Part shown: positions 1 to 64,000 of the stretch, piece by piece | Layout of the letters: the number at the start of each line of letters is the position of its first letter | Numbering within the stretch: the first letter of the stretch is position 1 | Source of the DNA: Woeseiaceae bacterium | GTDB lineage: Bacteria > Pseudomonadota > Gammaproteobacteria > Steroidobacterales > Woeseiaceae | Length of the DNA stretch: 64,000 bases | Assembly: GCA_021773135.1 (NCBI GenBank) | Contig: JAJFKP010000051.1 | Coordinates: forward strand, 124,001-188,000 | Direction of reading: 5' to 3' | Translations under genes and position numbers: made by a program | Notes under the pieces: generated by a model | Databases searched by the model: none | The model's input: only the letters and a program-made list of their open reading frames with translations | What the model was told of the DNA's origin: nothing

Positions 1-560
1 TTATCCCGCTCGGGCCCGGGCATGCGCCTCTGGGAGCGCTTGGTTATGTCGTGGCAGCACAGGAATTGCTGGGTCAGATTAATGCAGCCGGTCTGCAGGT
101 CGATAATGTTTTTGTCGGTTCGGGATCTGGCGCCACCCATGGTGGACTGCTTTTTGGCCTCAAGGCCTTGGGATCAAAGATTGGCGTTGTCGGCATTTGC
201 GTTCGTCGAGAGGCTAAACTGCAGCACGAACGCATCGCCAGTACGTGCAGGCAGATTGCGACGCTCCTTGGCAAAGAAAACCTCGTAACAGACGCCGACA
301 TCAAGCTAGATGACGAGTTCCTCGCCCCGGGCTATGGCATTCCGGGAAAAACAGTCCTGGATGCCATTATGGTTGCAGCGCGAACCGAAGGACTGATTCT
401 TGATCCGGTCTACACCGGAAAGGTGATGGCCGGTGCGATACAGCATGCGAAACGCGCGACACCTGAGACGACAAATATCTTCCTGCATACCGGCGGAACG
501 CCTGCCATTTTTGCCTACCAGGACATGCTGGCTACAGCGGCTGTGGAATTTGCCGGTTAG
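1..560 (+). CDS. D-cysteine desulfhydrase / ACC deaminase family PLP enzyme (5' truncated)
   Basis: The frame is open from base 3 at the window edge, so the visible product is only the C-terminal part of the enzyme (about 185 residues; full family members are about 330). The first residues read as IPLGPGHAPLGALGYV, which matches the substrate-binding stretch of D-cysteine desulfhydrase (usual form is VGGSNxxGxLGYV). The later GSGSGATHGGLLFGLKALG resembles the phosphate-binding loop of fold-type II PLP enzymes, and the C-terminal FLHTGGTPAIFAY is typical of this family. Known relatives cleave D-cysteine to pyruvate, sulfide and ammonia, or deaminate 1-aminocyclopropane-1-carboxylate; which applies cannot be decided here. 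The PLP lysine lies outside the window. NhaC follows 21 bases downstream, so the two may be co-transcribed. Confidence 0.85.
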   Translation, partial: IPLGPGHAPLGALGYVVAAQELLGQINAAGLQVDNVFVGSGSGATHGGLLFGLKALGSKIGVVGICVRREAKLQHERIASTCRQIATLLGKENLVTDADIKLDDEFLAPGYGIPGKTVLDAIMVAARTEGLILDPVYTGKVMAGAIQHAKRATPETTNIFLHTGGTPAIFAYQDMLATAAVEFAG

Positions 561-581
561 CGGCGCGTGGACGAGGCACAA

Positions 582-1994
582 ATGAGTCAGCAAGATCCCT
601 CTGTCGCACAGGCGGCCATAAGTTTCGGCGGCGTGCTCGGAATAATGATTGCCGGAATCGCGCTGAGCGATATCGAGCTTCACATCCTGCTGATCGGGGC
701 ACTCATCTGGGTCTGCGTCACCAGCTCGCTTAACGGCGTGCGCTTCGAAAAACTTAAAAATTACATGAGTGCCGGCATCGCTAAAGCGCTGAGTGCGCTG
801 TATATGTTTATCCTGATCGGCATTGTTATTGCGGCATTGATCGAAGGTGGCACGATACCGACGATAATTTACTACTCGGTCGATTACGTCAGTCCGACGT
901 GGTTTCTTCCCGCAGGGCTCCTGTTCACCAGCTTCATGTCGGCCGCGACCGGAACATCGTGGGGAACGGTGGGCACGATCGGGGTTGTGCTGGTCGGGCT
1001 CGGGTCCGTTATCGGAATTCCGCTCCCCATCGTCGCGGGCATGGTGGTTTCAGGCGCTCTGTTCGGAGACAAGATGTCCCCGGTATCTGATACAACGATT
1101 CTTGCTGCTGCCTGCGCCGAGACCGACATTTACTCACATATTCGTGCCATGTCCTATACGACCGGACCGGCTTACCTCCTGTCACTGCTGCTATTTGCGG
1201 CAATCGGGCTGCAGTATGACGGCATGGTCGTGGGAGGCGGCGATGTCGATGCTATCAGGGATTCGCTCGACTCGATATTTTCGATCGGGCCAGTGGCACT
1301 GCTGCCGATACTCGTCCTCTTGACCCTGAGCATGCGTGGCACCGCAGCCGAACCGACGATGATTACGGCTTCGCTGGTTGCGATAGGCCTGGCAGCAATG
1401 GTGCAGGGTCGCGGCTTCGACGAAATTTTTACCAGCATTCAGTATGGTTATTCGATTGAATCCGGAGTCGGCACCGTCGATACGTTGCTTAATCGCGGCG
1501 GCATTCAAAGCATGATGTGGACGCTGTCACTGGCCCTGATCGCGCTCGCACTCGGCGGCGTTCTCGATGGTGTCGGCATCATGCGCACGCTGACCAATGC
1601 GCTGATCCGAAAAATCAGGACAGTAGTTCAGTTGGTTGCCTCAACCATTGCAACCGGCGTACTGGTCAATATGAGCATGGGTGAAAACTACCTGACAATA
1701 ATATTCTCGAGCCAGATCTTTAAGGAAAGTTTTCGCAAGATGGGCCTGAAGCAACGTATGCTGTCGCGCAGTGTCGAGGAGGGTGCGACGTTGACTGCAG
1801 GACTCATTCCCTGGACGACGACGGGCGCGTTCTTTTCGGCGAGCCTGGGCGTGACCACACTCCAATACGCACCCTGGGCCTTTCTGAGCATCATAAACAT
1901 TGGCGTATCCCTGCTGATGGCCGCTTTGGGCTTTGCCATTTTTCGCAGCGACGACGCTGTGTCAGCGACACAAATCGATACACTGCAAGCATGA
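582..1994 (+). CDS. nhaC: NhaC family Na+/H+ antiporter
   Basis: An integral inner-membrane protein of about 470 residues with roughly a dozen hydrophobic segments. It carries the signature GDKMSPVSDTTILAAA, nearly identical to the GDKMSPLSDTT motif of NhaC-type antiporters, which exchange Na+ for H+; some relatives (MleN) couple malate and lactate instead. I prefer the ATG at 582 over the in-frame GTG at 567 because a purine-rich GACGAGG lies 8 bases upstream of it. It starts 21 bases after the D-cysteine desulfhydrase-like gene. The C-terminal half repeats features of the N-terminal half, as usual for this family. The substrate ion is inferred from family membership only. Confidence 0.9.
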   Translation: MSQQDPSVAQAAISFGGVLGIMIAGIALSDIELHILLIGALIWVCVTSSLNGVRFEKLKNYMSAGIAKALSALYMFILIGIVIAALIEGGTIPTIIYYSVDYVSPTWFLPAGLLFTSFMSAATGTSWGTVGTIGVVLVGLGSVIGIPLPIVAGMVVSGALFGDKMSPVSDTTILAAACAETDIYSHIRAMSYTTGPAYLLSLLLFAAIGLQYDGMVVGGGDVDAIRDSLDSIFSIGPVALLPILVLLTLSMRGTAAEPTMITASLVAIGLAAMVQGRGFDEIFTSIQYGYSIESGVGTVDTLLNRGGIQSMMWTLSLALIALALGGVLDGVGIMRTLTNALIRKIRTVVQLVASTIATGVLVNMSMGENYLTIIFSSQIFKESFRKMGLKQRMLSRSVEEGATLTAGLIPWTTTGAFFSASLGVTTLQYAPWAFLSIINIGVSLLMAALGFAIFRSDDAVSATQIDTLQA

Positions 1995-2031
1995 TTACGA
2001 CATCCAATCGAAATGCGTCGAGGCGCGCCTG

Positions 2032-3060
2032 ATGTTTTTACGAAATGCCTGGTATGTGGCTGGACTGCATACTGAGATCACCCGTGCGCTCAGTCCGCTG
2101 ACGATCCTGGGGGAGCACATTGTCTTCTATCGCAAAATGGATGGCACGCCGGTTGCTCTCGAAGACGCCTGCCCGCATCGGAAACTGCCACTGTCAAAAG
2201 GCAGGCTCCGGCAGGACGAGGTCGAGTGTGGCTATCACGGGCTCAGATTCGATTGCGCCGGGCAGTGCGTAGCCGCGCCAACGCAGAAGCTGGTCCCCGG
2301 CAACGCGCAGGTAAAAAGTTATCCGACCACCGACCAGTATGGCCTGGTCTGGATATGGATGGGTGAGGCGGACAAGGCAGATACGGTCCTCATTCCGACA
2401 GTCGAAAACTACAATAATCCGGACTGGAAGATTACTTCAGGTGATGCGATGGATTGCGCATGTCACTATCTGCACCTCGTGGACAACCTTTTGGATCCAT
2501 CACATGTTGCCTGGGTGCATGCATCGTCTTTTGCAGCAGCCGGCACCGAAGATACCGAAATCGATGTGCAGATCAGTAGCAAGGCGGTTATCGCTTCACG
2601 CTGGATCCTCGGCAAGGAGCCGCCGCCGTTCTACGCCGACCTGCTGAAATCTGTCAATCGCGTCGATCGTTACCAGCACTATGAGGTGCAGTTTCCGTCC
2701 TGCGCGATCAATAAGTCTGTTTTTACAGCGCCCGGAAAAGGCGGTCCTGGCTACGCGCCTGCAGATAACGACTACCAGATGGTGTCGTACAACTTCCTGA
2801 CACCGATCGACAGTGATAATACGCGGTATTTCTGGCTGCAGCAGCGCAACACCGATCCGCACGATGTTGAAATTACAAACAAAATTGCGGCTGGCGCACG
2901 TGCCGCGTTCGAAGAGGATCGTGAAATTCTGGAGGCCGTACACGTGGGAATGGAAAACGCCACAACGCCAAACATCACGCTGGGTGTCGACGCGGCGGCC
3001 GTGCAGTTTCGACGCGCTTTACACAAGAAAATCGAGGCGGAAAAAAACCTGGCACGCTAA
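2032..3060 (+). CDS. Rieske [2Fe-2S] oxygenase, vanillate O-demethylase alpha-subunit-like
   Basis: A 342-residue aromatic-ring hydroxylase/demethylase oxygenase subunit. The N-terminal Rieske domain has CPH at residues 47-49 and CGYH at 66-69 (C-x-H-x16-C-x2-H), which bind the 2Fe-2S cluster. The catalytic domain shows DNLLDPSHVAWVH (N152, D155, H158, H163), the usual mononuclear-iron triad with its bridging Asp. The best-known relatives are VanA and toluenesulfonate or caffeine demethylases. No reductase partner (VanB-like) is nearby, so electrons must come from elsewhere. The start was placed at ATG 2032, where the conserved MFLRNAWYVAG begins; a longer frame runs back into nhaC. The substrate is unknown. 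It is convergent with the HD-domain gene. Confidence 0.88.
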   Translation: MFLRNAWYVAGLHTEITRALSPLTILGEHIVFYRKMDGTPVALEDACPHRKLPLSKGRLRQDEVECGYHGLRFDCAGQCVAAPTQKLVPGNAQVKSYPTTDQYGLVWIWMGEADKADTVLIPTVENYNNPDWKITSGDAMDCACHYLHLVDNLLDPSHVAWVHASSFAAAGTEDTEIDVQISSKAVIASRWILGKEPPPFYADLLKSVNRVDRYQHYEVQFPSCAINKSVFTAPGKGGPGYAPADNDYQMVSYNFLTPIDSDNTRYFWLQQRNTDPHDVEITNKIAAGARAAFEEDREILEAVHVGMENATTPNITLGVDAAAVQFRRALHKKIEAEKNLAR

Positions 3061-3070
3061 TCAAAAGCTG

Positions 3071-3694
3071 TCAGGCGGTCGGCGCCTCGTGACCCTTCGC
3101 AAAGACCCGTCGCACCAGCGGTTCGAATTCTTCGAGGGGCAGAATTTCTTCATCTATATTGATCGCCAGCTGGTCGTATTTCGCAATGAACTCTGCGGTC
3201 CAGTCGAAATACGGGTGCCCGCGCCACTGTTCCCGTTCGTCAGGATCAATGTCGTCCATTTCATGAAAATGAACCTGCTGAAACACCTCGTGATGTTCCA
3301 GCATCCAGTGATTGCGATCTGAAATGTAGGGTCTCAGCAAGAGTGCCGCGAAACTTCCGTGTGCGTCCGGGCAAACCATGTAACCGATGTCGTGAAACAG
3401 GCCTACGACGATATCCTCTTCCGGCAAGTTGTCGCGGTACATCATGGTTGCCGTCTGCAGGCAGTGTTGGTACATGTTAACGGAATACCCAAAACTGGGA
3501 TCGTCCGCCTGGATCTTCAACATGCGCAGTACCTCATCGGCACAACGTGCAGCGAGGTAATCGTTTTTCTGCTGGCTCAGAGTCTCCCACTCGGCAGACC
3601 GACACGCATCGAGCGAGCGTTTGTCGATGTGTTGCCAATGCTCACGCATCAACGGGCTCGGTGAAACGCCCTTACCGTCTTTTGGCATTGTCAT
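3071..3694 (-). CDS. HD-domain protein, PhnZ/TmpB-like candidate diiron oxygenase
   Basis: About 207 residues with an HD fold: H77 in YQHCLQTA, H101-D102 in LFHDIGYM, H112 in DAHGSFAA, and the pair at 134-135 in MLEHHEVFQQ. The pattern FHDIG followed by HGxxAAxxLRPYIS and a HH-x2-FQ motif resembles PhnZ and TmpB, which are not hydrolases but mixed-valence diiron oxygenases that cleave C-P bonds in hydroxyphosphonates. The assignment to that branch is inference from motif order; a simple phosphohydrolase is the alternative. The start at ATG 3694 has AGG eight bases upstream; a TTG two codons earlier is less likely. The neighbour is a convergent Rieske oxygenase. No phn genes are visible. Confidence 0.7.
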   Translation of the reverse strand: MTMPKDGKGVSPSPLMREHWQHIDKRSLDACRSAEWETLSQQKNDYLAARCADEVLRMLKIQADDPSFGYSVNMYQHCLQTATMMYRDNLPEEDIVVGLFHDIGYMVCPDAHGSFAALLLRPYISDRNHWMLEHHEVFQQVHFHEMDDIDPDEREQWRGHPYFDWTAEFIAKYDQLAINIDEEILPLEEFEPLVRRVFAKGHEAPTA

Positions 3695-3822
3695 GGCCAA
3701 CCTGTTAGCAGCGAATCAATATGTACAAGTCTACTGTGCTTTCGTGACGCTTCCATAATTTGCTCACAGTGTGGCCCTGGCCGGCCCGGCAGATTGCGGT
3801 GCCGACAGCGACGATGCCGTTG

Positions 3823-4248
3823 CTAGAACAACGACATTGTGATCTCTAATACCGGATTCACTGACAGCCAGAGCCCGTAAACGCCCGCAACGAGTGTGAG
3901 CAAAGCGGTGCCGCCCGCCCCGATCAACCGCCCGATGTGCGCCATATTGTCGTGCTTCAATCCAATGGCATGTGCAATTCTTGAAATGATCAACAGGTCA
4001 CCGACGATTAACAGAAACGTCGATGAGCCGCCGTTTGCCTCGATCGCCCCGAAGACAATCATGAAAATCGGCACATATTCGAGAAAATTCTGGTGGCGCC
4101 TGACTTTTTCGGCAAGCTCCATATTCGGCGGGTCGCCAAATAATATCGATGCGCCTGATTTTCCCCTGGTCGCTCCTGCGCTGAAGCTCAACACCAAAGC
4201 GAAGATTGCGAAAATACTCGCGTACATGAGTGTTATTGGGATCTGCAT
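3823..4248 (-). CDS. MAPEG family membrane protein
   Basis: A 141-residue protein with four predicted membrane helices. It has the MAPEG hallmarks: RGKSGAS and FGDPPNMELAEKVRRHQNFLEYVPIFM (conserved R-x-x-N-x-x-E-x-x-P block) and a later SRIAHAIGL. Eukaryotic MAPEG members conjugate glutathione or make eicosanoids; bacterial members are mostly uncharacterised glutathione-transferase-like proteins. The start at ATG 4248 is supported by AGGAG six bases upstream; a longer upstream extension in frame has no family similarity. It is transcribed away from hipBA, so the region 4249-4527 is a divergent control region shared with the toxin-antitoxin operon. Confidence 0.85.
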   Translation of the reverse strand: MQIPITLMYASIFAIFALVLSFSAGATRGKSGASILFGDPPNMELAEKVRRHQNFLEYVPIFMIVFGAIEANGGSSTFLLIVGDLLIISRIAHAIGLKHDNMAHIGRLIGAGGTALLTLVAGVYGLWLSVNPVLEITMSLF

Positions 4249-4354
4249 TGCACTCTCCTGTTTTTTTCGCTCATTGTACGCCGAGAATGAATTCGCCAGG
4301 TCTGCACATACGTGTCGCCGGGAAGTCCAAACGTGAAAAAACGGAGCTTTTCCT

Positions 4355-4524
4355 ATCAAACATGATATATTTATTAAGTATTTTGACTAAGACAATCATT
4401 TTTGATTGTTTTTCGGACTGACCACTGGTAACCGTGTTCAGTCCATATTAGACTTGCAGCTTGTAATAGTCGATCATTAATGATTGATTATTAAGTTTAG
4501 AACCGTTTTTCTATCATATGTGAT
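4355..4524. promoter_or_regulatory. Four-copy ATCA-N4-TGAT operator array upstream of hipBA
   Basis: Four palindromes of the form ATCA-N4-TGAT occur at 4355-4366, 4395-4406, 4473-4484 and 4513-4524. Start-to-start spacings are 40, 78 and 40 bases. The last copy ends 3 bases before the hipB ATG, so bound protein would block initiation. Between copies two and three lies an inverted repeat GGACTGA-N16-TCAGTCC (4415-4444). HipB-type antitoxins are known to bind several palindromic operators in front of their own operon. The assignment to this HipB is inference from position and repetition. Confidence 0.7.
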
Positions 4525-4527
4525 CTT

Positions 4528-4860
4528 ATGAAAATCGATGAATTGAGCCCTGAAACCGCAATTCTCAGCGAACTCGGCAGGCGCCTCGCCCGCGTGCGTA
4601 AGCAGCAGGGATTCACACAGGACCAGCTGGCGTCGATGGCCGGCATCGGCGTCGCGACGCTGCGTCGAATTGAGGGTGGACAGGATGGCCATATGGAGTC
4701 CTGGATCAAGGTCCTCAAAGCGTTGAATATGTCGCAGTCCATTGATGCCCTATTGCCGGAGAACTTCAGCTCACCCATGGCCGATGTTCTGGACACGAAT
4801 CGGCATCGCCGGCGACATACCAGGTTACCCGGGAAGGTCTGGGGAGATGAAGCTACGTGA
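4528..4860 (+). CDS. hipB: HipB-like XRE-family antitoxin
   Basis: A 110-residue DNA-binding protein. Residues about 13-70 form an XRE helix-turn-helix: LGRRLARVRKQQGFTQDQLA, then MAGIGVATLRRIEGG as the recognition helix region. A C-terminal tail of about 35 residues after LPENF is basic and probably disordered; E. coli HipB is shorter (88 residues). Its stop overlaps the next start (GTGA), showing translational coupling with hipA. By family knowledge it neutralises HipA and represses the operon. The four palindromes just upstream are its likely binding sites. Confidence 0.88.
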   Translation: MKIDELSPETAILSELGRRLARVRKQQGFTQDQLASMAGIGVATLRRIEGGQDGHMESWIKVLKALNMSQSIDALLPENFSSPMADVLDTNRHRRRHTRLPGKVWGDEAT

Positions 4861-6155
4861 CCACCGCGACGGTTCGCCTGTGGGGCACCACAATTGGCTA
4901 CGTCTCGATGACCGAACAGGAACGATTTGCGCGGTTCGAATACGATCCTGATTTCGTCGACCTGGGAATTGAACTTGCACCACTGGTCATGCCTCTGAAG
5001 GCGCGCCACATTTATCAGTTTACCGAGCTGCATCCGCGGAGTTTTTACGGGCTTCCCGGCCTCCTGTCCGACAGTATTCCCGACAAGTACGGCAACAGGC
5101 TCATTGATGTCTGGCTGGCACAGACCGGACGCAAACCAGACAGTTTCAATGCTGTTGACCGCCTGTGTTACACGGGCGTGCGCGGCATGGGTGCGCTGGA
5201 ATACGAACCGTCCGCCAGCAATGTATCGACAGAAGACAAGCGCCTCGAAGTCCAGGAGCTGGTCGAACTCGCGGCACTCGCTTTCGCCAGTAAAGATGCC
5301 ATCAGGACCAACGTTGCCGAGGCAACCAGCGAACAGGGCTTGCTGGATATCCTGAGCGTCGGCACCTCGGCAGGTGGCGCACGCGCTAAAGCCGTCATTG
5401 CGTTCAACCCGGACACACTCGAGGTTCGCTCCGGGCAGTCAGAATTGCCTACAGGCTTCGAGCACTGGCTGATCAAGTTCGACGGCGTTGAATTCAGTGG
5501 CGACTGGGGCGTCGCTGACCCGGCGGGTTACGGCTTGCTCGAGTACAGCTACTACCAGGTTGCCAGGGAGTGCAACATCGAGATGATGGAGTGCCGCCTG
5601 CTTGCCGAGAATGGCCGCAACCATTTCCTCACGCGGCGATTCGACCGTGATGCTGACGGCGGCAAAAAATTCGTACAGACGCTTGGCGCCATAGCGCATT
5701 TCGACTATTGGGAAAGTGGCTTCTATTCCTATGAACAACTCTTTATGACCATGAAGCGGCTGGGTCTGCCCATGTCCCAAATCGAAGAACAATTTCGACG
5801 CACCGTATTCAATATCGTCGGCTGCAACCAGGACGATCACGTCAAGAACGTCGCTTTCATCATGGACCGGCAGGGACATTGGAGCCTCTCCCCGGCATAC
5901 GACCTTTGTCATGCGGAAGGCAGTGACTTCACGCGTTTTCACCAGATGAGCATCAACGGAAAAACGACAGGCTTCACCACCAGCGATCTGAAACACCTGG
6001 CCGAATATGCAGGACTGCCGCGCGGTCGAGAGAAACAGGTTATCCAAACGACAGTTGCCGCGTTTACCAAATGGCAGGCGTTGGCAAAAGACCTTGGCAT
6101 ACCGGAAGCATTGCAGAAACACGTAACCGGCACGCTGCGTCTGAAGTGGCAATGA
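4857..6155 (+). CDS. hipA: HipA-like serine/threonine kinase toxin
   Basis: A 432-residue HipA-family kinase. It has the N-terminal coupling domain (to about residue 110, with SFYGLPGLLSDSIPD typical of HipA), a glycine/serine loop VGTSAGGARAKAV near 168-180, a nucleotide-binding lysine in WLIKFD (K207), the catalytic segment NIVGCNQDDHVKN (319-331), and the metal-binding SPAYDL (D349). HipA of E. coli phosphorylates glutamyl-tRNA synthetase and induces persistence; the target of this branch is not known. All key residues appear present, so the toxin looks intact. It starts with GTG overlapping the hipB stop. No defence or mobile genes flank it. Confidence 0.9.
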   Translation: MTTATVRLWGTTIGYVSMTEQERFARFEYDPDFVDLGIELAPLVMPLKARHIYQFTELHPRSFYGLPGLLSDSIPDKYGNRLIDVWLAQTGRKPDSFNAVDRLCYTGVRGMGALEYEPSASNVSTEDKRLEVQELVELAALAFASKDAIRTNVAEATSEQGLLDILSVGTSAGGARAKAVIAFNPDTLEVRSGQSELPTGFEHWLIKFDGVEFSGDWGVADPAGYGLLEYSYYQVARECNIEMMECRLLAENGRNHFLTRRFDRDADGGKKFVQTLGAIAHFDYWESGFYSYEQLFMTMKRLGLPMSQIEEQFRRTVFNIVGCNQDDHVKNVAFIMDRQGHWSLSPAYDLCHAEGSDFTRFHQMSINGKTTGFTTSDLKHLAEYAGLPRGREKQVIQTTVAAFTKWQALAKDLGIPEALQKHVTGTLRLKWQ

Positions 6156-6371
6156 GTCATCGAACGCATACCACGCTTGCCTCAGCACCAAGCACTCGAA
6201 TCCCCGCAGGAAAACCGCGCAGTGGGCTGCTATTCTGTGCGACGCAAGTCTTTTCAGGTACGGCGACAGCGCTCTTACGATTGCACAGTTCGGTCAGGTT
6301 TTTTTTGCAACGATTCGCCACGCCCGGCATACGACTTATCACCGACTGGTACACCGACATTGGAGAATTAG

Positions 6372-6965
6372 ATGGCCCTGGTCCCACCATTAGAAGACGC
6401 AGATTTTGATCCGGAATTGCTTGAGTTCGTGCAATTTTTCAAAGGCCCGCTGGGCGTTATTCCAAACAGTGTCCGGACCATGGCGCGACGGCCGGAAATC
6501 GCCCGCGCATTCACCAATCTGAATATATCCGTTATGAAGTGCGATGCCGGGGTCACGCCCGAGTTCAAACGACTGATTGGTTATATGACCAGCTATGTTT
6601 CGGGTTGCCGGTATTGCCAGGCACACACGATTCTCGGATCGGAGCGATTCGGCTCCACCGAGGAACGCCTTAACGACGTATGGAACTTTGAAAACAGTCA
6701 GCACTTTAACGAAGCTGAGAAAGCCGCGTTAACTTTCGCCCGAGCGGCTGCCATGGTGCCAAATGAAGTGGACGAGGAGATATCGGAAAACCTGCGCGCA
6801 CACTGGGATCACGGCGAGATTGTCGAAATTACTGCAGTCGTAGCACTTTTTGGTTTCCTGAACCGATGGAATGATTCAATGGGGTCTGTATTGGAGGATC
6901 TCCCGATCGAAGCTGGCAAAAAACATCTGACCGAGACCGGCTGGGAAGTCGGCAAGCACGCCTGA
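6372..6965 (+). CDS. AhpD/carboxymuconolactone decarboxylase family protein
   Basis: A 197-residue all-helical protein of the CMD/AhpD family. Residues 64-85 hold the redox motif: E64, then GCRYCQAH with C79, C82 and H85. In AhpD this Glu-Cys-Cys-His relay reduces the peroxidase AhpC; many homologues are peroxidase-like proteins of unknown partner. The N-terminal LGVIPNSVRTMARRPEIARAF is the usual peroxidase-related helix of this branch. The start ATG 6372 follows GGAGAATTAG. It stands alone between hipA and a convergent sensor kinase. A general role in peroxide tolerance is inference. Confidence 0.85.
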   Translation: MALVPPLEDADFDPELLEFVQFFKGPLGVIPNSVRTMARRPEIARAFTNLNISVMKCDAGVTPEFKRLIGYMTSYVSGCRYCQAHTILGSERFGSTEERLNDVWNFENSQHFNEAEKAALTFARAAAMVPNEVDEEISENLRAHWDHGEIVEITAVVALFGFLNRWNDSMGSVLEDLPIEAGKKHLTETGWEVGKHA

Positions 6966-6982
6966 CCGACAGTTTGTAACCG

Positions 6983-8458
6983 CTAGGCTGCCCGGGCGTA
7001 CAATGGAAGTTCGAATTCGAAGCGCGTGCCCGCGCCGAGCGAGCTGATTACGGTAATTCGACTCTCGTGCAGATCCAGGATGCGCTTGACGATCGCAAGC
7101 CCCAGGCCGGACGATGCCGATAGCGCCTCTTCGCCCTGCTCCGACCGATAAAATCGGTCGAAAATGCGCGGAATGTCCTGCTGCGATATGCCCGGCCCCG
7201 AATCGGTCACGGATACGGCCACACATTGCGGACGCTCGGCAATGCTCAGAATGATCTCACCCCCCTTAGGCGTAAAGCGAATCGCGTTTCGCACCAGGTT
7301 TTCCAGCACTCGCTGAATGAGGCCAATATCGCCGATCGTCAGTGCGGTGGCAGAATCAAGTGCGATGGTAAGTTCGATTTCTTTGCCCTCTGCCTCCAGC
7401 TGAAACTCCTGGGCGATATCCTGCAGAAGCTCGGGCACGGAGAACGCCTCGAGACTCGGCGTTACGCTGGCTGAATCGAGCTTGGCCAGCTCAAAAAGAT
7501 CACCGATCAAAACCCCCAGGCGGACCGTATGTTTCCGGGCAATCCTGAGATAGCGGTCGCGATCGGCATCGGCAAGCGATTCGCCCTTGATAATTAACGT
7601 TTCGAGGTATCCCTGCATCGCCGCAAGCGGCGTGCGCAGGTCATGCGAAATATTAGCAACCAGTTCGCGCCGGAGTCGATCGTTCTCGGTGAGCTGCTCG
7701 AGCTGGCGCCGAATTTGTGTCGACATCGTCAGGAAAGATTCTGTCAGTTGATCAATCTCGTCGCCGCCCTCCGGATGAGGCTCAAGATTCGGCAGGGATT
7801 CGAACTGCGACTCCGTTGCTGCGCTCACTTCGCTGTTGAGTTTCTTCAGCCGTCGGGTCAACAGGCGAAATACCACCAGCCCAACGATTGCGGCCGCGAC
7901 TACAATAACCAAAGCGATGATCTGGCTGACTTTGCCTATATAGGAACTGCCGATATCGTTTGCCAGGGCCTCGTAGGTTTGCCCGCCAAGGACGACATAG
8001 AGATAGCCCTCGAGTTTTTCTCCCGATCTGATTTCGGCCGCCGAGAATACTTTCTGCATGTCACGACTGCGCGGATCATCACCATGAATCGGACCGCTGT
8101 CGGCTCCGGTTATGAGTCTGCGAATGGGTTCGAGGTCGACCTGTTCGCGCAGCACAGTCTCGGCGGGCAAAGCATGTCCCAGGATCTTTCCTTCGGTATC
8201 CAGCAAATAGATTTCAGCTGTTGGGTTAATCACCATTGCATGACTGGCGAGTTCCTGGAGGCTCGCGATATCCGTTTCGCCGTCTGTGATCAGCTGTCTT
8301 TGTCCTGTCACGTACATGGCAATCGGCGCATTGAGTTTCTGCGTCAGCTCTTCGTAGTACAACCGGCTGTTCATTCGATCGGCGACGAAGAATGCCGAAC
8401 CCATTAACACGACAATCAATAGCAGGGCGACCGATAGTTTTGCGAACAAACTGTTCAC
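6983..8458 (-). CDS. Two-component sensor histidine kinase
   Basis: A 491-residue membrane kinase. It has an N-terminal membrane helix (about 5-27), a periplasmic sensor region (about 28-175), a second helix (about 177-200), a HAMP linker, and a dimerisation box NISHDLRTPLAAMQGYLE with phosphoacceptor H272. The ATPase domain shows the N box (LENLVRNAIRFTPKGG), G1 (DSGPGI), F box and G2 (GLGLAIVKRI). It starts with GTG and overlaps the response-regulator stop by 4 bases, so the pair is translationally coupled. The sensed signal is unknown. The upstream genes for spondin-domain secreted proteins could belong to the same transcription unit. Confidence 0.93.
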   Translation of the reverse strand: MNSLFAKLSVALLLIVVLMGSAFFVADRMNSRLYYEELTQKLNAPIAMYVTGQRQLITDGETDIASLQELASHAMVINPTAEIYLLDTEGKILGHALPAETVLREQVDLEPIRRLITGADSGPIHGDDPRSRDMQKVFSAAEIRSGEKLEGYLYVVLGGQTYEALANDIGSSYIGKVSQIIALVIVVAAAIVGLVVFRLLTRRLKKLNSEVSAATESQFESLPNLEPHPEGGDEIDQLTESFLTMSTQIRRQLEQLTENDRLRRELVANISHDLRTPLAAMQGYLETLIIKGESLADADRDRYLRIARKHTVRLGVLIGDLFELAKLDSASVTPSLEAFSVPELLQDIAQEFQLEAEGKEIELTIALDSATALTIGDIGLIQRVLENLVRNAIRFTPKGGEIILSIAERPQCVAVSVTDSGPGISQQDIPRIFDRFYRSEQGEEALSASSGLGLAIVKRILDLHESRITVISSLGAGTRFEFELPLYARAA

Positions 8459-9189
8459 GATGCTGCCGCCAGGTCGTTCGCCTCACTTTGTGCAGAGAAC
8501 TTGTAGCCAACGCCCCAGACTGTCACGATCAACTTCGGCTTGGACGGATTGGCTTCGATTTTTGCTCGCAATCGGTTGATGTGTGAGTTGACCGTGTGTT
8601 CATAGCCCTCGTGACCATAGCCCCAGACACGATCAAGCAGATCTGCACGGCGAAATACCCGGCCCGGATTTCGCGCGAAACAGTTGAGCAAATCGAATTC
8701 CCGTGCCGTGAGCTCGATTTGACGCACTCCCATTAACACTTCGCGACGACTTGGATCGATTCGAAGCGCACCGGAAACAATCTCTGTATTGGCATGTGCC
8801 GCTGCGTTTGATCGCATGCTTTCAATGCGGCGAAAAATCGCGCGGACGCGCGCTGCCAGTTCCAGCACGCTAAACGGCTTGGTCAGGTAATCGTCCGCGC
8901 CGGTTTCGAGACCCAGGACGCGATCCAGTTCCGATGATTTGGATGTAAGCATCAGGATCGGCTGATAGGAGCGGTCGCGTCGAACGGTTCGACATATTTC
9001 AAGCCCGTCGGGCCCGGGCAGGCGCAGATCGAGGATGATAAGTGCCCAGTCCTGGCCGGTGGCCAGTCGCATGCCTTCGTGACCGTCGTGCGCCACGATA
9101 ACTTCGTCGCACAGATCACCCAGATGCAGCACAACCAGGTCGGCGATATCTTCTTCGTCTTCAACCAGGAGTATGCGGCGCTTGCTCAT
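8455..9189 (-). CDS. OmpR/PhoB family response regulator
   Basis: A 244-residue transcription regulator. The receiver domain begins MSKRRILLVEDEED with acidic D11/E12, phosphoacceptor D54 in IILDLRLPGPDG and the conserved K in YLTKPF. The C-terminal winged helix has the OmpR pattern (REFDLLNCFARNPGRVF; RVWGYGHEGYEHTVNSHI; GVGYKF). A longer frame extends upstream but the canonical receiver begins at ATG 9189, so I used that. It is the partner of the kinase that overlaps its stop. The target promoters are not evident; the neighbouring spondin genes are candidates. Confidence 0.93.
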   Translation of the reverse strand: MSKRRILLVEDEEDIADLVVLHLGDLCDEVIVAHDGHEGMRLATGQDWALIILDLRLPGPDGLEICRTVRRDRSYQPILMLTSKSSELDRVLGLETGADDYLTKPFSVLELAARVRAIFRRIESMRSNAAAHANTEIVSGALRIDPSRREVLMGVRQIELTAREFDLLNCFARNPGRVFRRADLLDRVWGYGHEGYEHTVNSHINRLRAKIEANPSKPKLIVTVWGVGYKFSAQSEANDLAAAS

Positions 9190-9324
9190 CTGTCCCTGTC
9201 CCCGGCGGTTGTCATCTATGCCGTCGCTAACGTTGTTCCATTGATAGTAGACCGGAAACTTCACAGATTTATCACAGGGGATCGGCTCGCGGGCATCGAC
9301 ACACGCCCGCGAGCCTGTTTGCAT

Positions 9325-10077
9325 TCAGAGCGTGCGCTCGATGCTGATGCGGGCAACCGGATTGTCAAACCGGTTCTGCTCTGACAGATCGGAACTCGCT
9401 AACCCGTCGTCCTGGCTGACGACGCCCGCGTGCATTGCCACACGATCAGCCCCGTCATCACGGGCCGCATTAAAGCCTTCGCCGCTGCCTGCAGGACCTG
9501 GTATATGAATTGCCATCTCGGTATCAGCCTCGGTCCCGGCATCGTAGGCGATTGCGTCAACTGTTATCACATCGCCAACAGCCATGGTTTGCACCGCAAC
9601 ACCGTTCAGGCCGGTGAAGGCGTCGTTGGTGTTGACAAGCATTGATGTGACGCTCAGCAGTAAACCGAAACGGTCGCTGTCCAGCACGCTGATTGCCACT
9701 GTTTCACTGCCAGCCGGACCTATGGGTGCGGCCCCGGAACCGGTAGCGACGACAGCACCATCGCCGTCTGCTTCAGCAATGAGTGCCGCATTGGCGCCCC
9801 CTTCGGCCAGTTCCTCCAATCCGGGGCTGGCTGGCGATCCAACTTCGAAAACGCTGAACCCCGAACCATGACCTATCACCGCGAGCGGAGACAGCGGCTG
9901 CGCATTGGTCAAATTGGTAACGGTCACCGCGAATCCTGCCATCGCTGGCGGAGGCGGAGGCGGTGGGGGTGGTGGCTGCACGACAGGGTTGTTGTCGTTA
10001 TCACAGGCCTGCAATGCCATTGTCGTTATTAACAGCAATAGCAGGCGTAGCGATTGTCCTGTACGTAAATTCATCAT
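9325..10077 (-). CDS. Spondin-domain lipoprotein with polyproline linker
   Basis: A 250-residue predicted lipoprotein. The signal peptide ends in a lipobox ALQAC (cysteine about residue 25), followed by an acidic patch and a run of ten prolines, then a domain beginning FAVTVTNLTNAQPLSPLAVIGH. That opening, with ASPGLEELAEGG and the later TNDAFTGLNGVAV and YDAGTEADTE, matches the Spondin_N family (PF06468), which in bacteria is found in secreted or cell-surface proteins of unknown role. It lies 6 bases downstream of a second spondin gene, so they form an operon and look like a duplication. The response regulator starts 135 bases further on. Confidence 0.82.
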   Translation of the reverse strand: MMNLRTGQSLRLLLLLITTMALQACDNDNNPVVQPPPPPPPPPPAMAGFAVTVTNLTNAQPLSPLAVIGHGSGFSVFEVGSPASPGLEELAEGGANAALIAEADGDGAVVATGSGAAPIGPAGSETVAISVLDSDRFGLLLSVTSMLVNTNDAFTGLNGVAVQTMAVGDVITVDAIAYDAGTEADTEMAIHIPGPAGSGEGFNAARDDGADRVAMHAGVVSQDDGLASSDLSEQNRFDNPVARISIERTL

Positions 10078-10083
10078 CGCCTC

Positions 10084-10788
10084 CTATCGCACCGTGACAA
10101 CGACGCGAACAACCGGATTCAGCCAACGATGCACTGTGCTATCGAGATCACTGGTGCCACCATTCGGGTCCGTGTCGCCGAGGACATTGCGGTGAATATG
10201 CACGTTGGGGTTAGCATCGGCGGCAGCGGCCCCGGTAGCGCCAGTGCCGTTAAGTGCGCCGGGATCGGCCGGGATGCCTGCCACTCCAGGCATTCCGCCG
10301 CCATTAATGATTTCGTCGTTTGCCTCCGTCCCTGCATCGTAGGCGGGAACGTCATAAACATAGGTACCGGGATCGACAGGTATGGTGATGGCGTTGAGGC
10401 CGGCAAACGCGTCGTTGGTCGGCAACACCATGGCGACCACAGACAGCAGTACATTGCTCGTACCATCGGTGTTCACGTCGACGTTGGTGCTCGCAGCAGG
10501 TCCCAGCAGACCACCGGCAGGATCTGCGGCGATAGTGGCGCCGATTCCGGTCAGATCGGTCATCAGGCCCCCGATGTCGCCGCCTTCAGCCATGGCTTGC
10601 AGACTGGCAGAAGCTGGTTGCCCGGTTGAAAACAGGCCGGTGCCGTCGGGATGCGCGGCCACCAGAAGCGGCGTCAACCAGTTTCCATTGGTCAAATTGA
10701 CGACACGAACGTTCAGGTCAGCCGCATTGGCTGACGCACCGCAAAAAATAAACGCCGCAATAGCAGCGGATTCTACAAACACTTTCAT
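10084..10788 (-). CDS. Secreted spondin-domain protein
   Basis: About 234 residues starting MKVFVESAAIAAFIFC, a Sec signal peptide cleaved near SANAADL. The mature part starts LNVRVVNLTNGNWLTPLLVAAH and contains ASASLQAMAEGGDIG, LPTNDAFAGLNAITI and YDAGTEANDE, the same landmarks as its neighbour, so both are Spondin_N proteins. Unlike the neighbour it lacks a lipobox and the proline spacer and is probably periplasmic or released. The ATG at 10788 was chosen because the signal peptide begins there; a longer frame runs 19 residues upstream. A glycine/alanine-rich insert (PGVAGIPADPGALNGTGATG) looks like an extended loop. Confidence 0.82.
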   Translation of the reverse strand: MKVFVESAAIAAFIFCGASANAADLNVRVVNLTNGNWLTPLLVAAHPDGTGLFSTGQPASASLQAMAEGGDIGGLMTDLTGIGATIAADPAGGLLGPAASTNVDVNTDGTSNVLLSVVAMVLPTNDAFAGLNAITIPVDPGTYVYDVPAYDAGTEANDEIINGGGMPGVAGIPADPGALNGTGATGAAAADANPNVHIHRNVLGDTDPNGGTSDLDSTVHRWLNPVVRVVVTVR

Positions 10789-11016
10789 CACAAAAACCCT
10801 CCATCGAATTCCAGAGTTGGCATCGAGGGTTAGTATTCGGATCAATTCTCACGAAACGGTCACGGCCGGGTTCTGATTAGGTCCCGGACCGGCCGGAAAT
10901 CGCGACCAGTCCTGGTCACGGCGAGACGCGGCGAGGCACATGGCTGGATACTGGTATAGTGTTTATTGGTGAATTTTTTGCGGCCAATGACTGCATGCGA
11001 TTGCTAAAATAATGAG

Positions 11017-11280
11017 ATGGCGAAAAAATTAAAAAACGAAAAAGAACTGTTGAAAGAGGCGCTGCGCATCGTGATGGAAGACGCTGTAAAGCGTGGCATT
11101 GTCGAATTCGAAGCCACGGATTCGCAAAACCTGAAAATTGAGTATGCGTATCGACTGCTCGTACACGACAAGAAGATTAGCCCTTTCCCTGCGGACCAGG
11201 TGACTCTGCCAAACATGCGCCATCGATTGGCAATGTGGGTGACTCACGAATTGCCTGCGGGGCATGCTCTGCTCAAATAA
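11017..11280 (+). CDS. DUF5062-like small protein
   Basis: An 87-residue soluble, mostly helical protein with KLKNEKELLKEALRIVMEDA, KIEYAYRLLVHDKKI and NMRHRLAMWVTHELPAGHAL. This order of blocks resembles DUF5062, small gammaproteobacterial proteins of unknown function; the assignment is from memory of the family pattern. It begins at ATG 11017 and ends just before a convergent di-heme peroxidase gene. It has no signal peptide and no cysteines. Function unknown. Confidence 0.7.
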   Translation: MAKKLKNEKELLKEALRIVMEDAVKRGIVEFEATDSQNLKIEYAYRLLVHDKKISPFPADQVTLPNMRHRLAMWVTHELPAGHALLK

Positions 11281-11307
11281 GCAGGCCAGGAAAGTCAGCG
11301 TCTGCGG

Positions 11308-12444
11308 CTATTCTTCCAGCAACGCTTCGTACCGCTGATCAGTCAGCGTACGCAAAAAAGCAGCGAGCGCCGACGCCCGCTGCGGCGTAATGGGTTGGCC
11401 ACCGCGCAACAGCGTTACCTCCACATTTTCCGCGGTCTCGGGCTGTCCCCAGCCAGTGCCGGTTTCCGGATTCGTCTGGCTACTCGCCGTGCTCAGAAGA
11501 TATTTATCGTAAAAAAGAATCGCAGTTTCAAGTTCTTCGAAGACGCCGTTATGCATGTACGGGCCTGTAACTGCAACATTCCGTAAGCTCGGCACTCTGA
11601 ATTTTCCTTGCTGCGATCGGTCGTTGACCCGCGGATTCGCCAGCAATCCAATGTCCGGTTCGGACCGGGCGCTCTTCTCTCTAAGCGCCTGATTCTCGGG
11701 AATGCCAATGTTGTTATATTTGTGATTCGTAAAGAGCTCCCCGCTGGCCGTTTCACGAAGGTCTGACAGGTGACAGCTGTGGCAGTTGACCAGCTGCGAG
11801 AAGAACAGCATGCGCCCGATCTCCTCCTCGGCGGTCAACGTATAGTCGCCGCGGAGATAGCGATCGTACCTGGAGTCGAACGTGGAAAAACGTCCAGAAC
11901 GCTCGAAAGCCACAATGCTTGTTGCAATGGCGTTAAACGCCTGTTCGTCGCTCGAGAAAACATTCGTCCCGAAGTTCGCTTGCAGCGCGTTAACGTAGGA
12001 CGGGTTCTCCCGAACTCTTGCGACGACCGCGGCGGTGTCCGGCATGGCCATTTCGATCGGATTCAGGAACGGCTCGCGTGCCTGCACCTCCATCGTTACC
12101 GCTCTGCCATCCATGAAGAACCCGCCGCTATATTCACCGTTCTCGTTCTTGTGAAATTCGGGAACGTGAGATGCGTAGGTAATCATTGGCGCATTGCGAT
12201 TCCCAAGCGAATGTCCATCGTCGCCAAGGGAAACGGCGCCAGACACGCCGTTGTCCCGACTATCGGTGAACGCCCTGCCCGGCTCGTGGCACGTTCCACA
12301 AGACTGTTTGCGAGTCAGCGACAGATTGTTGTCAAAGAAAAGTGCCTGTCCCAATGCCTGCTTGTCAAGAGCCGGGGTTTCACCTAAGCAAACGGCCGTT
12401 TGCAGGAGTATCAGGACCACCGATTGAATGACTCGAGCGTGCAA
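11308..12444 (-). CDS. Di-heme cytochrome c peroxidase / MauG family protein
   Basis: A 378-residue exported c-type cytochrome. A hydrophobic signal (about residues 5-20) precedes two haem-binding motifs, CGTCH (C49, C52, H53) and CHSCH (C221, C224, H225). The segments RNAPMITYASHVPEF, FFMDGRAVTMEVQAREPFLNPIEM and FRVPSLRNVAVTGPYMHNG are characteristic of the CcpA/MauG family, periplasmic enzymes that reduce H2O2 or oxidise protein or organic targets. The displayed start is TTG at 12444; a GTG eight codons later is an alternative. It is divergent from sdaA. Whether it is a peroxidase or a MauG-like modifying enzyme cannot be told. Confidence 0.9.
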   Translation of the reverse strand: MHARVIQSVVLILLQTAVCLGETPALDKQALGQALFFDNNLSLTRKQSCGTCHEPGRAFTDSRDNGVSGAVSLGDDGHSLGNRNAPMITYASHVPEFHKNENGEYSGGFFMDGRAVTMEVQAREPFLNPIEMAMPDTAAVVARVRENPSYVNALQANFGTNVFSSDEQAFNAIATSIVAFERSGRFSTFDSRYDRYLRGDYTLTAEEEIGRMLFFSQLVNCHSCHLSDLRETASGELFTNHKYNNIGIPENQALREKSARSEPDIGLLANPRVNDRSQQGKFRVPSLRNVAVTGPYMHNGVFEELETAILFYDKYLLSTASSQTNPETGTGWGQPETAENVEVTLLRGGQPITPQRASALAAFLRTLTDQRYEALLEE

Positions 12445-12540
12445 ATTTTCTGTCCAGCGGGCCGTGGCAGTTAAACCAACTCGGCGTGAAAGCGCTGTAT
12501 ATAATAGTCGAAAGAACCCACCAGTCGATATTTCCTGTCC

Positions 12541-13938
12541 ATGGCTATTTCAACATTTGATCTGTTTACGATCGGCATAGGGCCGTCCAGTTCCCACACG
12601 GTGGGCCCGATGCGGGCGGCGTGCACGTTTGCTACCAAGCTGCGCGATCACAACCTTCTGGATGATGTCAAAAGCGTCTCCGTAAGGCTCTACGGCTCAC
12701 TCGGCGCCACGGGACGCGGCCACGGCACAGATAAGGCGGTCATTCTCGGGCTCGAAGGGGAACTTCCGGAAACAGTTGACGTAGTCGGCATTCCGGAGCG
12801 AATGGCGAAAATTGAGGAACGTCAGCAGATTAATCTCCTTGGTTCGCATCAAGTGGCTTTCAAGCCTCGGGAGGCCCTGGTTTTCGAAAAACGCGAGTCC
12901 TTGCCGGGCCATCCAAATGGCATGCGTTTCAGCGCGCTGGACGAAAGTGGCAACGAACTCATTGCGCGAATCTACTATTCCGTAGGTGGCGGTTTTGTAG
13001 TCAACGAAAACAGCACGGATGATCCCGTGATTACTGAATCCGAAGTCGACCTCCCCTACCCGTTCGAAAGCGGCGAGGAGCTTCTCAGACTTTGCAATGC
13101 CAACAACCTGTCAATCAGTGACCTGATGTTGCAAAACGAATTGGCCTGGCGCGATGAGGCAGCTATTCGGTCGCAGCTACTCGACATCTGGCACGCCATG
13201 CAGGAGTGTGTCAAAAGGGGCTGCCAGGACACCGGGGTAATGCCGGGCCTTAAGGTCAAGCGGCGCGCGGCGGGCCTTTATGCACAGCTAGCCAGTCAAC
13301 CCGAAGCGGCGCTGAGAGATCCGCTGACGATCATGGACTGGGTCAACCTCTATGCACTTGCCGTGAATGAGGAAAATGCTGTTGGCGGACGAGTTGTTAC
13401 GGCACCGACCAACGGGGCGGCCGGAATCATCCCTGCAGTTCTGCATTACTTTGTAAGATTCTGCCGTGGGGCCGATGACGACGGTGTCGTCCGATTTTTG
13501 CTGGTGGCAGGAGCAATCGGCCTGCTCTTTAAACGAAACGCATCCATCAGCGGTGCCGAGGTTGGCTGTCAGGGCGAGGTGGGGTCCGCGTGCTCAATGG
13601 CCGCCGGCGGATTGACGGAGGCACTCGGCGGGAGTCCCGAGCAGGTGGAAAACGCTGCAGAAATTGCAATGGAACACAACCTTGGTCTCACCTGTGACCC
13701 GATCGGCGGACTGGTACAGATCCCCTGCATAGAGCGCAATGCCATGGCATCGATCAAGGCGATCAATGCATCACGACTGGCAATGCGCGGTGACGGGCAG
13801 CATTTTGTTTCGCTCGACAAAGTCATTCAGACGATGCGTGAAACCGGCAGGGACATGCAGGACAAATATAAGGAGACGTCGCGGGGCGGACTGGCAACGA
13901 ACGTCATCGAAGTGCCGGTCAACTTTATCGAGTGCTAG
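12541..13938 (+). CDS. sdaA: L-serine ammonia-lyase (iron-sulfur L-serine dehydratase)
   Basis: A 465-residue single-chain type II L-serine dehydratase, converting L-serine to pyruvate and ammonia. It begins [20 protein letters not shown], the classic N-terminal signature with the SSSHT substrate motif. The catalytic domain has [16 protein letters not shown]. Cysteines for the oxygen-labile 4Fe-4S cluster are in [13 protein letters not shown] and [14 protein letters not shown]. The last residue is cysteine (NFIEC), which in the Legionella enzyme acts as a tail reaching the active site. Length matches SdaA (about 455). It lies alone, divergent from the peroxidase gene. Confidence 0.96.
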
Positions 13939-14004
13939 CCGTAATCTCTGGCAAAATAGCGGCCAGTTGCAGGGTGGAACTCTTCGACCTTCGAAAACTA
14001 TTGA

Positions 14005-14223
14005 GACAGAGGGCCGCCACTACCGTGCGTGGGATACGGTGCAGCGCAGGTTTGCGATCTCGAAGCAAACGTCGATGCGGCCAGTTGCGACATTGTCCTC
14101 GTCACCGCACCAATCGAACAGACGCGCCTGCCTAACGTCGATACGCCACACCAGAAAACAGGCTATCGGCCGGACGAAGATGGTGAAGGGCTGATCGAGG
14201 CAGTTCAAACTGCGGTAGCCTGA
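14005..14223 (+). pseudogene. C-terminal relic of a COG2403 (cyclic 2,3-diphosphoglycerate synthetase-like) GTPase
   Basis: An open stretch of about 72 codons preceded by an in-frame TGA reads LPCVGYGAAQVCDLEANV, then SCDIVLVTAPIEQTRLPNVD and a tail ending in EGLIEAVQTA. This resembles the C-terminus of COG2403 predicted GTPases (pattern LPAMGYGxxQxxDLE, CDxVxxxTPIDLxR). Intact members exceed 400 residues; the P-loop and all N-terminal domains are absent, and the preceding 65 bases after sdaA show nothing similar. I read it as a deletion remnant. The family match is by eye. Confidence 0.6.
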
Positions 14224-14381
14224 CCACGAATTGGATTGTGTGCGCGAACAGTCGAACTGATTGACGCCAATTGGCAACTTCTGGCCAGTTTGCTGGTCTT
14301 AATCAGGCGACAAGAGCAGTCGTTAGAAACCTAAAAAACTACTGAAAAAACAACATTTTCGAGAGTCCCGGGGAGTACAAG

Positions 14382-15143
14382 ATGAATGCATTGAAGACAT
14401 TGGCCGCAGTCGCGGTGGTTTTAGCAGCAGGTAGCGCCAGCGCAGAGCACCATGAGGCTATCGCCGACGCTATCGACAATTCCGATCGTGCCGAGGCGAA
14501 TAGTGAGCGCGACGGTGCGCGTAAGCCGGATCAGGTTCTTGAGTTTATCGATCTGGATGCGGGCGATATCGTTCTCGACTATGGCGCGGGTGGCGGCTAC
14601 TGGGCAGAACTCTTCAGCGGCGTCGTCGGCGATGCCGGGAAAGTCTATGCTCACCAGCGCGCTGGGGAACGCTACGAGGAACAAAAGGCGGCGTGGTCAG
14701 AACAGTTCGCGCCATTTGGCAACATCGAGCTGATGCCGCTTGAAAGCGGTGCAGCCTTTCCACTCGGCGACAGCTCCGTCGACTCGATCATGGTGTCATA
14801 TCTCTTTCATCATATGCACTTTACGGACGGATCGGGAGAAATGTTCCCCGAGAGTTCCAGGGCATTATTCGGTGAGTTTCGACGTATTCTAAAGCCGGGC
14901 GGCACCGTAATCATCATCGAACATGCGGCCGCGGACGGTTCCGGACGAGCGCAAAGCGGCGGTTGGCATCGCACACCGCCCGAGATGGCGAAAACGGATA
15001 TCACCAGCGTCGGTTTTGAGTTTGCAGGCGATGCGCCGGAGATTTTCCACAACCCGGACGACGATCGAAAGAACGTCTGGTTTGAAACCGGCCTGCAGGG
15101 AAAGACGACAACGTTCGTTCAGAAGTACCGCAAGCCCGACTAA
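14382..15143 (+). CDS. Exported class I SAM-dependent methyltransferase-like protein
   Basis: A 253-residue protein with a clear Sec signal (LAAVAVVLAAGSASAEHHE, cleaved near residue 21) followed by a Rossmann methyltransferase domain: IDLDAGDIVLDYGAGGGYWA (motif I), SVDSIMVSYLFHHMHF (motif IV region) and RRILKPGGTVIIIEH (motif VI). It resembles COG4798-type predicted methyltransferases, which often carry signal peptides. S-adenosylmethionine is not known to be abundant in the periplasm, so the role is puzzling. The start ATG 14382 follows GGGGAG. It stands alone between two relics. Confidence 0.85.
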   Translation: MNALKTLAAVAVVLAAGSASAEHHEAIADAIDNSDRAEANSERDGARKPDQVLEFIDLDAGDIVLDYGAGGGYWAELFSGVVGDAGKVYAHQRAGERYEEQKAAWSEQFAPFGNIELMPLESGAAFPLGDSSVDSIMVSYLFHHMHFTDGSGEMFPESSRALFGEFRRILKPGGTVIIIEHAAADGSGRAQSGGWHRTPPEMAKTDITSVGFEFAGDAPEIFHNPDDDRKNVWFETGLQGKTTTFVQKYRKPD

Positions 15144-15187
15144 AAATCTGGCGGAGCTATCCAGCGCCGATAGCCTGTTTTTGGCGA

Positions 15188-15224
15188 CCTGCCGACCACC
15201 TGCAGACACAGAGCGGTCGGCAGG
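15188..15224. repeat. 10-bp inverted repeat, 17-nt loop
   Basis: CCTGCCGACC at 15188-15197 pairs perfectly with GGTCGGCAGG at 15215-15224, and flanking AGCCTG/CAGGCT can extend it imperfectly. It lies 45 bases after the exported methyltransferase stop. No T-run follows on either strand, so it is not a standard intrinsic terminator. Confidence 0.6.
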
Positions 15225-15341
15225 CAGGCTATGCGCGAAGAATCGGTCAATGCCTGGTTTGGGGTCAGCGTGAAATTGGCCGCAGAAAATAGCTGTGTAT
15301 TTGCGCTGACTCTGAGTATTGGCAGAATAACCCGTACGATT

Positions 15342-15377
15342 TTCACTGCACTGAAGCGGCAGATTCAGTGCAGTGAA
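15342..15377. repeat. 14-bp perfect inverted repeat, 8-nt loop
   Basis: TTCACTGCACTGAA (15342-15355) and TTCAGTGCAGTGAA (15364-15377) are exact reverse complements around the loop GCGGCAGA. It would form a very stable hairpin. There is no adjacent T-run. It sits just before the zinc-ribbon relic and may be a mobile-element or recombination remnant, a processing site or an operator; nothing in the sequence decides. Confidence 0.7.
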
Positions 15378-15414
15378 GGCGAAAGACGACAACGGCCGAG
15401 ACCCAACAAGCTAG

Positions 15415-15696
15415 CAGGTCAGTGAAGCCGAACGAATTGCAGCACTCGATCCCGACGCGCAAAACAATCACCCGCCAGCGATTTCCGCAGATCACAGCAG
15501 GCTTGACCACGTCAATACGTACGGGCACCTGCTCGAATTCTACATTGACAGGCCATCTACAATCCAAGCCTGGGGGAAGGTCGAAATCTGGAAGGCGCAT
15601 TTGCAAAAGTGGCACTCCGAGGAAGCGAAGCGTCAAATCGATTCCAAAGCAGTCGAATGCCATATTTGTCGCAATACCAGGCGAAAGCGTCAGTAA
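15415..15696 (+). pseudogene. Relic of a zinc-ribbon domain protein (start codon and first Cys pair lost)
   Basis: In a frame without ATG/GTG start, bounded by TAG at 15412 and TAA at 15694-15696, translation gives EAERIAALDPDAQ, then DHVNTYGHLLEFYIDRP, GKVEIWKAHLQKWHSEEAKR and VECHICRNTRRKR. This matches a small bacterial zinc-ribbon family whose usual sequence has FTCRDCG before xEVWKAxxQKWxxEVAKG and a second CxxC near the end. Here the first pair is replaced by STIQAWG while the second (CHIC) remains. Loss of both the start and zinc ligands indicates decay. A 183-codon frame on the opposite strand (15343-15894) is its shadow. Confidence 0.6.
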
Positions 15697-15921
15697 TAGA
15701 TTGGGGCCAGCCAGACAATTAGTCTCAGCGAGACGTACAGTTTTTACGCTGAAACCAGTTGTTGATCCTGTATCTTGACAGAATATGTCTTCGTCAATGC
15801 CAGTGGTCGGACGCGCGCGCTCGCATGACGCTTGGAAGCAGTGAGTTAAGCGGCGCGTTGTGCGACGAAATTTGATTCCCGATTTATTCATCAAGAATCA
15901 ATGACAACAACAGGAGCTATC

Positions 15922-16284
15922 ATGGCAAACTACATCGACGGCTACGTACTACCCATTTCGCGTGATCGCCTGGACGATTATAAGCATCTTGTCGAAGCGG
16001 CTGCGTCTATTTGGAAGGAACACGGCGCGCTGGCATACAGGGAATATATCGGCGACGACATGAACCGTGAAGGAACGAGCTCATTCACAGATCTCATAGC
16101 CGCGACTGATGATGAGGTCATCATTTTTGGGTGGGTGGAATTTGCATCTCGTGAGGCACGTGACCAGGCGAATGAAAAGGTTGCGACTGACCCCAGAATG
16201 GCTGAATTGATCAGATCATCCAATGCCGACTTCGATGCGGTGCGAATGGCATATGGCGGATTTCAGGCCTTTGTTCAGTCCTAG
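15922..16284 (+). CDS. DUF1428 family protein
   Basis: A 120-residue cytoplasmic protein starting MANYIDGYVLPISRDRLDDY, with EHGALAYREYIGDD, IFGWVEFASREARDQANEKV and a C-terminal YGGFQAFV. These are the landmarks of DUF1428, a ferredoxin-like (dimeric alpha-beta barrel) family with no known function, common in proteobacteria. ATG 15922 was chosen because AGGAG lies 6-10 bases upstream; an ATG at 15901 in frame lacks this. Isolated gene. Confidence 0.88.
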   Translation: MANYIDGYVLPISRDRLDDYKHLVEAAASIWKEHGALAYREYIGDDMNREGTSSFTDLIAATDDEVIIFGWVEFASREARDQANEKVATDPRMAELIRSSNADFDAVRMAYGGFQAFVQS

Positions 16285-16472
16285 AGCAATAACACCAATT
16301 AACCAGTCTCCGCGTGGGCTGGGCGGAAACGGCTAAAAGCACAATTCTTGTTCCTGGTCACCGCTAAACTGATCGGCTGTGATCGTCAATAATAGACTTG
16401 AAGCTGGAATTCCAGGAGATTAGCTCGCAATATGTTCACATTGGCCATTAACTCTATAAGGAATGACCTGAT

Positions 16473-16769
16473 ATGCTGATTGGCCTGTTAATGATCCTGA
16501 TACCAGCCGCTGTTTTTCTCTTTACACTCCCGCTTTCGAAGCGGCTCAAGCCAGGCTTGCGCAAGGTGTACGTGGTACTCGGTGGAATAGTGGTTTTTCT
16601 TGGCAGTGCTGTCTCCGTCTATTTTGCGGCATTCACCGGTGACCAGGGCGGAATTGCGGCATTTTACTTTCAAATACTGGTAATTGTTGTTTATGCAGCA
16701 TTGACGTTGTCACTCATTATCATCAATTGGATTATTCCTGGCAGGGAAGTTGACAATGTTGGGGACTAG
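16473..16769 (+). CDS. Small inner-membrane protein, unknown
   Basis: A 98-residue protein with three hydrophobic segments (about residues 3-19, 32-52, 63-86) separated by KRLKPGLRK and a short loop GDQGG. AAGGAATGACCTGAT precedes the ATG at 16473. I do not recognise the family. It is flanked by 188 bases without genes upstream and 230 downstream. Coding is supported by the regular membrane-helix pattern and ribosome site only. Confidence 0.65.
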   Translation: MLIGLLMILIPAAVFLFTLPLSKRLKPGLRKVYVVLGGIVVFLGSAVSVYFAAFTGDQGGIAAFYFQILVIVVYAALTLSLIIINWIIPGREVDNVGD

Positions 16770-17000
16770 TTGGCGCATGCGCTTGGTGCAAGAATCCAAA
16801 GTATAAAGAGGCACTGATTTTCGTTCTGGCTGCGGCATGACTTTTCCGGGCGCGCAAATCCACCACGAGGAGATCCGAAACATATCGATGTTTCCATTTT
16901 CTCGAAGGGTGCCATCCAGCTAAGTTGGGTGACGCAATCGGCTGACAAACCGAAGTAAGACCTTAACAGTTAGATATTCACTGTGTTTTGGAGAAACGGC

Positions 17001-17468
17001 ATGCAAACCGCTCGAATGTATCTCGTGTTATCAGTGCTGGCGGTTGGTGGAACCACAGCTTGGGCAGCGGATGACGTTGAGACTATCCGCACAGAACGTA
17101 TGGAATCCAATGCCGCCATCGGCCGGCATGATGTCGATGCCTTGCAGTCTGTGCTTGACGAAGACTTCGTAATAACAATCAGCACGGGTGGCATCGAGCG
17201 AAGCCGTGAAGAGCATGGCAAGTCATTTGCACTGCACTTTGAGCAATATCCTGATGTCGTGTACGTTCGAACGCCGACGGAAATTACGCTGAGCAAAGCC
17301 TATCCACTGGCCATCGAGCATGGCACGTGGACTGGTTCCAGGACGACCAAGAACGGAGTTCTCGAAAATGGTGGTCAGTACACTGCGGCATGGAGAAAAT
17401 CCGACGGTGTCTGGCGAATTTACTCTGAATTGTTTGTCGGGCTCTATTGCAGGGGTACCGATTGCTAG
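17001..17468 (+). CDS. Exported SnoaL/DUF4440-like protein
   Basis: A 155-residue protein with a signal peptide (MYLVLSVLAVGGTTAWAADD) and a cone-shaped SnoaL/NTF2-like domain: RMESNAAIGRHDVDALQSVL, DEDFVITISTGG, and a final WRKSDGVWRIYSELFVGL. Members of DUF4440 are small exported or cytoplasmic proteins of unknown role. GGAG eight bases before ATG 17001 supports this start over the GTG at 16983. Its 3' end overlaps the convergent sulfotransferase gene by four bases. Two cysteines near the C-terminus (LYCRGTDC) could form a disulfide after export. Confidence 0.78.
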   Translation: MQTARMYLVLSVLAVGGTTAWAADDVETIRTERMESNAAIGRHDVDALQSVLDEDFVITISTGGIERSREEHGKSFALHFEQYPDVVYVRTPTEITLSKAYPLAIEHGTWTGSRTTKNGVLENGGQYTAAWRKSDGVWRIYSELFVGLYCRGTDC

Positions 17469-18238
17469 GACTGGAGTCCGCTCCTTGCGGCGGCGTGCCA
17501 CTGGACTTTTCCGCCGGCGCGAATCTTGACTTCTGCTTGCCAGCGAGAATCACCACAATCCTCAAATACGTAATCAAACGCTTCAATGTCCTTGATAAAC
17601 TTTTTTCGAACGATTTCGCGAGTCTTTTCAGAATAGAACTGCGAATAATGACGTGACCGGTTGGACTTTAGCCGGTGAGGCAGCTTTAACGCGTTTATGC
17701 CAGCCCGCCTGCAAATTTCCGCGATATCGTCGTGTAGATTCTCGAATTTTCCAACGAAGTCGACCACAATCTTGTCGTCGATCGAAATCGCAGCGAGCTG
17801 TTGGGTCAGATCTGCAGCACTCGCACTGAATCCCAGCTGTTCGTTGAAGTGCTCAGTATTGTCGAGGTATTCCTCCAGAGTTGGGTGAGCGCCGCATACG
17901 CGCTTTTCCGTTCGAAAAGGATGCCCCCATGCGTTGGTTCGGCCCAACAGGCGTACGATTCGACCTTTCAGACTTGTGTCGGCACGGCCTCGGAGACCCC
18001 AACATCCCCAAAGGTAGTAGGCGACGAGCAAGTCCCAGGGATTGCGAACGACGGTAAACTTGAAATAGGAATCGAATATATTAGCGCCGTATGTTTCCCG
18101 CGCCTCAGCCGCGGTCAGGTGTTGCTCATGCAGCAACTCACCGTCACTCCAACTCCTTCCGGTAAACGCGGTTTCAATGCTGGTGCCGGCACACTTCGGC
18201 AAATGAATAAAGATCAGTTTGTTGCGGTGACAAATCAT
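17465..18238 (-). CDS. Sulfotransferase family protein
   Basis: A 257-residue P-loop protein of the sulfotransferase family 2 type. It starts MICHRNKLIFIHLPKCAGTS, where LPKCAGTSIE is the 5'-phosphosulfate-binding loop for PAPS, and has FKFTVVRNPWDLLVAYY, the 3'-phosphate-binding motif. Such enzymes sulfate surface carbohydrates or other acceptors; related bacterial genes usually lie in polysaccharide clusters. Here no glycosyltransferases are nearby, so the acceptor is unknown. It is an isolated gene at the edge of a 750-base gene-poor region, which suggests insertion by transfer, but this is inference. Confidence 0.85.
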   Translation of the reverse strand: MICHRNKLIFIHLPKCAGTSIETAFTGRSWSDGELLHEQHLTAAEARETYGANIFDSYFKFTVVRNPWDLLVAYYLWGCWGLRGRADTSLKGRIVRLLGRTNAWGHPFRTEKRVCGAHPTLEEYLDNTEHFNEQLGFSASAADLTQQLAAISIDDKIVVDFVGKFENLHDDIAEICRRAGINALKLPHRLKSNRSRHYSQFYSEKTREIVRKKFIKDIEAFDYVFEDCGDSRWQAEVKIRAGGKVQWHAAARSGLQS

Positions 18239-18990
18239 TGTTGTAGTTGATTGGGTTTAATAGTTTCCGTGGAATACCACATTCGAAATTGACCGTTGCT
18301 GCTACATGTTGAACGTAATGCTTTTCTCAGTCGTTCATCCCTATCACACATGAGTGAGTGAACTGCGTCGGCTGTTATGTCAGGTAACAGTAGTCGCTAG
18401 CCGAATTGAACAGTTTTTGAGGGCGGTAAAGTACAGTGTAGTAGACCTCCGAGGCCCGCAATCAGCTGGTGGTTGCTCTTCGTGAGGGTGGTTTTCCGCC
18501 GGGATCGACGACAGTTATCAAGTCCGAAACAGACATAACGCTTTAGTTATTCAGAAAACGCCGCTAGACCTGGACAACTCCACAAACCTGAAATCGTCAT
18601 GCGAGTCGAAGTCCGACTCGATCGAGAGCCGGATCCAGTCCCGCAATGCTGCGTGATATTGGATCCAACCCGTTTTTCGATTTATTCATTACCCTCCTCG
18701 GCGATCTGGAAAAGCGCCCCGAGATTAATGCTGCCGTGATTGGACAAATACAGTTGATAAGCTCTGCGGCTGGTATTGATTCGAAGCGGATATTCGTCAG
18801 AGCACGAAGTTCGGGTTGAAATCTGCGGAGCAAAAGCAGATGTAGCTACAATTTGAGGGCTAATAGCTCCATAACTGGACCATTCTGGCAAATTCTCTTC
18901 CATGTCACGTAACGTTTTATCGTGTGGATGCATCAAATACAGAGATGACTTTATCTATTTGTGTTTTGAGCAACCACGTGGAATTCCGAA
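18239..18990. other. Gene-poor region, no supported gene
   Basis: About 750 bases with no convincing gene. The longest frames are an 84-codon minus-strand frame (18682-18936) and a 57-codon plus frame from ATG 18646; neither has family similarity or a clear ribosome site. GAGTCGAAGTCCGACTC at 18603-18619 is a short hairpin. Base composition is more AT-rich than in the neighbouring genes. It may be eroded sequence. Confidence 0.5.
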
Positions 18991-19806
18991 ATGAATAACT
19001 CAAACCAGTCTGTCAGACTTCGGTTTCTGCTGATCGTTGCCAGCGCCGTATTTGCATTTTGTGGCAATCCTGTTCTCGCGGTTGAACGCGTCGGTAAAAG
19101 CGTCGGTATCGAGCAAATCCTGGAGAATAATCTTAGTGCTGTTCGTCCGGCATCCACGTCCGGAAATATCGAAAATGCGGATATAGTCCTTCAAATTTCT
19201 GAGGCCGACTTCACGCTGATTGCTCGTTATCGAGCGTCTTCTGACGGCCACATGCGAATTGACGTATTTGATGAGCACGTCAGAGTGTACTCCGAAGGAA
19301 AAGATGACGAGGGCGTCTGGGAATGGCCGGGGGGAAAGGATGGGCCTGAGAACGTGTATCACGATGGCGTCGGTGCGGTCGAACATGGCATTGAATTTAA
19401 TCTGTTCCCATTGGCCAGGTTGGCAGATCGGGGACACGACTTAGAGCTTGTTGGCAAAGAAACGATTCGCGGCCAGGAATACTACGTTCTGAAAATCACC
19501 TTGTCGGATGGCTTTGAGACCTACAGATACGTCAATGCTGACACCTGGCTGGTTGACCTGTCCCGGGACATTCGCGCATTTCATCCCGGCGTGGATAGCA
19601 CAAAGAAGAACCTGGAAACTCGCTATGACAACTGGCAACAGGCTGATACCGTGGTATTTGCAGGTCGTTCACGAAACGTCGATCTCGAGACTGGCGCGAT
19701 GATAGGAACTACGCTGGTCTTGAGATCGAGGTACAACATCCCTCGCGGCGATCTAGACCTGGCAAGAAGCTATGTCCCGGATAGTGCTCCACAGCTAAGC
19801 GAATAA
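18991..19806 (+). CDS. Exported protein of unknown function, LolA-like character
   Basis: A 271-residue protein with a signal peptide (FLLIVASAVFAFCGNPVLA, cleaved near residue 30). The mature part has alternating beta-strand character, with IVLQISEADFTLIARYRASSDGHM and EYYVLKITLSDGFETYRYVNADTWLV. This resembles the lipid-carrier fold of LolA or outer-membrane lipoprotein-sorting proteins (substrate sentence 'VL..DG.....YVDA.T.L'), but I cannot assign a family firmly. ATG 18991 begins the signal peptide. It is flanked by two gene-free regions and has no operon partner. Confidence 0.68.
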   Translation: MNNSNQSVRLRFLLIVASAVFAFCGNPVLAVERVGKSVGIEQILENNLSAVRPASTSGNIENADIVLQISEADFTLIARYRASSDGHMRIDVFDEHVRVYSEGKDDEGVWEWPGGKDGPENVYHDGVGAVEHGIEFNLFPLARLADRGHDLELVGKETIRGQEYYVLKITLSDGFETYRYVNADTWLVDLSRDIRAFHPGVDSTKKNLETRYDNWQQADTVVFAGRSRNVDLETGAMIGTTLVLRSRYNIPRGDLDLARSYVPDSAPQLSE

Positions 19807-20052
19807 TTAGAAAAGGGGTCGAACCGATTTACGTTTCCAGCTCCGGAACTGCCAGAACGAGTTAGGCGACGGCAAGTCAGTGCAGCCGTGTGGCTCTGAA
19901 TGTATATATTTAGAATGCGACGAGTCCAAAACTCTGAGTTGGCTTAATTTTGTCAAGAAAAGACCTGCTGTATCCAAAAATCAGCGTAATCCAAAGCTAC
20001 CAATAATCGACCGGCAGCTATTTGCCAGGACAAGCCGCTATTATTAGTGAGC

Positions 20053-20138
20053 GCGAGTGGCTGCTTTACCTCAAAACCAGAAACTCAGATGCTAGTATCT
20101 GGTTTGAATTGAGAGGCTGCTATTGGCCCAAAGCGGTC
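20053..20138 (+). repeat. Dispersed intergenic repeat, two half copies
   Basis: GCGAGTGGCTGCTTTAC (20053-20069) recurs exactly at 24301-24317. A second half copy, GAGAGGCTGCTATTGGCCCAAAGCGG, occupies about 20111-20136. They belong to the repeat family also present at 20652, 23274, 24218, 24350, 26531 and 26684. The region 19807-20193 otherwise holds nothing I can assign. Confidence 0.65.
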
Positions 20139-20193
20139 AAGCATAATCGCACGCCCTCGGTTCGTTGTGATTATCCTTTCGGGCGAGTGAACC

Positions 20194-20625
20194 ATGAACC
20201 GAGACATCTTTTTCTTGGAGGGCCTGCGGCAGTTTGCGGACCTTGGATTGCTTCTACTTCGACTACTGACCGGTGCGTTCCTCGTATACGGGGTTCTTGA
20301 TAATGTGGTGAGTGCAGGCAGGATGGAGGAGTTCTCAGCTTTCCTGAAATCAAACAACTTCCCTGAAGCCAGCGTGATGGCACCAATATCAGTGTATACC
20401 CAGCTTATATGCGGTGTAGCACTCACGCTTGGGGTGCTGACACGTTGGGCGGGAATCGTAATTGCGATACATTTTGTGATCGCCCTGGTCATGGTTCATT
20501 GGTCACAAGATTTCCGCGGCTGGTGGCCCGCGATTGTTCTAGTCGGCATAGGACTTCAATACTCGCTGACGGGTGCAGGCAGCATTTCGGTGGACGCATT
20601 GATTGCACGCAACGAAGACGAATAG
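20194..20625 (+). CDS. DoxX family membrane protein
   Basis: A 143-residue inner-membrane protein with four hydrophobic segments. DLGLLLLRLLTGAFLVYGVLDN, a polar loop with MEEFSAFLKSNNFPEA, and CGVALTLGVLTRWAGIVIAI follow the DoxX pattern (R in helix 1, EF..FL..LG..P loop, G-x-LTR-x-A). DoxX proteins are associated with quinone or oxidoreductase systems, but most are uncharacterised. It lies between two repeat clusters with no operon partner. Confidence 0.82.
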   Translation: MNRDIFFLEGLRQFADLGLLLLRLLTGAFLVYGVLDNVVSAGRMEEFSAFLKSNNFPEASVMAPISVYTQLICGVALTLGVLTRWAGIVIAIHFVIALVMVHWSQDFRGWWPAIVLVGIGLQYSLTGAGSISVDALIARNEDE

Positions 20626-20651
20626 TCTAATGAGGAAGGGTCAGAATGTCT

Positions 20652-20720
20652 GCTAATGGCCGAAACCAGCCACTGGACTGCTAAACTACTGACAGGCCGC
20701 TATTGACTCAAAGCGGACCT
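20652..20720 (+). repeat. Dispersed intergenic repeat, full 69-bp unit
   Basis: Unit begins GCTAATGGCCGAAACCAGCC and ends GACTCAAAGCGGACCT. By eye 57 of 69 positions match the copy at 23274-23342 without gaps. The second half is an imperfect palindrome (CCGCT...AGCGG). Lies between doxX and the large fusion gene. Confidence 0.75.
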
Positions 20721-20799
20721 TTGCGGGGAGACGATGTTATTCTCATACTTCTGATTCGCGAATTTTGGGTAGGTAGTATCGCAACATTAGGCGGAGAGA

Positions 20800-23139
20800 A
20801 TGTCGTTCATTAAGGAACTGAAACGGCGAAAAGTTTTTCGGGTAGCCATTGCCTACCTGATCGCCGCATGGCTGCTACTTCAGATCGCGGATGTCCTGTC
20901 TGGAATTCTTGAATTGCCCATGTGGGCCCCTAAACTTGTCTTCTATCTGTTGCTTATCGCCTTCCTTCCCGCTTTGATTCTTGCCTGGGCTTACGAAATG
21001 ACGCCTACCGGTTTGAAGCGCGATATCGGGAACTCGCAACAGTCGACCACTGGCGGAGACCATCGTCAGATTGTGCCCTACTCAATCATTCTCTTGCTCT
21101 CGGTTGCTCTTATCGCTGGGGTCGGCTACTGGTACAGCGGTCAGGAAGCCCGACACGCGAGAAACGTAGATATTCCACGATTGGAGGCCTTCATTGATGC
21201 AGGCCATTTTGAGGCAGCATACAAACTCGCCAGTCAGATCGAGAAAGTACTGCCAGACGATCCTGTCGTAGATGAGAAATGGCAGAGATTCACGAGGCTC
21301 GCAACAATTCCATCCGATCCGCCCGGCGCAACAGTGTACCGGCGCGGCTACAACGCTATCGACGCCGAATGGGAAAAACTCGGGATTACCCCAATTCACA
21401 ACGTACGAATTCCTGTCGGCATGTCGTTGCTACGAATCGAATTAGATGATCATCGTCCATTGTTGCGGGTCATTGGTAACGGATTTCCCGTTCCCACCGA
21501 AATGCCGGTAGCGGACCGGTCTCAAAACACCTTGTTTGGTGCGAACCCTGAGCGCTACGTGCTGGATCCTGTGGGTATATTGCCAGAAGACATGGTTCGT
21601 GTTCCTGGTGCGAGCATCGTTGTTGAAGGAGAAATGATCGAGATATCTGACTTCTTTATTTCAAGGTTTGAAGTTACAAACCGGGAATTCTCAGAATTTG
21701 TTGCCTCAGGTGGCTACGCCCGTCGCGATCTGTGGGAGGAAGAGTTCTTGCTGAACGGCAACACTATCGCCTGGGAACAGGCGATGGAACGATTTATTGA
21801 TAAATCTGGCCGCCCTGGGCCAAGCACATGGCAGGGCGGCAATTATGCGGACGGAGAGGCCGATCATCCGGTAACGGGAGTCAGTTGGTATGAAGCGGCT
21901 GCATATGCGGCGTTTGTCGACCGTGATTTGCCGACTGTCCATCATTGGCGCCGGGCGTTCTCACTTGGAACTCTTCCCTGGGTGTTGCCAGCCAGCAATC
22001 TTGATGGCGACAGGTCTGATCCGATCGGTGTAAACGACGGAATCGGCTGGACCGGAACCTATGATATGGCTGGCAATTCGCGGGAGTGGTGTTTCAACGG
22101 AATTGGGCAACTTAAGACAATCGTCGGTGGAGGGTTCAACGATTCACTATATGTTGTGCAGGAATCAATTCAGGATCCCAGCTCTGCACCGCCATTTGAT
22201 CGATCGCTCGCCAATGGCTTTCGCCTTTCATTGGAACAAGACGAACGTATCGTATCCGACAAGCTCCGCGGTAATATTCCTGAACCGAAACCTATAGAGC
22301 ACCCCGAGCCTGTCTCCACTGACACTTTTACCGCTTTTACCAGCGCTTACGCTTACGATGCGAGTCCTCTGAACGCAATGGTAGACAATGTGACGGATGA
22401 GCTGTACTGGACCAGAGAAACAATATCATTTGACGCAGGTTATCGTGGCGAACGAATGTTTGCATATCTGTATCTTCCTAAATCATTTGATCCTCCTTTT
22501 CAGACAATCGTGTTTTGGTCCGGAATTGACGGGTTATACATTGACTCTATTAATTTCAAGAGAGTTCATCTTGAATTTGCGTTAAAAAATGGGCGCGCTG
22601 TCATAATTCCGATCTTGCAAGGGATGTTTCAGCGCAGGTTTCCGATCGTACCAAAATGGACTAGCGTTGCCGGGCGTGATCTTGCAATAGAGCAGGTTAA
22701 GGATATGCGGCGAACCATTGATTACCTGGAGACACGCAGAGACATTAATAACGACGCGCTCGCATATTACGGTATCAGTTGGGGCGGCCGAATGGGACCG
22801 ACCGTACTTGCAGTCGAACCGAGATTAAAAGTCGGGATACTCAATCAGGCGGGGATCGAGCCAAATGTACACTACGACATCAGTGCTGTTCATTTTCTGC
22901 CGCGAGTCACGGTTCCGGTGCTGCAATTCAACGGCCGATACGATGCAGACTTTCGCTACCAAACTCATGCTAAGCCGTTTTTCGACGGTCTTGGGACGGC
23001 GGATGCTGATAAAAAATGGGTTGTGGAGGCAACGGGACACTTTGTACCACCACCGATCTACATAGGGGAAACTTTGGACTGGTTGGACAAGTATCTTGGT
23101 TCCACTACAAACCAGAAATTCGTCACAAAAGCTGAGTAG
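20800..23139 (+). CDS. Membrane-anchored PEGA / FGE-fold / alpha-beta hydrolase fusion protein
   Basis: A 779-residue multidomain protein. Residues 1-75 form a two-helix membrane module beginning SFIKELKRRKVFRVAIAYL, common in front of cyclase or TPR proteins of this group; a third helix lies near 92-112. Residues about 165-225 resemble a PEGA domain (SDPPGATVYRRG). Residues about 255-490 are an FGE-sulfatase fold (FFISRFEVTNREFSEFV; HPVTGVSWYEAAAYA; YDMAGNSREWC). Residues about 510-770 are an alpha/beta hydrolase with nucleophile motif YGISWGGRMG and a C-terminal GHF. Similar PEGA-FGE-hydrolase cassettes are known behind Ser/Thr kinase domains; here no kinase is present. The FGE part lacks the cysteine pair needed for formylglycine generation. 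Confidence 0.85.
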   Translation: MSFIKELKRRKVFRVAIAYLIAAWLLLQIADVLSGILELPMWAPKLVFYLLLIAFLPALILAWAYEMTPTGLKRDIGNSQQSTTGGDHRQIVPYSIILLLSVALIAGVGYWYSGQEARHARNVDIPRLEAFIDAGHFEAAYKLASQIEKVLPDDPVVDEKWQRFTRLATIPSDPPGATVYRRGYNAIDAEWEKLGITPIHNVRIPVGMSLLRIELDDHRPLLRVIGNGFPVPTEMPVADRSQNTLFGANPERYVLDPVGILPEDMVRVPGASIVVEGEMIEISDFFISRFEVTNREFSEFVASGGYARRDLWEEEFLLNGNTIAWEQAMERFIDKSGRPGPSTWQGGNYADGEADHPVTGVSWYEAAAYAAFVDRDLPTVHHWRRAFSLGTLPWVLPASNLDGDRSDPIGVNDGIGWTGTYDMAGNSREWCFNGIGQLKTIVGGGFNDSLYVVQESIQDPSSAPPFDRSLANGFRLSLEQDERIVSDKLRGNIPEPKPIEHPEPVSTDTFTAFTSAYAYDASPLNAMVDNVTDELYWTRETISFDAGYRGERMFAYLYLPKSFDPPFQTIVFWSGIDGLYIDSINFKRVHLEFALKNGRAVIIPILQGMFQRRFPIVPKWTSVAGRDLAIEQVKDMRRTIDYLETRRDINNDALAYYGISWGGRMGPTVLAVEPRLKVGILNQAGIEPNVHYDISAVHFLPRVTVPVLQFNGRYDADFRYQTHAKPFFDGLGTADADKKWVVEATGHFVPPPIYIGETLDWLDKYLGSTTNQKFVTKAE

Positions 23140-23273
23140 GCCACAGTGAGTGCCAAGTATTGGTGGTTTCTAAAACAGTGAGCCAACAAAACGTCTTAGC
23201 GAACGCATATTCGATAATAGAAAAAACAAGCGTGGGTATCGACAACACTGAACTACAGCGGATGCATACGCTA

Positions 23274-23342
23274 GCTAATGGCCAAAACCAGCCACTGGCC
23301 TGCCAAATTGACGAGAGGCTGCTGTTGACCCAAAGCGGACCC
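23274..23342 (+). repeat. Dispersed intergenic repeat, full 69-bp unit
   Basis: Starts GCTAATGGCCAAAACCAGCC and ends GACCCAAAGCGGACCC. It aligns without gaps to the unit at 20652. Placed between the fusion gene and the small exported protein gene at 23374, same orientation as the other copies. Confidence 0.75.
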
Positions 23343-23373
23343 TCGTACCGCTCGACTATGCAGGGGAATATTG

Positions 23374-23760
23374 ATGAATATTGCGAAAGCTTTAGCTACA
23401 ACCGTGATGTTTGGATTTAGCATTCAAGCGTTAGCCGGCGCTGGCGAGGTTAAGATAGTCTGCCAATCCGATGCTCAATCCCATCTCGATACGAGGCTCG
23501 GTTTCGTATTGCCATTTCCCGATGGTTTCGATCCCAGCGGCAATCCGGCCTACGAGATTCACTCATTTCGCTCCGCCGAGGCAAGGACAGAACAGCGGTT
23601 TACTGACGTGTCTGTAAGCATATCTGCTAGAAAGCGGCGTCGACCCGACGAACTATCGCGATGGGAGGTTGTTGAAATTGATCATCCGAACGCCGCGGGA
23701 ATCGAAATTCGTCACGATTTTATCGTCAAGAAAACGGTGACAAATGGTTTAGATACGTGA
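23374..23760 (+). CDS. Small exported protein, unknown
   Basis: A 128-residue protein with a signal peptide (MNIAKALATTVMFGFSIQALAGAG). The mature part has VKIVCQSDAQSHLDTRLGFVLPF and a basic stretch SARKRRRPDELSRW. I recognise no family. AGGGGAA ten bases upstream of ATG 23374 supports the start. It immediately follows a repeat copy. The gene is plausible but support is limited to signal peptide and ribosome site. Confidence 0.6.
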   Translation: MNIAKALATTVMFGFSIQALAGAGEVKIVCQSDAQSHLDTRLGFVLPFPDGFDPSGNPAYEIHSFRSAEARTEQRFTDVSVSISARKRRRPDELSRWEVVEIDHPNAAGIEIRHDFIVKKTVTNGLDT

Positions 23761-23956
23761 TGATCAATGAGGACTACGCCCTGTTCTTGCGTAGTATTGC
23801 GGAATTGGACCTAAATTCTGTATTGGATTGTTTTGTATAGAAAACTCTGATCAATGGTACTCAGTCAGGGTAGAGAGCTATTCCTGCCGGCTATTGGCCG
23901 CTTATGAGAATAGTAGAAACTAAAGACAGCGCGCACGTTGATAGCGGGAGAAGTAG

Positions 23957-24199
23957 ATGCCCGATTGTGACCAAAAGTTTTGGTTTCATGCCAAGTCGTT
24001 TGGATTCGGCTGGGGCCTGCCTGCTTCCTGGCAGGAGTGGATTGTTTTTGTTATCTACCTCGTCCTTGCCATTGGAACTGCGCGCTTTGCGCCGAGTGAC
24101 ATAAAGCTGCCAGTCATATTCATCCTCACGTTCATGTTTATTATCGTGGTCGTGTTTACGGGTGAGCGGCCAGCCAAATGGCGTTGGGGCAAGGACTAG
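23957..24199 (+). CDS. Small two-helix membrane protein
   Basis: An 80-residue protein starting MPDCDQKFWFHAKSFGFGWG. It has an N-terminal amphipathic WFHAKSFGFGWGLPASWQEW motif, which I have seen in small gammaproteobacterial and related proteins of unknown role, then two hydrophobic helices (about 28-43 and 50-66) and a charged tail ERPAKWRWGKD. The ATG at 23957 follows GGGAGAAGTAG, a good ribosome site. Function unknown. Confidence 0.68.
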   Translation: MPDCDQKFWFHAKSFGFGWGLPASWQEWIVFVIYLVLAIGTARFAPSDIKLPVIFILTFMFIIVVVFTGERPAKWRWGKD

Positions 24200-24217
24200 T
24201 TCCCCACTCCGGTGACG

Positions 24218-24379
24218 GCTTCTTCCGAAACCCGCCGCTGGAGTGACAAACTGCTGAGAGGCTGCTTGTGGCCGAAAGCAGACCTTGGTCGGGTCGAATG
24301 GCGAGTGGCTGCTTTACTCCGGAAGCAGACATCGAGCTACAATAGGCAATAGAGGCTGCTACTGACCCGAAGCGGACAT
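24218..24379 (+). repeat. Dispersed intergenic repeat cluster (one full, two half copies)
   Basis: A full unit at 24218-24285 (…CCGAAACCCGCCGCTGG … GGCCGAAAGCAGACCT) is followed by a half copy at 24301-24331 (GCGAGTGGCTGCTTTAC then GGAAGCAGACAT) and another at 24350-24379 (AGAGGCTGCTACTGACCC then GAAGCGGACATT). All are in the same orientation and fill the space between the two convergent genes on either side. Confidence 0.72.
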
Positions 24380-24416
24380 TTATCCTTTTGTAACATCAGG
24401 TTCGGAGCCGCCCGGT

Positions 24417-24905
24417 CTAGCACCACCGCCGAACTCGCTTCTTATAATTTAAGTACTCACTACCAAACTTGCGTCCTAAGTAACGCTCTTCCTGCGAGAT
24501 TACGCCCCAATTCAGAAGTACGACGGCGAGGACTGCCAGACCAATAAACCACAGGCTATTTGCCCAAATTCCGACACCAATGAGGAGGCTCACCATGCTC
24601 AGATAAATCGGATTGCGCGAGAATCTATACGGGCCTTTGACTACCAGCGCGTCGGTCGGCTCGTTGGTCGGTATTGAAGCACCCCCACGATGCAGGACAT
24701 AAGTGGTCCATAGGAAAATACCAAATGAAGCGGCGACGAAGATCGGACCCATTACTTCCTCCCACGATCTTGGCAGGAATTCGACCGCGGTAAACCAACG
24801 TGCTGCGAAGCCGAAGCCGATAGAGGCAAAGAGGAGAAAAGGAGGATGAAATGCAACCTCCGCATTGTCCCTAGGCCCAGGTTGGTCGCGTTTTTCCGAA
24901 TTCAT
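24417..24905 (-). CDS. Isoprenylcysteine carboxyl methyltransferase-like membrane methyltransferase
   Basis: A 162-residue membrane enzyme of the ICMT/PEMT (phospholipid methyltransferase) type. After several hydrophobic helices it has the signature VVKGPYRFSRNPIYLSMVSLL (G-P-Y-x-x-x-R-N-P-x-Y) and, near the C-terminus, SQEERYLGRKFGSEYLNYKKRVRRW (E-E-x-x-L-x-x-x-F-G-x-x-Y). Bacterial members methylate small thiols, lipids or unknown acceptors. ATG 24905 has GGAG seven bases upstream and overlaps the marR stop by one base (TGATG). It is the last gene of a four-gene operon. Confidence 0.85.
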   Translation of the reverse strand: MNSEKRDQPGPRDNAEVAFHPPFLLFASIGFGFAARWFTAVEFLPRSWEEVMGPIFVAASFGIFLWTTYVLHRGGASIPTNEPTDALVVKGPYRFSRNPIYLSMVSLLIGVGIWANSLWFIGLAVLAVVLLNWGVISQEERYLGRKFGSEYLNYKKRVRRWC

Positions 24906-25342
24906 CACAAGTCTCCGATCCCTTTTAGAGCGTCGCGTACATGCTCAAGAGTCTTGACCGCTGTCTTAAGCTCGTTGCGCTTCACGCCGAACTTTGTAGC
25001 CTGATAAAGCTGATCCTCCCGATTCCGCATCCTTCGAATGACTCGTTCTCCCTCTTTCGTAAGTGTCACGAGAAATGAACTCTTATGCAGAGGATTACTA
25101 TCAAGCACGACGAGACCCTGTTCAAGAAGAGCGTTGACGAGGGACTGAATGTGTTGTCGCGTCACAGAGCGGCTCCGGGCGATGTCCGGCACGGTCGTGG
25201 GACCATTCTTCAGGAGGAACTCGAGCACGGCACGCATCCCCAGCGTCACAGATTCGTTCACATGGAGTTGCTCGCCCACCTGAACAATGCTGTGATACAA
25301 AAGGCGCACTTCGTTGAGCAGGTTTTCTATCTCAATGGTCAT
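24905..25342 (-). CDS. MarR family transcription regulator
   Basis: A 145-residue winged-helix protein: VTLGMRAVLEFLLKNGPTTV (helix 2), PDIARSRSVTRQHIQSLVNA (recognition helix) and the wing SSFLVTLTKEGERVIRRMRNRE. It lies inside the operon, overlapping the fatty-acid-hydroxylase gene by 11 bases and the methyltransferase start by one. MarR proteins usually bind 16-20 bp palindromes and autoregulate; two tandem TGACAAGT palindromes at 26423-26460, covering the operon promoter, are the natural candidates. The ligand is unknown. Confidence 0.88.
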   Translation of the reverse strand: MTIEIENLLNEVRLLYHSIVQVGEQLHVNESVTLGMRAVLEFLLKNGPTTVPDIARSRSVTRQHIQSLVNALLEQGLVVLDSNPLHKSSFLVTLTKEGERVIRRMRNREDQLYQATKFGVKRNELKTAVKTLEHVRDALKGIGDL

Positions 25343-26225
25343 TGGCCACCACCTCTTGATTGGGTGTGAATTCCGCTTCCAGCCTGTTTCTCTCAGAGCT
25401 TTCGCTTGGCGAGTCCTGGAGACTTCCTTGGAGTGGGCTCAACAAGAGCCACAGCAATCGATTGGCAAGAGACCCACGGATCTCTTCAAGACCCAGCGGC
25501 ATGATGCGATGATCCCTCCTTGGCGTCGGCCGAAACGTCCTAAAAATGATGTCCCAGATTGGAAAAACAGCACTGAAATTGCTGTCGGTCTCCGGTTGCC
25601 AGGTCGAATGATGAATGCGATGAAGATTGGGTGTTACGACCAAGTATCTGAGAACTCTATCAACGGCTGCAGGTAACTTTACGTTAGAGTGCGACCATAA
25701 AGTGACACAGACATCCACGACTTCGTATAGCACAAGCATCCAGGGACTTAAGCCAAAGCCGACAACGAGGGGAATTCCGATGGCTAGATTCACGGCGAAC
25801 TCCATCGGATGAAAGCGAACGGTCGTCGACACATCCATCTCCGTATCAAGATGATGAACACGATGGATTCGCCACAATATCGGGATCTTATGCGCCAAGA
25901 AGTGCGTGAAGAACGAGATGAATCCGCGCAGTAGTAGGTTGGCGACCACTGCCAGTGGCAGAGGAAGCGCGATTAGATTAAGCAGGCCCCATCCCTCGAT
26001 CGATGCCCAATGCGCGATGGAGATGAATGAGAGCGGCAGTGCCGCTAAAGTCACGAGATTGAGCGCGGTCAGCCCAATGTTGGCTAGCCATCTGGCACGA
26101 CGCTCCGCGTGGACGGGGCGTTGGGGCACCAACCGCTCGGCACCGACGAGGAGAGCAAATAGGCCGAAAAATAGAACGATCTGAAGATCCCCGCCGTTGG
26201 CTAGTAACCAGTCTGACAAGTTCAT
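25332..26225 (-). CDS. Fatty acid hydroxylase / sterol desaturase superfamily protein
   Basis: A 297-residue membrane di-iron enzyme. It starts MNLSDWLLANGGDLQIVLFF and has the histidine clusters THFLAHKIPILWRIHRVHH (HxxxH and HxxHH) and NLHRIHHS (HxxHH), spaced as in the FA_hydroxylase superfamily, with membrane helices between. Members hydroxylate, desaturate or cleave lipid substrates (for example ether lipids or sterols); the substrate here is unknown. ATG 26225 has GGAG upstream and lies 2 bases after the stop of the 42-residue ORF. The C-terminal tail after SLQDSPSESS is polar. Confidence 0.87.
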   Translation of the reverse strand: MNLSDWLLANGGDLQIVLFFGLFALLVGAERLVPQRPVHAERRARWLANIGLTALNLVTLAALPLSFISIAHWASIEGWGLLNLIALPLPLAVVANLLLRGFISFFTHFLAHKIPILWRIHRVHHLDTEMDVSTTVRFHPMEFAVNLAIGIPLVVGFGLSPWMLVLYEVVDVCVTLWSHSNVKLPAAVDRVLRYLVVTPNLHRIHHSTWQPETDSNFSAVFPIWDIIFRTFRPTPRRDHRIMPLGLEEIRGSLANRLLWLLLSPLQGSLQDSPSESSERNRLEAEFTPNQEVVANDH

Positions 26226-26227
26226 GG

Positions 26228-26356
26228 CTAGCTCCGCGTGGCAATAAAGACGCCAATCAGCAGCGCCGCACCAATGATGATCCAAAAGGCCTTTCTGCCG
26301 CGGCCACGCTCCCGATTTACTTGATTGGCGAATCCAGTTCCCATTTTGTTTTCCAT
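26228..26356 (-). CDS. 42-residue single-helix membrane protein (unlisted small ORF)
   Basis: A small frame reading MENKMGTGFANQVNRERGRG followed by RKAFWIIIGAALLIGVFIATRS. The basic N-terminal half followed by one hydrophobic helix is a typical small inner-membrane protein. AAAGG lies seven bases upstream of ATG 26356, and its stop is only two bases before the fatty-acid-hydroxylase start, so it is very probably the first gene of that operon. I recognise no family. Possible partner or anchor for the membrane enzymes encoded next to it. Confidence 0.7.
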   Translation of the reverse strand: MENKMGTGFANQVNRERGRGRKAFWIIIGAALLIGVFIATRS

Positions 26357-26417
26357 TCTCATTACCTTTCTATATTGGTTTCCAAAGATGGCCGGTGAAG
26401 AGAAATTCGATCACCTG

Positions 26418-26465
26418 CCTATTGACAAGTACATTGTCATATCTGACAAGTCACTTGTCAATAGG
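26418..26465 (-). promoter_or_regulatory. Promoter with two tandem MarR-type operators
   Basis: Two 17-bp palindromes, TGACAAGTACATTGTCA (26423-26439, one half imperfect) and TGACAAGTCACTTGTCA (26444-26460, perfect), start exactly 21 bases apart, two helical turns. An outer 13-base inverted repeat CCTATTGACAAGT/ACTTGTCAATAGG spans the whole site. On the minus strand TTGACA, 17 bases, then GACAAT forms a good sigma-70-like promoter lying inside the operators. Together this fits autorepression by the MarR protein of the operon. Confidence 0.72.
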
Positions 26466-26530
26466 AATTCGAAGGTGGCCAAACCCGAAGTCTCCTGCAA
26501 AAGCACACCTTTTATTCCACCCACAGGGCA

Positions 26531-26711
26531 TCTCCGAATGTCCGCTTGTGGCCGAAAGCGGCAGATCGAGTGAGAATCGCTGAGCGGCTGGTATTGGTAG
26601 AAGCAGACGTTCAACGTTACCGCGGAAACTTCTTCTAGAATTCACTTTAAGCTTCGCGAAAAACCAGCTCCATGCGGAGGATCACCGGCTGTTACTTGCC
26701 GAAAGCAGACC
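26531..26711 (+). repeat. Dispersed intergenic repeat, degenerate copies
   Basis: TGTCCGCTTGTGGCCGAAAG with CGGCAG (26540-26563), GAGCGGCTGGTATTGGTAG with AAGCAGACGTT (26582-26612) and CGGCTGTTACTTGCCGAAAG with CAGACCT (26686-26712) are more diverged members of the repeat family. The rest of 26612-26837 holds nothing assignable. Confidence 0.6.
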
Positions 26712-26837
26712 TAAACACCACCGGTGTGCTTCGATACCGAACGTCTGCTTTAGGGAACAGTAACCAATCAGTCGCGGAAAATATCGAGATAGGCAGCAAA
26801 CGGCACTGTGCCATGTTCGATTTGTCGTCGCGCTGGA

Positions 26838-27218
26838 TCAGCGTCGACGTTCGACAATCAGGATGTTGTAGCGTCCCTTTGGTCCTATGAACCACGATGC
26901 CATCGTGCTGGTAACGGATACGATTAGCCAGCCGATGAGCGCGGCAAAAAATCCGGTTACTGTGAATTTATCTAGGAACGCCGCGACCAGGCCAAACATG
27001 GCCGCGTTGACCACCAAGAGAAAGAGCCCCAGCGTCAATATCGTCAGCGGTATCGTAAGGAGTATAGCCAGCGGTCGCACCAGGGCATTTACGAGACCCA
27101 ATAAAACTGCGGCAAGCAGCATGGTGCCGGGCGTTTCAATATTAATGCCCGGGACGATGGCATTCGCGAGCCATAGGCCAAGTGCCGTGATTAGTGTTCG
27201 AAGAAGAATGCCGCGCAT
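26838..27218 (-). CDS. Phage holin family 4 / DUF360-type membrane protein
   Basis: A 126-residue protein with four hydrophobic segments. It has LLRTLITALGLWLANAIVPGI, LLGLVNALVRPLAILLTIPLTILTLGLFLLVVNA and a final SWFIGPKGRYNILIVERR. The block LxNALVRPxxxxLTxPxTxLTLGLF is the signature of the PF04020 family (YvlD-like), named after phage holins but widespread on bacterial chromosomes and not linked to lysis. The role is unknown. No phage genes are nearby. Start ATG at 27218. Confidence 0.87.
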   Translation of the reverse strand: MRGILLRTLITALGLWLANAIVPGINIETPGTMLLAAVLLGLVNALVRPLAILLTIPLTILTLGLFLLVVNAAMFGLVAAFLDKFTVTGFFAALIGWLIVSVTSTMASWFIGPKGRYNILIVERRR

Positions 27219-27360
27219 TTACCTAATTGCCGTTGCCTCAAATACTCTATTTCACAGAAACCGTCGACACTCAACATTGTGGCTCGAGATCCGACCGTTT
27301 ACCCACCTATCGCCTCCTGCTGACTCCCGAATCCTGCCGATCGGTCGCCTGCGAGCGATA

Positions 27361-29004
27361 TCAGGGCGCATCTCGTGCAACCACGAGGTCGATTGCATGG
27401 TAGGCAGATAATATCGCACCTTCCTGCCATCCTTGCAGGATACTAAGGTGCTCGCCCGCAAAAAATATGTTCTCGTCCGGGGTTAACAACGTAGACGGGT
27501 TGGATACACCCCAGGCACCCAGTTGAAACGGTACCTTTGGCCATGCAACGCTGATTCCATTGATCGCTGCTCCGTTCATTTCCGAGTGCAGATTGCTGCC
27601 CTGCGCCGTGGCAGAGTCAATGCGCTGCTGCGGCGACTGGTTTGCGAAGCTGGTGCCCGGCGGGCCACCGAAAATGTACGCGCCAACGAGAATTCCATTG
27701 TCGCGACCAAAGTCGTTATTCGGATACCAGATTTGCGTAATGTCCTGGGTCGTCCAGGAAATGCCGCCATATATGTTGTGATCCTGCTCCCAGAATCGCC
27801 GTGACTGGAATGCAATTTTTCCTGCCGCAGAGTAGTTGAAATTAGCGATTTCGGCTTGGTGCGCAGCAGCGAAATCGTTCGGAATGTTCCGCAACACGGT
27901 CGCCGGAATAGTGCAGATGCAGTAATCGGAATCAAGCGTCATGTCTGCGCCGAACTGATCCCGGTACACGACTCTCGCACCCGCAGGCGTTTTTCGAATT
28001 TCGCTAACAACCGCTTCCGTAACGAGGTCACCGGCCACCTCGGTCTCAAACGCCCTGGCGATCTGGTCCATTCCGCCCACCGGCTGTAACATGGTTGGCT
28101 GCTGTTCAAGGTCATGCGCAAAGCCACTCCGCTGCTCCCAGAACGACTCTGCAATCAGGTCCGTGAGTGCCAACGGGGACACCCGCTGCCCGCGTTGGCG
28201 ACTGCCGGTGTTTTCCTGCCCCGGAAATCCACCGCGCGTTGAGCCGGTGTAGTTCAGCGAACCGTCGAGATCACCGTAGCGCGCGAGCATGCCGATAATA
28301 TTGGCTTTGTCGGCGGCGCTCAGTTCCTGATCCAGCGCATTCTGATTAACCGCCGTTGCCAATAATCTCGAAATATTGCCGCGCGTGTCTGCGTGCACCC
28401 GTCGTGCGATAACCGGCTGGCCCCCAAAGCGGGTCGTGGAATGCAACAATGCCGCGCGATTATCGTTGATAAAAGTTTCGAGCTGAACGCCGAACTCGCG
28501 ACAGTAACCCAGCAGAAACTCGTGATGATGTGAAATTCGTGCGGGGCCACTATTGAAGTAGAGATCGCTATCAACATCGAACATACAGGTTTGAGTAGAG
28601 TCCGTTTCAGTGATCACATCACCAGAACGGATGGTGCGATTACGGCCTCCGGCGAGTGATGTCGCTTCAAGAATGGTGCAGCTGTAACCCAGACGAGTCA
28701 TTTCGAGCGCCGTTGTCATGCCCGCAATGCCGCCTCCAAGAATCGTCACGGTTTTGCCAGCGCCGACGTTGGCGGGCCAGTCTCCCGGCCTCGGGGACGC
28801 GGCCCCCTGCGGAGGCGGCGGTGGTGGAGGTGGCGCGGGCGGATTGGAAAGCACACCGGGTGCTGCGGATGATGAGCCGCAGCCAGCGGCGGTTGTACCA
28901 ATACCCATTGCCAGCATTGTGCGAAGCATCGCCGAGCTTCCGGCGGCGCGACCGATTGACGTGAGAAACTCTCGCCTTGCCATGCGGCTTTTCTTCGACG
29001 TCAT
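27361..29004 (-). CDS. Tat-exported FAD-dependent amine/L-amino-acid oxidase lipoprotein
   Basis: A 547-residue flavoprotein. The N-terminus has the twin-arginine motif MARREFLTS and a later TTAAGC lipobox, suggesting a Tat-dependent lipoprotein, followed by a proline run (eight prolines) as a spacer. The FAD domain starts VTILGGGIAGMTTALEMTRL and continues ILEATSLAGGRNRTI. The C-terminal FAD segment is NIFFAGEHLSILQGWQEGAI. This is the flavin monoamine oxidase family, which oxidises amines or L-amino acids with H2O2 production. The substrate is unknown. ATG at 29004; an internal ATG at M8 just before the RR motif is also possible. Confidence 0.88.
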   Translation of the reverse strand: MTSKKSRMARREFLTSIGRAAGSSAMLRTMLAMGIGTTAAGCGSSSAAPGVLSNPPAPPPPPPPPQGAASPRPGDWPANVGAGKTVTILGGGIAGMTTALEMTRLGYSCTILEATSLAGGRNRTIRSGDVITETDSTQTCMFDVDSDLYFNSGPARISHHHEFLLGYCREFGVQLETFINDNRAALLHSTTRFGGQPVIARRVHADTRGNISRLLATAVNQNALDQELSAADKANIIGMLARYGDLDGSLNYTGSTRGGFPGQENTGSRQRGQRVSPLALTDLIAESFWEQRSGFAHDLEQQPTMLQPVGGMDQIARAFETEVAGDLVTEAVVSEIRKTPAGARVVYRDQFGADMTLDSDYCICTIPATVLRNIPNDFAAAHQAEIANFNYSAAGKIAFQSRRFWEQDHNIYGGISWTTQDITQIWYPNNDFGRDNGILVGAYIFGGPPGTSFANQSPQQRIDSATAQGSNLHSEMNGAAINGISVAWPKVPFQLGAWGVSNPSTLLTPDENIFFAGEHLSILQGWQEGAILSAYHAIDLVVARDAP

Positions 29005-29083
29005 CGCATTGCCCCCGATTTGTTATGCGTCATTATAAGTCGTGCAAGGTTCGCGCGGCAGCGGCGACCTTCCATAATCAGCT

Positions 29084-29227
29084 CTAAATCCCGTGCATTT
29101 CGAAATTGGACCTGACACAGGCTTGAGAATTCCCGACGGATTGCGCAAACACCGGAAATTCAGGCGCCGCATGACAGGCAGCAAACCCGGCTGCGACACA
29201 CATGGCGACGCGCAGTGAACGCGACAT
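29084..29227 (-). CDS. 47-residue exported peptide, coupled to ABC permease
   Basis: A small frame [20 protein letters not shown], then APEFPVFAQSVGNSQACVRS and NFEMHGI. Its ATG overlaps the permease stop as TGATG, an arrangement used for termination-reinitiation. A short hydrophobic N-terminus with FAAC could be a weak lipoprotein signal. I recognise no family and the evidence for translation is limited to the coupling. It would be the last gene of the exporter operon. Confidence 0.42.
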   Translation of the reverse strand: MSRSLRVAMCVAAGFAACHAAPEFPVFAQSVGNSQACVRSNFEMHGI

Positions 29228-29988
29228 CAGATTCGCAGTCGATAACCTGTCTTGAATATCCACCAGACCGCCAGAATACACGCCACCAGGAACCCACCGG
29301 TCATCGCCAGGCTCAGGGCTAAAGACACATCCGCATTTTCGTAAAAGCTCCAGCGAAACCCGCTGATCAAATAGACAACGGGATTGAACAACGTGATGGT
29401 TTGCCAGACTGGCGGCAGCATGCTGATCGAATAGAAACTGCCGCCCAGGAAAGTCAGCGGCGTAATTACCAGGGTCGGCACGATTGCGAGTTTTTCCCAA
29501 TTATCAGCCCAAACGCCGAGAATAAATCCGAACAGGCTAAACGTAATTGCCGTAAGGAAAAGGAACAGCAGCATCCAGTACGGATGCAGAATCTGGATGT
29601 CAACGAACAGGTTGGCGGTCGCGAGTATGATGCCGCCTAAGATAATGGACTTGGTTGCTGCGGCCCCAACATAGCCAATTACGATCTCAACTACAGATAC
29701 GGGTGCCGACAGCAACTCATAGATCGTGCCTGAAAAACGTGGGAAGTAAATGCCGAAGGAAGCGTTGGAAATACTCTCCGTGAGCAGCGACAACATGATC
29801 AGGCCGGGCACAATAAATGAACCGTAACTGACACCGTCAATCTCCGTGATTCGAGAGCCAATCGCGGCGCCGAAGACGACGAAATAGAGCGACGTGGATA
29901 TGACCGGGGAAACAATACTTTGAAACAGTGTGCGTCGCGTGCGCGCCATTTCAAATTTGTAAATTGACTTGATGCCGTACCAGTTCAT
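29227..29988 (-). CDS. ABC-2 type transporter permease (YadH-like)
   Basis: A 253-residue inner-membrane protein with six hydrophobic segments. It starts [20 protein letters not shown], with [24 protein letters not shown] and the conserved [20 protein letters not shown] before the last helices, as in ABC-2 permeases such as YadH and the NodJ/drug exporter group. It pairs with the ATPase whose stop overlaps its start by 4 bases. The substrate is unknown; export of a drug, lipid or glycoconjugate is typical. Confidence 0.9.
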
Positions 29989-30920
29989 TTTATGCGCTTC
30001 ACCAGATCGACAAATATTTCCTCAAGAGAACTTTGCGTCGTTTTGACATCGTGAAAATTGATGCCCGCCTCGCGCAGCTCGCCAAGCAGCGTCGTAATCC
30101 CGGTATTCTCAGCCTGCGTATCGTAGCTGTAGATCAGCTCTTTGTCGTTTGCACCTATCTCGAGATTGCGCGTTGACAGCTCCTTGGGAATCGCGGCGAG
30201 CGGTGCATCAAGGTCAAGAATCAACTGTTTCTTGCCAAGTTCCCGCATCAGCTGCTTCTTTTCCTGCACGAGGATAATCTCGCCGTGGTTGATTACGCCG
30301 ATGCGGTCCGCCATTTGTTCCGCTTCCTCGATATAGTGCGTGGTCAAGATAATGGTGACTCCGGATTTGCGCAGTTCGCGCACGATTTCCCACATGTCCT
30401 GGCGGAGCTCGACGTCGACTCCTGCCGTGGGTTCGTCGAGAAAGAGAATTCGGGGTTCATGAGAAAGCGCCTTGGCAATCAGAACACGGCGTTTCATGCC
30501 GCCGGACAGCGACATGATCACATTGTCTTTTTTATCCCAAAGCGACAGCGACTTGAGGACTTTCTCCAGGTGCCCAGGGTCCGGTGCTTTACCAAACAGG
30601 CCACGACTGAACGCGACGGTGTCCCAGACAGACTCGAAGGTTTCCGTCGTTAACTCCTGCGGCACCAGTCCGATAAGTGAGCGCGTTTGCCTGAACTCGC
30701 GGACACTATCAAAGCCGTTTACCGCAACATCACCGCTGCTGGCATTGACGATGCCGCAAATTATGTTGATCAACGTTGTCTTGCCGGCACCATTAGGGCC
30801 GAGCAGTGCAAAGATCTCACCCTCGCTGATGTCAAGGTTGATGCGCTTTAGGGCCTCGAAACCATCGGGATAGGTTTTACACAGGTTGTTGACGCGAATA
30901 ACTGATGCATCTCCTGGCAT
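29985..30920 (-). CDS. ABC transporter ATP-binding protein (YadG-like)
   Basis: A 311-residue ATPase with Walker A (GPNGAGKTT, about 41-49), Q-loop (LVPQELT), signature LSGGMKRRV, Walker B ([12 protein letters not shown]) and H-loop ([15 protein letters not shown]). The C-terminal 80 residues are the usual accessory domain of YadG/CcmA-like exporters. Its ATG shares a base with the stop of the amidohydrolase gene upstream (TGATG), and its stop overlaps the permease start by 4 bases, so the three genes are one transcription and translation unit. Confidence 0.93.
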
Positions 30921-32551
30921 CAGTACTCCTCGAGATCTCCGCGTTCGGCTTTTTGCTGCGCGACCATTTCGGCAACGTCCGCCAGCAACGCCTTGGCGTC
31001 ATAGACGATACCGTCCTTGATCGTATAGCGAACTCCACCGACGCGTTCCGGCCGGCCGGTATCATCGTTCAGGCGCACGGCGCCGGTGCCATACAGCACC
31101 TTGAGATTCGCGAGCGGATTCTCATCGACGATAATCACATCAGCGAGCAACCCGGGGCGAACGACGCCAAATTCGATCTCCTGACCCTTGGGAGCATGCA
31201 GTGCCTGAGCCCCATGCATCGTTGCGGAGCGCACAACTTCCAGCGGATGAAAACCTGCCTCCTGCAGCATCTCCATCTCCAGGATTGTGCCAAAACCGTA
31301 GAGTTGGTAAATGAATCCGGAGTCGGAACCAACCGTTACCCGACCGCCCATATTCTTGTAGTCGTTAACAAACTGCATCCACACCCGGTAGAAATTTTTC
31401 CACGCGACCTCGTCTGCTGTCGTCCAGTCAAACCAGTACGCTCCGTGACTTTCGCGGTTCGGTGTGTAGAAATCCCACTGCGTGGGCAGCGTGTATTCCT
31501 TGTGCCAGTCCGCGTTCCGAACGCGCATCACGTCACGACCGGCGGAATAAATACTGAACGTCGGGTCGAGTGTGAAATCGAGCGTCTTGAACTCCTGCAG
31601 GAGCGAGTTCCATTTTTCCGAACCACGACCCGCGATCAGGTTCCACTGTCGCGCGACCTGCCCGAAGCGATGCTGTTCGTTGTTGTAATTCATGTCGACG
31701 GGCCATGGCTGTACGTCGTTGTTTTCGTACATCGCTTCAAACAGGCCGTAGTAGTGGGTCAGCGTGCCCAGGCCAAGTATTGCCGCGTCCTGCGCGTTCA
31801 TCTGGGCGACACCCATCTGGCCGAGGTGCGCCGTCGAACCAAGGCCTTGTTTTTTTGCCTCGTCGAGTAGCGCCTCCATGATGGCCGGACGATACGAGCC
31901 AAGCTTTAGACCATCAGCACCCTCCCCGGCGATATATCGCACCCACTCGCGCGCAGCTTCCGGAGTCAGGATGTCGACATCAGCGTACTTTTCTCCGGAG
32001 CCCGGCCGGTGGTAGGAAAAAATCCTGGGCGCAACAATTTCATTCTTCGCACTGCGGGCTTTCTCCGAGAGGGAAAATTCCACGTCGCTGCTAGGGACTC
32101 CACGAACGGTCGTGATGCCGTGTCCCATCCACAGCTTGTAGCTGTACTCAGCTTCAGGCGCCTTGGTGCTGCCGCCGGTATGCGTGTGCATATCGATTAT
32201 GCCTGGCATGACGTAGGACCCATGTGCGTCAATTTCCCGCGTGGCGTCGCTTGGACGCTTTTCCTCAACGATCTCCAAACCCGGATAACCGACTGATTTT
32301 ACTTCTGTTATTCGGTTATTCTCGATAACGATATCGACTGGCCCAATAGGGGGTGCCCCCGTGCCGTCGATAAGCGTCGCACCGCGAATAATGAGTTTTG
32401 TATAAGGACCGCCGCCCTCATCCGACGCCCTGTCAGGCGCGGGAATCATGCTGGGTGAATCATCCTGCGCCATCGCACTCTGCGCCCCAGCCATCAATAA
32501 GGCAGACAACAGCAACGAGCATGTCATTTGCGATCGGTTTCGAAGTTTCAC
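30920..32551 (-). CDS. Exported amidohydrolase
   Basis: A 543-residue metal-dependent hydrolase of the amidohydrolase superfamily. A signal peptide ([19 protein letters not shown]) leads to [20 protein letters not shown], then [11 protein letters not shown] (the HxH metal pair), HLGQMGV and a C-terminal [16 protein letters not shown]. Such exported enzymes are often dipeptidases, prolidases or imidazolonepropionase-like; the substrate is unknown. I chose GTG 32551 because AGGGGAGA lies just upstream and the signal peptide begins 8 codons later; a longer upstream frame has no support. It is coupled to the ABC exporter and begins 32 bases after the YkvI-like gene. Confidence 0.86.
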
Positions 32552-32583
32552 TGTTTGTCTCCCCTGTTTTCCCTGGTCAGATA

Positions 32584-33687
32584 CTATGCGGAATTCTGCC
32601 GAATTTGCCACACGCCGTAGGTAAGTAGTGGCAACACGAAGACCAGCAAAAAGCCCCAGGTGATCGTGCCATAACCCTGTGCTACCAAAGTCATCAGGCC
32701 GATCGCGTCGGCGAGCACTACGGCAGTAAGAAGTATGAAAATGGCAACAACGGGTCGCAGCCAATTCTGCATGGTCAGTCCTTTTTCGAGAAACGTGTGG
32801 TCGAGTCGCTCGTTAACGCCGTGAATCATGGCAGCACCCGTTTCGACGAATGTGCCGAACAAAACGACCGGAAATAGATAGATAAAAAACCCGGCGCCAT
32901 CCAGTGCGTTCATCAGGACTGTTATAGGCAACGGGCCATCCACACCGGCCGCAGTCAGCAGGTCGTACTGCCCAATCATGGCAACAAAGAACAGCATTGC
33001 CGGCACCATCGCAAGCGGTCCGGCCAATGCGCCGGCAATGACCGCTTCTCTGCGGCGACTGTGATGGCGAATGCAAAACAGAATCGCTGGAATGATTGAC
33101 ATGTTGTAACCAGAGAAGGCAACGCCGCTCTTTAGCCAGCCACCACTGTTCTGTGCTGCAGCAAGGTTTGCCGCTATAGCTTCACCGTTCTGGATCAAAT
33201 GCCAGCCGAAGAAACTGAAATACGTGACATACAGCACGACAGACCAGGCGCCGAGAAACCGTTCAATAGCAGGCGTGCCGAAGAACACCAGGAGCGCAAT
33301 AGAGACCATGATTCCGGCGGTGCCGATAATCGCGGGCAATGCAAAGGTGTCCCGCATGATGTCGCCGGCAGCAGCGCCTACGACGGAGATCACGAGAATC
33401 ATCTGCAGGACAAAAAGCATTTCATATAGCGGCCATGCCCGACCGAGCAGCCTCTTGCAGAAACTCCGGTAATCAAACAGCCGAAAGAGTCGCGCAAATT
33501 CATAAGCCGCCATCAATACAACACTGAATACGATGGTTGTGACGGCCATTCCCAGCAAGCCGCCGACCGGTCCATGCCCGAGGAAAAACTGTGCAAGTTC
33601 TTTTCCGGAGCCGTAGGCGCCGCCGATTACGGCTGACTGAAATATGAATCCCGGGAGGATATAACGCTGAAACCAGCTGTCTTTCAT
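32584..33687 (-). CDS. YkvI family membrane transporter
   Basis: A 367-residue protein of about ten membrane helices, starting MKDSWFQRYILPGFIFQSAV. The opening GGAYGSGKELAQFFLGHGP, with FGTFVETGAAMIHGVNER near the end, matches the YkvI family (COG3949), which is distantly related to LeuT-fold amino-acid transporters. The ligand is unknown. It lies 31 bases downstream of the DgcA-like epimerase, so it may import or export an amino acid or N-acyl amino acid handled by that enzyme. The start ATG 33687 is preceded by GGCAAA, a weak ribosome site; the longer frame upstream overlaps the epimerase. Confidence 0.83.
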   Translation of the reverse strand: MKDSWFQRYILPGFIFQSAVIGGAYGSGKELAQFFLGHGPVGGLLGMAVTTIVFSVVLMAAYEFARLFRLFDYRSFCKRLLGRAWPLYEMLFVLQMILVISVVGAAAGDIMRDTFALPAIIGTAGIMVSIALLVFFGTPAIERFLGAWSVVLYVTYFSFFGWHLIQNGEAIAANLAAAQNSGGWLKSGVAFSGYNMSIIPAILFCIRHHSRRREAVIAGALAGPLAMVPAMLFFVAMIGQYDLLTAAGVDGPLPITVLMNALDGAGFFIYLFPVVLFGTFVETGAAMIHGVNERLDHTFLEKGLTMQNWLRPVVAIFILLTAVVLADAIGLMTLVAQGYGTITWGFLLVFVLPLLTYGVWQIRQNSA

Positions 33688-33718
33688 TTTGCCGGGATGC
33701 CGGAGTTGAACCGCAAAA

Positions 33719-34696
33719 TCAGCCCCACAGAGCCGGCGTAAACACCTCGACCTGCCCTTTCTCGTAGTGCATTGGGTTGTCGCAATCTTCGGACTGCAGC
33801 AGCGGCCCGTCGAGGTCGACGTATCGACAACGTTGTGCGATGACAAAAGACGGTGCCATGGCCAGTGATGAGCCAAGCATATTACCCACCATCAGCTCAA
33901 AACCCATTGATTCGGCCTGCGCGGCAAGTTGCAAAGCCTCGGTCAGGCCGCCGGTTTTGTCGAGTTTGATATTGACCATGGAATACAGGCCGCGCAGACG
34001 ATCCAGGTCGGCTGTCGTGGCACAGGATTCATCCGCGCACAGCGGCAGCGGTGACTCGTAGCCACGTAGTGCCTCGTCATCGTCCGTAGACATGGGTTGC
34101 TCGATCATTTCGACGCCGAGGCCTTGCAGCGGCTCAGCGAATTTTTCAAGATCCGCTATGCTCCAGGCCTGGTTCGCGTCGATGACGATTGCAGAGCCGG
34201 GCGCCCCTGCACGAATAGCACGAATTTGCTCGAGCGGGTCGCCTATGCCCACTTTGACTTTGATTTGAGCATGATCGCTGTGCCGCGCGGCGTCGTCACG
34301 CATTTCATCCAGGCTGGCAATGCCGACGGTATACACGGTCGTTACCGGTTTTGGGTCCCACCCGATCATCTCCCAGATCGATCGCCCGGATCGCTTTGCT
34401 TCCAAATCCCAGAGGGCGCAATCGACTGCGTTTCTCGCGCCGCCCGGTGGCAATAGCTGCTGCAATTCTTCTCTGCTAACGCCGGCTTCAAGCTCAGCAG
34501 AAATATCTTCAATCTGTTTCTGTATCGAGTCCGTGGTTTCCCCTGCGTAAGAGACACCCGCTGCTTCGGCGCGGCCAACAAATTCTCCGTCGCCTATTTC
34601 ACAAATAATCGTTTCCGAGTGGGTATGCACATCGCGCGATATCTTAAACGGTTTGTGCAGACCCCATTGCTTCTGAATCACTTTTACGTGGCTCAT
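33719..34696 (-). CDS. dgcA: DgcA-type N-acyl-D-amino-acid racemase / dipeptide epimerase (enolase superfamily)
   Basis: A 325-residue mandelate-racemase/muconate-lactonizing enzyme. It has the capping domain, then a barrel with IKVKVG (catalytic lysine), VIDANQAW (D ligand), MIEQP (E ligand), CADES (D ligand) and NIKLDKTGG (second lysine). Substrate determinants resemble Ala-Glu epimerases and DgcA, which racemises N-acetyl-D-glutamate. The pairing with a DUF1611 gene directly upstream is the known DgcN-DgcA arrangement for D-glutamate catabolism. ATG 34696 has GAGGAGAG upstream. Dipeptide epimerase is the alternative. Confidence 0.82.
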   Translation of the reverse strand: MSHVKVIQKQWGLHKPFKISRDVHTHSETIICEIGDGEFVGRAEAAGVSYAGETTDSIQKQIEDISAELEAGVSREELQQLLPPGGARNAVDCALWDLEAKRSGRSIWEMIGWDPKPVTTVYTVGIASLDEMRDDAARHSDHAQIKVKVGIGDPLEQIRAIRAGAPGSAIVIDANQAWSIADLEKFAEPLQGLGVEMIEQPMSTDDDEALRGYESPLPLCADESCATTADLDRLRGLYSMVNIKLDKTGGLTEALQLAAQAESMGFELMVGNMLGSSLAMAPSFVIAQRCRYVDLDGPLLQSEDCDNPMHYEKGQVEVFTPALWG

Positions 34697-34763
34697 TAAA
34701 TTGCTCTCCTCGGCCACAGTGATTGCACGAAACCTGTGTTGTTGGTCATTGGCGCTTCCTTCC

Positions 34764-35777
34764 TCAAAACGTGTCGACGATGAAATCAACCAGCGGGCCG
34801 ACGCCGGTAGCAATCGGATCGACGCAGGGTAAGCCTGAGTCATCCTGGATTTTGGCCAGGTAGTCCGCGCGTTCTGCCGCGGACAACCGGGACGTATTCA
34901 CACTGATTCCAGCGCAACGAATTTCAGGATTGGTCAGACGCCCGGTTGCAACGGTGAGCTCAATCAGTTCAGAAATAGTGGGCAGGGGAAACCCCGGAAA
35001 CGCCTCGATCATCGTGCGGCCTGCCTCATGACAAACGATGAAAGCATCCGGTTGTGAGCCATGCATCAATCCGAGGGTCACCGCCGCGTATCCCGGATGG
35101 TAGAGCGAACCCTGTCCTTCGATAACATCCCAATGATCGGCGTCATTGTCCGGCGACAGCACTTCGGCCGCACCCGATACGAAATCGGAGACCACGGCAT
35201 CGATGGGCATACCACCTCCGGCGATCATGATGCCGGTCTGACCCGTGGCCCGAAAATCTGCTTTCATACCCCTTTCGGACATCTCTTTGGCAATCGACAA
35301 TGCCGAATACTTTTTGCCGACCACGCAATCCGTGCCGACCATCAGCAGCCGTTTTCCGCTTCTTTTTTGGCCGTTGCCCACTGGCAGGCCTTCCGGGGGC
35401 CGGCGAATGTCGACCAGGCGGACGCCTGCTTTCGCAGCGGCGTCAGCAAGCCCTGGAATCTTGCTGAGCGAAGAATGAGTGCCCGCAACGATATCAAGCC
35501 CGGCCGCCACAGCGTCAAACAGTGTGTCAATCCAGTGTGGCGGAATAATTCCGCCAACGCCGGCAACGCCCCAGATGAGCGAACGCGCTCCGGCGTCTGC
35601 GGCCTGTGCCGCTGTCAGGTCCGGCAGGCCCAGATCGACGCCGCTGCCCGGCAATCGCAGCTGTCCAACACAGAGCTCGCTGCGCCAGTGCGCGATTCCC
35701 ACCGCCGTTTTCGCATGACTGCGCTCCGGTTCATCGCCCAGGAACAATAAATAGGGCGACCTTATTTCAACCTGCAT
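34764..35777 (-). CDS. dgcN: DUF1611 protein, DgcN-type D-glutamate N-acetyltransferase candidate
   Basis: A 337-residue protein. The N-terminal domain is Rossmann-like; the C-terminal domain has a P-loop-like segment MVGTDCVVGKKYSALSIAKE, then TGQTGIMIAGGGMPIDAVVSDF and VIEGQGSLYHPGYAAVTLGL, the hallmarks of DUF1611. In a marine Pseudoalteromonas, DgcN acetylates D-glutamate and DgcA racemises the product; the gene order here (dgcN, then dgcA after 67 bases) supports the same pathway. Orthology is inferred. The start is ATG at 35777; upstream lies the class V aminotransferase stop, 86 bases away. Confidence 0.82.
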   Translation of the reverse strand: MQVEIRSPYLLFLGDEPERSHAKTAVGIAHWRSELCVGQLRLPGSGVDLGLPDLTAAQAADAGARSLIWGVAGVGGIIPPHWIDTLFDAVAAGLDIVAGTHSSLSKIPGLADAAAKAGVRLVDIRRPPEGLPVGNGQKRSGKRLLMVGTDCVVGKKYSALSIAKEMSERGMKADFRATGQTGIMIAGGGMPIDAVVSDFVSGAAEVLSPDNDADHWDVIEGQGSLYHPGYAAVTLGLMHGSQPDAFIVCHEAGRTMIEAFPGFPLPTISELIELTVATGRLTNPEIRCAGISVNTSRLSAAERADYLAKIQDDSGLPCVDPIATGVGPLVDFIVDTF

Positions 35778-35863
35778 GCACTTGTCCTTCTTATTAATGT
35801 GTGCAATTTACACCGGCTTTGCTGCGCCGGTACCGACACTCAGTCCGGTCACTGTCGCAAGGA

Positions 35864-36991
35864 CTACAAGGCCTTGTCGAGTGCTTTTTCCAGTGCATCC
35901 ACACTTCGATCGATGTTATGCAGCTTATCCAGGCCGAACAGGCCCAGGCGAAAAGTCCGGAAGTCGTCAGGCTCGTCACATTGCAGTGGCACACCAGCCG
36001 CGATCTGCAGGCCGAGTGCTGCGAATTTGCTGCCGTTGCTAATGTCAGCATCATCGGTGTAGGCCACCACGACGCCGGGCGCTTCGAAGCCAGGAGCAGC
36101 AACGCTCTGAATGCCTTTCATGGCAAGCAGCGCACGCACGCGGTCGCCGAGCTCCTGCTGCTCGGCACGCAGCTTGTCAAAACCGTAATCCTTGGCCTCC
36201 AGCATCACGTCGCGGGAACTGCGCAACGCGTCCGTTGGCATGGTTGCATGGTAAGCATGGCCACCGCCTTCGTAGGCGCGCATGATATCCAGCCACTTGC
36301 CAAGGTCACATGCGAAACTCGTGCTCGACGTAGCTTCAAGTGCCTTGAGCGCCCTGTTGTTGAGCATGACGAAGGCGGCGCAAGGCGAACCACTCCAGCC
36401 TTTTTGTGGTGCGCTGACCAGAACATCCACACCAAGCTCACGCATATCGACCCAAATGGTTCCAGACGCAATGCAGTCGAGGACAAACAGGCCGCCATGT
36501 GCGTGTACGGCGTCCGCAACGGCCTTGAGGTAGTCATTGGGAAGTATGATGCCCGCCGATGTCTCAACGTGGGGCGCAAAAACGACGTCCGGTTTCTCCT
36601 GCTCGATGGTCGCGACGACTTCGTCGACAGGTGCCGGTGCAAACGGCGCGCGCGAGTCGTCGCTGGTCTGCCGCGCTTTCAGTACGGTGGCATGACTTGG
36701 TATGTTCCCCATATCGAAAATCTGCGTCCAGCGATAACTGAACCAGCCATTGCGAATCACGAGACACTTTTTGTCAGTTGCAAACTGCCGGGCTACGGCC
36801 TCCATGCCGAACGTACCACTGCCGGGAACGATAGCAACGGCTTCCGCCGCATAGGCGCCCTTCAAGGTCGCGGACAGATCTGTCATGACCTCCTGGAAGA
36901 CGCCCGACATGTGATTGACAGCACGGTCCGTATAAACCACTGAATATTCTAGCAATCCGTCCGGATCTACATTCGATAAAAGGCCGGGCAT
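35864..36991 (-). CDS. Class V PLP-dependent aminotransferase (alanine-glyoxylate / serine type)
   Basis: A 375-residue enzyme. Fold-type I features: IVPGSGTFGMEAVARQFAT (cofactor phosphate region), HVETSAGIILPNDYLKAV, FVLDCIASGTIWVDM (D for the pyridine nitrogen) and SAPQKGWSGSPCAAFVML with the Schiff-base lysine in APQKGW. This belongs to the alanine-glyoxylate aminotransferase family, which transfers amino groups from alanine or serine to glyoxylate or pyruvate. AAGGAGAG precedes ATG 36991. It lies upstream of dgcN, so the amino acid released there may enter central metabolism through it. The substrate is unproven. Confidence 0.9.
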   Translation of the reverse strand: MPGLLSNVDPDGLLEYSVVYTDRAVNHMSGVFQEVMTDLSATLKGAYAAEAVAIVPGSGTFGMEAVARQFATDKKCLVIRNGWFSYRWTQIFDMGNIPSHATVLKARQTSDDSRAPFAPAPVDEVVATIEQEKPDVVFAPHVETSAGIILPNDYLKAVADAVHAHGGLFVLDCIASGTIWVDMRELGVDVLVSAPQKGWSGSPCAAFVMLNNRALKALEATSSTSFACDLGKWLDIMRAYEGGGHAYHATMPTDALRSSRDVMLEAKDYGFDKLRAEQQELGDRVRALLAMKGIQSVAAPGFEAPGVVVAYTDDADISNGSKFAALGLQIAAGVPLQCDEPDDFRTFRLGLFGLDKLHNIDRSVDALEKALDKAL

Positions 36992-37160
36992 TCGTGACTC
37001 TCCTTGGAAAAACGCATTTTGCCACGGTTTCACACCGATGGTCATGACTGCGAACCGATGGGCTGGACGGCCAGACACACGCGGGACTCGCCCGTGATGT
37101 GCCAGCCTCAGCAAATTGGCGGCGACTTATGCCGTGGCTGCGAGAATGGACGCTCGACAG

Positions 37161-38543
37161 CTATTCAGCAGTGGCCGCCTGTGGCTCCGATTCGGACGTT
37201 GCCGGAACCTCTTTCAAAAAGCGACCGGTGATTACGCCGGCCGTCATCGAACCATTGACGTTCAGCGCGGTGCGAGCCATATCGATTAAGGGCTCAATCG
37301 AGATCAGCAGCGCTGCGATGGTGACCGGGAAACCCATTGCCGGCAATACCACCAGTGCCGCGAACGTGGCGCCGCCACCAACGCCGGCTATGCCGAATGA
37401 GCTTATCGCAACGATAGCGACGAGCTTGACGATAAAACCAATCGTCAGAGGATCGATGCCCATCACCGGCGCCATCATCGTCGCCAGCATCGCAGGATAA
37501 ATGCCGGCGCAGCCGTTCTGGCCGATCGTAGCGCCGAACGTCGCCGCGAGGTTTGCAACGGGCTGCGGCACTTTCAGTTCTTCGATCTGCGTCTCGACGT
37601 TAAGCGGAATAGTTGCCGCGGAACTGCGGGAGCCAAATGCAAACGTCAGCACAGGCCAAACTTTCCGATAGTAGTCGATAACGTTCACACCGTTTAGTCG
37701 CAGCAGCAGTCCGTGTACGCCAAACATGATGAGGATCGCGATATAGGAAGCGACGATAAACGAAATCAGGTTGAGAATATCGCTGGCATTCGAGCCAGCC
37801 ACGACTTTCGTCATCAGGGCGAGGATGCCGTACGGTGTCAGCGCCATAACAAGGTGTACGAGCTTCATTATTATCGTCATCAGTGTTTCGATGAATTCTC
37901 GAATACCCTCACCCCGTTTTGGGTCCTCGGTGATCACGAGCAACGCGGCGACACCAAACAGGATGCCGAATATGACCACGGCGATCACTGAAGTCGGCCG
38001 GGCGCCCGTCAGATCAAGGAATACATTGCTTGGAATAAAGCGCAGCAACATGTCGGCGAGGCCAAGGTCGGCCACGGCGTCCTGGCGTGACAGCAGTGTG
38101 TCGGCGCGTGCCAGCTCCCGAGCGCCCTCGGTCAAGCCTTCAGCGGTTAGTCCAAATACACTCGCCATCATTATGCCAACCAACGCGGCAATCATGGTGG
38201 TGCCGATCAGGATGCCGACAACCATGCCACCGATTTTTCCCAGCGCAGCAACTTTGTGCATGCGCACGACGGCGGCAATCATCATTACCAATACCAGCGG
38301 CATCACGATCATCTTCAACAGGTTGACGTAGCCGTTGCCCACGACGTTGGTCCACTCCAGTGTCCCCGCAATCGTCTCGGAGCCCCCGCCATAGGCAAAC
38401 TGCAGTCCGAAACCAAATGCAAGGCCCGCTACCAGGCCCGCCAGAACCTGGCGCGACAGTGAAAAGCCGGGCCGGCGAAAACGGCTAAGCAGGACGATGA
38501 GTCCAACGAAAACGATGAGATTTATGATGACAGGAATAGGCAT
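37161..38543 (-). CDS. tcyP: L-cystine:cation symporter
   Basis: A 460-residue transporter of the DAACS/SLC1 family with the discontinuous helices of glutamate transporters. It follows E. coli YdjN (TcyP) closely: IVFVGLIVLL at the start, WTNVVGNGYVNLLKMIVMPL, ALTPYGILALMTKVVAGSN, VWPVLTFAFGSRSSAATIPL and GATIGQNGCAGIYPAMLA. YdjN imports L-cystine; that specificity is likely here but could include other sulfur compounds. The start ATG 38543 is clear. It is divergent from the aminotransferase gene at 38716, sharing a promoter region of 172 bases. Confidence 0.93.
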   Translation of the reverse strand: MPIPVIINLIVFVGLIVLLSRFRRPGFSLSRQVLAGLVAGLAFGFGLQFAYGGGSETIAGTLEWTNVVGNGYVNLLKMIVMPLVLVMMIAAVVRMHKVAALGKIGGMVVGILIGTTMIAALVGIMMASVFGLTAEGLTEGARELARADTLLSRQDAVADLGLADMLLRFIPSNVFLDLTGARPTSVIAVVIFGILFGVAALLVITEDPKRGEGIREFIETLMTIIMKLVHLVMALTPYGILALMTKVVAGSNASDILNLISFIVASYIAILIMFGVHGLLLRLNGVNVIDYYRKVWPVLTFAFGSRSSAATIPLNVETQIEELKVPQPVANLAATFGATIGQNGCAGIYPAMLATMMAPVMGIDPLTIGFIVKLVAIVAISSFGIAGVGGGATFAALVVLPAMGFPVTIAALLISIEPLIDMARTALNVNGSMTAGVITGRFLKEVPATSESEPQAATAE

Positions 38544-38715
38544 AGCGGCACCTGTATTTATATTTGTGGATGACGTCCCGACCAGGCGACACGCCAGCTG
38601 GAGTTACCGTAACCACTGAATCTACACCAATATGGCGCCCAGCGGCAGCGCTGGTCCTATATTCTGTCGCGGCATGCAATAATCGCGTGCCGACTGTTTC
38701 CCCAGAGACTAATGC

Positions 38716-39840
38716 ATGCTGCCGGATTTTCGACTTGAGACTTATTTTTCCCAATGGGAATTTACAGCTCGCTATCACATGTGTGCGTCAGATATGGAAT
38801 CCATGTCCATCAAAGCGTTGCTTGAATTGGCCGGCCAGGACCCTGCTGGTCTTGGCGATCTGCACCTGGGCTATACGGAGACGTTCGGCGCACCGAGCCT
38901 GCGTAAGGCGATCGCAGCAACCTTCGACACGGTGGACGAGCAACACATACTGACATTTGCAGGTGCTGAAGAGGGCATATTCGTGGCCATGCAGGTCCTG
39001 CTCACTGACCGCGACCACGCGGTTGTGATCACGCCAAACTACCAGGCTGCCGAGACCATCCCCGGCTCGATTTGCGAGGTAACCGGCGTCGCGCTGCGTG
39101 CCGAGCAAAACTGGGCGCTTGACCTCGACGCCGTCAGAGCTGCGCTGCGGCCAAATACCAGGCTCATCTCGATCAATTTTCCGCACAACCCGACCGGCAA
39201 GGTGATTGACCATGAGACCTATGACGAATTGATCAGTATCGCTCGCGAGCGTGGTATCTATATCTTTTCAGACGAGGTCTATCGCCTGCTGGAGCGAACT
39301 GACGAGGTGCGTCTGCCACCGGTAGCAGATGTATATGAGCGCGGACTGTCGCTAAATGTCATGTCGAAATCGTATGGCCTGCCCGGCTTGCGAATTGGGT
39401 GGATCGCGGCACAGGATCGGGAAGTTCTTGCACGCATGGAGCGTGCCAAACACTATTTATCGATTTGCAATTCAGGTCCAAGTGAGTACCTGGCCGAGAT
39501 TGCACTGGGTTGTGCCGACAAGATCCTGGCGCGCAATCGGAAGCTAATTAAGGACAATCTTGCACTCTTTGAAACGTTTTTCGAAGACTACACGGCGCTG
39601 TTTGATTGGCAGCAGCCTGACGGAGGCTGCATCGCGTTTCCGCGCTACAACGGCCAGGAAGGCGTCGAATCGTTTTGCCAGACCCTTGTAGAGGAAGCCG
39701 GTGTCCTGCTACTGCCCGCCAGTGTCTACCGATCAGCGCTGACCGATACGCCTGCAGATCGTTTCCGAATCGGCTATGGCCGCGCCAATACGCCCCAGTG
39801 CCTGCTGAAACTGCGCGAATTCATTGAACAGCGAAACTGA
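38716..39840 (+). CDS. Class I/II PLP-dependent aminotransferase
   Basis: A 374-residue fold-type I enzyme. HILTFAGAEEGIFVAMQVLL (cofactor-binding region), NFPHNPTGKVIDHETYDEL (N for the cofactor), YIFSDEVYRLLE (D for pyridine nitrogen, Y for the oxygen) and VMSKSYGLPGLRIGW (Schiff-base lysine K in SKSYG, and R) identify the class. The C-terminal RFRIGYGRAN carries the carboxylate-binding arginine. The substrate is unknown; neighbours (TcyP, DgcN-DgcA) point to amino-acid turnover. ATG 38716 is the first start after a short untranslated region. Confidence 0.9.
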   Translation: MLPDFRLETYFSQWEFTARYHMCASDMESMSIKALLELAGQDPAGLGDLHLGYTETFGAPSLRKAIAATFDTVDEQHILTFAGAEEGIFVAMQVLLTDRDHAVVITPNYQAAETIPGSICEVTGVALRAEQNWALDLDAVRAALRPNTRLISINFPHNPTGKVIDHETYDELISIARERGIYIFSDEVYRLLERTDEVRLPPVADVYERGLSLNVMSKSYGLPGLRIGWIAAQDREVLARMERAKHYLSICNSGPSEYLAEIALGCADKILARNRKLIKDNLALFETFFEDYTALFDWQQPDGGCIAFPRYNGQEGVESFCQTLVEEAGVLLLPASVYRSALTDTPADRFRIGYGRANTPQCLLKLREFIEQRN

Positions 39841-39970
39841 TTCGGTAATTTCGGCGACCTTATGATGACGATCACCGACCGCAGGTCACGTTTTTATCTT
39901 TTCAGTCTGGCGACCGTCCAGAAAATCGGATATACCGGATCTCTTGTTTCAAGGCAGTTGAGTGCAGCAC

Positions 39971-40498
39971 ATGTCTAACCCGAAAACACTAATCAGCGAA
40001 GCGGAAATAAAAACCCGCGTTGACGAACTCGCGGCACAGATTTCCCTCGATTACGCAGACAAAGGCGAATTGGTTCTGGTCGGCGTGCTAAAAGGGTCAT
40101 TCATTTTTCTCGCCGACCTCTCGCGACGACTGAGCATTCCCCGCCACATCGAGTTTATCGCCGTGTCGAGCTATGAGCATGGCAGCGTTCGCAGTGGCGC
40201 GGTGCGCCTGGTAATGGATGTGCGGCGCAGCATCGAAGGCAAGCATGTGCTTGTCGTCGAAGACATTGTCGACACCGGACACACCCTCCACTACCTGATT
40301 GACATGCTCAGGTCCCGTGGCCCGGCCTCCGTCCGAACCTGCACATTACTGCATAAGGAACATCGCACCGAAGTCGACGTTGAAATCGATTACCTTGGAT
40401 TTACGATCGGTGACGAATGGGTGGTTGGATATGGCCTCGACTACGACGAGAAGGACAGGACGCTTCCCTACATCGGTGCAATAGAACCACAGGATTAA
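39971..40498 (+). CDS. hpt: Hypoxanthine(-guanine) phosphoribosyltransferase
   Basis: A 175-residue purine-salvage enzyme converting hypoxanthine or guanine plus PRPP to IMP or GMP. It has VLVGVLKGSFIFLADLSR (the PPi loop), VSSYEHGSVRSG (flexible loop), the PRPP signature VLVVEDIVDTGHTL and DEWVVGYGLDYDEKDRTLPY (base-binding region). This is the usual length of bacterial Hpt. ATG 39971 is preferred over GTG 39962 because the conserved N-terminus begins there. Single gene, convergent with the CDF exporter. Confidence 0.95.
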   Translation: MSNPKTLISEAEIKTRVDELAAQISLDYADKGELVLVGVLKGSFIFLADLSRRLSIPRHIEFIAVSSYEHGSVRSGAVRLVMDVRRSIEGKHVLVVEDIVDTGHTLHYLIDMLRSRGPASVRTCTLLHKEHRTEVDVEIDYLGFTIGDEWVVGYGLDYDEKDRTLPYIGAIEPQD

Positions 40499-40549
40499 CC
40501 GCCTTCCTGACAACTCTTCGGCGTCAAAATAAACCCTTGATACGTGCGA

Positions 40550-41446
40550 CTATTTGTCCGCGCACTCCCCGACTTCAAGCTCTATCGTCGAGTGCGAAAT
40601 ATCAAACTCCGACTGCAGTAGTTTTTTTACGCTTCGTACGATAGCGGTTGGATCATCCGGAGGATCGAGGACAACGACATGCATCGTCAATATCGGGTGC
40701 TGTGGCGTAAGTCCCCAACAGTGAACATGGTGAATTTCCGTGATTGGCGGAATGCCTTCGACAATCTTATTTTCAATGGCCTTTACATCAAGCCAGTCGG
40801 GCGCACCTTCGAGCAGGATATGAACACTGCGACGGACCAGGTGCCAGCCACTGCGCAACAGCAACGCGGCGACCAGCAGCGAAAGTATCGGGTCAATCGG
40901 TAGCCAGCCTGTATAGATGATAACAAGGGCCGCAATGATGGCAGCGACAGAGCCAAGAAGATCACCCAGAACATGCAGAGCCGCCCCGCGCATATTCAGG
41001 TTTTCCTGATCGCCGCCATGCAGTATCAGGAAAGAAACGATATTGACGACCAAACCGCCGACAGCAACGATTAACATCGTTCGCCCGATTACCTCGGGCG
41101 GATCAATCATTCGCTGTACAGCCTCAAAGAGAATCCAGGCGACGATCAGCAGTAGTGACAGACCGTTGACGAATGCGGCAATTATCTGAAAGCGGTGATA
41201 GCCAAAGCTGCGTTTCGCATCTGCCGGCCGTGAACTGACGCGGAATGCAAATGCGGCCAGTCCGAGCGCAGCCGTATCGGTGAACATATGCCCGGCATCT
41301 GCGAGCAAAGCGAGCGACCCGGACAAGATACCGCCGATCACCTCAACCAGCATGAAAATGCCGGTAATCACCAAGGCAATCTGAACCCGCGAAATGCTGT
41401 TCTTATCTACGCCCTGACCGTGGTGCGTGTGATGGTCGTGGCTCAT
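40550..41446 (-). CDS. Cation diffusion facilitator family heavy-metal exporter
   Basis: A 298-residue CDF protein. The N-terminus is histidine-rich (MSHDHHTHHGQG). Six membrane helices follow, with SLALLADAGHMFTDTAALGL (HxxxD metal site in helix 2) and NMRGAALHVLGDLLGSVAAI (H/D site in helix 5). The C-terminal domain (AIENKIVEGIPPITEIHHVH) is the cytoplasmic metal-sensing part. This CzcD/ZitB-like arrangement exports Zn2+, Co2+ or Cd2+ in exchange for protons. Its start overlaps the symporter stop by 4 bases (ATGA), so it belongs to the DUF4212-symporter operon. Confidence 0.93.
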   Translation of the reverse strand: MSHDHHTHHGQGVDKNSISRVQIALVITGIFMLVEVIGGILSGSLALLADAGHMFTDTAALGLAAFAFRVSSRPADAKRSFGYHRFQIIAAFVNGLSLLLIVAWILFEAVQRMIDPPEVIGRTMLIVAVGGLVVNIVSFLILHGGDQENLNMRGAALHVLGDLLGSVAAIIAALVIIYTGWLPIDPILSLLVAALLLRSGWHLVRRSVHILLEGAPDWLDVKAIENKIVEGIPPITEIHHVHCWGLTPQHPILTMHVVVLDPPDDPTAIVRSVKKLLQSEFDISHSTIELEVGECADK

Positions 41447-43209
41447 TCTTCCAATGCACGGGGTACGCGAATGTGTTCGACCAGGTGCTGGATATGTTCC
41501 GGAGGCGGCGAGGTCATGCTACTGACCAATAGCGCAACCGTAAAATTCAGCAACATGCCGACTACCCCAATGCCCTCCGGGGAAATTCCGAACAGCCAGT
41601 TAGCGGCGACGTTTTCGCCCCACGGCGCGCCTGCCCATTTCAAGAACAAGCCTTTGAAAAATTCAATATAGCCATAGGTGAATAACAGGCCAGTGATCAT
41701 TCCCGCGATGGCTCCTTCCTTATTCATCCGTTTGTAGAATATCCCCAGGAGGATTGCCGGGAACAGCGACGCCGCAGCAAGCCCGAAGGCGAATGCGACG
41801 ACCTGTGCCACCCAGCCCGGCGGATCAAACCCCAGATAGCCGGCAATCATGATCGCAACAGCCGCCGCAATCCTGCCCGCCCGCAATTCGCCCTTCTCGG
41901 AGATGCCGGGAACGAATATTCCCTTGATCAGGTCATGTGAGACGGCCGCTGATATCACCAGCAGCAGACCGGCGGCGGTCGATAATGCAGCCGCGATGCC
42001 GCCCGCAGCCACCAGGGCGATGACCCAATCCGGCAGTCCGGCAATTTCCGGATTCGCGAGTACCATGATATCCCGATCAACGCTTAGCTCATTGCCCTGC
42101 CAGCCATAACTGGCCGCCGTTGCCTCGAAGTCGGGATTCTGGTCGTTGTAATACTGGATGCGGCCATCGCCATTCTTGTCATCAAAGGCGACCAGACCGG
42201 TTTGTTCCCAGGTGTGCATCCAGTCCGGCCTATCCTCAAACACCAGGTTGCCGTCGACTGCGCCGATCTCTCCTGGCTGAATCGTATTCAGAAGGTTGTA
42301 ACGGGCCATGGCGCCAACCGCCGGCGCCGTGGTGTAGAGAATCGCGATGAACAAAAGCGCATAACCTGCCGAGGCCCTCGCGTCGCGAACTTTCGGGACC
42401 GTAAAAAACCGCACGATGACGTGCGGCAATCCGGCCGTACCAACCATGAGTGCAAGCGTAATACAGAAAATATCAATCGTACTTTTCTCGCCACTGGTGT
42501 ACTGCGTGAACCCCAGTGCAGTGACGATACCGTCAAGACGATCGAGCAAACTCACGCCAGAGCCTGCTATCTCGCTGCCGAATGCGAGTTGTGGAACGGC
42601 ATTGCCTGTAATCTGAATGGCGATAAATATTGCGGGAACCGTATACGCGAAGATAAGCACGCAATACTGTGCAACCTGCGTGTAGGTAATACCCTTCATG
42701 CCACCCAGTACGGCGTACACGAAAACAATTCCCATGCCGATGATGAGGCCAACAGTCACTTCGACCTCGAGAAATCGCGAAAAGACGATGCCTACACCAC
42801 GCATTTGGCCCGCGACGTACGTGAAAGATACAAATATCAGGCAGATAACTGCGACGATTCGTGCTGTTTTGGAGTAATACCGCTCAGCGATAAATTCCGG
42901 AACAGTGAACTTGCCGAATTTACGCAAGTACGGTGCCAAAAACAGTGCGAGCAGGACATAGCCGCCCGTCCATCCCATGAGATAAACCGATCCGTCGTAT
43001 CCAAGAAACGCGATTAACCCTGCCATGGAAATAAACGAGGCTGCACTCATCCAGTCTGCTGCCGTTGCCATGCCGTTGGCGATCGGCGATACGCCCTTGC
43101 CCGCAATGTAGAAATCACGCGTGTTGTGCGCGCGTGACCAGATTGCAATGCCAATGTAGAGCGCGAAGCTTGCACCAACGACGAGGTAAGTTAGCACCTT
43201 AAGTGACAT
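41443..43209 (-). CDS. Sodium:solute symporter family protein (ActP/VC_2705-like)
   Basis: A 588-residue transporter of the SSS family with at least twelve helices. The N-terminal GKGVSPIANGMATAADWMSA with AASFISMAGLIAFLG and the later GTAGLPHVIVRFFTVP are typical of acetate permease ActP and the VC_2705 group. An insertion of about 60 polar residues near 300-370 (YNDQNPDFEATAAS) is also typical of VC_2705-like proteins. The preceding DUF4212 gene (43212-43469) is the usual partner of this group. The substrate is not known; acetate or another short carboxylate is likely. Confidence 0.9.
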   Translation of the reverse strand: MSLKVLTYLVVGASFALYIGIAIWSRAHNTRDFYIAGKGVSPIANGMATAADWMSAASFISMAGLIAFLGYDGSVYLMGWTGGYVLLALFLAPYLRKFGKFTVPEFIAERYYSKTARIVAVICLIFVSFTYVAGQMRGVGIVFSRFLEVEVTVGLIIGMGIVFVYAVLGGMKGITYTQVAQYCVLIFAYTVPAIFIAIQITGNAVPQLAFGSEIAGSGVSLLDRLDGIVTALGFTQYTSGEKSTIDIFCITLALMVGTAGLPHVIVRFFTVPKVRDARASAGYALLFIAILYTTAPAVGAMARYNLLNTIQPGEIGAVDGNLVFEDRPDWMHTWEQTGLVAFDDKNGDGRIQYYNDQNPDFEATAASYGWQGNELSVDRDIMVLANPEIAGLPDWVIALVAAGGIAAALSTAAGLLLVISAAVSHDLIKGIFVPGISEKGELRAGRIAAAVAIMIAGYLGFDPPGWVAQVVAFAFGLAAASLFPAILLGIFYKRMNKEGAIAGMITGLLFTYGYIEFFKGLFLKWAGAPWGENVAANWLFGISPEGIGVVGMLLNFTVALLVSSMTSPPPEHIQHLVEHIRVPRALEE

Positions 43210-43211
43210 GC

Positions 43212-43469
43212 CTAGTCCTCGTGAACGTCATGCTTCTGATCGAGCGAATTCATTCGCCACGCATAAAAAAATATCAGAATGACGAAAACGTAAATCGAAC
43301 CCTGTTGCGCGAACCAGAAGCCTAGCTTAAAGCCACCTATGCGAATCGCGTTAAGCTCATCGACGAGCAGTACACCGAATCCGTAGGAACACAAGAACCA
43401 CACAATCATGCAGCCAAACACCAGTCGCAAATTCGCCTGCCAATACGCTGCTCTGTTTTCAGGTGTCAT
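43212..43469 (-). CDS. DUF4212 small membrane protein
   Basis: An 85-residue protein with two hydrophobic helices. MTPENRAAYWQANLRLVFGC, then LNAIRIGGFKLGFWFAQQGS and a final helix with YVFVILIFFYAWRMN match DUF4212, which is almost always encoded just upstream of a VC_2705-like sodium:solute symporter and is probably its subunit. The stop lies 2 bases before the symporter ATG. Start ATG at 43469. Confidence 0.9.
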   Translation of the reverse strand: MTPENRAAYWQANLRLVFGCMIVWFLCSYGFGVLLVDELNAIRIGGFKLGFWFAQQGSIYVFVILIFFYAWRMNSLDQKHDVHED

Positions 43470-43578
43470 GTGTACCCCGGTCGTATTCTTGGTGGATTAC
43501 AATTTATCAGAGCATAATGCCTTATTCATGGTGCAATGTATCGATTAATCAGGAAGTTATCAGAGAGGAGCCTATACG

Positions 43579-44469
43579 GTGGGACGAGCGGCAGAGAACA
43601 GGAAGCAGACCGTAGAAGTTTTGGGAAAGGCGATGACCTATGTAGAAATGGGTGAGGGAGATCCCATCCTGTTCCAACACGGCAATCCGACATCCTCCTA
43701 TCTGTGGCGCAATGTCATGCCGTATCTTGCCGACCAGGGTCGGTGCATTGCTGTCGACCTCATCGGCATGGGCGATTCGGACAAACTCGACAACGTATCC
43801 GATCAAAGCTACCGCTATGTCGAACACCGCGACTACTTGTTTGCTGCGTGGGACGCACTGGGTGTTCGCGATCGCGTAACTCTGGTTATACATGACTGGG
43901 GCTCGGCGCTGGGGTTCGACTGGGCGCGACAGCATGCCGATGCGGTGTTGGGAATTGCTTACATGGAGGGAATCGTGTGCCCGGTCAGCTGGGCAGACTG
44001 GCCGGAAGCAGCCGCCGGCATATTCAAAGGATTTCGTTCCAGTGCCGGCGAAGAGATGGTGCTCGAAAAAAACATGTTTATCGAACGCGTGCTGCCGGGT
44101 TCTATCCTGCGCCAGCTGAGCGCAGAGGAGATGAACGAATATCGACGTCCGTTCCTGAATGCGGGTGAAGATCGTCGGCCGACGCTGACGTGGCCGCGGC
44201 AAATACCGATCGAAGGCCAACCCGAGGATGTACACAAGATTGTCTCGGACTACGCGGCGTGGCTGAGTGAAAGTGAACTACCCAAGTTGTTCATCAATGC
44301 CGAGCCCGGCGCCATTTTACGGGGCCGGCAACGGGAGTTTTGTCGCCGGTTCCGCAAGCAGACCGAAGTCACGGTGCCGGGCATTCATTTCATGCAGGAA
44401 GATTCGCCAGACGAGATTGGCCAGGCCATCGCGGGCTGGCGGAAGGAGATTGCCGGATCGAGTGATTGA
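43579..44469 (+). CDS. dhaA: Haloalkane dehalogenase (HLD-II-like)
   Basis: A 296-residue alpha/beta hydrolase. The halide-binding pair is N36 in [11 protein letters not shown] and W107; the nucleophile is D106 in [13 protein letters not shown]; the acid is E130 in AYMEGI; the base is H270 in [10 protein letters not shown]. This D-E-H positioning matches Rhodococcus DhaA and LinB (subfamily HLD-II), which hydrolyse halogenated alkanes to alcohols. The start GTG at 43579 has GAGAGGAG ten bases upstream. It is an isolated gene, divergent from the symporter operon. The natural substrate is unknown; marine haloalkanes are plausible. Confidence 0.88.
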
Positions 44470-44936
44470 CAGCAAAACTCGGTGCCATGCTGTTTTTTAG
44501 TTTGATAAATGCAATCGCGGCTATGACCGCAATCGACGCTCACAACTATGCAGGCAGATCACCCCGCTGCGTCAGATTCGTAGCACGCCTTAAGGACAAT
44601 GCAGAGAATAAAAAGGCGGCTCCCACCGGGAGCCGCCCTACCGTCAAAAGTACATCATTCCTGGCCTTTAACTATCCCCCGCCAAGTCGTACCTGAAGGT
44701 GTCGTTGAAATCGGTGGAACTCAATCTCAACGAGTTAGTGTTGTTGTAAGGAGACTGAATTCAGGCAGAAAAGTTCGCAGAATTTGCACAGGTTGTCAAT
44801 TGCCCAAGCGATTTCGGAACGCTCCGACCAAATAAGCAACTATAGTGTTGCACGATTACAACAAGCCATTCTGATAATAAATTAGGGAATCAATGACTTG
44901 CCAGCCGTCTGATATCCACGCCAGGCCGATTCGCAG
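44470..44936. other. Gene-free region with a terminator
   Basis: 467 bases without a supported gene. The main landmark is the strong hairpin at 44615-44637. A frame of about 28 codons on the minus strand, ending at 44675, has no start codon and no known similarity. Frames on the plus strand show no family similarity. Confidence 0.55.
44605..44637 (-). terminator. Intrinsic terminator (minus strand)
   Basis: GGCGGCTCCC (44615-44624), loop ACC, GGGAGCCGCC (44628-44637): a perfect ten-base GC stem. Read on the minus strand it is followed by TTTTTATT, so it should stop transcription coming from the M16 peptidase gene, whose stop is 300 bases upstream in that direction. On the plus strand no T-run follows. 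Confidence 0.82.
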
Positions 44937-47897
44937 TTAACGCGATTTTCTGAACACGCTGTCGGCCTGGATAACGCGCACGTCGTCCGCGTCGAACTCA
45001 AGTGCCAGCGAACCGATGATCTCGTCCTCTTGCAGGAGCGCTTCGGGCTGTTCAGATTCATAGGTCAATGGCGAGGCGCGCTCATCGACCAGTCTGGCCT
45101 GCAAATCCGCCGCGTCATTGGTTACGAAAACGTAGCGCATGTTTTCTGTTGCCAGGTTCTCCCGGATTACCCGATTGACGTCTGCCAGCGTCAAATCGCT
45201 GAGGCCCTCGCGAACGTATTCGGCAAATTCGTCAATCTCGTAATATTGACTATCGAGTGCGTAGCCCAGGTTGCGTGACTGCCCGTCCGCCATGAGGCTC
45301 GCAAATTTCGACAGGAACTCTCTTGTTGCCTCGAATTCTGTTTCCGTGATTCCGTCCCTGACGAGCTTATCAATTTCGAATTTCGCAGCTCGTGTTGCAA
45401 AATGGGCATCGTTGTTGCTTCGCAGCGGTCGAATCCACACCTGGAATATTTGCTGTTGCCGATTTTTGTTGGTGTCAGGCTGCATGCTGAACATGCCGCC
45501 CGGAAAATACTCAATGTAGGCATAGTTTCCGTAGTTCATCCCACGCACATCGCGAATACGCTGATACAGCCGACCATTTTCGCTCCTGTGCTCGCCGAGA
45601 TATGAGCGAGCCAGCCACAGCGCCAGCCAGTCAGGGTCACCACGCCTGAGATCGATCGGAAAGCCGAACGATACCGCCACCGCAGGGGTATCTTTTGCAA
45701 TGATCGTCACCGAATTCTCATCAATTGACTCAGTGACAGGCAACGCAACTTCTGCCCGTGTCCCTGCCGGGAGCACCTGCAGGTCACGGCTCAGTCGCGT
45801 CGGAAAGGATTCCGGATATCCGCCTGACACACCAACAGTCATATTACTGATCGTGAAATATCTGCCATAAAAATCCTGCACATCAGACAGTGTCATGGAC
45901 GCGATATCGTCACTGTTGCCCGCGTTGAGTGACCCATAGGGGTGCGCCGGGCCGTAAATATCCGCATACAAAACCTCTTTGGCCAGTTCCTCGTCGTTGT
46001 CGCCTACAAGGCCTGTGCGCACCGCGTTTGCCTGGTGCGTTTTAATGCGCTCAAAATCCGACTCGCGCCACCCGGGGTTCAGTAGCTGACTGCGGACATA
46101 GCGATACCAGGTATCGAGATTATCCTTGTGAACCTGGCCGGACAATCGCGTCACTTCCTTGTCGACGCTCGCACTGAAATCGCTCGCAATCGGATACATC
46201 GCCTCGTTGATCTCCTCGATCGACCAGGTCGCTGAACCGCCTTCGGTCAGCATCGACGCAGTGAGTGCAGCAAGTCCCTTTTTGCCTGGCGGATCCATGG
46301 CAGCGCCTGCGTGAACGAGGATCGACACGTCGACCAAAGGAGATGACGGCAACGGTTTCGCGACGATGGCCACTGGCTCGACGACCTCTGCGTTCGGCGA
46401 AAACCTCTCGTCCTCAGGCTGATTGACCGCCCGGGCGGAATCCACGGACGCATCACTCGAGGTGACCGCTGCCGCAAGCTCATCAAGCATCACCTCGTTG
46501 CCAAAATCCACAATTGCTTCACTATTGGATAACGAAACGGTCACCCGGCTTGCATCATTGAAGTATTCATTTGCAATTCGGCGAAGATCTTCGGCTGTCA
46601 ATTCTTCGTACGCCGCATACATCTCGTTGACGGTTTCCGGCGTACGTGCATACTGCACATAGCTTGCCAGCGCGGAACCTATGCCGCTGGAGTTGCCCAG
46701 CTGAGAGGCAAATGAGTAGCGCAAACGTGACTTGGTTTGCGCCACCTTCACCTCGCTCACCAACGTCGTTCGTGCCTCGGCAAGCGTTGCCAGTATTGCG
46801 GCCTCGACATCAGGCAGGTATGACTCGTCCGTCAGCCGCGCATAGATCAAGTTCAGGTTCGGGTCCTTGTTGAACGGGAAGTCTGTCGCTAGTGAATCCA
46901 CAGATTGAGCATCGATGACCAGCTGTTGGTAAAGCGCCGACGAATCTGAAAAATAAATTGACGAAAGCAGGTTCATGGCAGGCATATCTGTTTCACCCGG
47001 CGTGAACGCGGGACTGCGAAAACCGATCAGGAGCCACGGCTGGGTATCACCGTCCCATTGAATGTGCTCATACTGCGGGCCCGTCGGGGGTGGCTCAGCG
47101 GGCACCTCGACGGAATATGTACCCTCCTCCCAGCTACCCCAGTATTGATTTACCAGCGCGTAGGTTGCCTCCGGATCAACGTCACCGACAATCAAAATCG
47201 CGGTCTTTTCGGGTCGATACCAGCGATCAAAAAATTCCCTGGCGTATTCGATCTGATCCGGCATTTGCCGGATATCTTCGATTAGCCCCATTGTTGTGTG
47301 GTGATAGGGGTGAATATTGAACTGCAGTGCGCGGACCCGTTCGAAGGCCGCCAGCAACGGATTTGAATAATTTTTAAGGTATTCGCCATTTACCGCGAGC
47401 GCCTCCGTTCTGAATTCCGCTTCGGAGTATGCGAGGTTCTGAAACCGGTCAGCTTCGATCTCGAGCATCTTCTCGAGATCAGGTTTCGTAAAAGTGGAGT
47501 AGTAGTTCGTGAAATCGTCCGTCGTAAATGCATTGGATTCCGCACCGGCTTTTTTGACAATCGCGTTATAAGCCTGCGGCGAATATTGTTCGGTGCCGCG
47601 AAACATTACGTGCTCGAAAAAGTGCGCAAAGCCGGACTTCCCCGCCTCGACCTCATTACGGGAACCCGCCTGGACGAGAATCTGCAAATCAACGATATCG
47701 GGATAATCCGTCTCAACGATGATGACCCGCAATTCATTGTCGAGGTCACGCATCAGGTACGGCATGTCAAATATTCGCGAAGCGGCATTGTCTTGCGTCG
47801 TGGCAGCGGCGCCGTCGTCCGTGATCGCTTCGTCGTTTGGCTGGCTGCAAGCCGCAAGCACCAGGCAGAAAATGACGCGGCTTAAACCAAATTTCAT
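44937..47897 (-). CDS. M16 family zinc metallopeptidase lipoprotein
   Basis: A 986-residue pitrilysin/insulinase-type protease with two M16 halves. The signal ends in lipobox LVLAAC (residue about 16). The zinc motif is the inverted HxxEH, HFFEHVMFRG, with the third ligand in the following EADRFQNLAYSEAEFRTE region. The second half (after about residue 500) lacks an HxxEH motif, as expected for the inactive partner half. Members degrade peptides in the periplasm or outer membrane. ATG 47897 follows GGAG; the longer upstream frame has no signal. It is divergent from the amidohydrolase gene at 48044. Confidence 0.92.
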   Translation of the reverse strand: MKFGLSRVIFCLVLAACSQPNDEAITDDGAAATTQDNAASRIFDMPYLMRDLDNELRVIIVETDYPDIVDLQILVQAGSRNEVEAGKSGFAHFFEHVMFRGTEQYSPQAYNAIVKKAGAESNAFTTDDFTNYYSTFTKPDLEKMLEIEADRFQNLAYSEAEFRTEALAVNGEYLKNYSNPLLAAFERVRALQFNIHPYHHTTMGLIEDIRQMPDQIEYAREFFDRWYRPEKTAILIVGDVDPEATYALVNQYWGSWEEGTYSVEVPAEPPPTGPQYEHIQWDGDTQPWLLIGFRSPAFTPGETDMPAMNLLSSIYFSDSSALYQQLVIDAQSVDSLATDFPFNKDPNLNLIYARLTDESYLPDVEAAILATLAEARTTLVSEVKVAQTKSRLRYSFASQLGNSSGIGSALASYVQYARTPETVNEMYAAYEELTAEDLRRIANEYFNDASRVTVSLSNSEAIVDFGNEVMLDELAAAVTSSDASVDSARAVNQPEDERFSPNAEVVEPVAIVAKPLPSSPLVDVSILVHAGAAMDPPGKKGLAALTASMLTEGGSATWSIEEINEAMYPIASDFSASVDKEVTRLSGQVHKDNLDTWYRYVRSQLLNPGWRESDFERIKTHQANAVRTGLVGDNDEELAKEVLYADIYGPAHPYGSLNAGNSDDIASMTLSDVQDFYGRYFTISNMTVGVSGGYPESFPTRLSRDLQVLPAGTRAEVALPVTESIDENSVTIIAKDTPAVAVSFGFPIDLRRGDPDWLALWLARSYLGEHRSENGRLYQRIRDVRGMNYGNYAYIEYFPGGMFSMQPDTNKNRQQQIFQVWIRPLRSNNDAHFATRAAKFEIDKLVRDGITETEFEATREFLSKFASLMADGQSRNLGYALDSQYYEIDEFAEYVREGLSDLTLADVNRVIRENLATENMRYVFVTNDAADLQARLVDERASPLTYESEQPEALLQEDEIIGSLALEFDADDVRVIQADSVFRKSR

Positions 47898-48043
47898 CGA
47901 AAAAATCTCCGAACGGATTACAATAGTCATCGATAGGACAGTGCAGAAGCATAAGTGGTTCAACGCGCCTTAGAAAGCGCGCCAGTCAGCAGATGCAGCA
48001 AACGGCCACCTGTGATCACGCTCCCAGTACAGAGGATAGTTAT

Positions 48044-49738
48044 TTGACTAACATAAGAAAATCATTGATTTACACAGTTCTTGCGCTCGCGACACCGATA
48101 CCGGCGCATGCCGATACGCTACTGCACTCGGTCACCGGCTACACCAGTAGCGACACCGGCATAGTTTCATTCAGCGCACTTCTGTTCGACGACGACGGCC
48201 GCGTTGTCGCGATCGGCGATGACGAATTGATCGAGGCAAATTCTGACGCGGATCAAATCGATGGCAATAACCAGTTCGTGCTGCCTGGATTGCACGACGC
48301 GCACGGCCACGTCTCGAGCCAGGGCTTCCTCAATGTCGAACTTAACGTCACCGGTACCAAAAGCCTTGCAGAGGCTGTTGAGCGAATCGCAGCCTACGAC
48401 CAAGCGAATCCGGGGTCCGACTGGATCAAGGGTCGCGGCTGGAACCAGGTATTATGGCCGGTCAAGGAATTTCCGACGGCGGCAGCAATCGACGCGGTTG
48501 TGCCCGACCGGCCTGTGTGGCTGCGCCGCATTGACGGTCACGCTGGCTGGGCTAACGGCAGGGCGCTTGCGCTGGCAGGCATCGACGACGACACCGCAGA
48601 TCCCGTCGGCGGGAAAATCATTCGCGATGACAATGGCAAGGCAACCGGCACTTTAATAGACAATGCTATGGACCTGGTTTCGTCACAAGTGCCGGCATCG
48701 TCGAAAGGAGAGTATCGGCGCGCTTTTCAGGCTGCATTCAGAGAACTGACTTCACTGGGCCTTACGAGTATTCACGATGCAGGCATCGGTATCGATGAGG
48801 CCGAGGTATACATGTCTATGGCAGACAGCGGTGAAATGCCGATGCGGATCTACGCCATGATGTGGGAGGCGGGTGAAAACCTCGACGCCATCGGCAAGCC
48901 CATCATCGCGTATGGCAATGATCGTCTGGATATTCGATCCGTCAAGCTCATGTCTGACGGCGCGCTCGGCAGTCGGGGCGCGGCAATGATCGACCCCTAC
49001 GAAGACGACACCGAGAATCGCGGCCTGCGCATGTACACACAGGCGGAGGTGAACGCAAAAGTTAAGAAGGCGAACGATATGGGCTTCCAGGTTGGTATCC
49101 ATGCTATTGGTGACTTCGGCAATCGTCAGTCGCTGGATGCATTTGAACAATCCCAGGGCGGTGTGCCCTCGCCACTCAGGAACAGGGTCGAGCATGCACA
49201 GATCATTACACTCGACGATATCCCGCGTTTTGCAGAACTCGGGGTAATCGCATCGATGCAGGCAACGCACGCCACGAGCGACATGAACATGGCGGAAGAC
49301 AGAATCGGCGCTGAACGACTTAAGGGCGCTTACGCCTGGCGAAAACTGCAGGATTCCGGCGCTGTGATCGCGAACGGTTCTGACTTTCCGGTGGAATCCG
49401 CGAATCCGATGTACGGATTGTATGCCTCGATCTCGCGCAAGAGTCGTGACGGGCTGCCTGCGGGCGGCTGGCAAATGGAGGAAGCACTGACTCGTGAAGA
49501 GACGTTACACTCGTTCACGCTTGGCGCAGCCTTCGCTGCGCTCCAGGAGGAACGACTTGGCAGCCTCGAAGCCGGCAAATGGGCCGACTTTATCGTGGTG
49601 GATCGAGATTTCTTCGAAATCCCGGAGGCAGAGATTGACGATATCGAAGTGGTGCAAACCTGGATTGGCGGTCAGCTGGTATACGAGCGCTGCGAAGATC
49701 CTGACAGCGCTGAATGTGTTAACGCAGGTGCGCGATGA
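48044..49738 (+). CDS. YtcJ-type exported amidohydrolase
   Basis: About 564 residues. A signal peptide (SLIYTVLALATPIPAHADT) precedes a YtcJ-like amidohydrolase: VLPGLHDAHGHVSSQGF (HxH metal pair), WIKGRGWNQVLWP, RRIDGHAGWANGRAL, VKLMSDGALGSRGAAMIDPY, VGIHAIGD, EHAQIITLDDIPRFAELGV and ANGSDFPVESANP. The family hydrolyses amide or ester bonds of unknown substrates. TTG 48044 is preferred because AGAGGAT lies eight bases upstream and the signal begins there; an ATG at 47993 adds an unlikely polar leader. Its stop overlaps the gloB start (ATGA), an odd pairing. Confidence 0.86.
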   Translation: MTNIRKSLIYTVLALATPIPAHADTLLHSVTGYTSSDTGIVSFSALLFDDDGRVVAIGDDELIEANSDADQIDGNNQFVLPGLHDAHGHVSSQGFLNVELNVTGTKSLAEAVERIAAYDQANPGSDWIKGRGWNQVLWPVKEFPTAAAIDAVVPDRPVWLRRIDGHAGWANGRALALAGIDDDTADPVGGKIIRDDNGKATGTLIDNAMDLVSSQVPASSKGEYRRAFQAAFRELTSLGLTSIHDAGIGIDEAEVYMSMADSGEMPMRIYAMMWEAGENLDAIGKPIIAYGNDRLDIRSVKLMSDGALGSRGAAMIDPYEDDTENRGLRMYTQAEVNAKVKKANDMGFQVGIHAIGDFGNRQSLDAFEQSQGGVPSPLRNRVEHAQIITLDDIPRFAELGVIASMQATHATSDMNMAEDRIGAERLKGAYAWRKLQDSGAVIANGSDFPVESANPMYGLYASISRKSRDGLPAGGWQMEEALTREETLHSFTLGAAFAALQEERLGSLEAGKWADFIVVDRDFFEIPEAEIDDIEVVQTWIGGQLVYERCEDPDSAECVNAGAR

Positions 49739-50526
49739 TTGTTGAACAAATCTGGGTCGGAAATTCCCTGCGTAACTTTAACTACCTGATTGCCTGTCCG
49801 GAGACGGGCGACGCACTTGCTATTGATCCGCTGGACTACGAAAAAAGTCTTGCAGTCGCCAGGCGAAACGACTGGACGATTACGCAAATTCTCAATACTC
49901 ACGAGCACCCGGACCATACGGGAGGTAACAAGGCGATGGTCGCCGCAACCGGCGCTAAAGTCATAGCACATGCCGGCGCTAAAGACCGCATTCGGAACAT
50001 TGATCGTGGTGTCGGTGCCGGCGACGTCATCAGCGTGGGGAAATCGGTCGAACTGGAGTGTCTCGATACGCCAGGCCACACGATGAGTCATATCTGCCTG
50101 CTGTCACACACGGATCAGCCGGCGCTCTTTAGCGGCGATACCTTGTTTAATGCCGGCGCCGGCAACTGCCACAACGGCGGGCACCCGAACGACTTGTATG
50201 AAACATTCACAAACCAGCTCGACAAACTCGACCAGAATACGCTGCTGTATCCGGGCCATGACTATCTCGTGAACAATCTCGAATTTACGCTGGACCGTGA
50301 GCCGGACAATGCCGCTGCAAAAAAGCTGCTTGCTGATTACAGAGACCAGAACCTCGACGATGCACTGGTGACGACGCTTACGCTGGAGAAAGAAGTAAAT
50401 ACGTTCTTCCGTTTGCAGAACCCGACCGTTGTTGAACGCCTGGCGACACAGTTCCCTGAGCTCGGGGGGAATCCGACGCCACGAGATGTTTTTCTGAAAT
50501 TACGCGAGCTGAGAAATAGCTGGTAA
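49735..50526 (+). CDS. gloB: Hydroxyacylglutathione hydrolase (glyoxalase II)
   Basis: A 263-residue metallo-beta-lactamase-fold enzyme that hydrolyses S-lactoylglutathione to lactate and glutathione, completing methylglyoxal detoxification. It has NTHEHPDHTGG (H56, H58, D60, H61), GHTMSHICLLS, LFSGDTLFNAGAG and YPGHDY, all the metal ligands, and the C-terminal HAGH domain (ERLATQFPELGGNPTPRDVF). Length matches E. coli GloB. Start overlaps the amidohydrolase stop by four bases. Convergent with the thiamine operon. Confidence 0.94.
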   Translation: MIVEQIWVGNSLRNFNYLIACPETGDALAIDPLDYEKSLAVARRNDWTITQILNTHEHPDHTGGNKAMVAATGAKVIAHAGAKDRIRNIDRGVGAGDVISVGKSVELECLDTPGHTMSHICLLSHTDQPALFSGDTLFNAGAGNCHNGGHPNDLYETFTNQLDKLDQNTLLYPGHDYLVNNLEFTLDREPDNAAAKKLLADYRDQNLDDALVTTLTLEKEVNTFFRLQNPTVVERLATQFPELGGNPTPRDVFLKLRELRNSW

Positions 50527-50530
50527 ATCG

Positions 50531-51364
50531 CTACTGGATTCTTTGCTGAATTTCCTCGAGCATTGCGAAACCTTCCTTGGTCGGTTTGTCCAGCTGGCGC
50601 ACGGCCAGCCACAACCATTGGATAGCATCATATATTCTGATCTGTGTATCGAGGGCGTCGCGATCCGCAGCCGCGTCCCTGCCTGTGTAAGCGCTTAACA
50701 GCGTTTCTACAGTTTTTGGCGGCAGACCATGATAGCCAATGAGTGAGGCCAGGTCGAAGAACGGGTCATTATCCCCGGCGTACTCCCAATCGATCAGTTT
50801 CGGCGTGTCGTCACCGATAACGTTGGCTGCAACGATATCGTTATGGCAGCAAACCCTGGCACCCTCGACCGAAAGTTTCTCGACAATTTCGACGCACCGC
50901 GAAGCGAATGCATGCAAACCTTCCCGTTTCTGTAGATGGCGCTCATACTGCCTCGCAGTGCTGACCAGATCGAGGGTCGTGCCGCAAACCGGAAGCGAAT
51001 GAACATGACGCAGTAGGCGCGCAACGGCTTCGATGTTCCGGGTGCTGACCAGATCCTGTTCGTCCCACATGCGACCAGGCAGGTACTCTGTGACCAGAAC
51101 GCCGTTTTCCAGGTCATAGTGAATGATTTCAGGTGCGATATCGATTTCGGCAGCATTTCCGTGCGCCAGGAGTTCACACTTGCGATCGAAATCGATGATG
51201 CCGGCGTGAGTCGAATTCAAACGCACAACGCAGCTCGCCGACGTTGACTCAACCAGCCACGTCTGATTGGTTACGCCGCCAGGAAGTTTAGTGAATTCGG
51301 CGTTCGCAAAATCCCAGCCTGCAATTGAGGCCAGCGATTCACGAACCTGTTCCACTGCATTCAT
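50531..51364 (-). CDS. APH/choline-kinase-fold kinase, probable thiamine kinase
   Basis: A 277-residue aminoglycoside-phosphotransferase-fold kinase. GGVTNQTWLVE (nucleotide loop), VRLN (lysine region), EYLPGRMW, VCCHNDIVAANVI (catalytic HND...N) and LIDWEYAGDNDPFFDLA (metal D) are all present. Family relatives include choline kinase and thiamine kinase ThiK (YcfN). Because it is the last gene of an operon with a TPP riboswitch, a TonB receptor, a thiamine-binding protein and PnuT, phosphorylation of imported thiamine is the best-supported role. Its start shares one base with the PnuC/PnuT stop. Confidence 0.8.
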   Translation of the reverse strand: MNAVEQVRESLASIAGWDFANAEFTKLPGGVTNQTWLVESTSASCVVRLNSTHAGIIDFDRKCELLAHGNAAEIDIAPEIIHYDLENGVLVTEYLPGRMWDEQDLVSTRNIEAVARLLRHVHSLPVCGTTLDLVSTARQYERHLQKREGLHAFASRCVEIVEKLSVEGARVCCHNDIVAANVIGDDTPKLIDWEYAGDNDPFFDLASLIGYHGLPPKTVETLLSAYTGRDAAADRDALDTQIRIYDAIQWLWLAVRQLDKPTKEGFAMLEEIQQRIQ

Positions 51365-51981
51365 TATGCAACACTCTCTTGATGGCGGCGCCAGGATTTA
51401 GTCCAACTTACTAATCCAAATGGAATCATAGCGACATAGGCGATGAAAAGAATGGACGTTAACTCAAGTCCACGGGACCAGTAAATTACAACTGAAACCG
51501 CATCGATCACCAGCCAGTACCACCAGTTTTCCAGCACCTTTCTGGCTACCAGGAAAGTTGCCCAGATCGCGGCAAATGTCGTTGCAGAGTCTATATAAGG
51601 AAAGGCCGCGTCGGTGTAAGTTTCCAGTGTATAACCGCTTACCAGTACGCATGTCGCAACCGATGCAAGCGCGATCAGGTGCACATGGATTGGCCATTTG
51701 ACCACCGGCAGTATGCTTGCGCCACTGCTGCCTGAGCGCCAAACGAACCAGCCATAAATCGCCATCACCAGGTAAAAGACGTTCAGGAATGACTCCATGT
51801 AGAGCCTTGCACCAAAGTACACGCCGATATATAGGGTGGTACTAACGGCGGCACAAAACCAGCACCAGATGTTCTCGCGAATGGCGAGAACGAGGTAAAG
51901 AATGGCGAATATGACTGCTGCTAACTCAGCAACAGACCAGCCGGAGAGCTGCTCCCAGATTTCGCTGGCGCTTAAACCCAT
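51364..51981 (-). CDS. pnuT: PnuC/PnuT family transporter, probable thiamine permease
   Basis: A 205-residue membrane protein with seven hydrophobic segments, of the PnuC family (facilitated uptake driven by intracellular phosphorylation). Landmarks: YLVLAIRENIWCWFCAAVST, MESFLNVFYLVMAIYGWFVW, and LVARKVLENWWYWLVIDAVS with the conserved E-N-W-x-x-W. PnuC takes nicotinamide riboside; the PnuT branch, found behind TPP riboswitches, is predicted or shown to carry thiamine. The riboswitch at the head of the operon supports PnuT. It lies 9 bases after the thiamine-binding protein and is coupled to the kinase. Confidence 0.88.
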   Translation of the reverse strand: MGLSASEIWEQLSGWSVAELAAVIFAILYLVLAIRENIWCWFCAAVSTTLYIGVYFGARLYMESFLNVFYLVMAIYGWFVWRSGSSGASILPVVKWPIHVHLIALASVATCVLVSGYTLETYTDAAFPYIDSATTFAAIWATFLVARKVLENWWYWLVIDAVSVVIYWSRGLELTSILFIAYVAMIPFGLVSWTKSWRRHQESVA

Positions 51982-51990
51982 TCGTCTTTG

Positions 51991-52239
51991 TCATCCTTGC
52001 AGCGGGTTGTTCAGTATCTTGATTGCGAAAACCGCCTTGGGATTCGAAGCAAACGTCGCCCCGATTTCTTTGTGGAGGGCCGACATAACGTCTTCATACT
52101 CCCCGCGTACCTGGGTACTCATTGCGTTGGTTTCTACCTCAATTGACTCGTGACCATTGAGACGTGCGATGACATCCTTGATCGGCGGAATGAAATCTTC
52201 GGTGAGTGGGTAAAGACTAATATCAGCGGCAATGCGCAT
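51991..52239 (-). CDS. YkoF/DUF77-type thiamine-binding protein
   Basis: An 82-residue protein, MRIAADISLYPLTEDFIPPI, with RLNGHESIEVETNAMSTQVRGEYEDVMSALHKEI as the remaining core (ferredoxin-like ACT-type fold). This matches the Thiamine_BP family (PF01910: MTH1187, YkoF). YkoF binds thiamine and HMP in the cytoplasm. No signal peptide is present, so it acts inside the cell. AGGAGG directly before ATG 52239 is a perfect ribosome site, which also shows that the longer frame upstream is not used. It begins 1 base after the receptor stop. Confidence 0.85.
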   Translation of the reverse strand: MRIAADISLYPLTEDFIPPIKDVIARLNGHESIEVETNAMSTQVRGEYEDVMSALHKEIGATFASNPKAVFAIKILNNPLQG

Positions 52240-52240
52240 G

Positions 52241-54346
52241 CTAGAACCTCCTGTCAAATGTAACGCCAAACTGCCTGGGATCTCCCTGGCGAATAAAAAG
52301 TGCAGGCGGAAAATTCGGCGGCTCGTTGCCGAAGAAGAATCCCCGCACGGCATAGTGCTCGTCGAATGCGTTTCGCAGCCACAGCTGCGCAGTCCAGTTC
52401 TCGGACTCGAAGCCGATTCTTGCATTCGTAACTGAATAGGATTGCGATTTCTGGTCATGCGAAACATCGAAGTAGAAATCATCTTTCGCAGTAACGTCCA
52501 GCCGCGCGAATACGCCAGATGCATGACGATATACGCCACCAAGCGCGGCCGTGTAATTCGGCGCGTGCGCCTGATCACGGTCGTCGATGCTTACCTGGGG
52601 TGTGAAGAAATCATCGAATTCCGCATTGAGTAACCCTACGTTCGCATAAATTTCGAGATAATCCACCGGGTTCCAGCGCATGTCGGCCTCCAGACCCACG
52701 GTGCGGCCCTCTGCAGCATTGTCAGTAAAGAACACGAATGAGGCAGGATCGTTAGGATCAATCTGGAACGAGGTTTCGACCTGTTGATCATCCCTAACGC
52801 TGTAGAAGACGGAGCCGCTCACCTGCAGGCGGTCGCCAGCAAAACTCGATTTCACGCCTACCTCGACATTCCACAGTGACTCGCCGGCAAATTCCCGGCG
52901 CCCTGCGGGTACGAATCCGAGGTTGAAGCCTCCTGCTTTATAGCCGCGTGCCAGACTGGCGAAGCCGATCATCGTATCAGTGAATTTGTGGGAATATTTG
53001 AGCTCACCGCCGACCATGTTCTCCGTTGGCCGCAAATTGAGTGCCGACGAATCCGTGTAGTCGACTTCGCGCCGTTCCAGCCGAGCACCAAGGGTAAGTT
53101 GTCCTGCCTCGCCAACCGGGTATTCAAGCTGACCAAATACCGCGGTGCTAAACGCTTCAAACCTGCTGCGCAACTGATCATCGAGCGAATCCGAAAAATT
53201 AAAACCCGGGTCGAAATACTCTCCCTGGTTAATCGTCGTAAGGTCTTCTTCGAGTTTGTTGACGTAGAAACCCAGGATCCAGTCTGTCGTGCCATTGAAG
53301 ATTCGCCCGCGCTCTTTTGATATGAAGCGAATCTCACGATTCAGCGCCATGCGCTGACGATCGTTCAGCGACACGTAATCGTACAGAACCGGCGACCACG
53401 CATCGTCGTTACCCCAGTCGGCATCAAACGAAAAATCAATCTCTGAGTCGACGACGGACGACACCGATGTGATCCTGAACCTGCTGCTGCCGTCCCAGTC
53501 GATGTTGAACGATGCACCGAGGCTGCGCTGGGCGTCTTTGCCTGGTTTGTCGGAAAGCACAGTAAGACTGTTGTCGATAGCGAACGCATCGTAACCATCA
53601 TCCACGTCGCTTAGCATGCCGGTAAGTTTAAACGACCAGTTGTTGCCAGCCGTCCAGTTCAGGCGTGCACGAAAAGATGTCTCGTCGCGACCATTAGTAT
53701 CGTCACGCCCGAGATATGGATTTGTGCGAAATCCATTGCTTTCATATTTATGCGCGCTCACCCTGTAACCGGCCGTTTCACCGACAGGACCACCTAAGGC
53801 AATTCCGCCGCCTATGGCATCGTCATCACCGAGGAGCAGGTTAAGTCTGCCTGAGAAGGTGTCGCCCGGATCCGTACTCTGCATGTAGATAAGGCCCGCA
53901 AGCGCATTCGAACCGTATCGAGTTCCCTGTGGGCCGCGTAGTACCTCGATCCGGTCTATGTCGAACAGGGTGGCAATGCCGCCGATGCCGCTGAAATCTA
54001 TGTCATCCACGACAAACCCGACGGAAGGATTGGGTGCTCCCTGATACTGAGCCAATTCGCCCACGCCGCGAATCTGCAGGTATTTGGCGCGATGCCCGTC
54101 GCCCGACCAGTTCAGGTTTGGCAGACTCCCAATCAGTTCTTCAAAGTGCTGGACGGCGAGATCGTTGATTGCAGCCGCATCCAGGACAGTAACGCTGGCA
54201 GGCGCCTCCGCCACAGGCACGCCTCGGTAGTCTGCCGTCACAATGATTTCTGTCAGGGCACCCTGGTCCTGTGCCGCCGCACCCAGGGACGCGGCACACA
54301 ACAGTGCGGCCGAATACGCTCGCATTCGATAAGTGCTTGATGGCAT
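52241..54346 (-). CDS. TonB-dependent outer-membrane receptor, predicted thiamine receptor
   Basis: A 701-residue outer-membrane receptor. A signal peptide (SAALLCAASLGAAAQDQG) is followed by a TonB box region (LTEIIVTADYR), the plug domain (VTVLDAAAINDLAVQHFEEL; LQIRGVGELAQYQGAPNPSV; IEVLRGPQGTRYGSNALAG) and a 22-strand barrel ending in QFGVTFDRRF with a C-terminal phenylalanine. The ligand is inferred from the TPP riboswitch immediately upstream and the thiamine genes downstream, a combination described for thiamine OMRs. Start ATG 54346 is preceded by GGAAGAGGA, within the riboswitch 3' end. Confidence 0.92.
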   Translation of the reverse strand: MPSSTYRMRAYSAALLCAASLGAAAQDQGALTEIIVTADYRGVPVAEAPASVTVLDAAAINDLAVQHFEELIGSLPNLNWSGDGHRAKYLQIRGVGELAQYQGAPNPSVGFVVDDIDFSGIGGIATLFDIDRIEVLRGPQGTRYGSNALAGLIYMQSTDPGDTFSGRLNLLLGDDDAIGGGIALGGPVGETAGYRVSAHKYESNGFRTNPYLGRDDTNGRDETSFRARLNWTAGNNWSFKLTGMLSDVDDGYDAFAIDNSLTVLSDKPGKDAQRSLGASFNIDWDGSSRFRITSVSSVVDSEIDFSFDADWGNDDAWSPVLYDYVSLNDRQRMALNREIRFISKERGRIFNGTTDWILGFYVNKLEEDLTTINQGEYFDPGFNFSDSLDDQLRSRFEAFSTAVFGQLEYPVGEAGQLTLGARLERREVDYTDSSALNLRPTENMVGGELKYSHKFTDTMIGFASLARGYKAGGFNLGFVPAGRREFAGESLWNVEVGVKSSFAGDRLQVSGSVFYSVRDDQQVETSFQIDPNDPASFVFFTDNAAEGRTVGLEADMRWNPVDYLEIYANVGLLNAEFDDFFTPQVSIDDRDQAHAPNYTAALGGVYRHASGVFARLDVTAKDDFYFDVSHDQKSQSYSVTNARIGFESENWTAQLWLRNAFDEHYAVRGFFFGNEPPNFPPALFIRQGDPRQFGVTFDRRF

Positions 54347-54356
54347 TTAGAAATCC

Positions 54357-54458
54357 TCTTCCTACGCCGGCATTACCCGGTTCAGGTTCTAGGGTTCCCA
54401 TCGCAGCGCGCCTGTCTTTTCGCGCCAAGGATCTCAGGCCGGTATGGCCACCCCTGTG
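54357..54458 (-). promoter_or_regulatory. TPP (THI-box) riboswitch
   Basis: On the minus strand the leader reads GGGGTGGCCATACCGGCCTG, then CTGAGATCCTTGG, a hairpin GCGCGAAAAGACAGGCGCGC, and ACCTGAACCGGGTAATGCCG before GCGTAGGAAG. These are the CUGAGA and ACCUGA-x2-GGGUAAUGCC boxes of the TPP aptamer. It ends about 10 bases before the receptor ATG, and its 3' strand runs into the ribosome site GGAAGAGGA, so binding of TPP should hide translation initiation of the receptor. Confidence 0.95.
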
Positions 54459-54619
54459 ACGAATCGGACTATAACGTATTAAGCCTCCGCAGAGGAGCGC
54501 CGTCATTTCCTCCCGGCGCTGACCGCGACCGATTTTCGCGCCCACAGCCGTCTATCGAAACGATACGTTGTAGTGCGATTGCCAACTTAAGCTGATTGAC
54601 ACAACCCGCGGAGAAGACC

Positions 54620-55426
54620 ATGGACAAAATACGTTGCAAAATAAAACTGGTCGTGGCCGGAGCATGCAGTGCTGCCTTAATGGGCCTGTCACTGCCGGCA
54701 TGGGCTGATGATGACGACGATGACGGGGAAATACCGTATGACGAGGCCGAGATTTTCTTTGAACTCAATAACACCGATGGCGACCTGGGGATTCATGCAT
54801 TGATCGACGGGGAAGAATGGAATTCGCTCAGAATCGAGGACCCATACGAACGCATGATGCTCAATATCCGCGTAATAGGCCGTCTGCGGCGACAGGGACT
54901 AACTGAAATATTCTTTGAAAGCGCCGAACCGACGTTCGATGAGCTGCCGCCAGCCCACTTTTTTCACAGGTTTCCTGAAGGTGAATATGAAATCGAAGGA
55001 AGAACGCTCGATTGGGCAGAACTCGAAAGTACCGCCGAGCTGACCCATGTCATGCCGGCGCCGCCCGCGCCGCTGGTCAACGGCCTCGCATTCGATCAGG
55101 ACTGCGATGACGCTGATGTCGTCACGGTCTCGGCGCCCATCGAAATAGCCTGGCCGGCAGTCACCATGTCGCATCCCGATTCCGATGGCGGCGGCGCCAG
55201 TGTTCAACCGCCGGTGCCGGTAGAGATTAACAATTACGAATTGGTTGTAGAGATTCTGGATGAAGAAATTGAAGCAAAGTTTGTCATGCAGCTGCCACCG
55301 GATGTGACTACAGTTTCGTTGCCGCAGGAATTCACAAACCTCGGAACTGAGTTCAAATTTGAGGTCCTGGCACGCGAAAAAAGTTTTAATCAGACCGCTG
55401 TCGAGAGTTGTTTTATTCGGGAATGA
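54620..55426 (+). CDS. Exported acidic protein, unknown
   Basis: A 268-residue protein with signal peptide (LVVAGACSAALMGLSLPAWA) and an acidic mature N-terminus (DDDDDDGEIPYDEAEIFFEL). A central region EDPYERMMLNIRVIGRLRRQ and a C-terminal half beginning about residue 175 with beta-sandwich character (PVEINNYELVVEILDEEIEA; LPPDVTTVSLPQEF), like a fibronectin-type fold. I do not recognise a named family. GGAGAAG before ATG 54620 supports the start. Its stop overlaps the next gene start (ATGA), so the two proteins are made together. Confidence 0.72.
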   Translation: MDKIRCKIKLVVAGACSAALMGLSLPAWADDDDDDGEIPYDEAEIFFELNNTDGDLGIHALIDGEEWNSLRIEDPYERMMLNIRVIGRLRRQGLTEIFFESAEPTFDELPPAHFFHRFPEGEYEIEGRTLDWAELESTAELTHVMPAPPAPLVNGLAFDQDCDDADVVTVSAPIEIAWPAVTMSHPDSDGGGASVQPPVPVEINNYELVVEILDEEIEAKFVMQLPPDVTTVSLPQEFTNLGTEFKFEVLAREKSFNQTAVESCFIRE

Positions 55427-56265
55427 CTGTGCGTCGGATACCCCCGCTGCGCACAGGAGCACCCACAGCTCCGGCATCACGTGGGGCCTGCCTATTGGCA
55501 GGCTTCACGTTTTTATGCCACGCGACCTTTGCTGAAGATGAAGTCTATGTTTCTGGCACCGAATCGGCGCTGACTATCGAAGCGGAAAATACGAGTATTC
55601 GTCGAATCATCGAATCAATCTCAAAAGAAGCCGATATTGTCGTACGTTCTGAATCGGTACTCGATGAGCGTATAACAGTCCAGCTGGATTCGACCAGTAT
55701 CGTCGACGCCTTTGCCCGCATACTGCGCAATGAAAGCTACATTCTTTTGATGGCAGGTAATAATGTTGACGACCGATTGATGGCGCGCGGCCACCTGTGG
55801 ATATTGTCAGGTCAAGATGACCAGGAAACCGAAGGATGGTCGGCACGGCCGGCGCATGACGCCAGGACTACATTGGACAACGAGTGGTACCGCTACCAGT
55901 TACTCGCGAATTCCGTTGAGAAAGCCGACCGCGAGAAAGCGATGTTCCGACTTGGCGAAAATCGCCGCGGCGCGAACATTGAACTCCTTCGACTGGGTCT
56001 TTCAGATTCAAGCCGCCAGGTACGTCAAGCTGCAATCGAATCCCTTCCTGACATCGGCGGCCGCGAGGCGATCCTGGCGCTCGGTATTGCACTCGCTGAT
56101 TCTGACGCCGGACTCCGCATCAACGCGCTGGACGCTTTGGGTGAGATTGGCGGGGAAGCAGCAGAAAAACTGATTCAGAAGGCCATGTCCGACGCGGATA
56201 GCCGCGTGCGCGAAGCCGCTGGCGATTGGATAGTGGAGCTTAACTGGCGCTCTGACGGATCGTAA
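55423..56265 (+). CDS. Exported STN-like / HEAT-repeat protein
   Basis: A 280-residue protein. After a signal peptide ending near CHATFAED comes an STN-like domain (LTIEAENTSIRRIIESISKE; IVVRSESVLDERITVQLDS; IVDAFARILRN), as found before secretins and TonB receptors. The C-terminal 120 residues are HEAT/PBS repeats (RQVRQAAIESLPDIGGREAI; LRINALDALGEIGGEAAEKL; SRVREAAGDWIVEL). The combination suggests a periplasmic protein-interaction platform. Translationally coupled to the acidic exported protein. Confidence 0.78.
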   Translation: MTVRRIPPLRTGAPTAPASRGACLLAGFTFLCHATFAEDEVYVSGTESALTIEAENTSIRRIIESISKEADIVVRSESVLDERITVQLDSTSIVDAFARILRNESYILLMAGNNVDDRLMARGHLWILSGQDDQETEGWSARPAHDARTTLDNEWYRYQLLANSVEKADREKAMFRLGENRRGANIELLRLGLSDSSRQVRQAAIESLPDIGGREAILALGIALADSDAGLRINALDALGEIGGEAAEKLIQKAMSDADSRVREAAGDWIVELNWRSDGS

Positions 56266-56563
56266 TAGCCGAACGACGACTGCGGATACCTGATAACAAA
56301 GTAACCTGGGCACGGATCCTCCGGTGTCGTCTCTCGAATCTCTTTGCCAATGTTAAGCCCGGTTAGGATGGGAGCACTCATTCTACCCGGCCGTCGGTGC
56401 CTCAGGTGGAATGGACATTGATTCCGATCAATTTCGGCACCGGTCGTTACCCCGGAACCTGCCAATCGGATGGTAATATTGCACGTGCTACTTCCGAGCC
56501 CGCGGCAGCAAACCGTCGCCACCGAATTAATTGCAGGGGCTTATCCAATAGGAGCGCGACAAA
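56266..56563. other. Gene-free region
   Basis: About 300 bases between the HEAT-repeat gene and a small membrane protein gene. Frames of up to 115 codons on the minus strand have no family similarity and no ribosome site. I see no hairpin with a T-run. Confidence 0.5.
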
Positions 56564-56812
56564 ATGTCACTGGATCTTCTTGCAACATTTTTTGGCTGGT
56601 GTACGGTCATTAACGCCGGACTAATATTGCTGATTCTCCTTCTCACTGCGGTTGTGAATAAGGAAGGTTTTCCATTCAATCTCATCGCTGGCATATTCGG
56701 GATTTCGATGGGCCAGGTCAGGGCGACCCATTTCCGGGTCTTTCAACAGTATCGTTTTACGATTGTCGTGCTAAACCTGGTGCCCTACCTGGCTTTCAAA
56801 ATAATGCTCTAG
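56564..56812 (+). CDS. DUF6868-like small membrane protein
   Basis: An 82-residue protein with two or three hydrophobic segments, starting MSLDLLATFFGWCTVINAGL and containing FGISMGQVRATHFRVFQQYR and a final VVLNLVPYLAFKIML. This pattern (LLxTFFGWCxxIN; ISxxxxxxxHxxxFxxYK) recalls a small gammaproteobacterial family I remember as DUF6868; function unknown. ATG 56564 follows TAGGAGCGACAAA, a good ribosome site. Confidence 0.72.
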   Translation: MSLDLLATFFGWCTVINAGLILLILLLTAVVNKEGFPFNLIAGIFGISMGQVRATHFRVFQQYRFTIVVLNLVPYLAFKIML

Positions 56813-56854
56813 TGCAGATGCCGGCGACCAGAAAATCAGGCTTGGGAGGTTAGA

Positions 56855-57727
56855 ATGAGTGGAAATATCAGACGTATGCTCCCTGTTGCCAGCGCACTAC
56901 TTTGGACCTCAGCGTTTTCTCAGGATACGGACAATCAAAATATTGCTTTAATAAAAGGCGGCGCTTACTGGATGGGTACTGACGCCGGTACAGTTTCCGC
57001 GTTGAAGGCCCGTTATGGGGTCGATTTTCCTGGCGTATTCGAAAACGAAGTGCCTGCTCGTGAGGTAACGATCAGCAGGTTTCTTATCGATCGTTTCGAA
57101 GTCACCAATTCCCGCTTCTTCGAGTTCACTGCTGAAAATCCGGCCTGGCGGAAAGACCAGATCGCGGACAGCCAGCACAATGGGCAGTACCTGGTGCACT
57201 GGAGTGACGGCCGCTACGCGGCCGGAGAGGCAGACTATCCTGTCGTCAACATAACCTGGTCCGCGGCTCAGGCCTTCTGCCGCTGGCGCGATGGCAGGTT
57301 ACCGACGGAAGCCGAGTGGGAATATGTAGCACGTGCCGGCGACGCGCGGGAGTTCCCGTGGGGCAATGCTTTGCCCTCACCGGACGTGGCCAACTATTCG
57401 GCCAGCCCGCATGGCAGGGCAATAAACGTCGGCACCTATCCGCCAAACGAATTCGGAGTTTACGATCTTGCCGGCAATGTCTGGGAATTCCTCTACGATG
57501 AGTGGGAGCCCGGATATTCGTCCGAGCCACAGTCAGATCCGATAGTGGGTGGGCTGTTAGCGCGTCACGAAGAAGGCAGTGTGAGAGGACGGCGCGCCGT
57601 GCGCGGCGCAAGTTTCGGCGGCTCTGTCGTGAATGTTCGCACGCGTTGGCGTGACAGCCACGTCGCCACGAATGCTACCGAGTTTGTCGGCTTCCGCTGC
57701 GCATATACAAATCCGGACTTAAATTGA
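56855..57727 (+). CDS. FGE-sulfatase-fold (SUMF1-like) exported protein
   Basis: A 290-residue protein with a signal peptide (LPVASALLWTSAFSQDT) and an FGE-sulfatase domain: ALIKGGAYWMGTDAG, ISRFLIDRFEVTNSRFFEFT, YPVVNITWSAAQAFCRWRDG, RLPTEAEWEYVARAGDAREF, YDLAGNVWEFLYDEW and the terminal VRGASFGGSVVNVRTRWRDS, VGFRCAYTN. True formylglycine-generating enzymes carry a cysteine pair near the end of the domain; here the GASFGGS segment has no cysteine, so sulfatase activation is unlikely. Related non-catalytic FGE-fold proteins bind ligands or partners. GGGAGG precedes ATG 56855. Confidence 0.87.
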   Translation: MSGNIRRMLPVASALLWTSAFSQDTDNQNIALIKGGAYWMGTDAGTVSALKARYGVDFPGVFENEVPAREVTISRFLIDRFEVTNSRFFEFTAENPAWRKDQIADSQHNGQYLVHWSDGRYAAGEADYPVVNITWSAAQAFCRWRDGRLPTEAEWEYVARAGDAREFPWGNALPSPDVANYSASPHGRAINVGTYPPNEFGVYDLAGNVWEFLYDEWEPGYSSEPQSDPIVGGLLARHEEGSVRGRRAVRGASFGGSVVNVRTRWRDSHVATNATEFVGFRCAYTNPDLN

Positions 57728-57770
57728 CACAACGAATTGACGAACTCGGCAGTCAATGGGTGAGCCCCGC

Positions 57771-58640
57771 TTAGGCTTTGCGCTCAAGCCGGGCAATCAG
57801 ACTCGACGTATCCCACCTGTTGCCGCCTAATTCCTGCACTTCTTTGTAATAGGCGTCAACGAGCTTCGTCATGTCGAGACGCGCGCCGTTTTTTTCAGCC
57901 TCGTCAATGGCTATTCCTAAGTCCTTGCGCATCCATTCGACTGCGAATCCGAAATCGAACTCATCATTGACCATAGTTTGCCAACGATTTTCCATCTGCC
58001 AGGACTGTGCTGCGCCCCTGGAAATCGCTTCGATCACTTTTGCAGTATCGAGATCCGCGCGCTGTGCAAAATGCAGCGCCTCCGACAGGCCCTGCACGAC
58101 GCCGGCAATGCAGATCTGATTGACCATTTTCGCCAGCTGACCCGAACCGACCCGGCCAATCAACGTTATCGCTTTGGCGTAGCAGTCCATGACCGGGCGC
58201 GCACGTTCGAAGACGGCACTGTCGCCGCCCGCCATCACCGTTAACTGCCCACTTTCTGCACCGGCCTGGCCACCTGACAATGGCGCATCCAGAAAACCGA
58301 CCTGCTTCGCGTCCGCAGAAGCGGCTACCTCGCGGGCAACTGCAGCGGATGCGGTCGTGTGATCCACGATGATACAACCACTGCCTGACCCGGAAAGCAC
58401 CCCATCGTCGCCGAGGATAACTTCACGAACGTCGTCGTCGTTACCGACGCAGCAGAATATGATCCCGGCATTCTCCGCTGCGGCAGCCGGCGTCGCTGCC
58501 AGGCTGCCACCGAATTCGCTACACCATTGTTCGGCCTTCGACGTCGTACGGTTGTATACAACAACGTCGTGTCCGGCTTTCGCGAGAAATCCGGCCATTG
58601 GATAACCCATAACGCCCAACCCGACAAATGCAACTCGCAT
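57771..58640 (-). CDS. 3-hydroxyisobutyrate dehydrogenase-like NAD(P)-dependent oxidoreductase
   Basis: A 289-residue beta-hydroxyacid dehydrogenase. MRVAFVGLGVMGYPMAGFLA is the nucleotide-binding G-x-G-x-x-G segment, VVYNRTTSKAEQW follows it, LDAPLSGGQAGAESGQLTVM is the substrate-binding motif (DAPVSGG type) and VGSGQLAKMVNQI contains the catalytic lysine of the GxxxxxK-N helix. Family members oxidise 3-hydroxyisobutyrate (valine degradation), tartronate semialdehyde or succinate semialdehyde. Its operon with acyl-CoA dehydrogenase and enoyl-CoA hydratase favours valine/isobutyrate catabolism (MmsB). It starts 57 bases after the dehydrogenase stop. Confidence 0.9.
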   Translation of the reverse strand: MRVAFVGLGVMGYPMAGFLAKAGHDVVVYNRTTSKAEQWCSEFGGSLAATPAAAAENAGIIFCCVGNDDDVREVILGDDGVLSGSGSGCIIVDHTTASAAVAREVAASADAKQVGFLDAPLSGGQAGAESGQLTVMAGGDSAVFERARPVMDCYAKAITLIGRVGSGQLAKMVNQICIAGVVQGLSEALHFAQRADLDTAKVIEAISRGAAQSWQMENRWQTMVNDEFDFGFAVEWMRKDLGIAIDEAEKNGARLDMTKLVDAYYKEVQELGGNRWDTSSLIARLERKA

Positions 58641-58697
58641 ATTAGTTCCCCGATTTATAAATTTTTGGCGCGCCAGTTTAACAGCGAATCGAACAAA

Positions 58698-59888
58698 TCA
58701 GGCGGCCTGATCAGCCCGCACTCCTTTCCCGCTCTTTTTCCTGGGATCCAATCCCACAGAGCGGGCAATGATTTCACGCATGATTTCGGACGTGCCCGCA
58801 TATATCCTGGATACGCGTGCATTCAGATACATCCGGCATATCGCGTATTCATCCATGTAGCCCGCGCCGCCGTGCAGCTGAACGCATTCGTCCATCACCC
58901 GCCCTTCCAGTTCGCTGGTAAATAATTTTGCCTTGGCCGCGTCGTCAGCACTCAAACTTCCTTCATTGTGTTCAATTACACATTGATCGACGAATGCCTG
59001 TGCGACATCGATTTCCATGCGCATGTCCGCCATCTTGAAACGCGTGTTCTGAAAGTCGGCAATCTTCTGACCAAACGCCTTGCGCTCGGTGATGTATTCC
59101 ATCGTGATATCGAACGCCGCATTTGCGGCAGCGAGATAGCCAACCGCACCCAGCAATCGTTCCTCAGCCAGAAAATGCATCAAATGATAGAAGCCCTTGT
59201 TCCACTCGCCGAGCAGGTTCTCTTTTGGCACTTTGACGTTGTTGAAAAATAACTCAGCGGTGTCCTGGCTCTTGAGGCCCATTTTTTTCAGGTTATCACC
59301 TCGCTCAAACCCGTCCATGCCGCGCTCGACGACAAACAGGCTTAGGCCACCATGTCCGCTGCCCGGATCTGTATTCGCGACCACCACAACCAGGTCAGCG
59401 AGAATGCCGTTGGAGATGTATGTCTTCGAACCGTTCAGCAGGTAATGATCGCCCTTGTCCTCAGCCTTGGTTCGCAGCCCGGCAACGTCGCTACCGGCGC
59501 CTGGCTCCGTAATACCAACGGCAAGAACGTATTCGCCACTAATACATTTTGGCAGCCACCTCGCTTTCTGTTCAGCCGTGCCGAGTTCCCCGATATAAGG
59601 ACCGACCAGGCGATTGTGCAGCGTTGCGAAGAAACCCGCATCACCGAAACGTGCATTTTCCTCGATGAGCACCTGTTCGTAACGAAAATCAGCAACGCCG
59701 GCACCGCCATATTCTTCGTCAGCCCACATCAGGAGGAGACCCTGTTCTCCTGCTTTCAGGTACGCATCGCGGTCGACGATGCCCTGTTCCTGCCACTTAT
59801 CGCTGTGCGGTTGGATCTCGTTCTTCAGGAAGCTGCGTACTGAATCCCGAAACATTTCATGTTCGTCGTCAAAGATTCGTCTTTTCAT
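58698..59888 (-). CDS. Acyl-CoA dehydrogenase
   Basis: A 396-residue FAD enzyme oxidising acyl-CoA to trans-2-enoyl-CoA. EYVLAVGITEPGAGSDVAGL and YLLNGSKTYISNGILADLVV are the two conserved acyl-CoA dehydrogenase blocks; QLHGGAGYMDEYAICRMYLN and VSRIYAGTSEIMREIIAR form the C-terminal FAD region. The catalytic glutamate is most likely the E in YAGTSEIMRE. ATG 59888 has AGGAGA upstream; a longer frame lacks similarity. The operon with enoyl-CoA hydratase and a 3-hydroxyisobutyrate dehydrogenase suggests branched short-chain substrates. Confidence 0.93.
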   Translation of the reverse strand: MKRRIFDDEHEMFRDSVRSFLKNEIQPHSDKWQEQGIVDRDAYLKAGEQGLLLMWADEEYGGAGVADFRYEQVLIEENARFGDAGFFATLHNRLVGPYIGELGTAEQKARWLPKCISGEYVLAVGITEPGAGSDVAGLRTKAEDKGDHYLLNGSKTYISNGILADLVVVVANTDPGSGHGGLSLFVVERGMDGFERGDNLKKMGLKSQDTAELFFNNVKVPKENLLGEWNKGFYHLMHFLAEERLLGAVGYLAAANAAFDITMEYITERKAFGQKIADFQNTRFKMADMRMEIDVAQAFVDQCVIEHNEGSLSADDAAKAKLFTSELEGRVMDECVQLHGGAGYMDEYAICRMYLNARVSRIYAGTSEIMREIIARSVGLDPRKKSGKGVRADQAA

Positions 59889-59925
59889 TTTCCAATCTCC
59901 TGTGTCCGTTCGACAAGTAATTCCG

Positions 59926-60708
59926 TTACTTGCCTGTAAATTGAGGTTTACGTTTTTCCAGAAATGCATTAACGCCTTCAGCACTGTCGGCACTACTGCG
60001 CAGCCGCTGCTGCAATGGCGCTTCGACGTCGAACGTGCTCGCCCAGGACCCGCAGGTCGCGTGACGCATCGCCTTTTTGGTTGCGGCTATAGAGAGCGGC
60101 GCTCGTTCGGCTAATGCCTTAGCCCACGCAACCGCTTCATCTAACAGTGAACCCGCCGGCACGACCTTGTTGGCCAGACCCAGGTCAAGGCAGCGCTCCG
60201 CCGGGATTCGCTCCGCTTCCACGCTCAGTTGAAACGCACGGCGATAACCCAGTTGGTGCACCAGGAGCCAGTTCAGCCCGCCGTCAGGCACCAGCGAAAT
60301 CGTCGTGAAGGGAGAAAGCAAAAAAGCCTTGTCCGACATGATCAGCAGGTCGCAGACCAACGCAAACGACATGCCGATTCCGGCTGCCGATCCGCCCACA
60401 GCTGCGATAACCGGTTTGTCCATGTTCCAGATACATTCGAGGACCGGTCGATACTCGGTTTGCAGCATGTCTTCGACGCTGTCGTCGGGATTCAGGCCGT
60501 CTTTCAGATCGGCGCCCGCACTGAATGAGCGTCCTTCGCCGGTGAGCACGACCGCGCGTACGGTTGTATCGTCTGCCGCACGCCGGCATGCTGCCAGCAG
60601 GTCGGCGCGTAGTGCCTTGTTGAACGAATTCATTGCATCGGGACGAAATATCGTAATGATCGCTACTGCATCGTCGGTTGCATAACGAACCGTTTCAATT
60701 TTGTTCAT
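59926..60708 (-). CDS. Enoyl-CoA hydratase/isomerase family protein
   Basis: A 260-residue crotonase-fold protein. FRPDAMNSFNKALRADLLAA, VVLTGEGRSFSAGADLKDG (oxyanion-hole loop), PVIAAVGGSAAGIGMSFALV (second oxyanion-hole region) and FTTISLVPDGGLNWLLVHQL (catalytic region) are typical. At the position of the second catalytic Glu of mammalian enoyl-CoA hydratase the sequence reads LVPDGG, an Asp, as in many isomerase-like members. Part of the TetR-controlled operon. Substrate unknown. Confidence 0.92.
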   Translation of the reverse strand: MNKIETVRYATDDAVAIITIFRPDAMNSFNKALRADLLAACRRAADDTTVRAVVLTGEGRSFSAGADLKDGLNPDDSVEDMLQTEYRPVLECIWNMDKPVIAAVGGSAAGIGMSFALVCDLLIMSDKAFLLSPFTTISLVPDGGLNWLLVHQLGYRRAFQLSVEAERIPAERCLDLGLANKVVPAGSLLDEAVAWAKALAERAPLSIAATKKAMRHATCGSWASTFDVEAPLQQRLRSSADSAEGVNAFLEKRKPQFTGK

Positions 60709-60729
60709 TAATTGTTCCTGTTAATGCGA

Positions 60730-61380
60730 CTAGGCGCCGCTATCCGCTGCCAACGACTTTTGCAGGTGCTGTTTCATATCGCTGTTCGCCTTCTGGAAAT
60801 CTATTGAGTCCGGATTGATCACCCACAGGTAAGTCATTCCCGAGATATAGGCGATGTATTGTGTCGCAACGCTTTTTGGTTCGATATCGTCCCGGATTGA
60901 ACCCGCCGCCTGTGCCGCGCTCACCCATTCCGCAACGTCATCCTGCTGGCGCTGGTGAATGGATACCGATGTCTGGCGATACTCGGATTCCGGGCTTGCC
61001 GCTCCACAATATAAAATCTGCAACACGCGCGCCTCGTCCGGCGAGTCAGAAATAAATGTAAAGAACGAGTCGAGCGCCGCACTCATCGCTTCAATTCCGA
61101 TTTTGTCGCCAACGTCTTCGCGAAGATAATCGAGCCAACGGCGCGATATTGATTTGCAAACTGCATCGAACAATCCCGCCTTCGAACCGAACCGGTAGGT
61201 CGCTAATCCGCGGCTGTAGCCGGCCTGTTCCCCGATCGCCGCAAGAGTGGTCTTTTCGATTCCTGTCTTCAGGATCAATTCGATCGCGGCATCCAGCATC
61301 GCGCGATCGGAGATCGCGGTGCGTTCGGCCTGGGTGAGTGGACGATCTCCAGCGGAAATGGCTGTGGCGGGCGAAGACAA
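60730..61380 (-). CDS. TetR family transcription regulator
   Basis: A 216-residue repressor with an N-terminal helix-turn-helix, MLDAAIELILKTGIEKTTLA, then IGEQAGYSRGLATYRFGSKAGLF. The C-terminal ligand domain is all-helical and its specificity cannot be told. It is the first gene of the acyl-CoA operon and lies 21 bases before enoyl-CoA hydratase. The apparent start is TTG at 61380, with AAGG about nine bases upstream. The inverted repeat at 61426-61446 is the likely operator, lying in the divergent promoter region shared with the amidase gene. Confidence 0.88.
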   Translation of the reverse strand: MSSPATAISAGDRPLTQAERTAISDRAMLDAAIELILKTGIEKTTLAAIGEQAGYSRGLATYRFGSKAGLFDAVCKSISRRWLDYLREDVGDKIGIEAMSAALDSFFTFISDSPDEARVLQILYCGAASPESEYRQTSVSIHQRQQDDVAEWVSAAQAAGSIRDDIEPKSVATQYIAYISGMTYLWVINPDSIDFQKANSDMKQHLQKSLAADSGA

Positions 61381-61425
61381 TGTAATTACCTTCTATAAAT
61401 CAATGTGTTATAGCGTCAGCAAGAT

Positions 61426-61446
61426 ACTTGCTGTTGACAAGCAAGT
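61426..61446. promoter_or_regulatory. Candidate TetR operator
   Basis: ACTTGCT-GTTGACA-AGCAAGT, a perfect 7-base inverted repeat with a 7-base spacer, lies 46 bases before the TetR start and 96 bases before the amidase start. It contains TTGACA, a possible -35 element on the plus strand. The size and position fit TetR autorepression. Confidence 0.6.
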
Positions 61447-61541
61447 GAGTATACAAGGTTGTTCACCCGCAAACCAGTGCAAAACCACGCGGTTAACGAC
61501 ACACTGCGCCCTACACGAAGACGGGTTTACAGGAAAACCAG

Positions 61542-63119
61542 ATGCAAATAGTTTCGCCGAATCGGCTTTCACTTTCGTTATCGTTAGTTGCTTTCGCTGG
61601 CATTATTTCATGCACGGCTAAGGCACCGGAAACCGGTTTCTCTTTTGTGGAAGCGACGATTGCAGATGTGCATTCGACCATCTCCAGCGGCCAATCGAGC
61701 TGCGGGGACGTTGTTAGCGGTTACCTTCAGCGTATTGAGGCGTATGACAAATCGTCCGGTCTGAATGCAATCATTTTCACCAATCCAAACGCTATCGCCA
61801 AGGCTGAATCCATTGACCGCAGACTGGCCGCCAATGAAACGCTGGGTTCGCTCTACTGCGTACCGGTGCTACTTAAGGACAATTTCGATACCGCTGACAT
61901 GCCGACCAGCGGCGGTTCGGTCGCTTTGAAACAGAGCACGCCTCCCGACGATGCATTCATGGTGCAACAGTTGCGAGCGGCCGACGCTATCATCATTGCA
62001 AAAACCAACATGGCGGAGTGGGCATTCAGCCCGAGAGTCACCGTGAGTTCTTCCTACGGTACTACCGCAAACGCTTATGACCTCGGGCGCGTGCCGGCCG
62101 GGTCAAGTGGTGGTACGGCATCAGCGACTGCCGCAAGTTTTGGGGTGATCGGCATGGGATCGGACACAGGCAATTCAATCCGCGGCCCCTCGTCGCATCT
62201 GGCTCTGTTCGGTATTCGGTCGACCCTGGGACTCACCAGTCGCGATGGCGTCATCCCGCTGGCATTCGATCGCGATATTGCCGGACCGATGACCCGTACG
62301 GTGACGGATGGCGCAAAGGCGTTTAACGTCGTCGCAGCGTATGACCCGGCCGATCCGTATACCGTTGCAGGCAAGGAACGCCATGCCGGCGACTACACCC
62401 GGTTTCTTGATAAGAATGCGCTGCAGGGCAAGCGGATAGGCATCCTCAAAGCACTCGTCACAACTGAGGATGCGGATGAAGAGATCACGCAGCTATTTAC
62501 AAAGGCCGTAGCTGACCTCGAAGCTGCGGGTGCAGTCATCGTCAGTGACTTCAGGATCGATAATTTCGACACGCACCTGGAGGGAGACTATTTCTGCGCG
62601 CGTTTTCGTTACGATATGGCCCAATACCTGCAATCGCTGGGCGAGAATGCGCCGATAAAGGATGTGCTCGATGTTTTGGAGACCGGGGAATACTCACCGT
62701 ACGTTAAAGAGTCGCTCGAATTCTTTGGCGGCAATCCGGCGAACGTAAACCCGAACGATCTCGATCCGCCCTGCCCTGACTTCGCTCTTCATGAGGGACG
62801 GCAGGCGTTTCTCGCCGATACCGTTCGCTCCATGGATACAGCCGCGGTTGACGCAGTAATTTACCCGAGTTGGACCCACCCTCCGGCGCCGCTGGCGACT
62901 GGTATCGAGGATTACAAGGGGGACAACAGCCAACTTGTCGCACCGGCGACCGGGTTGCCCGCGGTAAGCGTGCCAATGGGCTATAGCCACGGCGGATTGC
63001 CGGCCGGGCTGCAGATACTGGGCCGCCCGTACGCAGAGGGCCTGTTGTTCGGACTCGCCTATGCTTATGAGCAGGCGACGTTGCACCGCGTTGCGCCCGA
63101 TAATTTCGCAGAGCTCTAG
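61542..63119 (+). CDS. Amidase signature family lipoprotein
   Basis: A 525-residue amidase with a lipoprotein signal (LVAFAGIISC). The Ser-cisSer-Lys triad is visible: K in PVLLKDNFDT, cis-Ser in PAGSSGGTASATAASFGVIG (SSGG segment) and nucleophile Ser in GSDTGNSIRGPSS. The C-terminal DAVIYPSWTHPPAPL and GLPAVSVPMGY are standard. Similar extracytoplasmic amidases act on peptide amides or other acyl amides; unlike GatA it lies outside the cytoplasm. AGGAAA precedes ATG 61542. Convergent with the next gene; the intergenic palindrome CTAGCCGGCTAG carries both stop codons. Confidence 0.9.
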   Translation: MQIVSPNRLSLSLSLVAFAGIISCTAKAPETGFSFVEATIADVHSTISSGQSSCGDVVSGYLQRIEAYDKSSGLNAIIFTNPNAIAKAESIDRRLAANETLGSLYCVPVLLKDNFDTADMPTSGGSVALKQSTPPDDAFMVQQLRAADAIIIAKTNMAEWAFSPRVTVSSSYGTTANAYDLGRVPAGSSGGTASATAASFGVIGMGSDTGNSIRGPSSHLALFGIRSTLGLTSRDGVIPLAFDRDIAGPMTRTVTDGAKAFNVVAAYDPADPYTVAGKERHAGDYTRFLDKNALQGKRIGILKALVTTEDADEEITQLFTKAVADLEAAGAVIVSDFRIDNFDTHLEGDYFCARFRYDMAQYLQSLGENAPIKDVLDVLETGEYSPYVKESLEFFGGNPANVNPNDLDPPCPDFALHEGRQAFLADTVRSMDTAAVDAVIYPSWTHPPAPLATGIEDYKGDNSQLVAPATGLPAVSVPMGYSHGGLPAGLQILGRPYAEGLLFGLAYAYEQATLHRVAPDNFAEL

Positions 63120-63123
63120 CCGG

Positions 63124-64000
63124 CTAGCCCCACAGGTCTGTGCTCAGGTACTTCAACCCGGAATCGCAGGCAATAATTGCAATCGTTGCACCGGCCAGTG
63201 GACCCTGCAATAAAGCGATGGCTGCGGCCAGATTTGCGCCGGTCGAATAGCCCGCAAAGATGCCCTCTTCCCTTGCCAGGCGGCGCGCAGCCGCAACGGC
63301 GTCGGCCGCGGTTACTGTCAGGAATCCGTCGGGGACAACGCCTTGCAACTGTGACAAATCTGGCATCGAATAGCCGCCACCCTGGATAGGGTGGTCGGGA
63401 TCGGTTACCGCCTCACCGCACAATGCCGCTGCGCCTTCCGGTTCGACGATGAAGCAGGCAACATCTTCGCTCCGCTCCTTGAAATATTCGGCGCAGCCGG
63501 CGAAAGTGCCGCCGGATCCCGCAAAGTCGCAGAATGCCGTAATTGAGCCGCCGCATTGCGCCCAAATTTCTTTTGCCGTACCCGTGTAATGAGCTGCACG
63601 ATTGCCGTGGTGTTCGAACTGGTCTGCCCTGAAGGCACCGCGTTCGCGAGTCAGGCGCACGGCTTCGTCGTCAACCAATTTCAGGTCATCACCACTGACT
63701 TCGCCCGGGCTCGAAGTTGCACATTGCTCCACGAGAATCACTTCCGCACCCAACGCCTGCATCATGCGCGCGCGTTCCGCCGAATTCCCCGTCGACATAA
63801 CGGCCACAAAAGGATAGCCCTTCAGTGCACAAACGATGGCTAGTCCCGTACCCATATTGCCGCTCGTTAATTCGAGCACCACTTGCCCCGGACTGAGCGC
63901 GCCCTGCTTTTCCGCCTCTTCGATTATCCGCAGCGCCGCACGATCTTTCTTGGAGTGTCCCGGGTTCAGGTATTCGAGTTTTAACAGGATGCGGCCATCG
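63124..64000 (-). CDS. Cysteine synthase-like PLP enzyme (5' truncated at window edge)
   Basis: The minus-strand frame is open to the window end, so the true start lies outside. Visible residues begin DGRILLKLEYLNPGHSKKDR, whose SKKDR corresponds to the SVKDR segment holding the PLP lysine in cysteine synthase and cystathionine beta-synthase; the usual valine is lysine here. TSGNMGTGLAIVCALKGYPF is the substrate loop, FAGSGGTFAGCAEYF the PLP-phosphate loop, and EEGIFAGYSTGANLAAA the C-terminal cofactor block. This is the O-acetylserine sulfhydrylase/CBS family; a sister function such as D-cysteine or diaminopropionate synthesis cannot be excluded. No CBS or regulatory domain is present at the C-terminus. 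Confidence 0.88.
   Translation of the reverse strand, partial: DGRILLKLEYLNPGHSKKDRAALRIIEEAEKQGALSPGQVVLELTSGNMGTGLAIVCALKGYPFVAVMSTGNSAERARMMQALGAEVILVEQCATSSPGEVSGDDLKLVDDEAVRLTRERGAFRADQFEHHGNRAAHYTGTAKEIWAQCGGSITAFCDFAGSGGTFAGCAEYFKERSEDVACFIVEPEGAAALCGEAVTDPDHPIQGGGYSMPDLSQLQGVVPDGFLTVTAADAVAAARRLAREEGIFAGYSTGANLAAAIALLQGPLAGATIAIIACDSGLKYLSTDLWG

Follow-up and report, generated by a model that had tools for sequence, protein, structure and literature searches.

Four ATCA-N4-TGAT palindromes in front of hipBA form two pairs, with 40 bp between the sites of each pair. Judged from the sequence, this array is very probably the HipB operator and the site of hipBA autoregulation; the safest reading is that HipB dimers on the sites would repress hipBA. 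A spacing of 40 to 41 bp is kept upstream of related hipBA operons while the letters of the sites change, and this points to the protein complex as what sets the spacing.

The hipBA locus and its operator array

The window is the whole 64-kb stretch of DNA that was analysed. Features of the array and its surroundings are listed by position in the window, with the strand given for genes and coding regions. Values after domain names are those of the Pfam matches.

3823-4248, minus strand: divergent MAPEG-family gene, a neighbour and not a conserved part of the system (MAPEG 3.8e-16)
4355-4366: operator site 1, distal pair, ATCAAACATGAT; exact match, in the pair that is conserved in relatives
4367-4394: linker of the distal pair; A/T helically phased in the alignment of relatives
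4395-4406: operator site 2, distal pair, ATCATTTTTGAT, dyad 40 bp from that of site 1; exact match, conserved
4407-4472: stretch between the two pairs, variable in length among relatives
4473-4484: operator site 3, proximal pair, ATCATTAATGAT; exact match
4485-4512: linker of the proximal pair; A/T phasing as in the distal linker
4513-4524: operator site 4, proximal pair, ATCATATGTGAT, three bases 5' of the ATG, at the Shine-Dalgarno place
4528-4860, plus strand: hipB, 110 aa, XRE/Cro-type HTH antitoxin and presumed repressor (HTH_31 8.7e-10, HTH_3 9.6e-8)
4648-4674, plus strand: HipB recognition-helix region GVATLRRIE, residues 41-49 (helix 42-49 in the predicted model)
4857-6155, plus strand: hipA, 432 aa, HipA-family Ser/Thr kinase toxin with a GTG start (HipA_C 4.7e-43, Couple_hipA 1e-16)

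The HTH antitoxin gene lies directly 5' of the HipA-family kinase gene, as in a hipBA type II toxin-antitoxin module, and the GTG start of hipA overlaps the end of hipB. The predicted HipB model (mean pLDDT 81) resembles XRE regulators and HipB structures. The predicted HipA model (mean pLDDT 76) matches HipA structures from E. coli and Shewanella (2wiu_A, TM 0.69; 4pu5, TM 0.68). HipA residues G169, S171, G173, G174, N324, D326, D327, H328, N331 and D349 were invariant in 32 aligned HipAs and would have kinase roles; the predicted fold and these aligned residues are those of a hipBA module. Identity to the E. coli proteins was 22% over 203 aa for HipA and 32% over 60 aa for HipB.

The original prediction placed the four palindromes at 4355, 4395, 4473 and 4513 with spacings of 40/78/40, and both the positions and the spacings were correct; these are the sole four exact matches in the window. 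The last copy was said to abut the hipB ATG, which is nearly so, as 4524 is the last base of site 4 and 4528 the first of the ATG. The array lies in an AT-rich intergenic stretch (4249-4527, 279 bp) with the MAPEG gene (-) on one side and hipBA (+) on the other.

The number of exact sites alone is unremarkable (4 in the window versus a shuffle mean of 1.54, with at least four in 7 of 100 shuffles), and sites with one mismatch numbered 29 versus 27.4 expected. The remarkable part is the clustering. When the 279-bp intergenic stretch was dinucleotide-shuffled 20,000 times, three or more sites never occurred; 19,727 shuffles had no site, 271 had one and 2 had two. A genome-wide count of the motif had been proposed as a check, and it left the claim standing: 109 single exact sites were found in the 4.55-Mb genome (~1 per 42 kb), but two exact sites 40 or 41 bp apart occurred exactly twice, both at the hipBA array. 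A wider regulon had been considered as a candidate and was rejected, as the exact pair was found nowhere else in the genome. The sites proved larger than first noted, the consensus of 226 paired site entries from relatives being a 16-bp palindrome, MK-ATCA-YWWR-TGAT-MK.

Conservation upstream of related hipBA operons

The search for HipA relatives covered 107 genomes from the family (32 with a match) and 346 from the order (118 with a match), and 30 loci were taken on from each search. From a search of a genome collection, the best 80 of 430 HipA relatives were used. Every best HipA match in plasmids (629 records, 8 of them fetched) and phages (5 records) was less than 60% identical. The near group comprised 70 non-redundant loci, including the window, with HipA at least 64% identical and hipB upstream. 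We left out near duplicates (L032, L033, L049, L051, L080), loci lacking an upstream stretch with hipB (L092, L099, L100) and L143 (identical to L031 over 1,101 bases), and L027-L030 (HipA <35%) were unscored. As named, the near loci belong to 47 Pseudomonadota (29 Gamma- and 18 Alphaproteobacteria), 12 Planctomycetota and 11 records without a phylum name; most of these records are MAGs, so single taxonomic assignments may be wrong.

The expectation that homologous hipBA operons carry the array was borne out in the near group, with at least two sites in 69 of the 70 near loci; L039 was the only one without any site. The typical layout is two pairs with 40 to 41 bp within each pair. The 250 bp before hipB held 239 sites with up to one mismatch, against a shuffle mean of 20.8 and a maximum of 31. 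Pairwise site distances of 40 bp occurred 34 times and of 41 bp 70 times (shuffle mean of both 0.05, maximum 1), and the next commonest distance, 98 bp, occurred 12 times. When exact half-sites were counted, the N4 spacer gave 134 sites and each other spacer from 0 to 13 gave 0 to 4. The recognition-helix region of HipB was conserved as well: among 69 near-group HipBs, G41, T44, R47 and E49 were present in all 69, A43 in 68, V42 and R46 in 65, and L45 and I48 in 63. Four near loci (L058, L060, L068 and L073) have an extra one-mismatch site at about -44 from hipB, 12 bp from site 3.

The pairing might be explained without contact between dimers, if HipB dimers bound each site independently and the 40-41-bp spacing merely mirrored the promoter layout, with site 3 over the -10 and site 4 over the start-codon region. 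Such a layout would fit the placement of the last site, which starts at -15 from the hipB ATG in 56 of 60 loci having it with up to one mismatch (-14 in 2, -12 in 2), as well as the overlap between a -10 and site 3 seen in some relatives. When no spacing was required beforehand, sites from -60 onward gave 40 or 41 bp in 52 of 62 distances. The sites upstream of -60, which stand at variable distance from the gene, still gave 40 or 41 bp in 49 of 62 distances, and this argues against independent binding, which we regard as unlikely.

The original prediction also held that the DNA was likely to be looped or wrapped. A loop formed by contact between the two pairs would be an addition to a reading with paired dimers and not its opposite. 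The phasing of the gap between the pairs is ambiguous. It gave p = 0.008 after collapsing to 29 HipB clusters under 75% identity (mean phase 0.54 turn), and a 46-bp gap recurs in the TCG clade described below. Against a loop, the phasing gave p = 0.16 over all 44 loci with both pairs, the distance from site 2 to site 3 ranges from 35 to 124 bp among relatives, and 26 of the 70 near loci are without one or both pairs at the thresholds used. Looping is accordingly a possible but rather doubtful part of the system.

Spacing of operators with other letters

Relatives with HipA ~50% identical have other palindromes and another HipB recognition helix (KRTVERIE-like or R[SR]TxTRL-like versus GVATLRRIE in the near group). 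TCG-N10-CGA was found at 38 sites in 9 loci, which form 14 pairs spaced by 40 bp and 2 spaced by 41 bp (shuffle mean 0.02). The spacings in this clade are 40/46/40 in L005 and L007, 40/54/40 in L106 and 40/50/41 in L105. ATGC-N12-GCAT, with up to 2 mismatches, was found at 31 sites in 10 loci, with 9 pairs at 41 bp (shuffle mean for 40 and 41 bp together 0.05). These two motifs were counted in the same loci in which they had been discovered, so the next scoring looked for like palindromes paired at any spacing, whatever their letters. This motif-free test needs the hipA start only and includes three loci without a tblastn HipB hit (L019, L024, L026); among the 87 far loci, identity over the 500 bases preceding hipA exceeds 90% for no two of them.

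In the HipA clade of the window, 110 of 127 loci scored at 40/41 bp, against a shuffle sum of 3.3. By set, the scorers were 62 of 70 near loci, 20 of 21 from the order, 6 of 9 TCG loci, 8 of 10 ATGC loci, 7 of 9 others and 7 of 8 on plasmids. The 40/41 idea was already in place when the 29 loci from the order and from plasmids were fetched, and 27 of them scored. Control regions scored at 40/41 bp in fewer loci: 6 and 3 of 127 within hipA, and 7 of 107 in DNA lying farther upstream. The background in the upstream region itself is higher than the shuffles suggest, as nine other spacings averaged 11.2 of 127. The score at 27/28 bp in the same clade, 13 of 127, is at this level. Scores at 27/28 bp in 11 of 70 near loci (shuffle 1.8) had been considered as an exception; because the nine arbitrary spacings average as they do, we took these scores as background, with sites at varied distances. 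One Bacteroides plasmid locus (L171, 2569-3039) has a second HTH gene and HipA-family gene in tandem behind the first pair.

In the E. coli clade 28 of the 30 fetched loci scored at 27/28 bp in the motif-free test, where the shuffle sum was 0.9, and none of the 30 scored at 40/41 bp; 28 bp had been expected beforehand from K-12, and 27 bp was read off the data. Loci L119-L142 of this clade (HipA ~40-46% identical) have evenly spaced operators at 27, 54 and 81 bp, unlike the 28/39/28 of K-12. In a HipA tree of 107 rows, one fully supported branch split 64 rows labelled 40 (and 13 unlabelled) from 28 labelled 27 (and 2 unlabelled), the two HipA sets having been gathered by likeness to two distant queries, with the clades between them unsampled. 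From the near group the tree includes L001 and a random draw of 20 loci; the label of K-12 was assigned by hand, 15 of the 107 rows are unlabelled and L137 is absent.

Conservation of the spacing with unrelated operator letters is a second point against independent binding. Another reading is that a different regulator owns the palindromes, or that they act on the divergent MAPEG gene, whose co-regulation by the array had been suggested. The array does stand between divergent genes, and a consensus promoter scan of the window gave one match (9 of 12), on the minus strand and overlapping site 1, where 1.1 were expected by chance. Across loci assigned by name to two phyla, the sites accompany hipB and MAPEG does not: no MAPEG gene was found at any other fetched hip locus (tblastn, E 1e-3, in flanks of ~0.2 to 2.5 kb), which left its co-regulation without comparative support. 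The site letters change along with the HipB recognition helix. The FNR-type box has the consensus TTGAT-N4-ATCAA; allowing one mismatch, it matched the window at 12839 and 56418 only, and an FNR-type box is absent from the array. A role for another regulator or for MAPEG is thus very improbable, and HipB is retained as the protein that would bind the array.

A/T phasing of the DNA between paired sites

In pairs of the ATCA and TCG groups, A/T content peaks near 0, 10, 20, 30 and 40 bp from the first dyad, with dips near 14-16 and 24-26. The fitted period was 9.0 bp for near-group pairs at 40 bp, 9.75 bp for those at 41 bp and 9.75 bp for TCG pairs; as the linker spans only about two cycles, the description as 10 bp and four turns is an approximation. 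The A/T fraction in 113 near-group pairs was 0.86 in the middle of the linker; it was 0.58 at the mirror-image position beyond the pair and 0.39 at a distance of half a turn. The corresponding values were 0.70, 0.39 and 0.26 in GC-rich contigs and 0.87, 0.64 and 0.50 in the TCG clade. Related loci are not independent, so the p-values for the phasing are optimistic; the effect survives with one pair per locus. The E. coli clade gave no clean 10-bp A/T pattern.

DNA that bends with its A/T minor grooves on the inside should show such phasing, and the linkers would be bent in this way. The wrapping or bending foreseen in the original prediction thereby gains indirect support, from the helically phased A/T within pairs, and the bend itself is presumed. 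Independent binding of HipB dimers would not predict the phasing.

Promoter and start of hipB

TATCAT, a possible sigma-70-like -10 sequence, lies over site 3 in 29 relatives. In 11 of these the -35 beats 95% of shuffles and is mostly TTGAAA, and in 18 it is no better than chance; the window is not among the 11. For hipBA of the window, neither the consensus nor the weight-matrix scan found a convincing promoter, the best weight-matrix candidate being weak. The shuffle control covers the -35 only. The weight-matrix scan is not evidence by itself, as it was run without a separate control and scores highest on average at -4 and -16, inside or beside site 4.

Of the 66 near loci whose start codon falls at the aligned position, 65 have no GGAG, GAGG or AGGA at the Shine-Dalgarno place and 1 has such a sequence. 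In the window (4513-4530), hipB appears to be without a Shine-Dalgarno sequence because the last operator fills its place. With site 4 over the Shine-Dalgarno region, a leaderless hipB transcript had been entertained; it was dropped for the near group, because the supported -10 over site 3 in 11 relatives implies a leader of ~45 bases. A leaderless transcript is possible at L109, where TATAAT ends 7 bases before the ATG. Two loci named as Spirochaetia, Spirochaetales (L106 and L110) have the operator pair ~23 bp farther upstream, with a GGAG Shine-Dalgarno sequence between the pair and the ATG.

The near absence of Shine-Dalgarno-like sequences and the occupation of that region by site 4 would suit a role of the repeats in the leader RNA, where they would form hairpins close to the start codon. 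The predicted RNA fold of 4473-4560 is unstable (z = 0.81; 162 of 200 shuffles fold at least as well), and the distal pair, which would lie upstream of the promoter predicted in the 11 relatives, has equal symmetry and spacing. An RNA role is scarcely credible on these results, and DNA binding by HipB remains the preferred reading.

Proposed mechanism

With good confidence, we propose that the array is an autoregulatory hipBA operator with one HipB dimer per palindrome and paired dimers over a bent linker, probably bridged by HipA. One dimer would occupy each 16-bp palindrome, as suggested by the co-inheritance of sites and HipB and by the way the operator letters correspond to the recognition helix. 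A unit would consist of two dimers on sites separated by 40-41 bp; we read this spacing as four helical turns, which would place both dimers on one face of the DNA. The linker between them would be bent, with A/T-rich minor grooves facing inward every ~10 bp. It is the spacing together with the phasing that leads to this picture of two dimers about four turns apart over bent DNA. HipA bound to both dimers probably touches across the linker, by analogy with E. coli, where operators are 28 bp apart, and this contact would make binding cooperative and hold HipA inactive. The proximal unit would cover the promoter or start-codon region and so turn transcription off, and the distal unit may be a second unit of the same kind, more loosely placed.

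A broader proposal, to which we give even weight for and against, is that the spacing is a clade-specific DNA ruler of HipBA: in the HipA clade of the window, paired operators would be placed four turns apart over a phased, bendable linker whatever their letters, and two HipB-HipA complexes would clasp and wrap this DNA through a HipA-HipA contact unlike that of E. coli. If so, one could read from the spacing the quaternary structure by which the toxin is kept inactive. Should another HipA clade indeed have its own spacing, different from that of E. coli but just as strict, together with a bent linker, promoter DNA alone would tell the architecture of the complex, and the cooperative contact could be tested by shifting the sites by a few bases.

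Comparison with known hip operators

The letters of the array differ from those of the E. coli HipB operators, as originally stated: no TATCC-N8-GGATA with up to 2 mismatches was found between 2355 and 9874. Like the window, E. coli K-12 has four palindromes (O1-O4) in two mirror-symmetric pairs upstream of hipBA, with an XRE-type antitoxin HipB, so that two pairs of palindromic operators upstream of hipB are found in both. The K-12 sites are TATCC-N8-GGATA at 28/39/28, whereas those of the window are ATCA-N4-TGAT at 40/78/40, and the distance of the half-sites from the dyad differs. The 27-28-bp spacing of neighbouring operators that marks the E. coli type is thus not that of the window. The array had been called a new operator class, and this holds for its letters and spacing but not for the four-site mirror-symmetric plan; since K-12 already has that plan, the array is a new variant and not a new kind. 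No report of ATCA-N4-TGAT hip operators or of a 40-41-bp spacing was found in the literature searched, which excluded most subscription papers.

In E. coli, HipB binding is described as cooperative, with HipA as co-repressor, and the HipB-HipA complex as bending the operator by 70 degrees (PMC3920265, PMC3376134). PDB titles include HipB-O1-O2 and HipA-HipB-O2-O3 complexes. In E. coli the HipA toxin is part of an assembly bound at the promoter of its own operon; hipA7 is thought to disturb HipA dimerisation within these promoter complexes, and the loss of dimerisation to favour persistence (PMC7029023). The promoter repeats of Caulobacter crescentus hipBA1 and hipBA2 are described at E. coli-like intervals (PMC7029023), in contrast to the 40-bp pairs of the window, and the C. 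crescentus HipAs are placed with that of E. coli in clade I of the Hip Tree (PMC8262856). In its Table 1, this 2021 tree lists experimentally analysed modules only in clades I, III and X (PMC8262856). Legionella hipBST resembles the window in having several conserved HipB operators before the Hip operon with letters unlike those of E. coli, and differs in having three evenly spaced operators (O1-O3) with 53-bp gaps, six-base repeats and a tripartite operon (PMC10653801).
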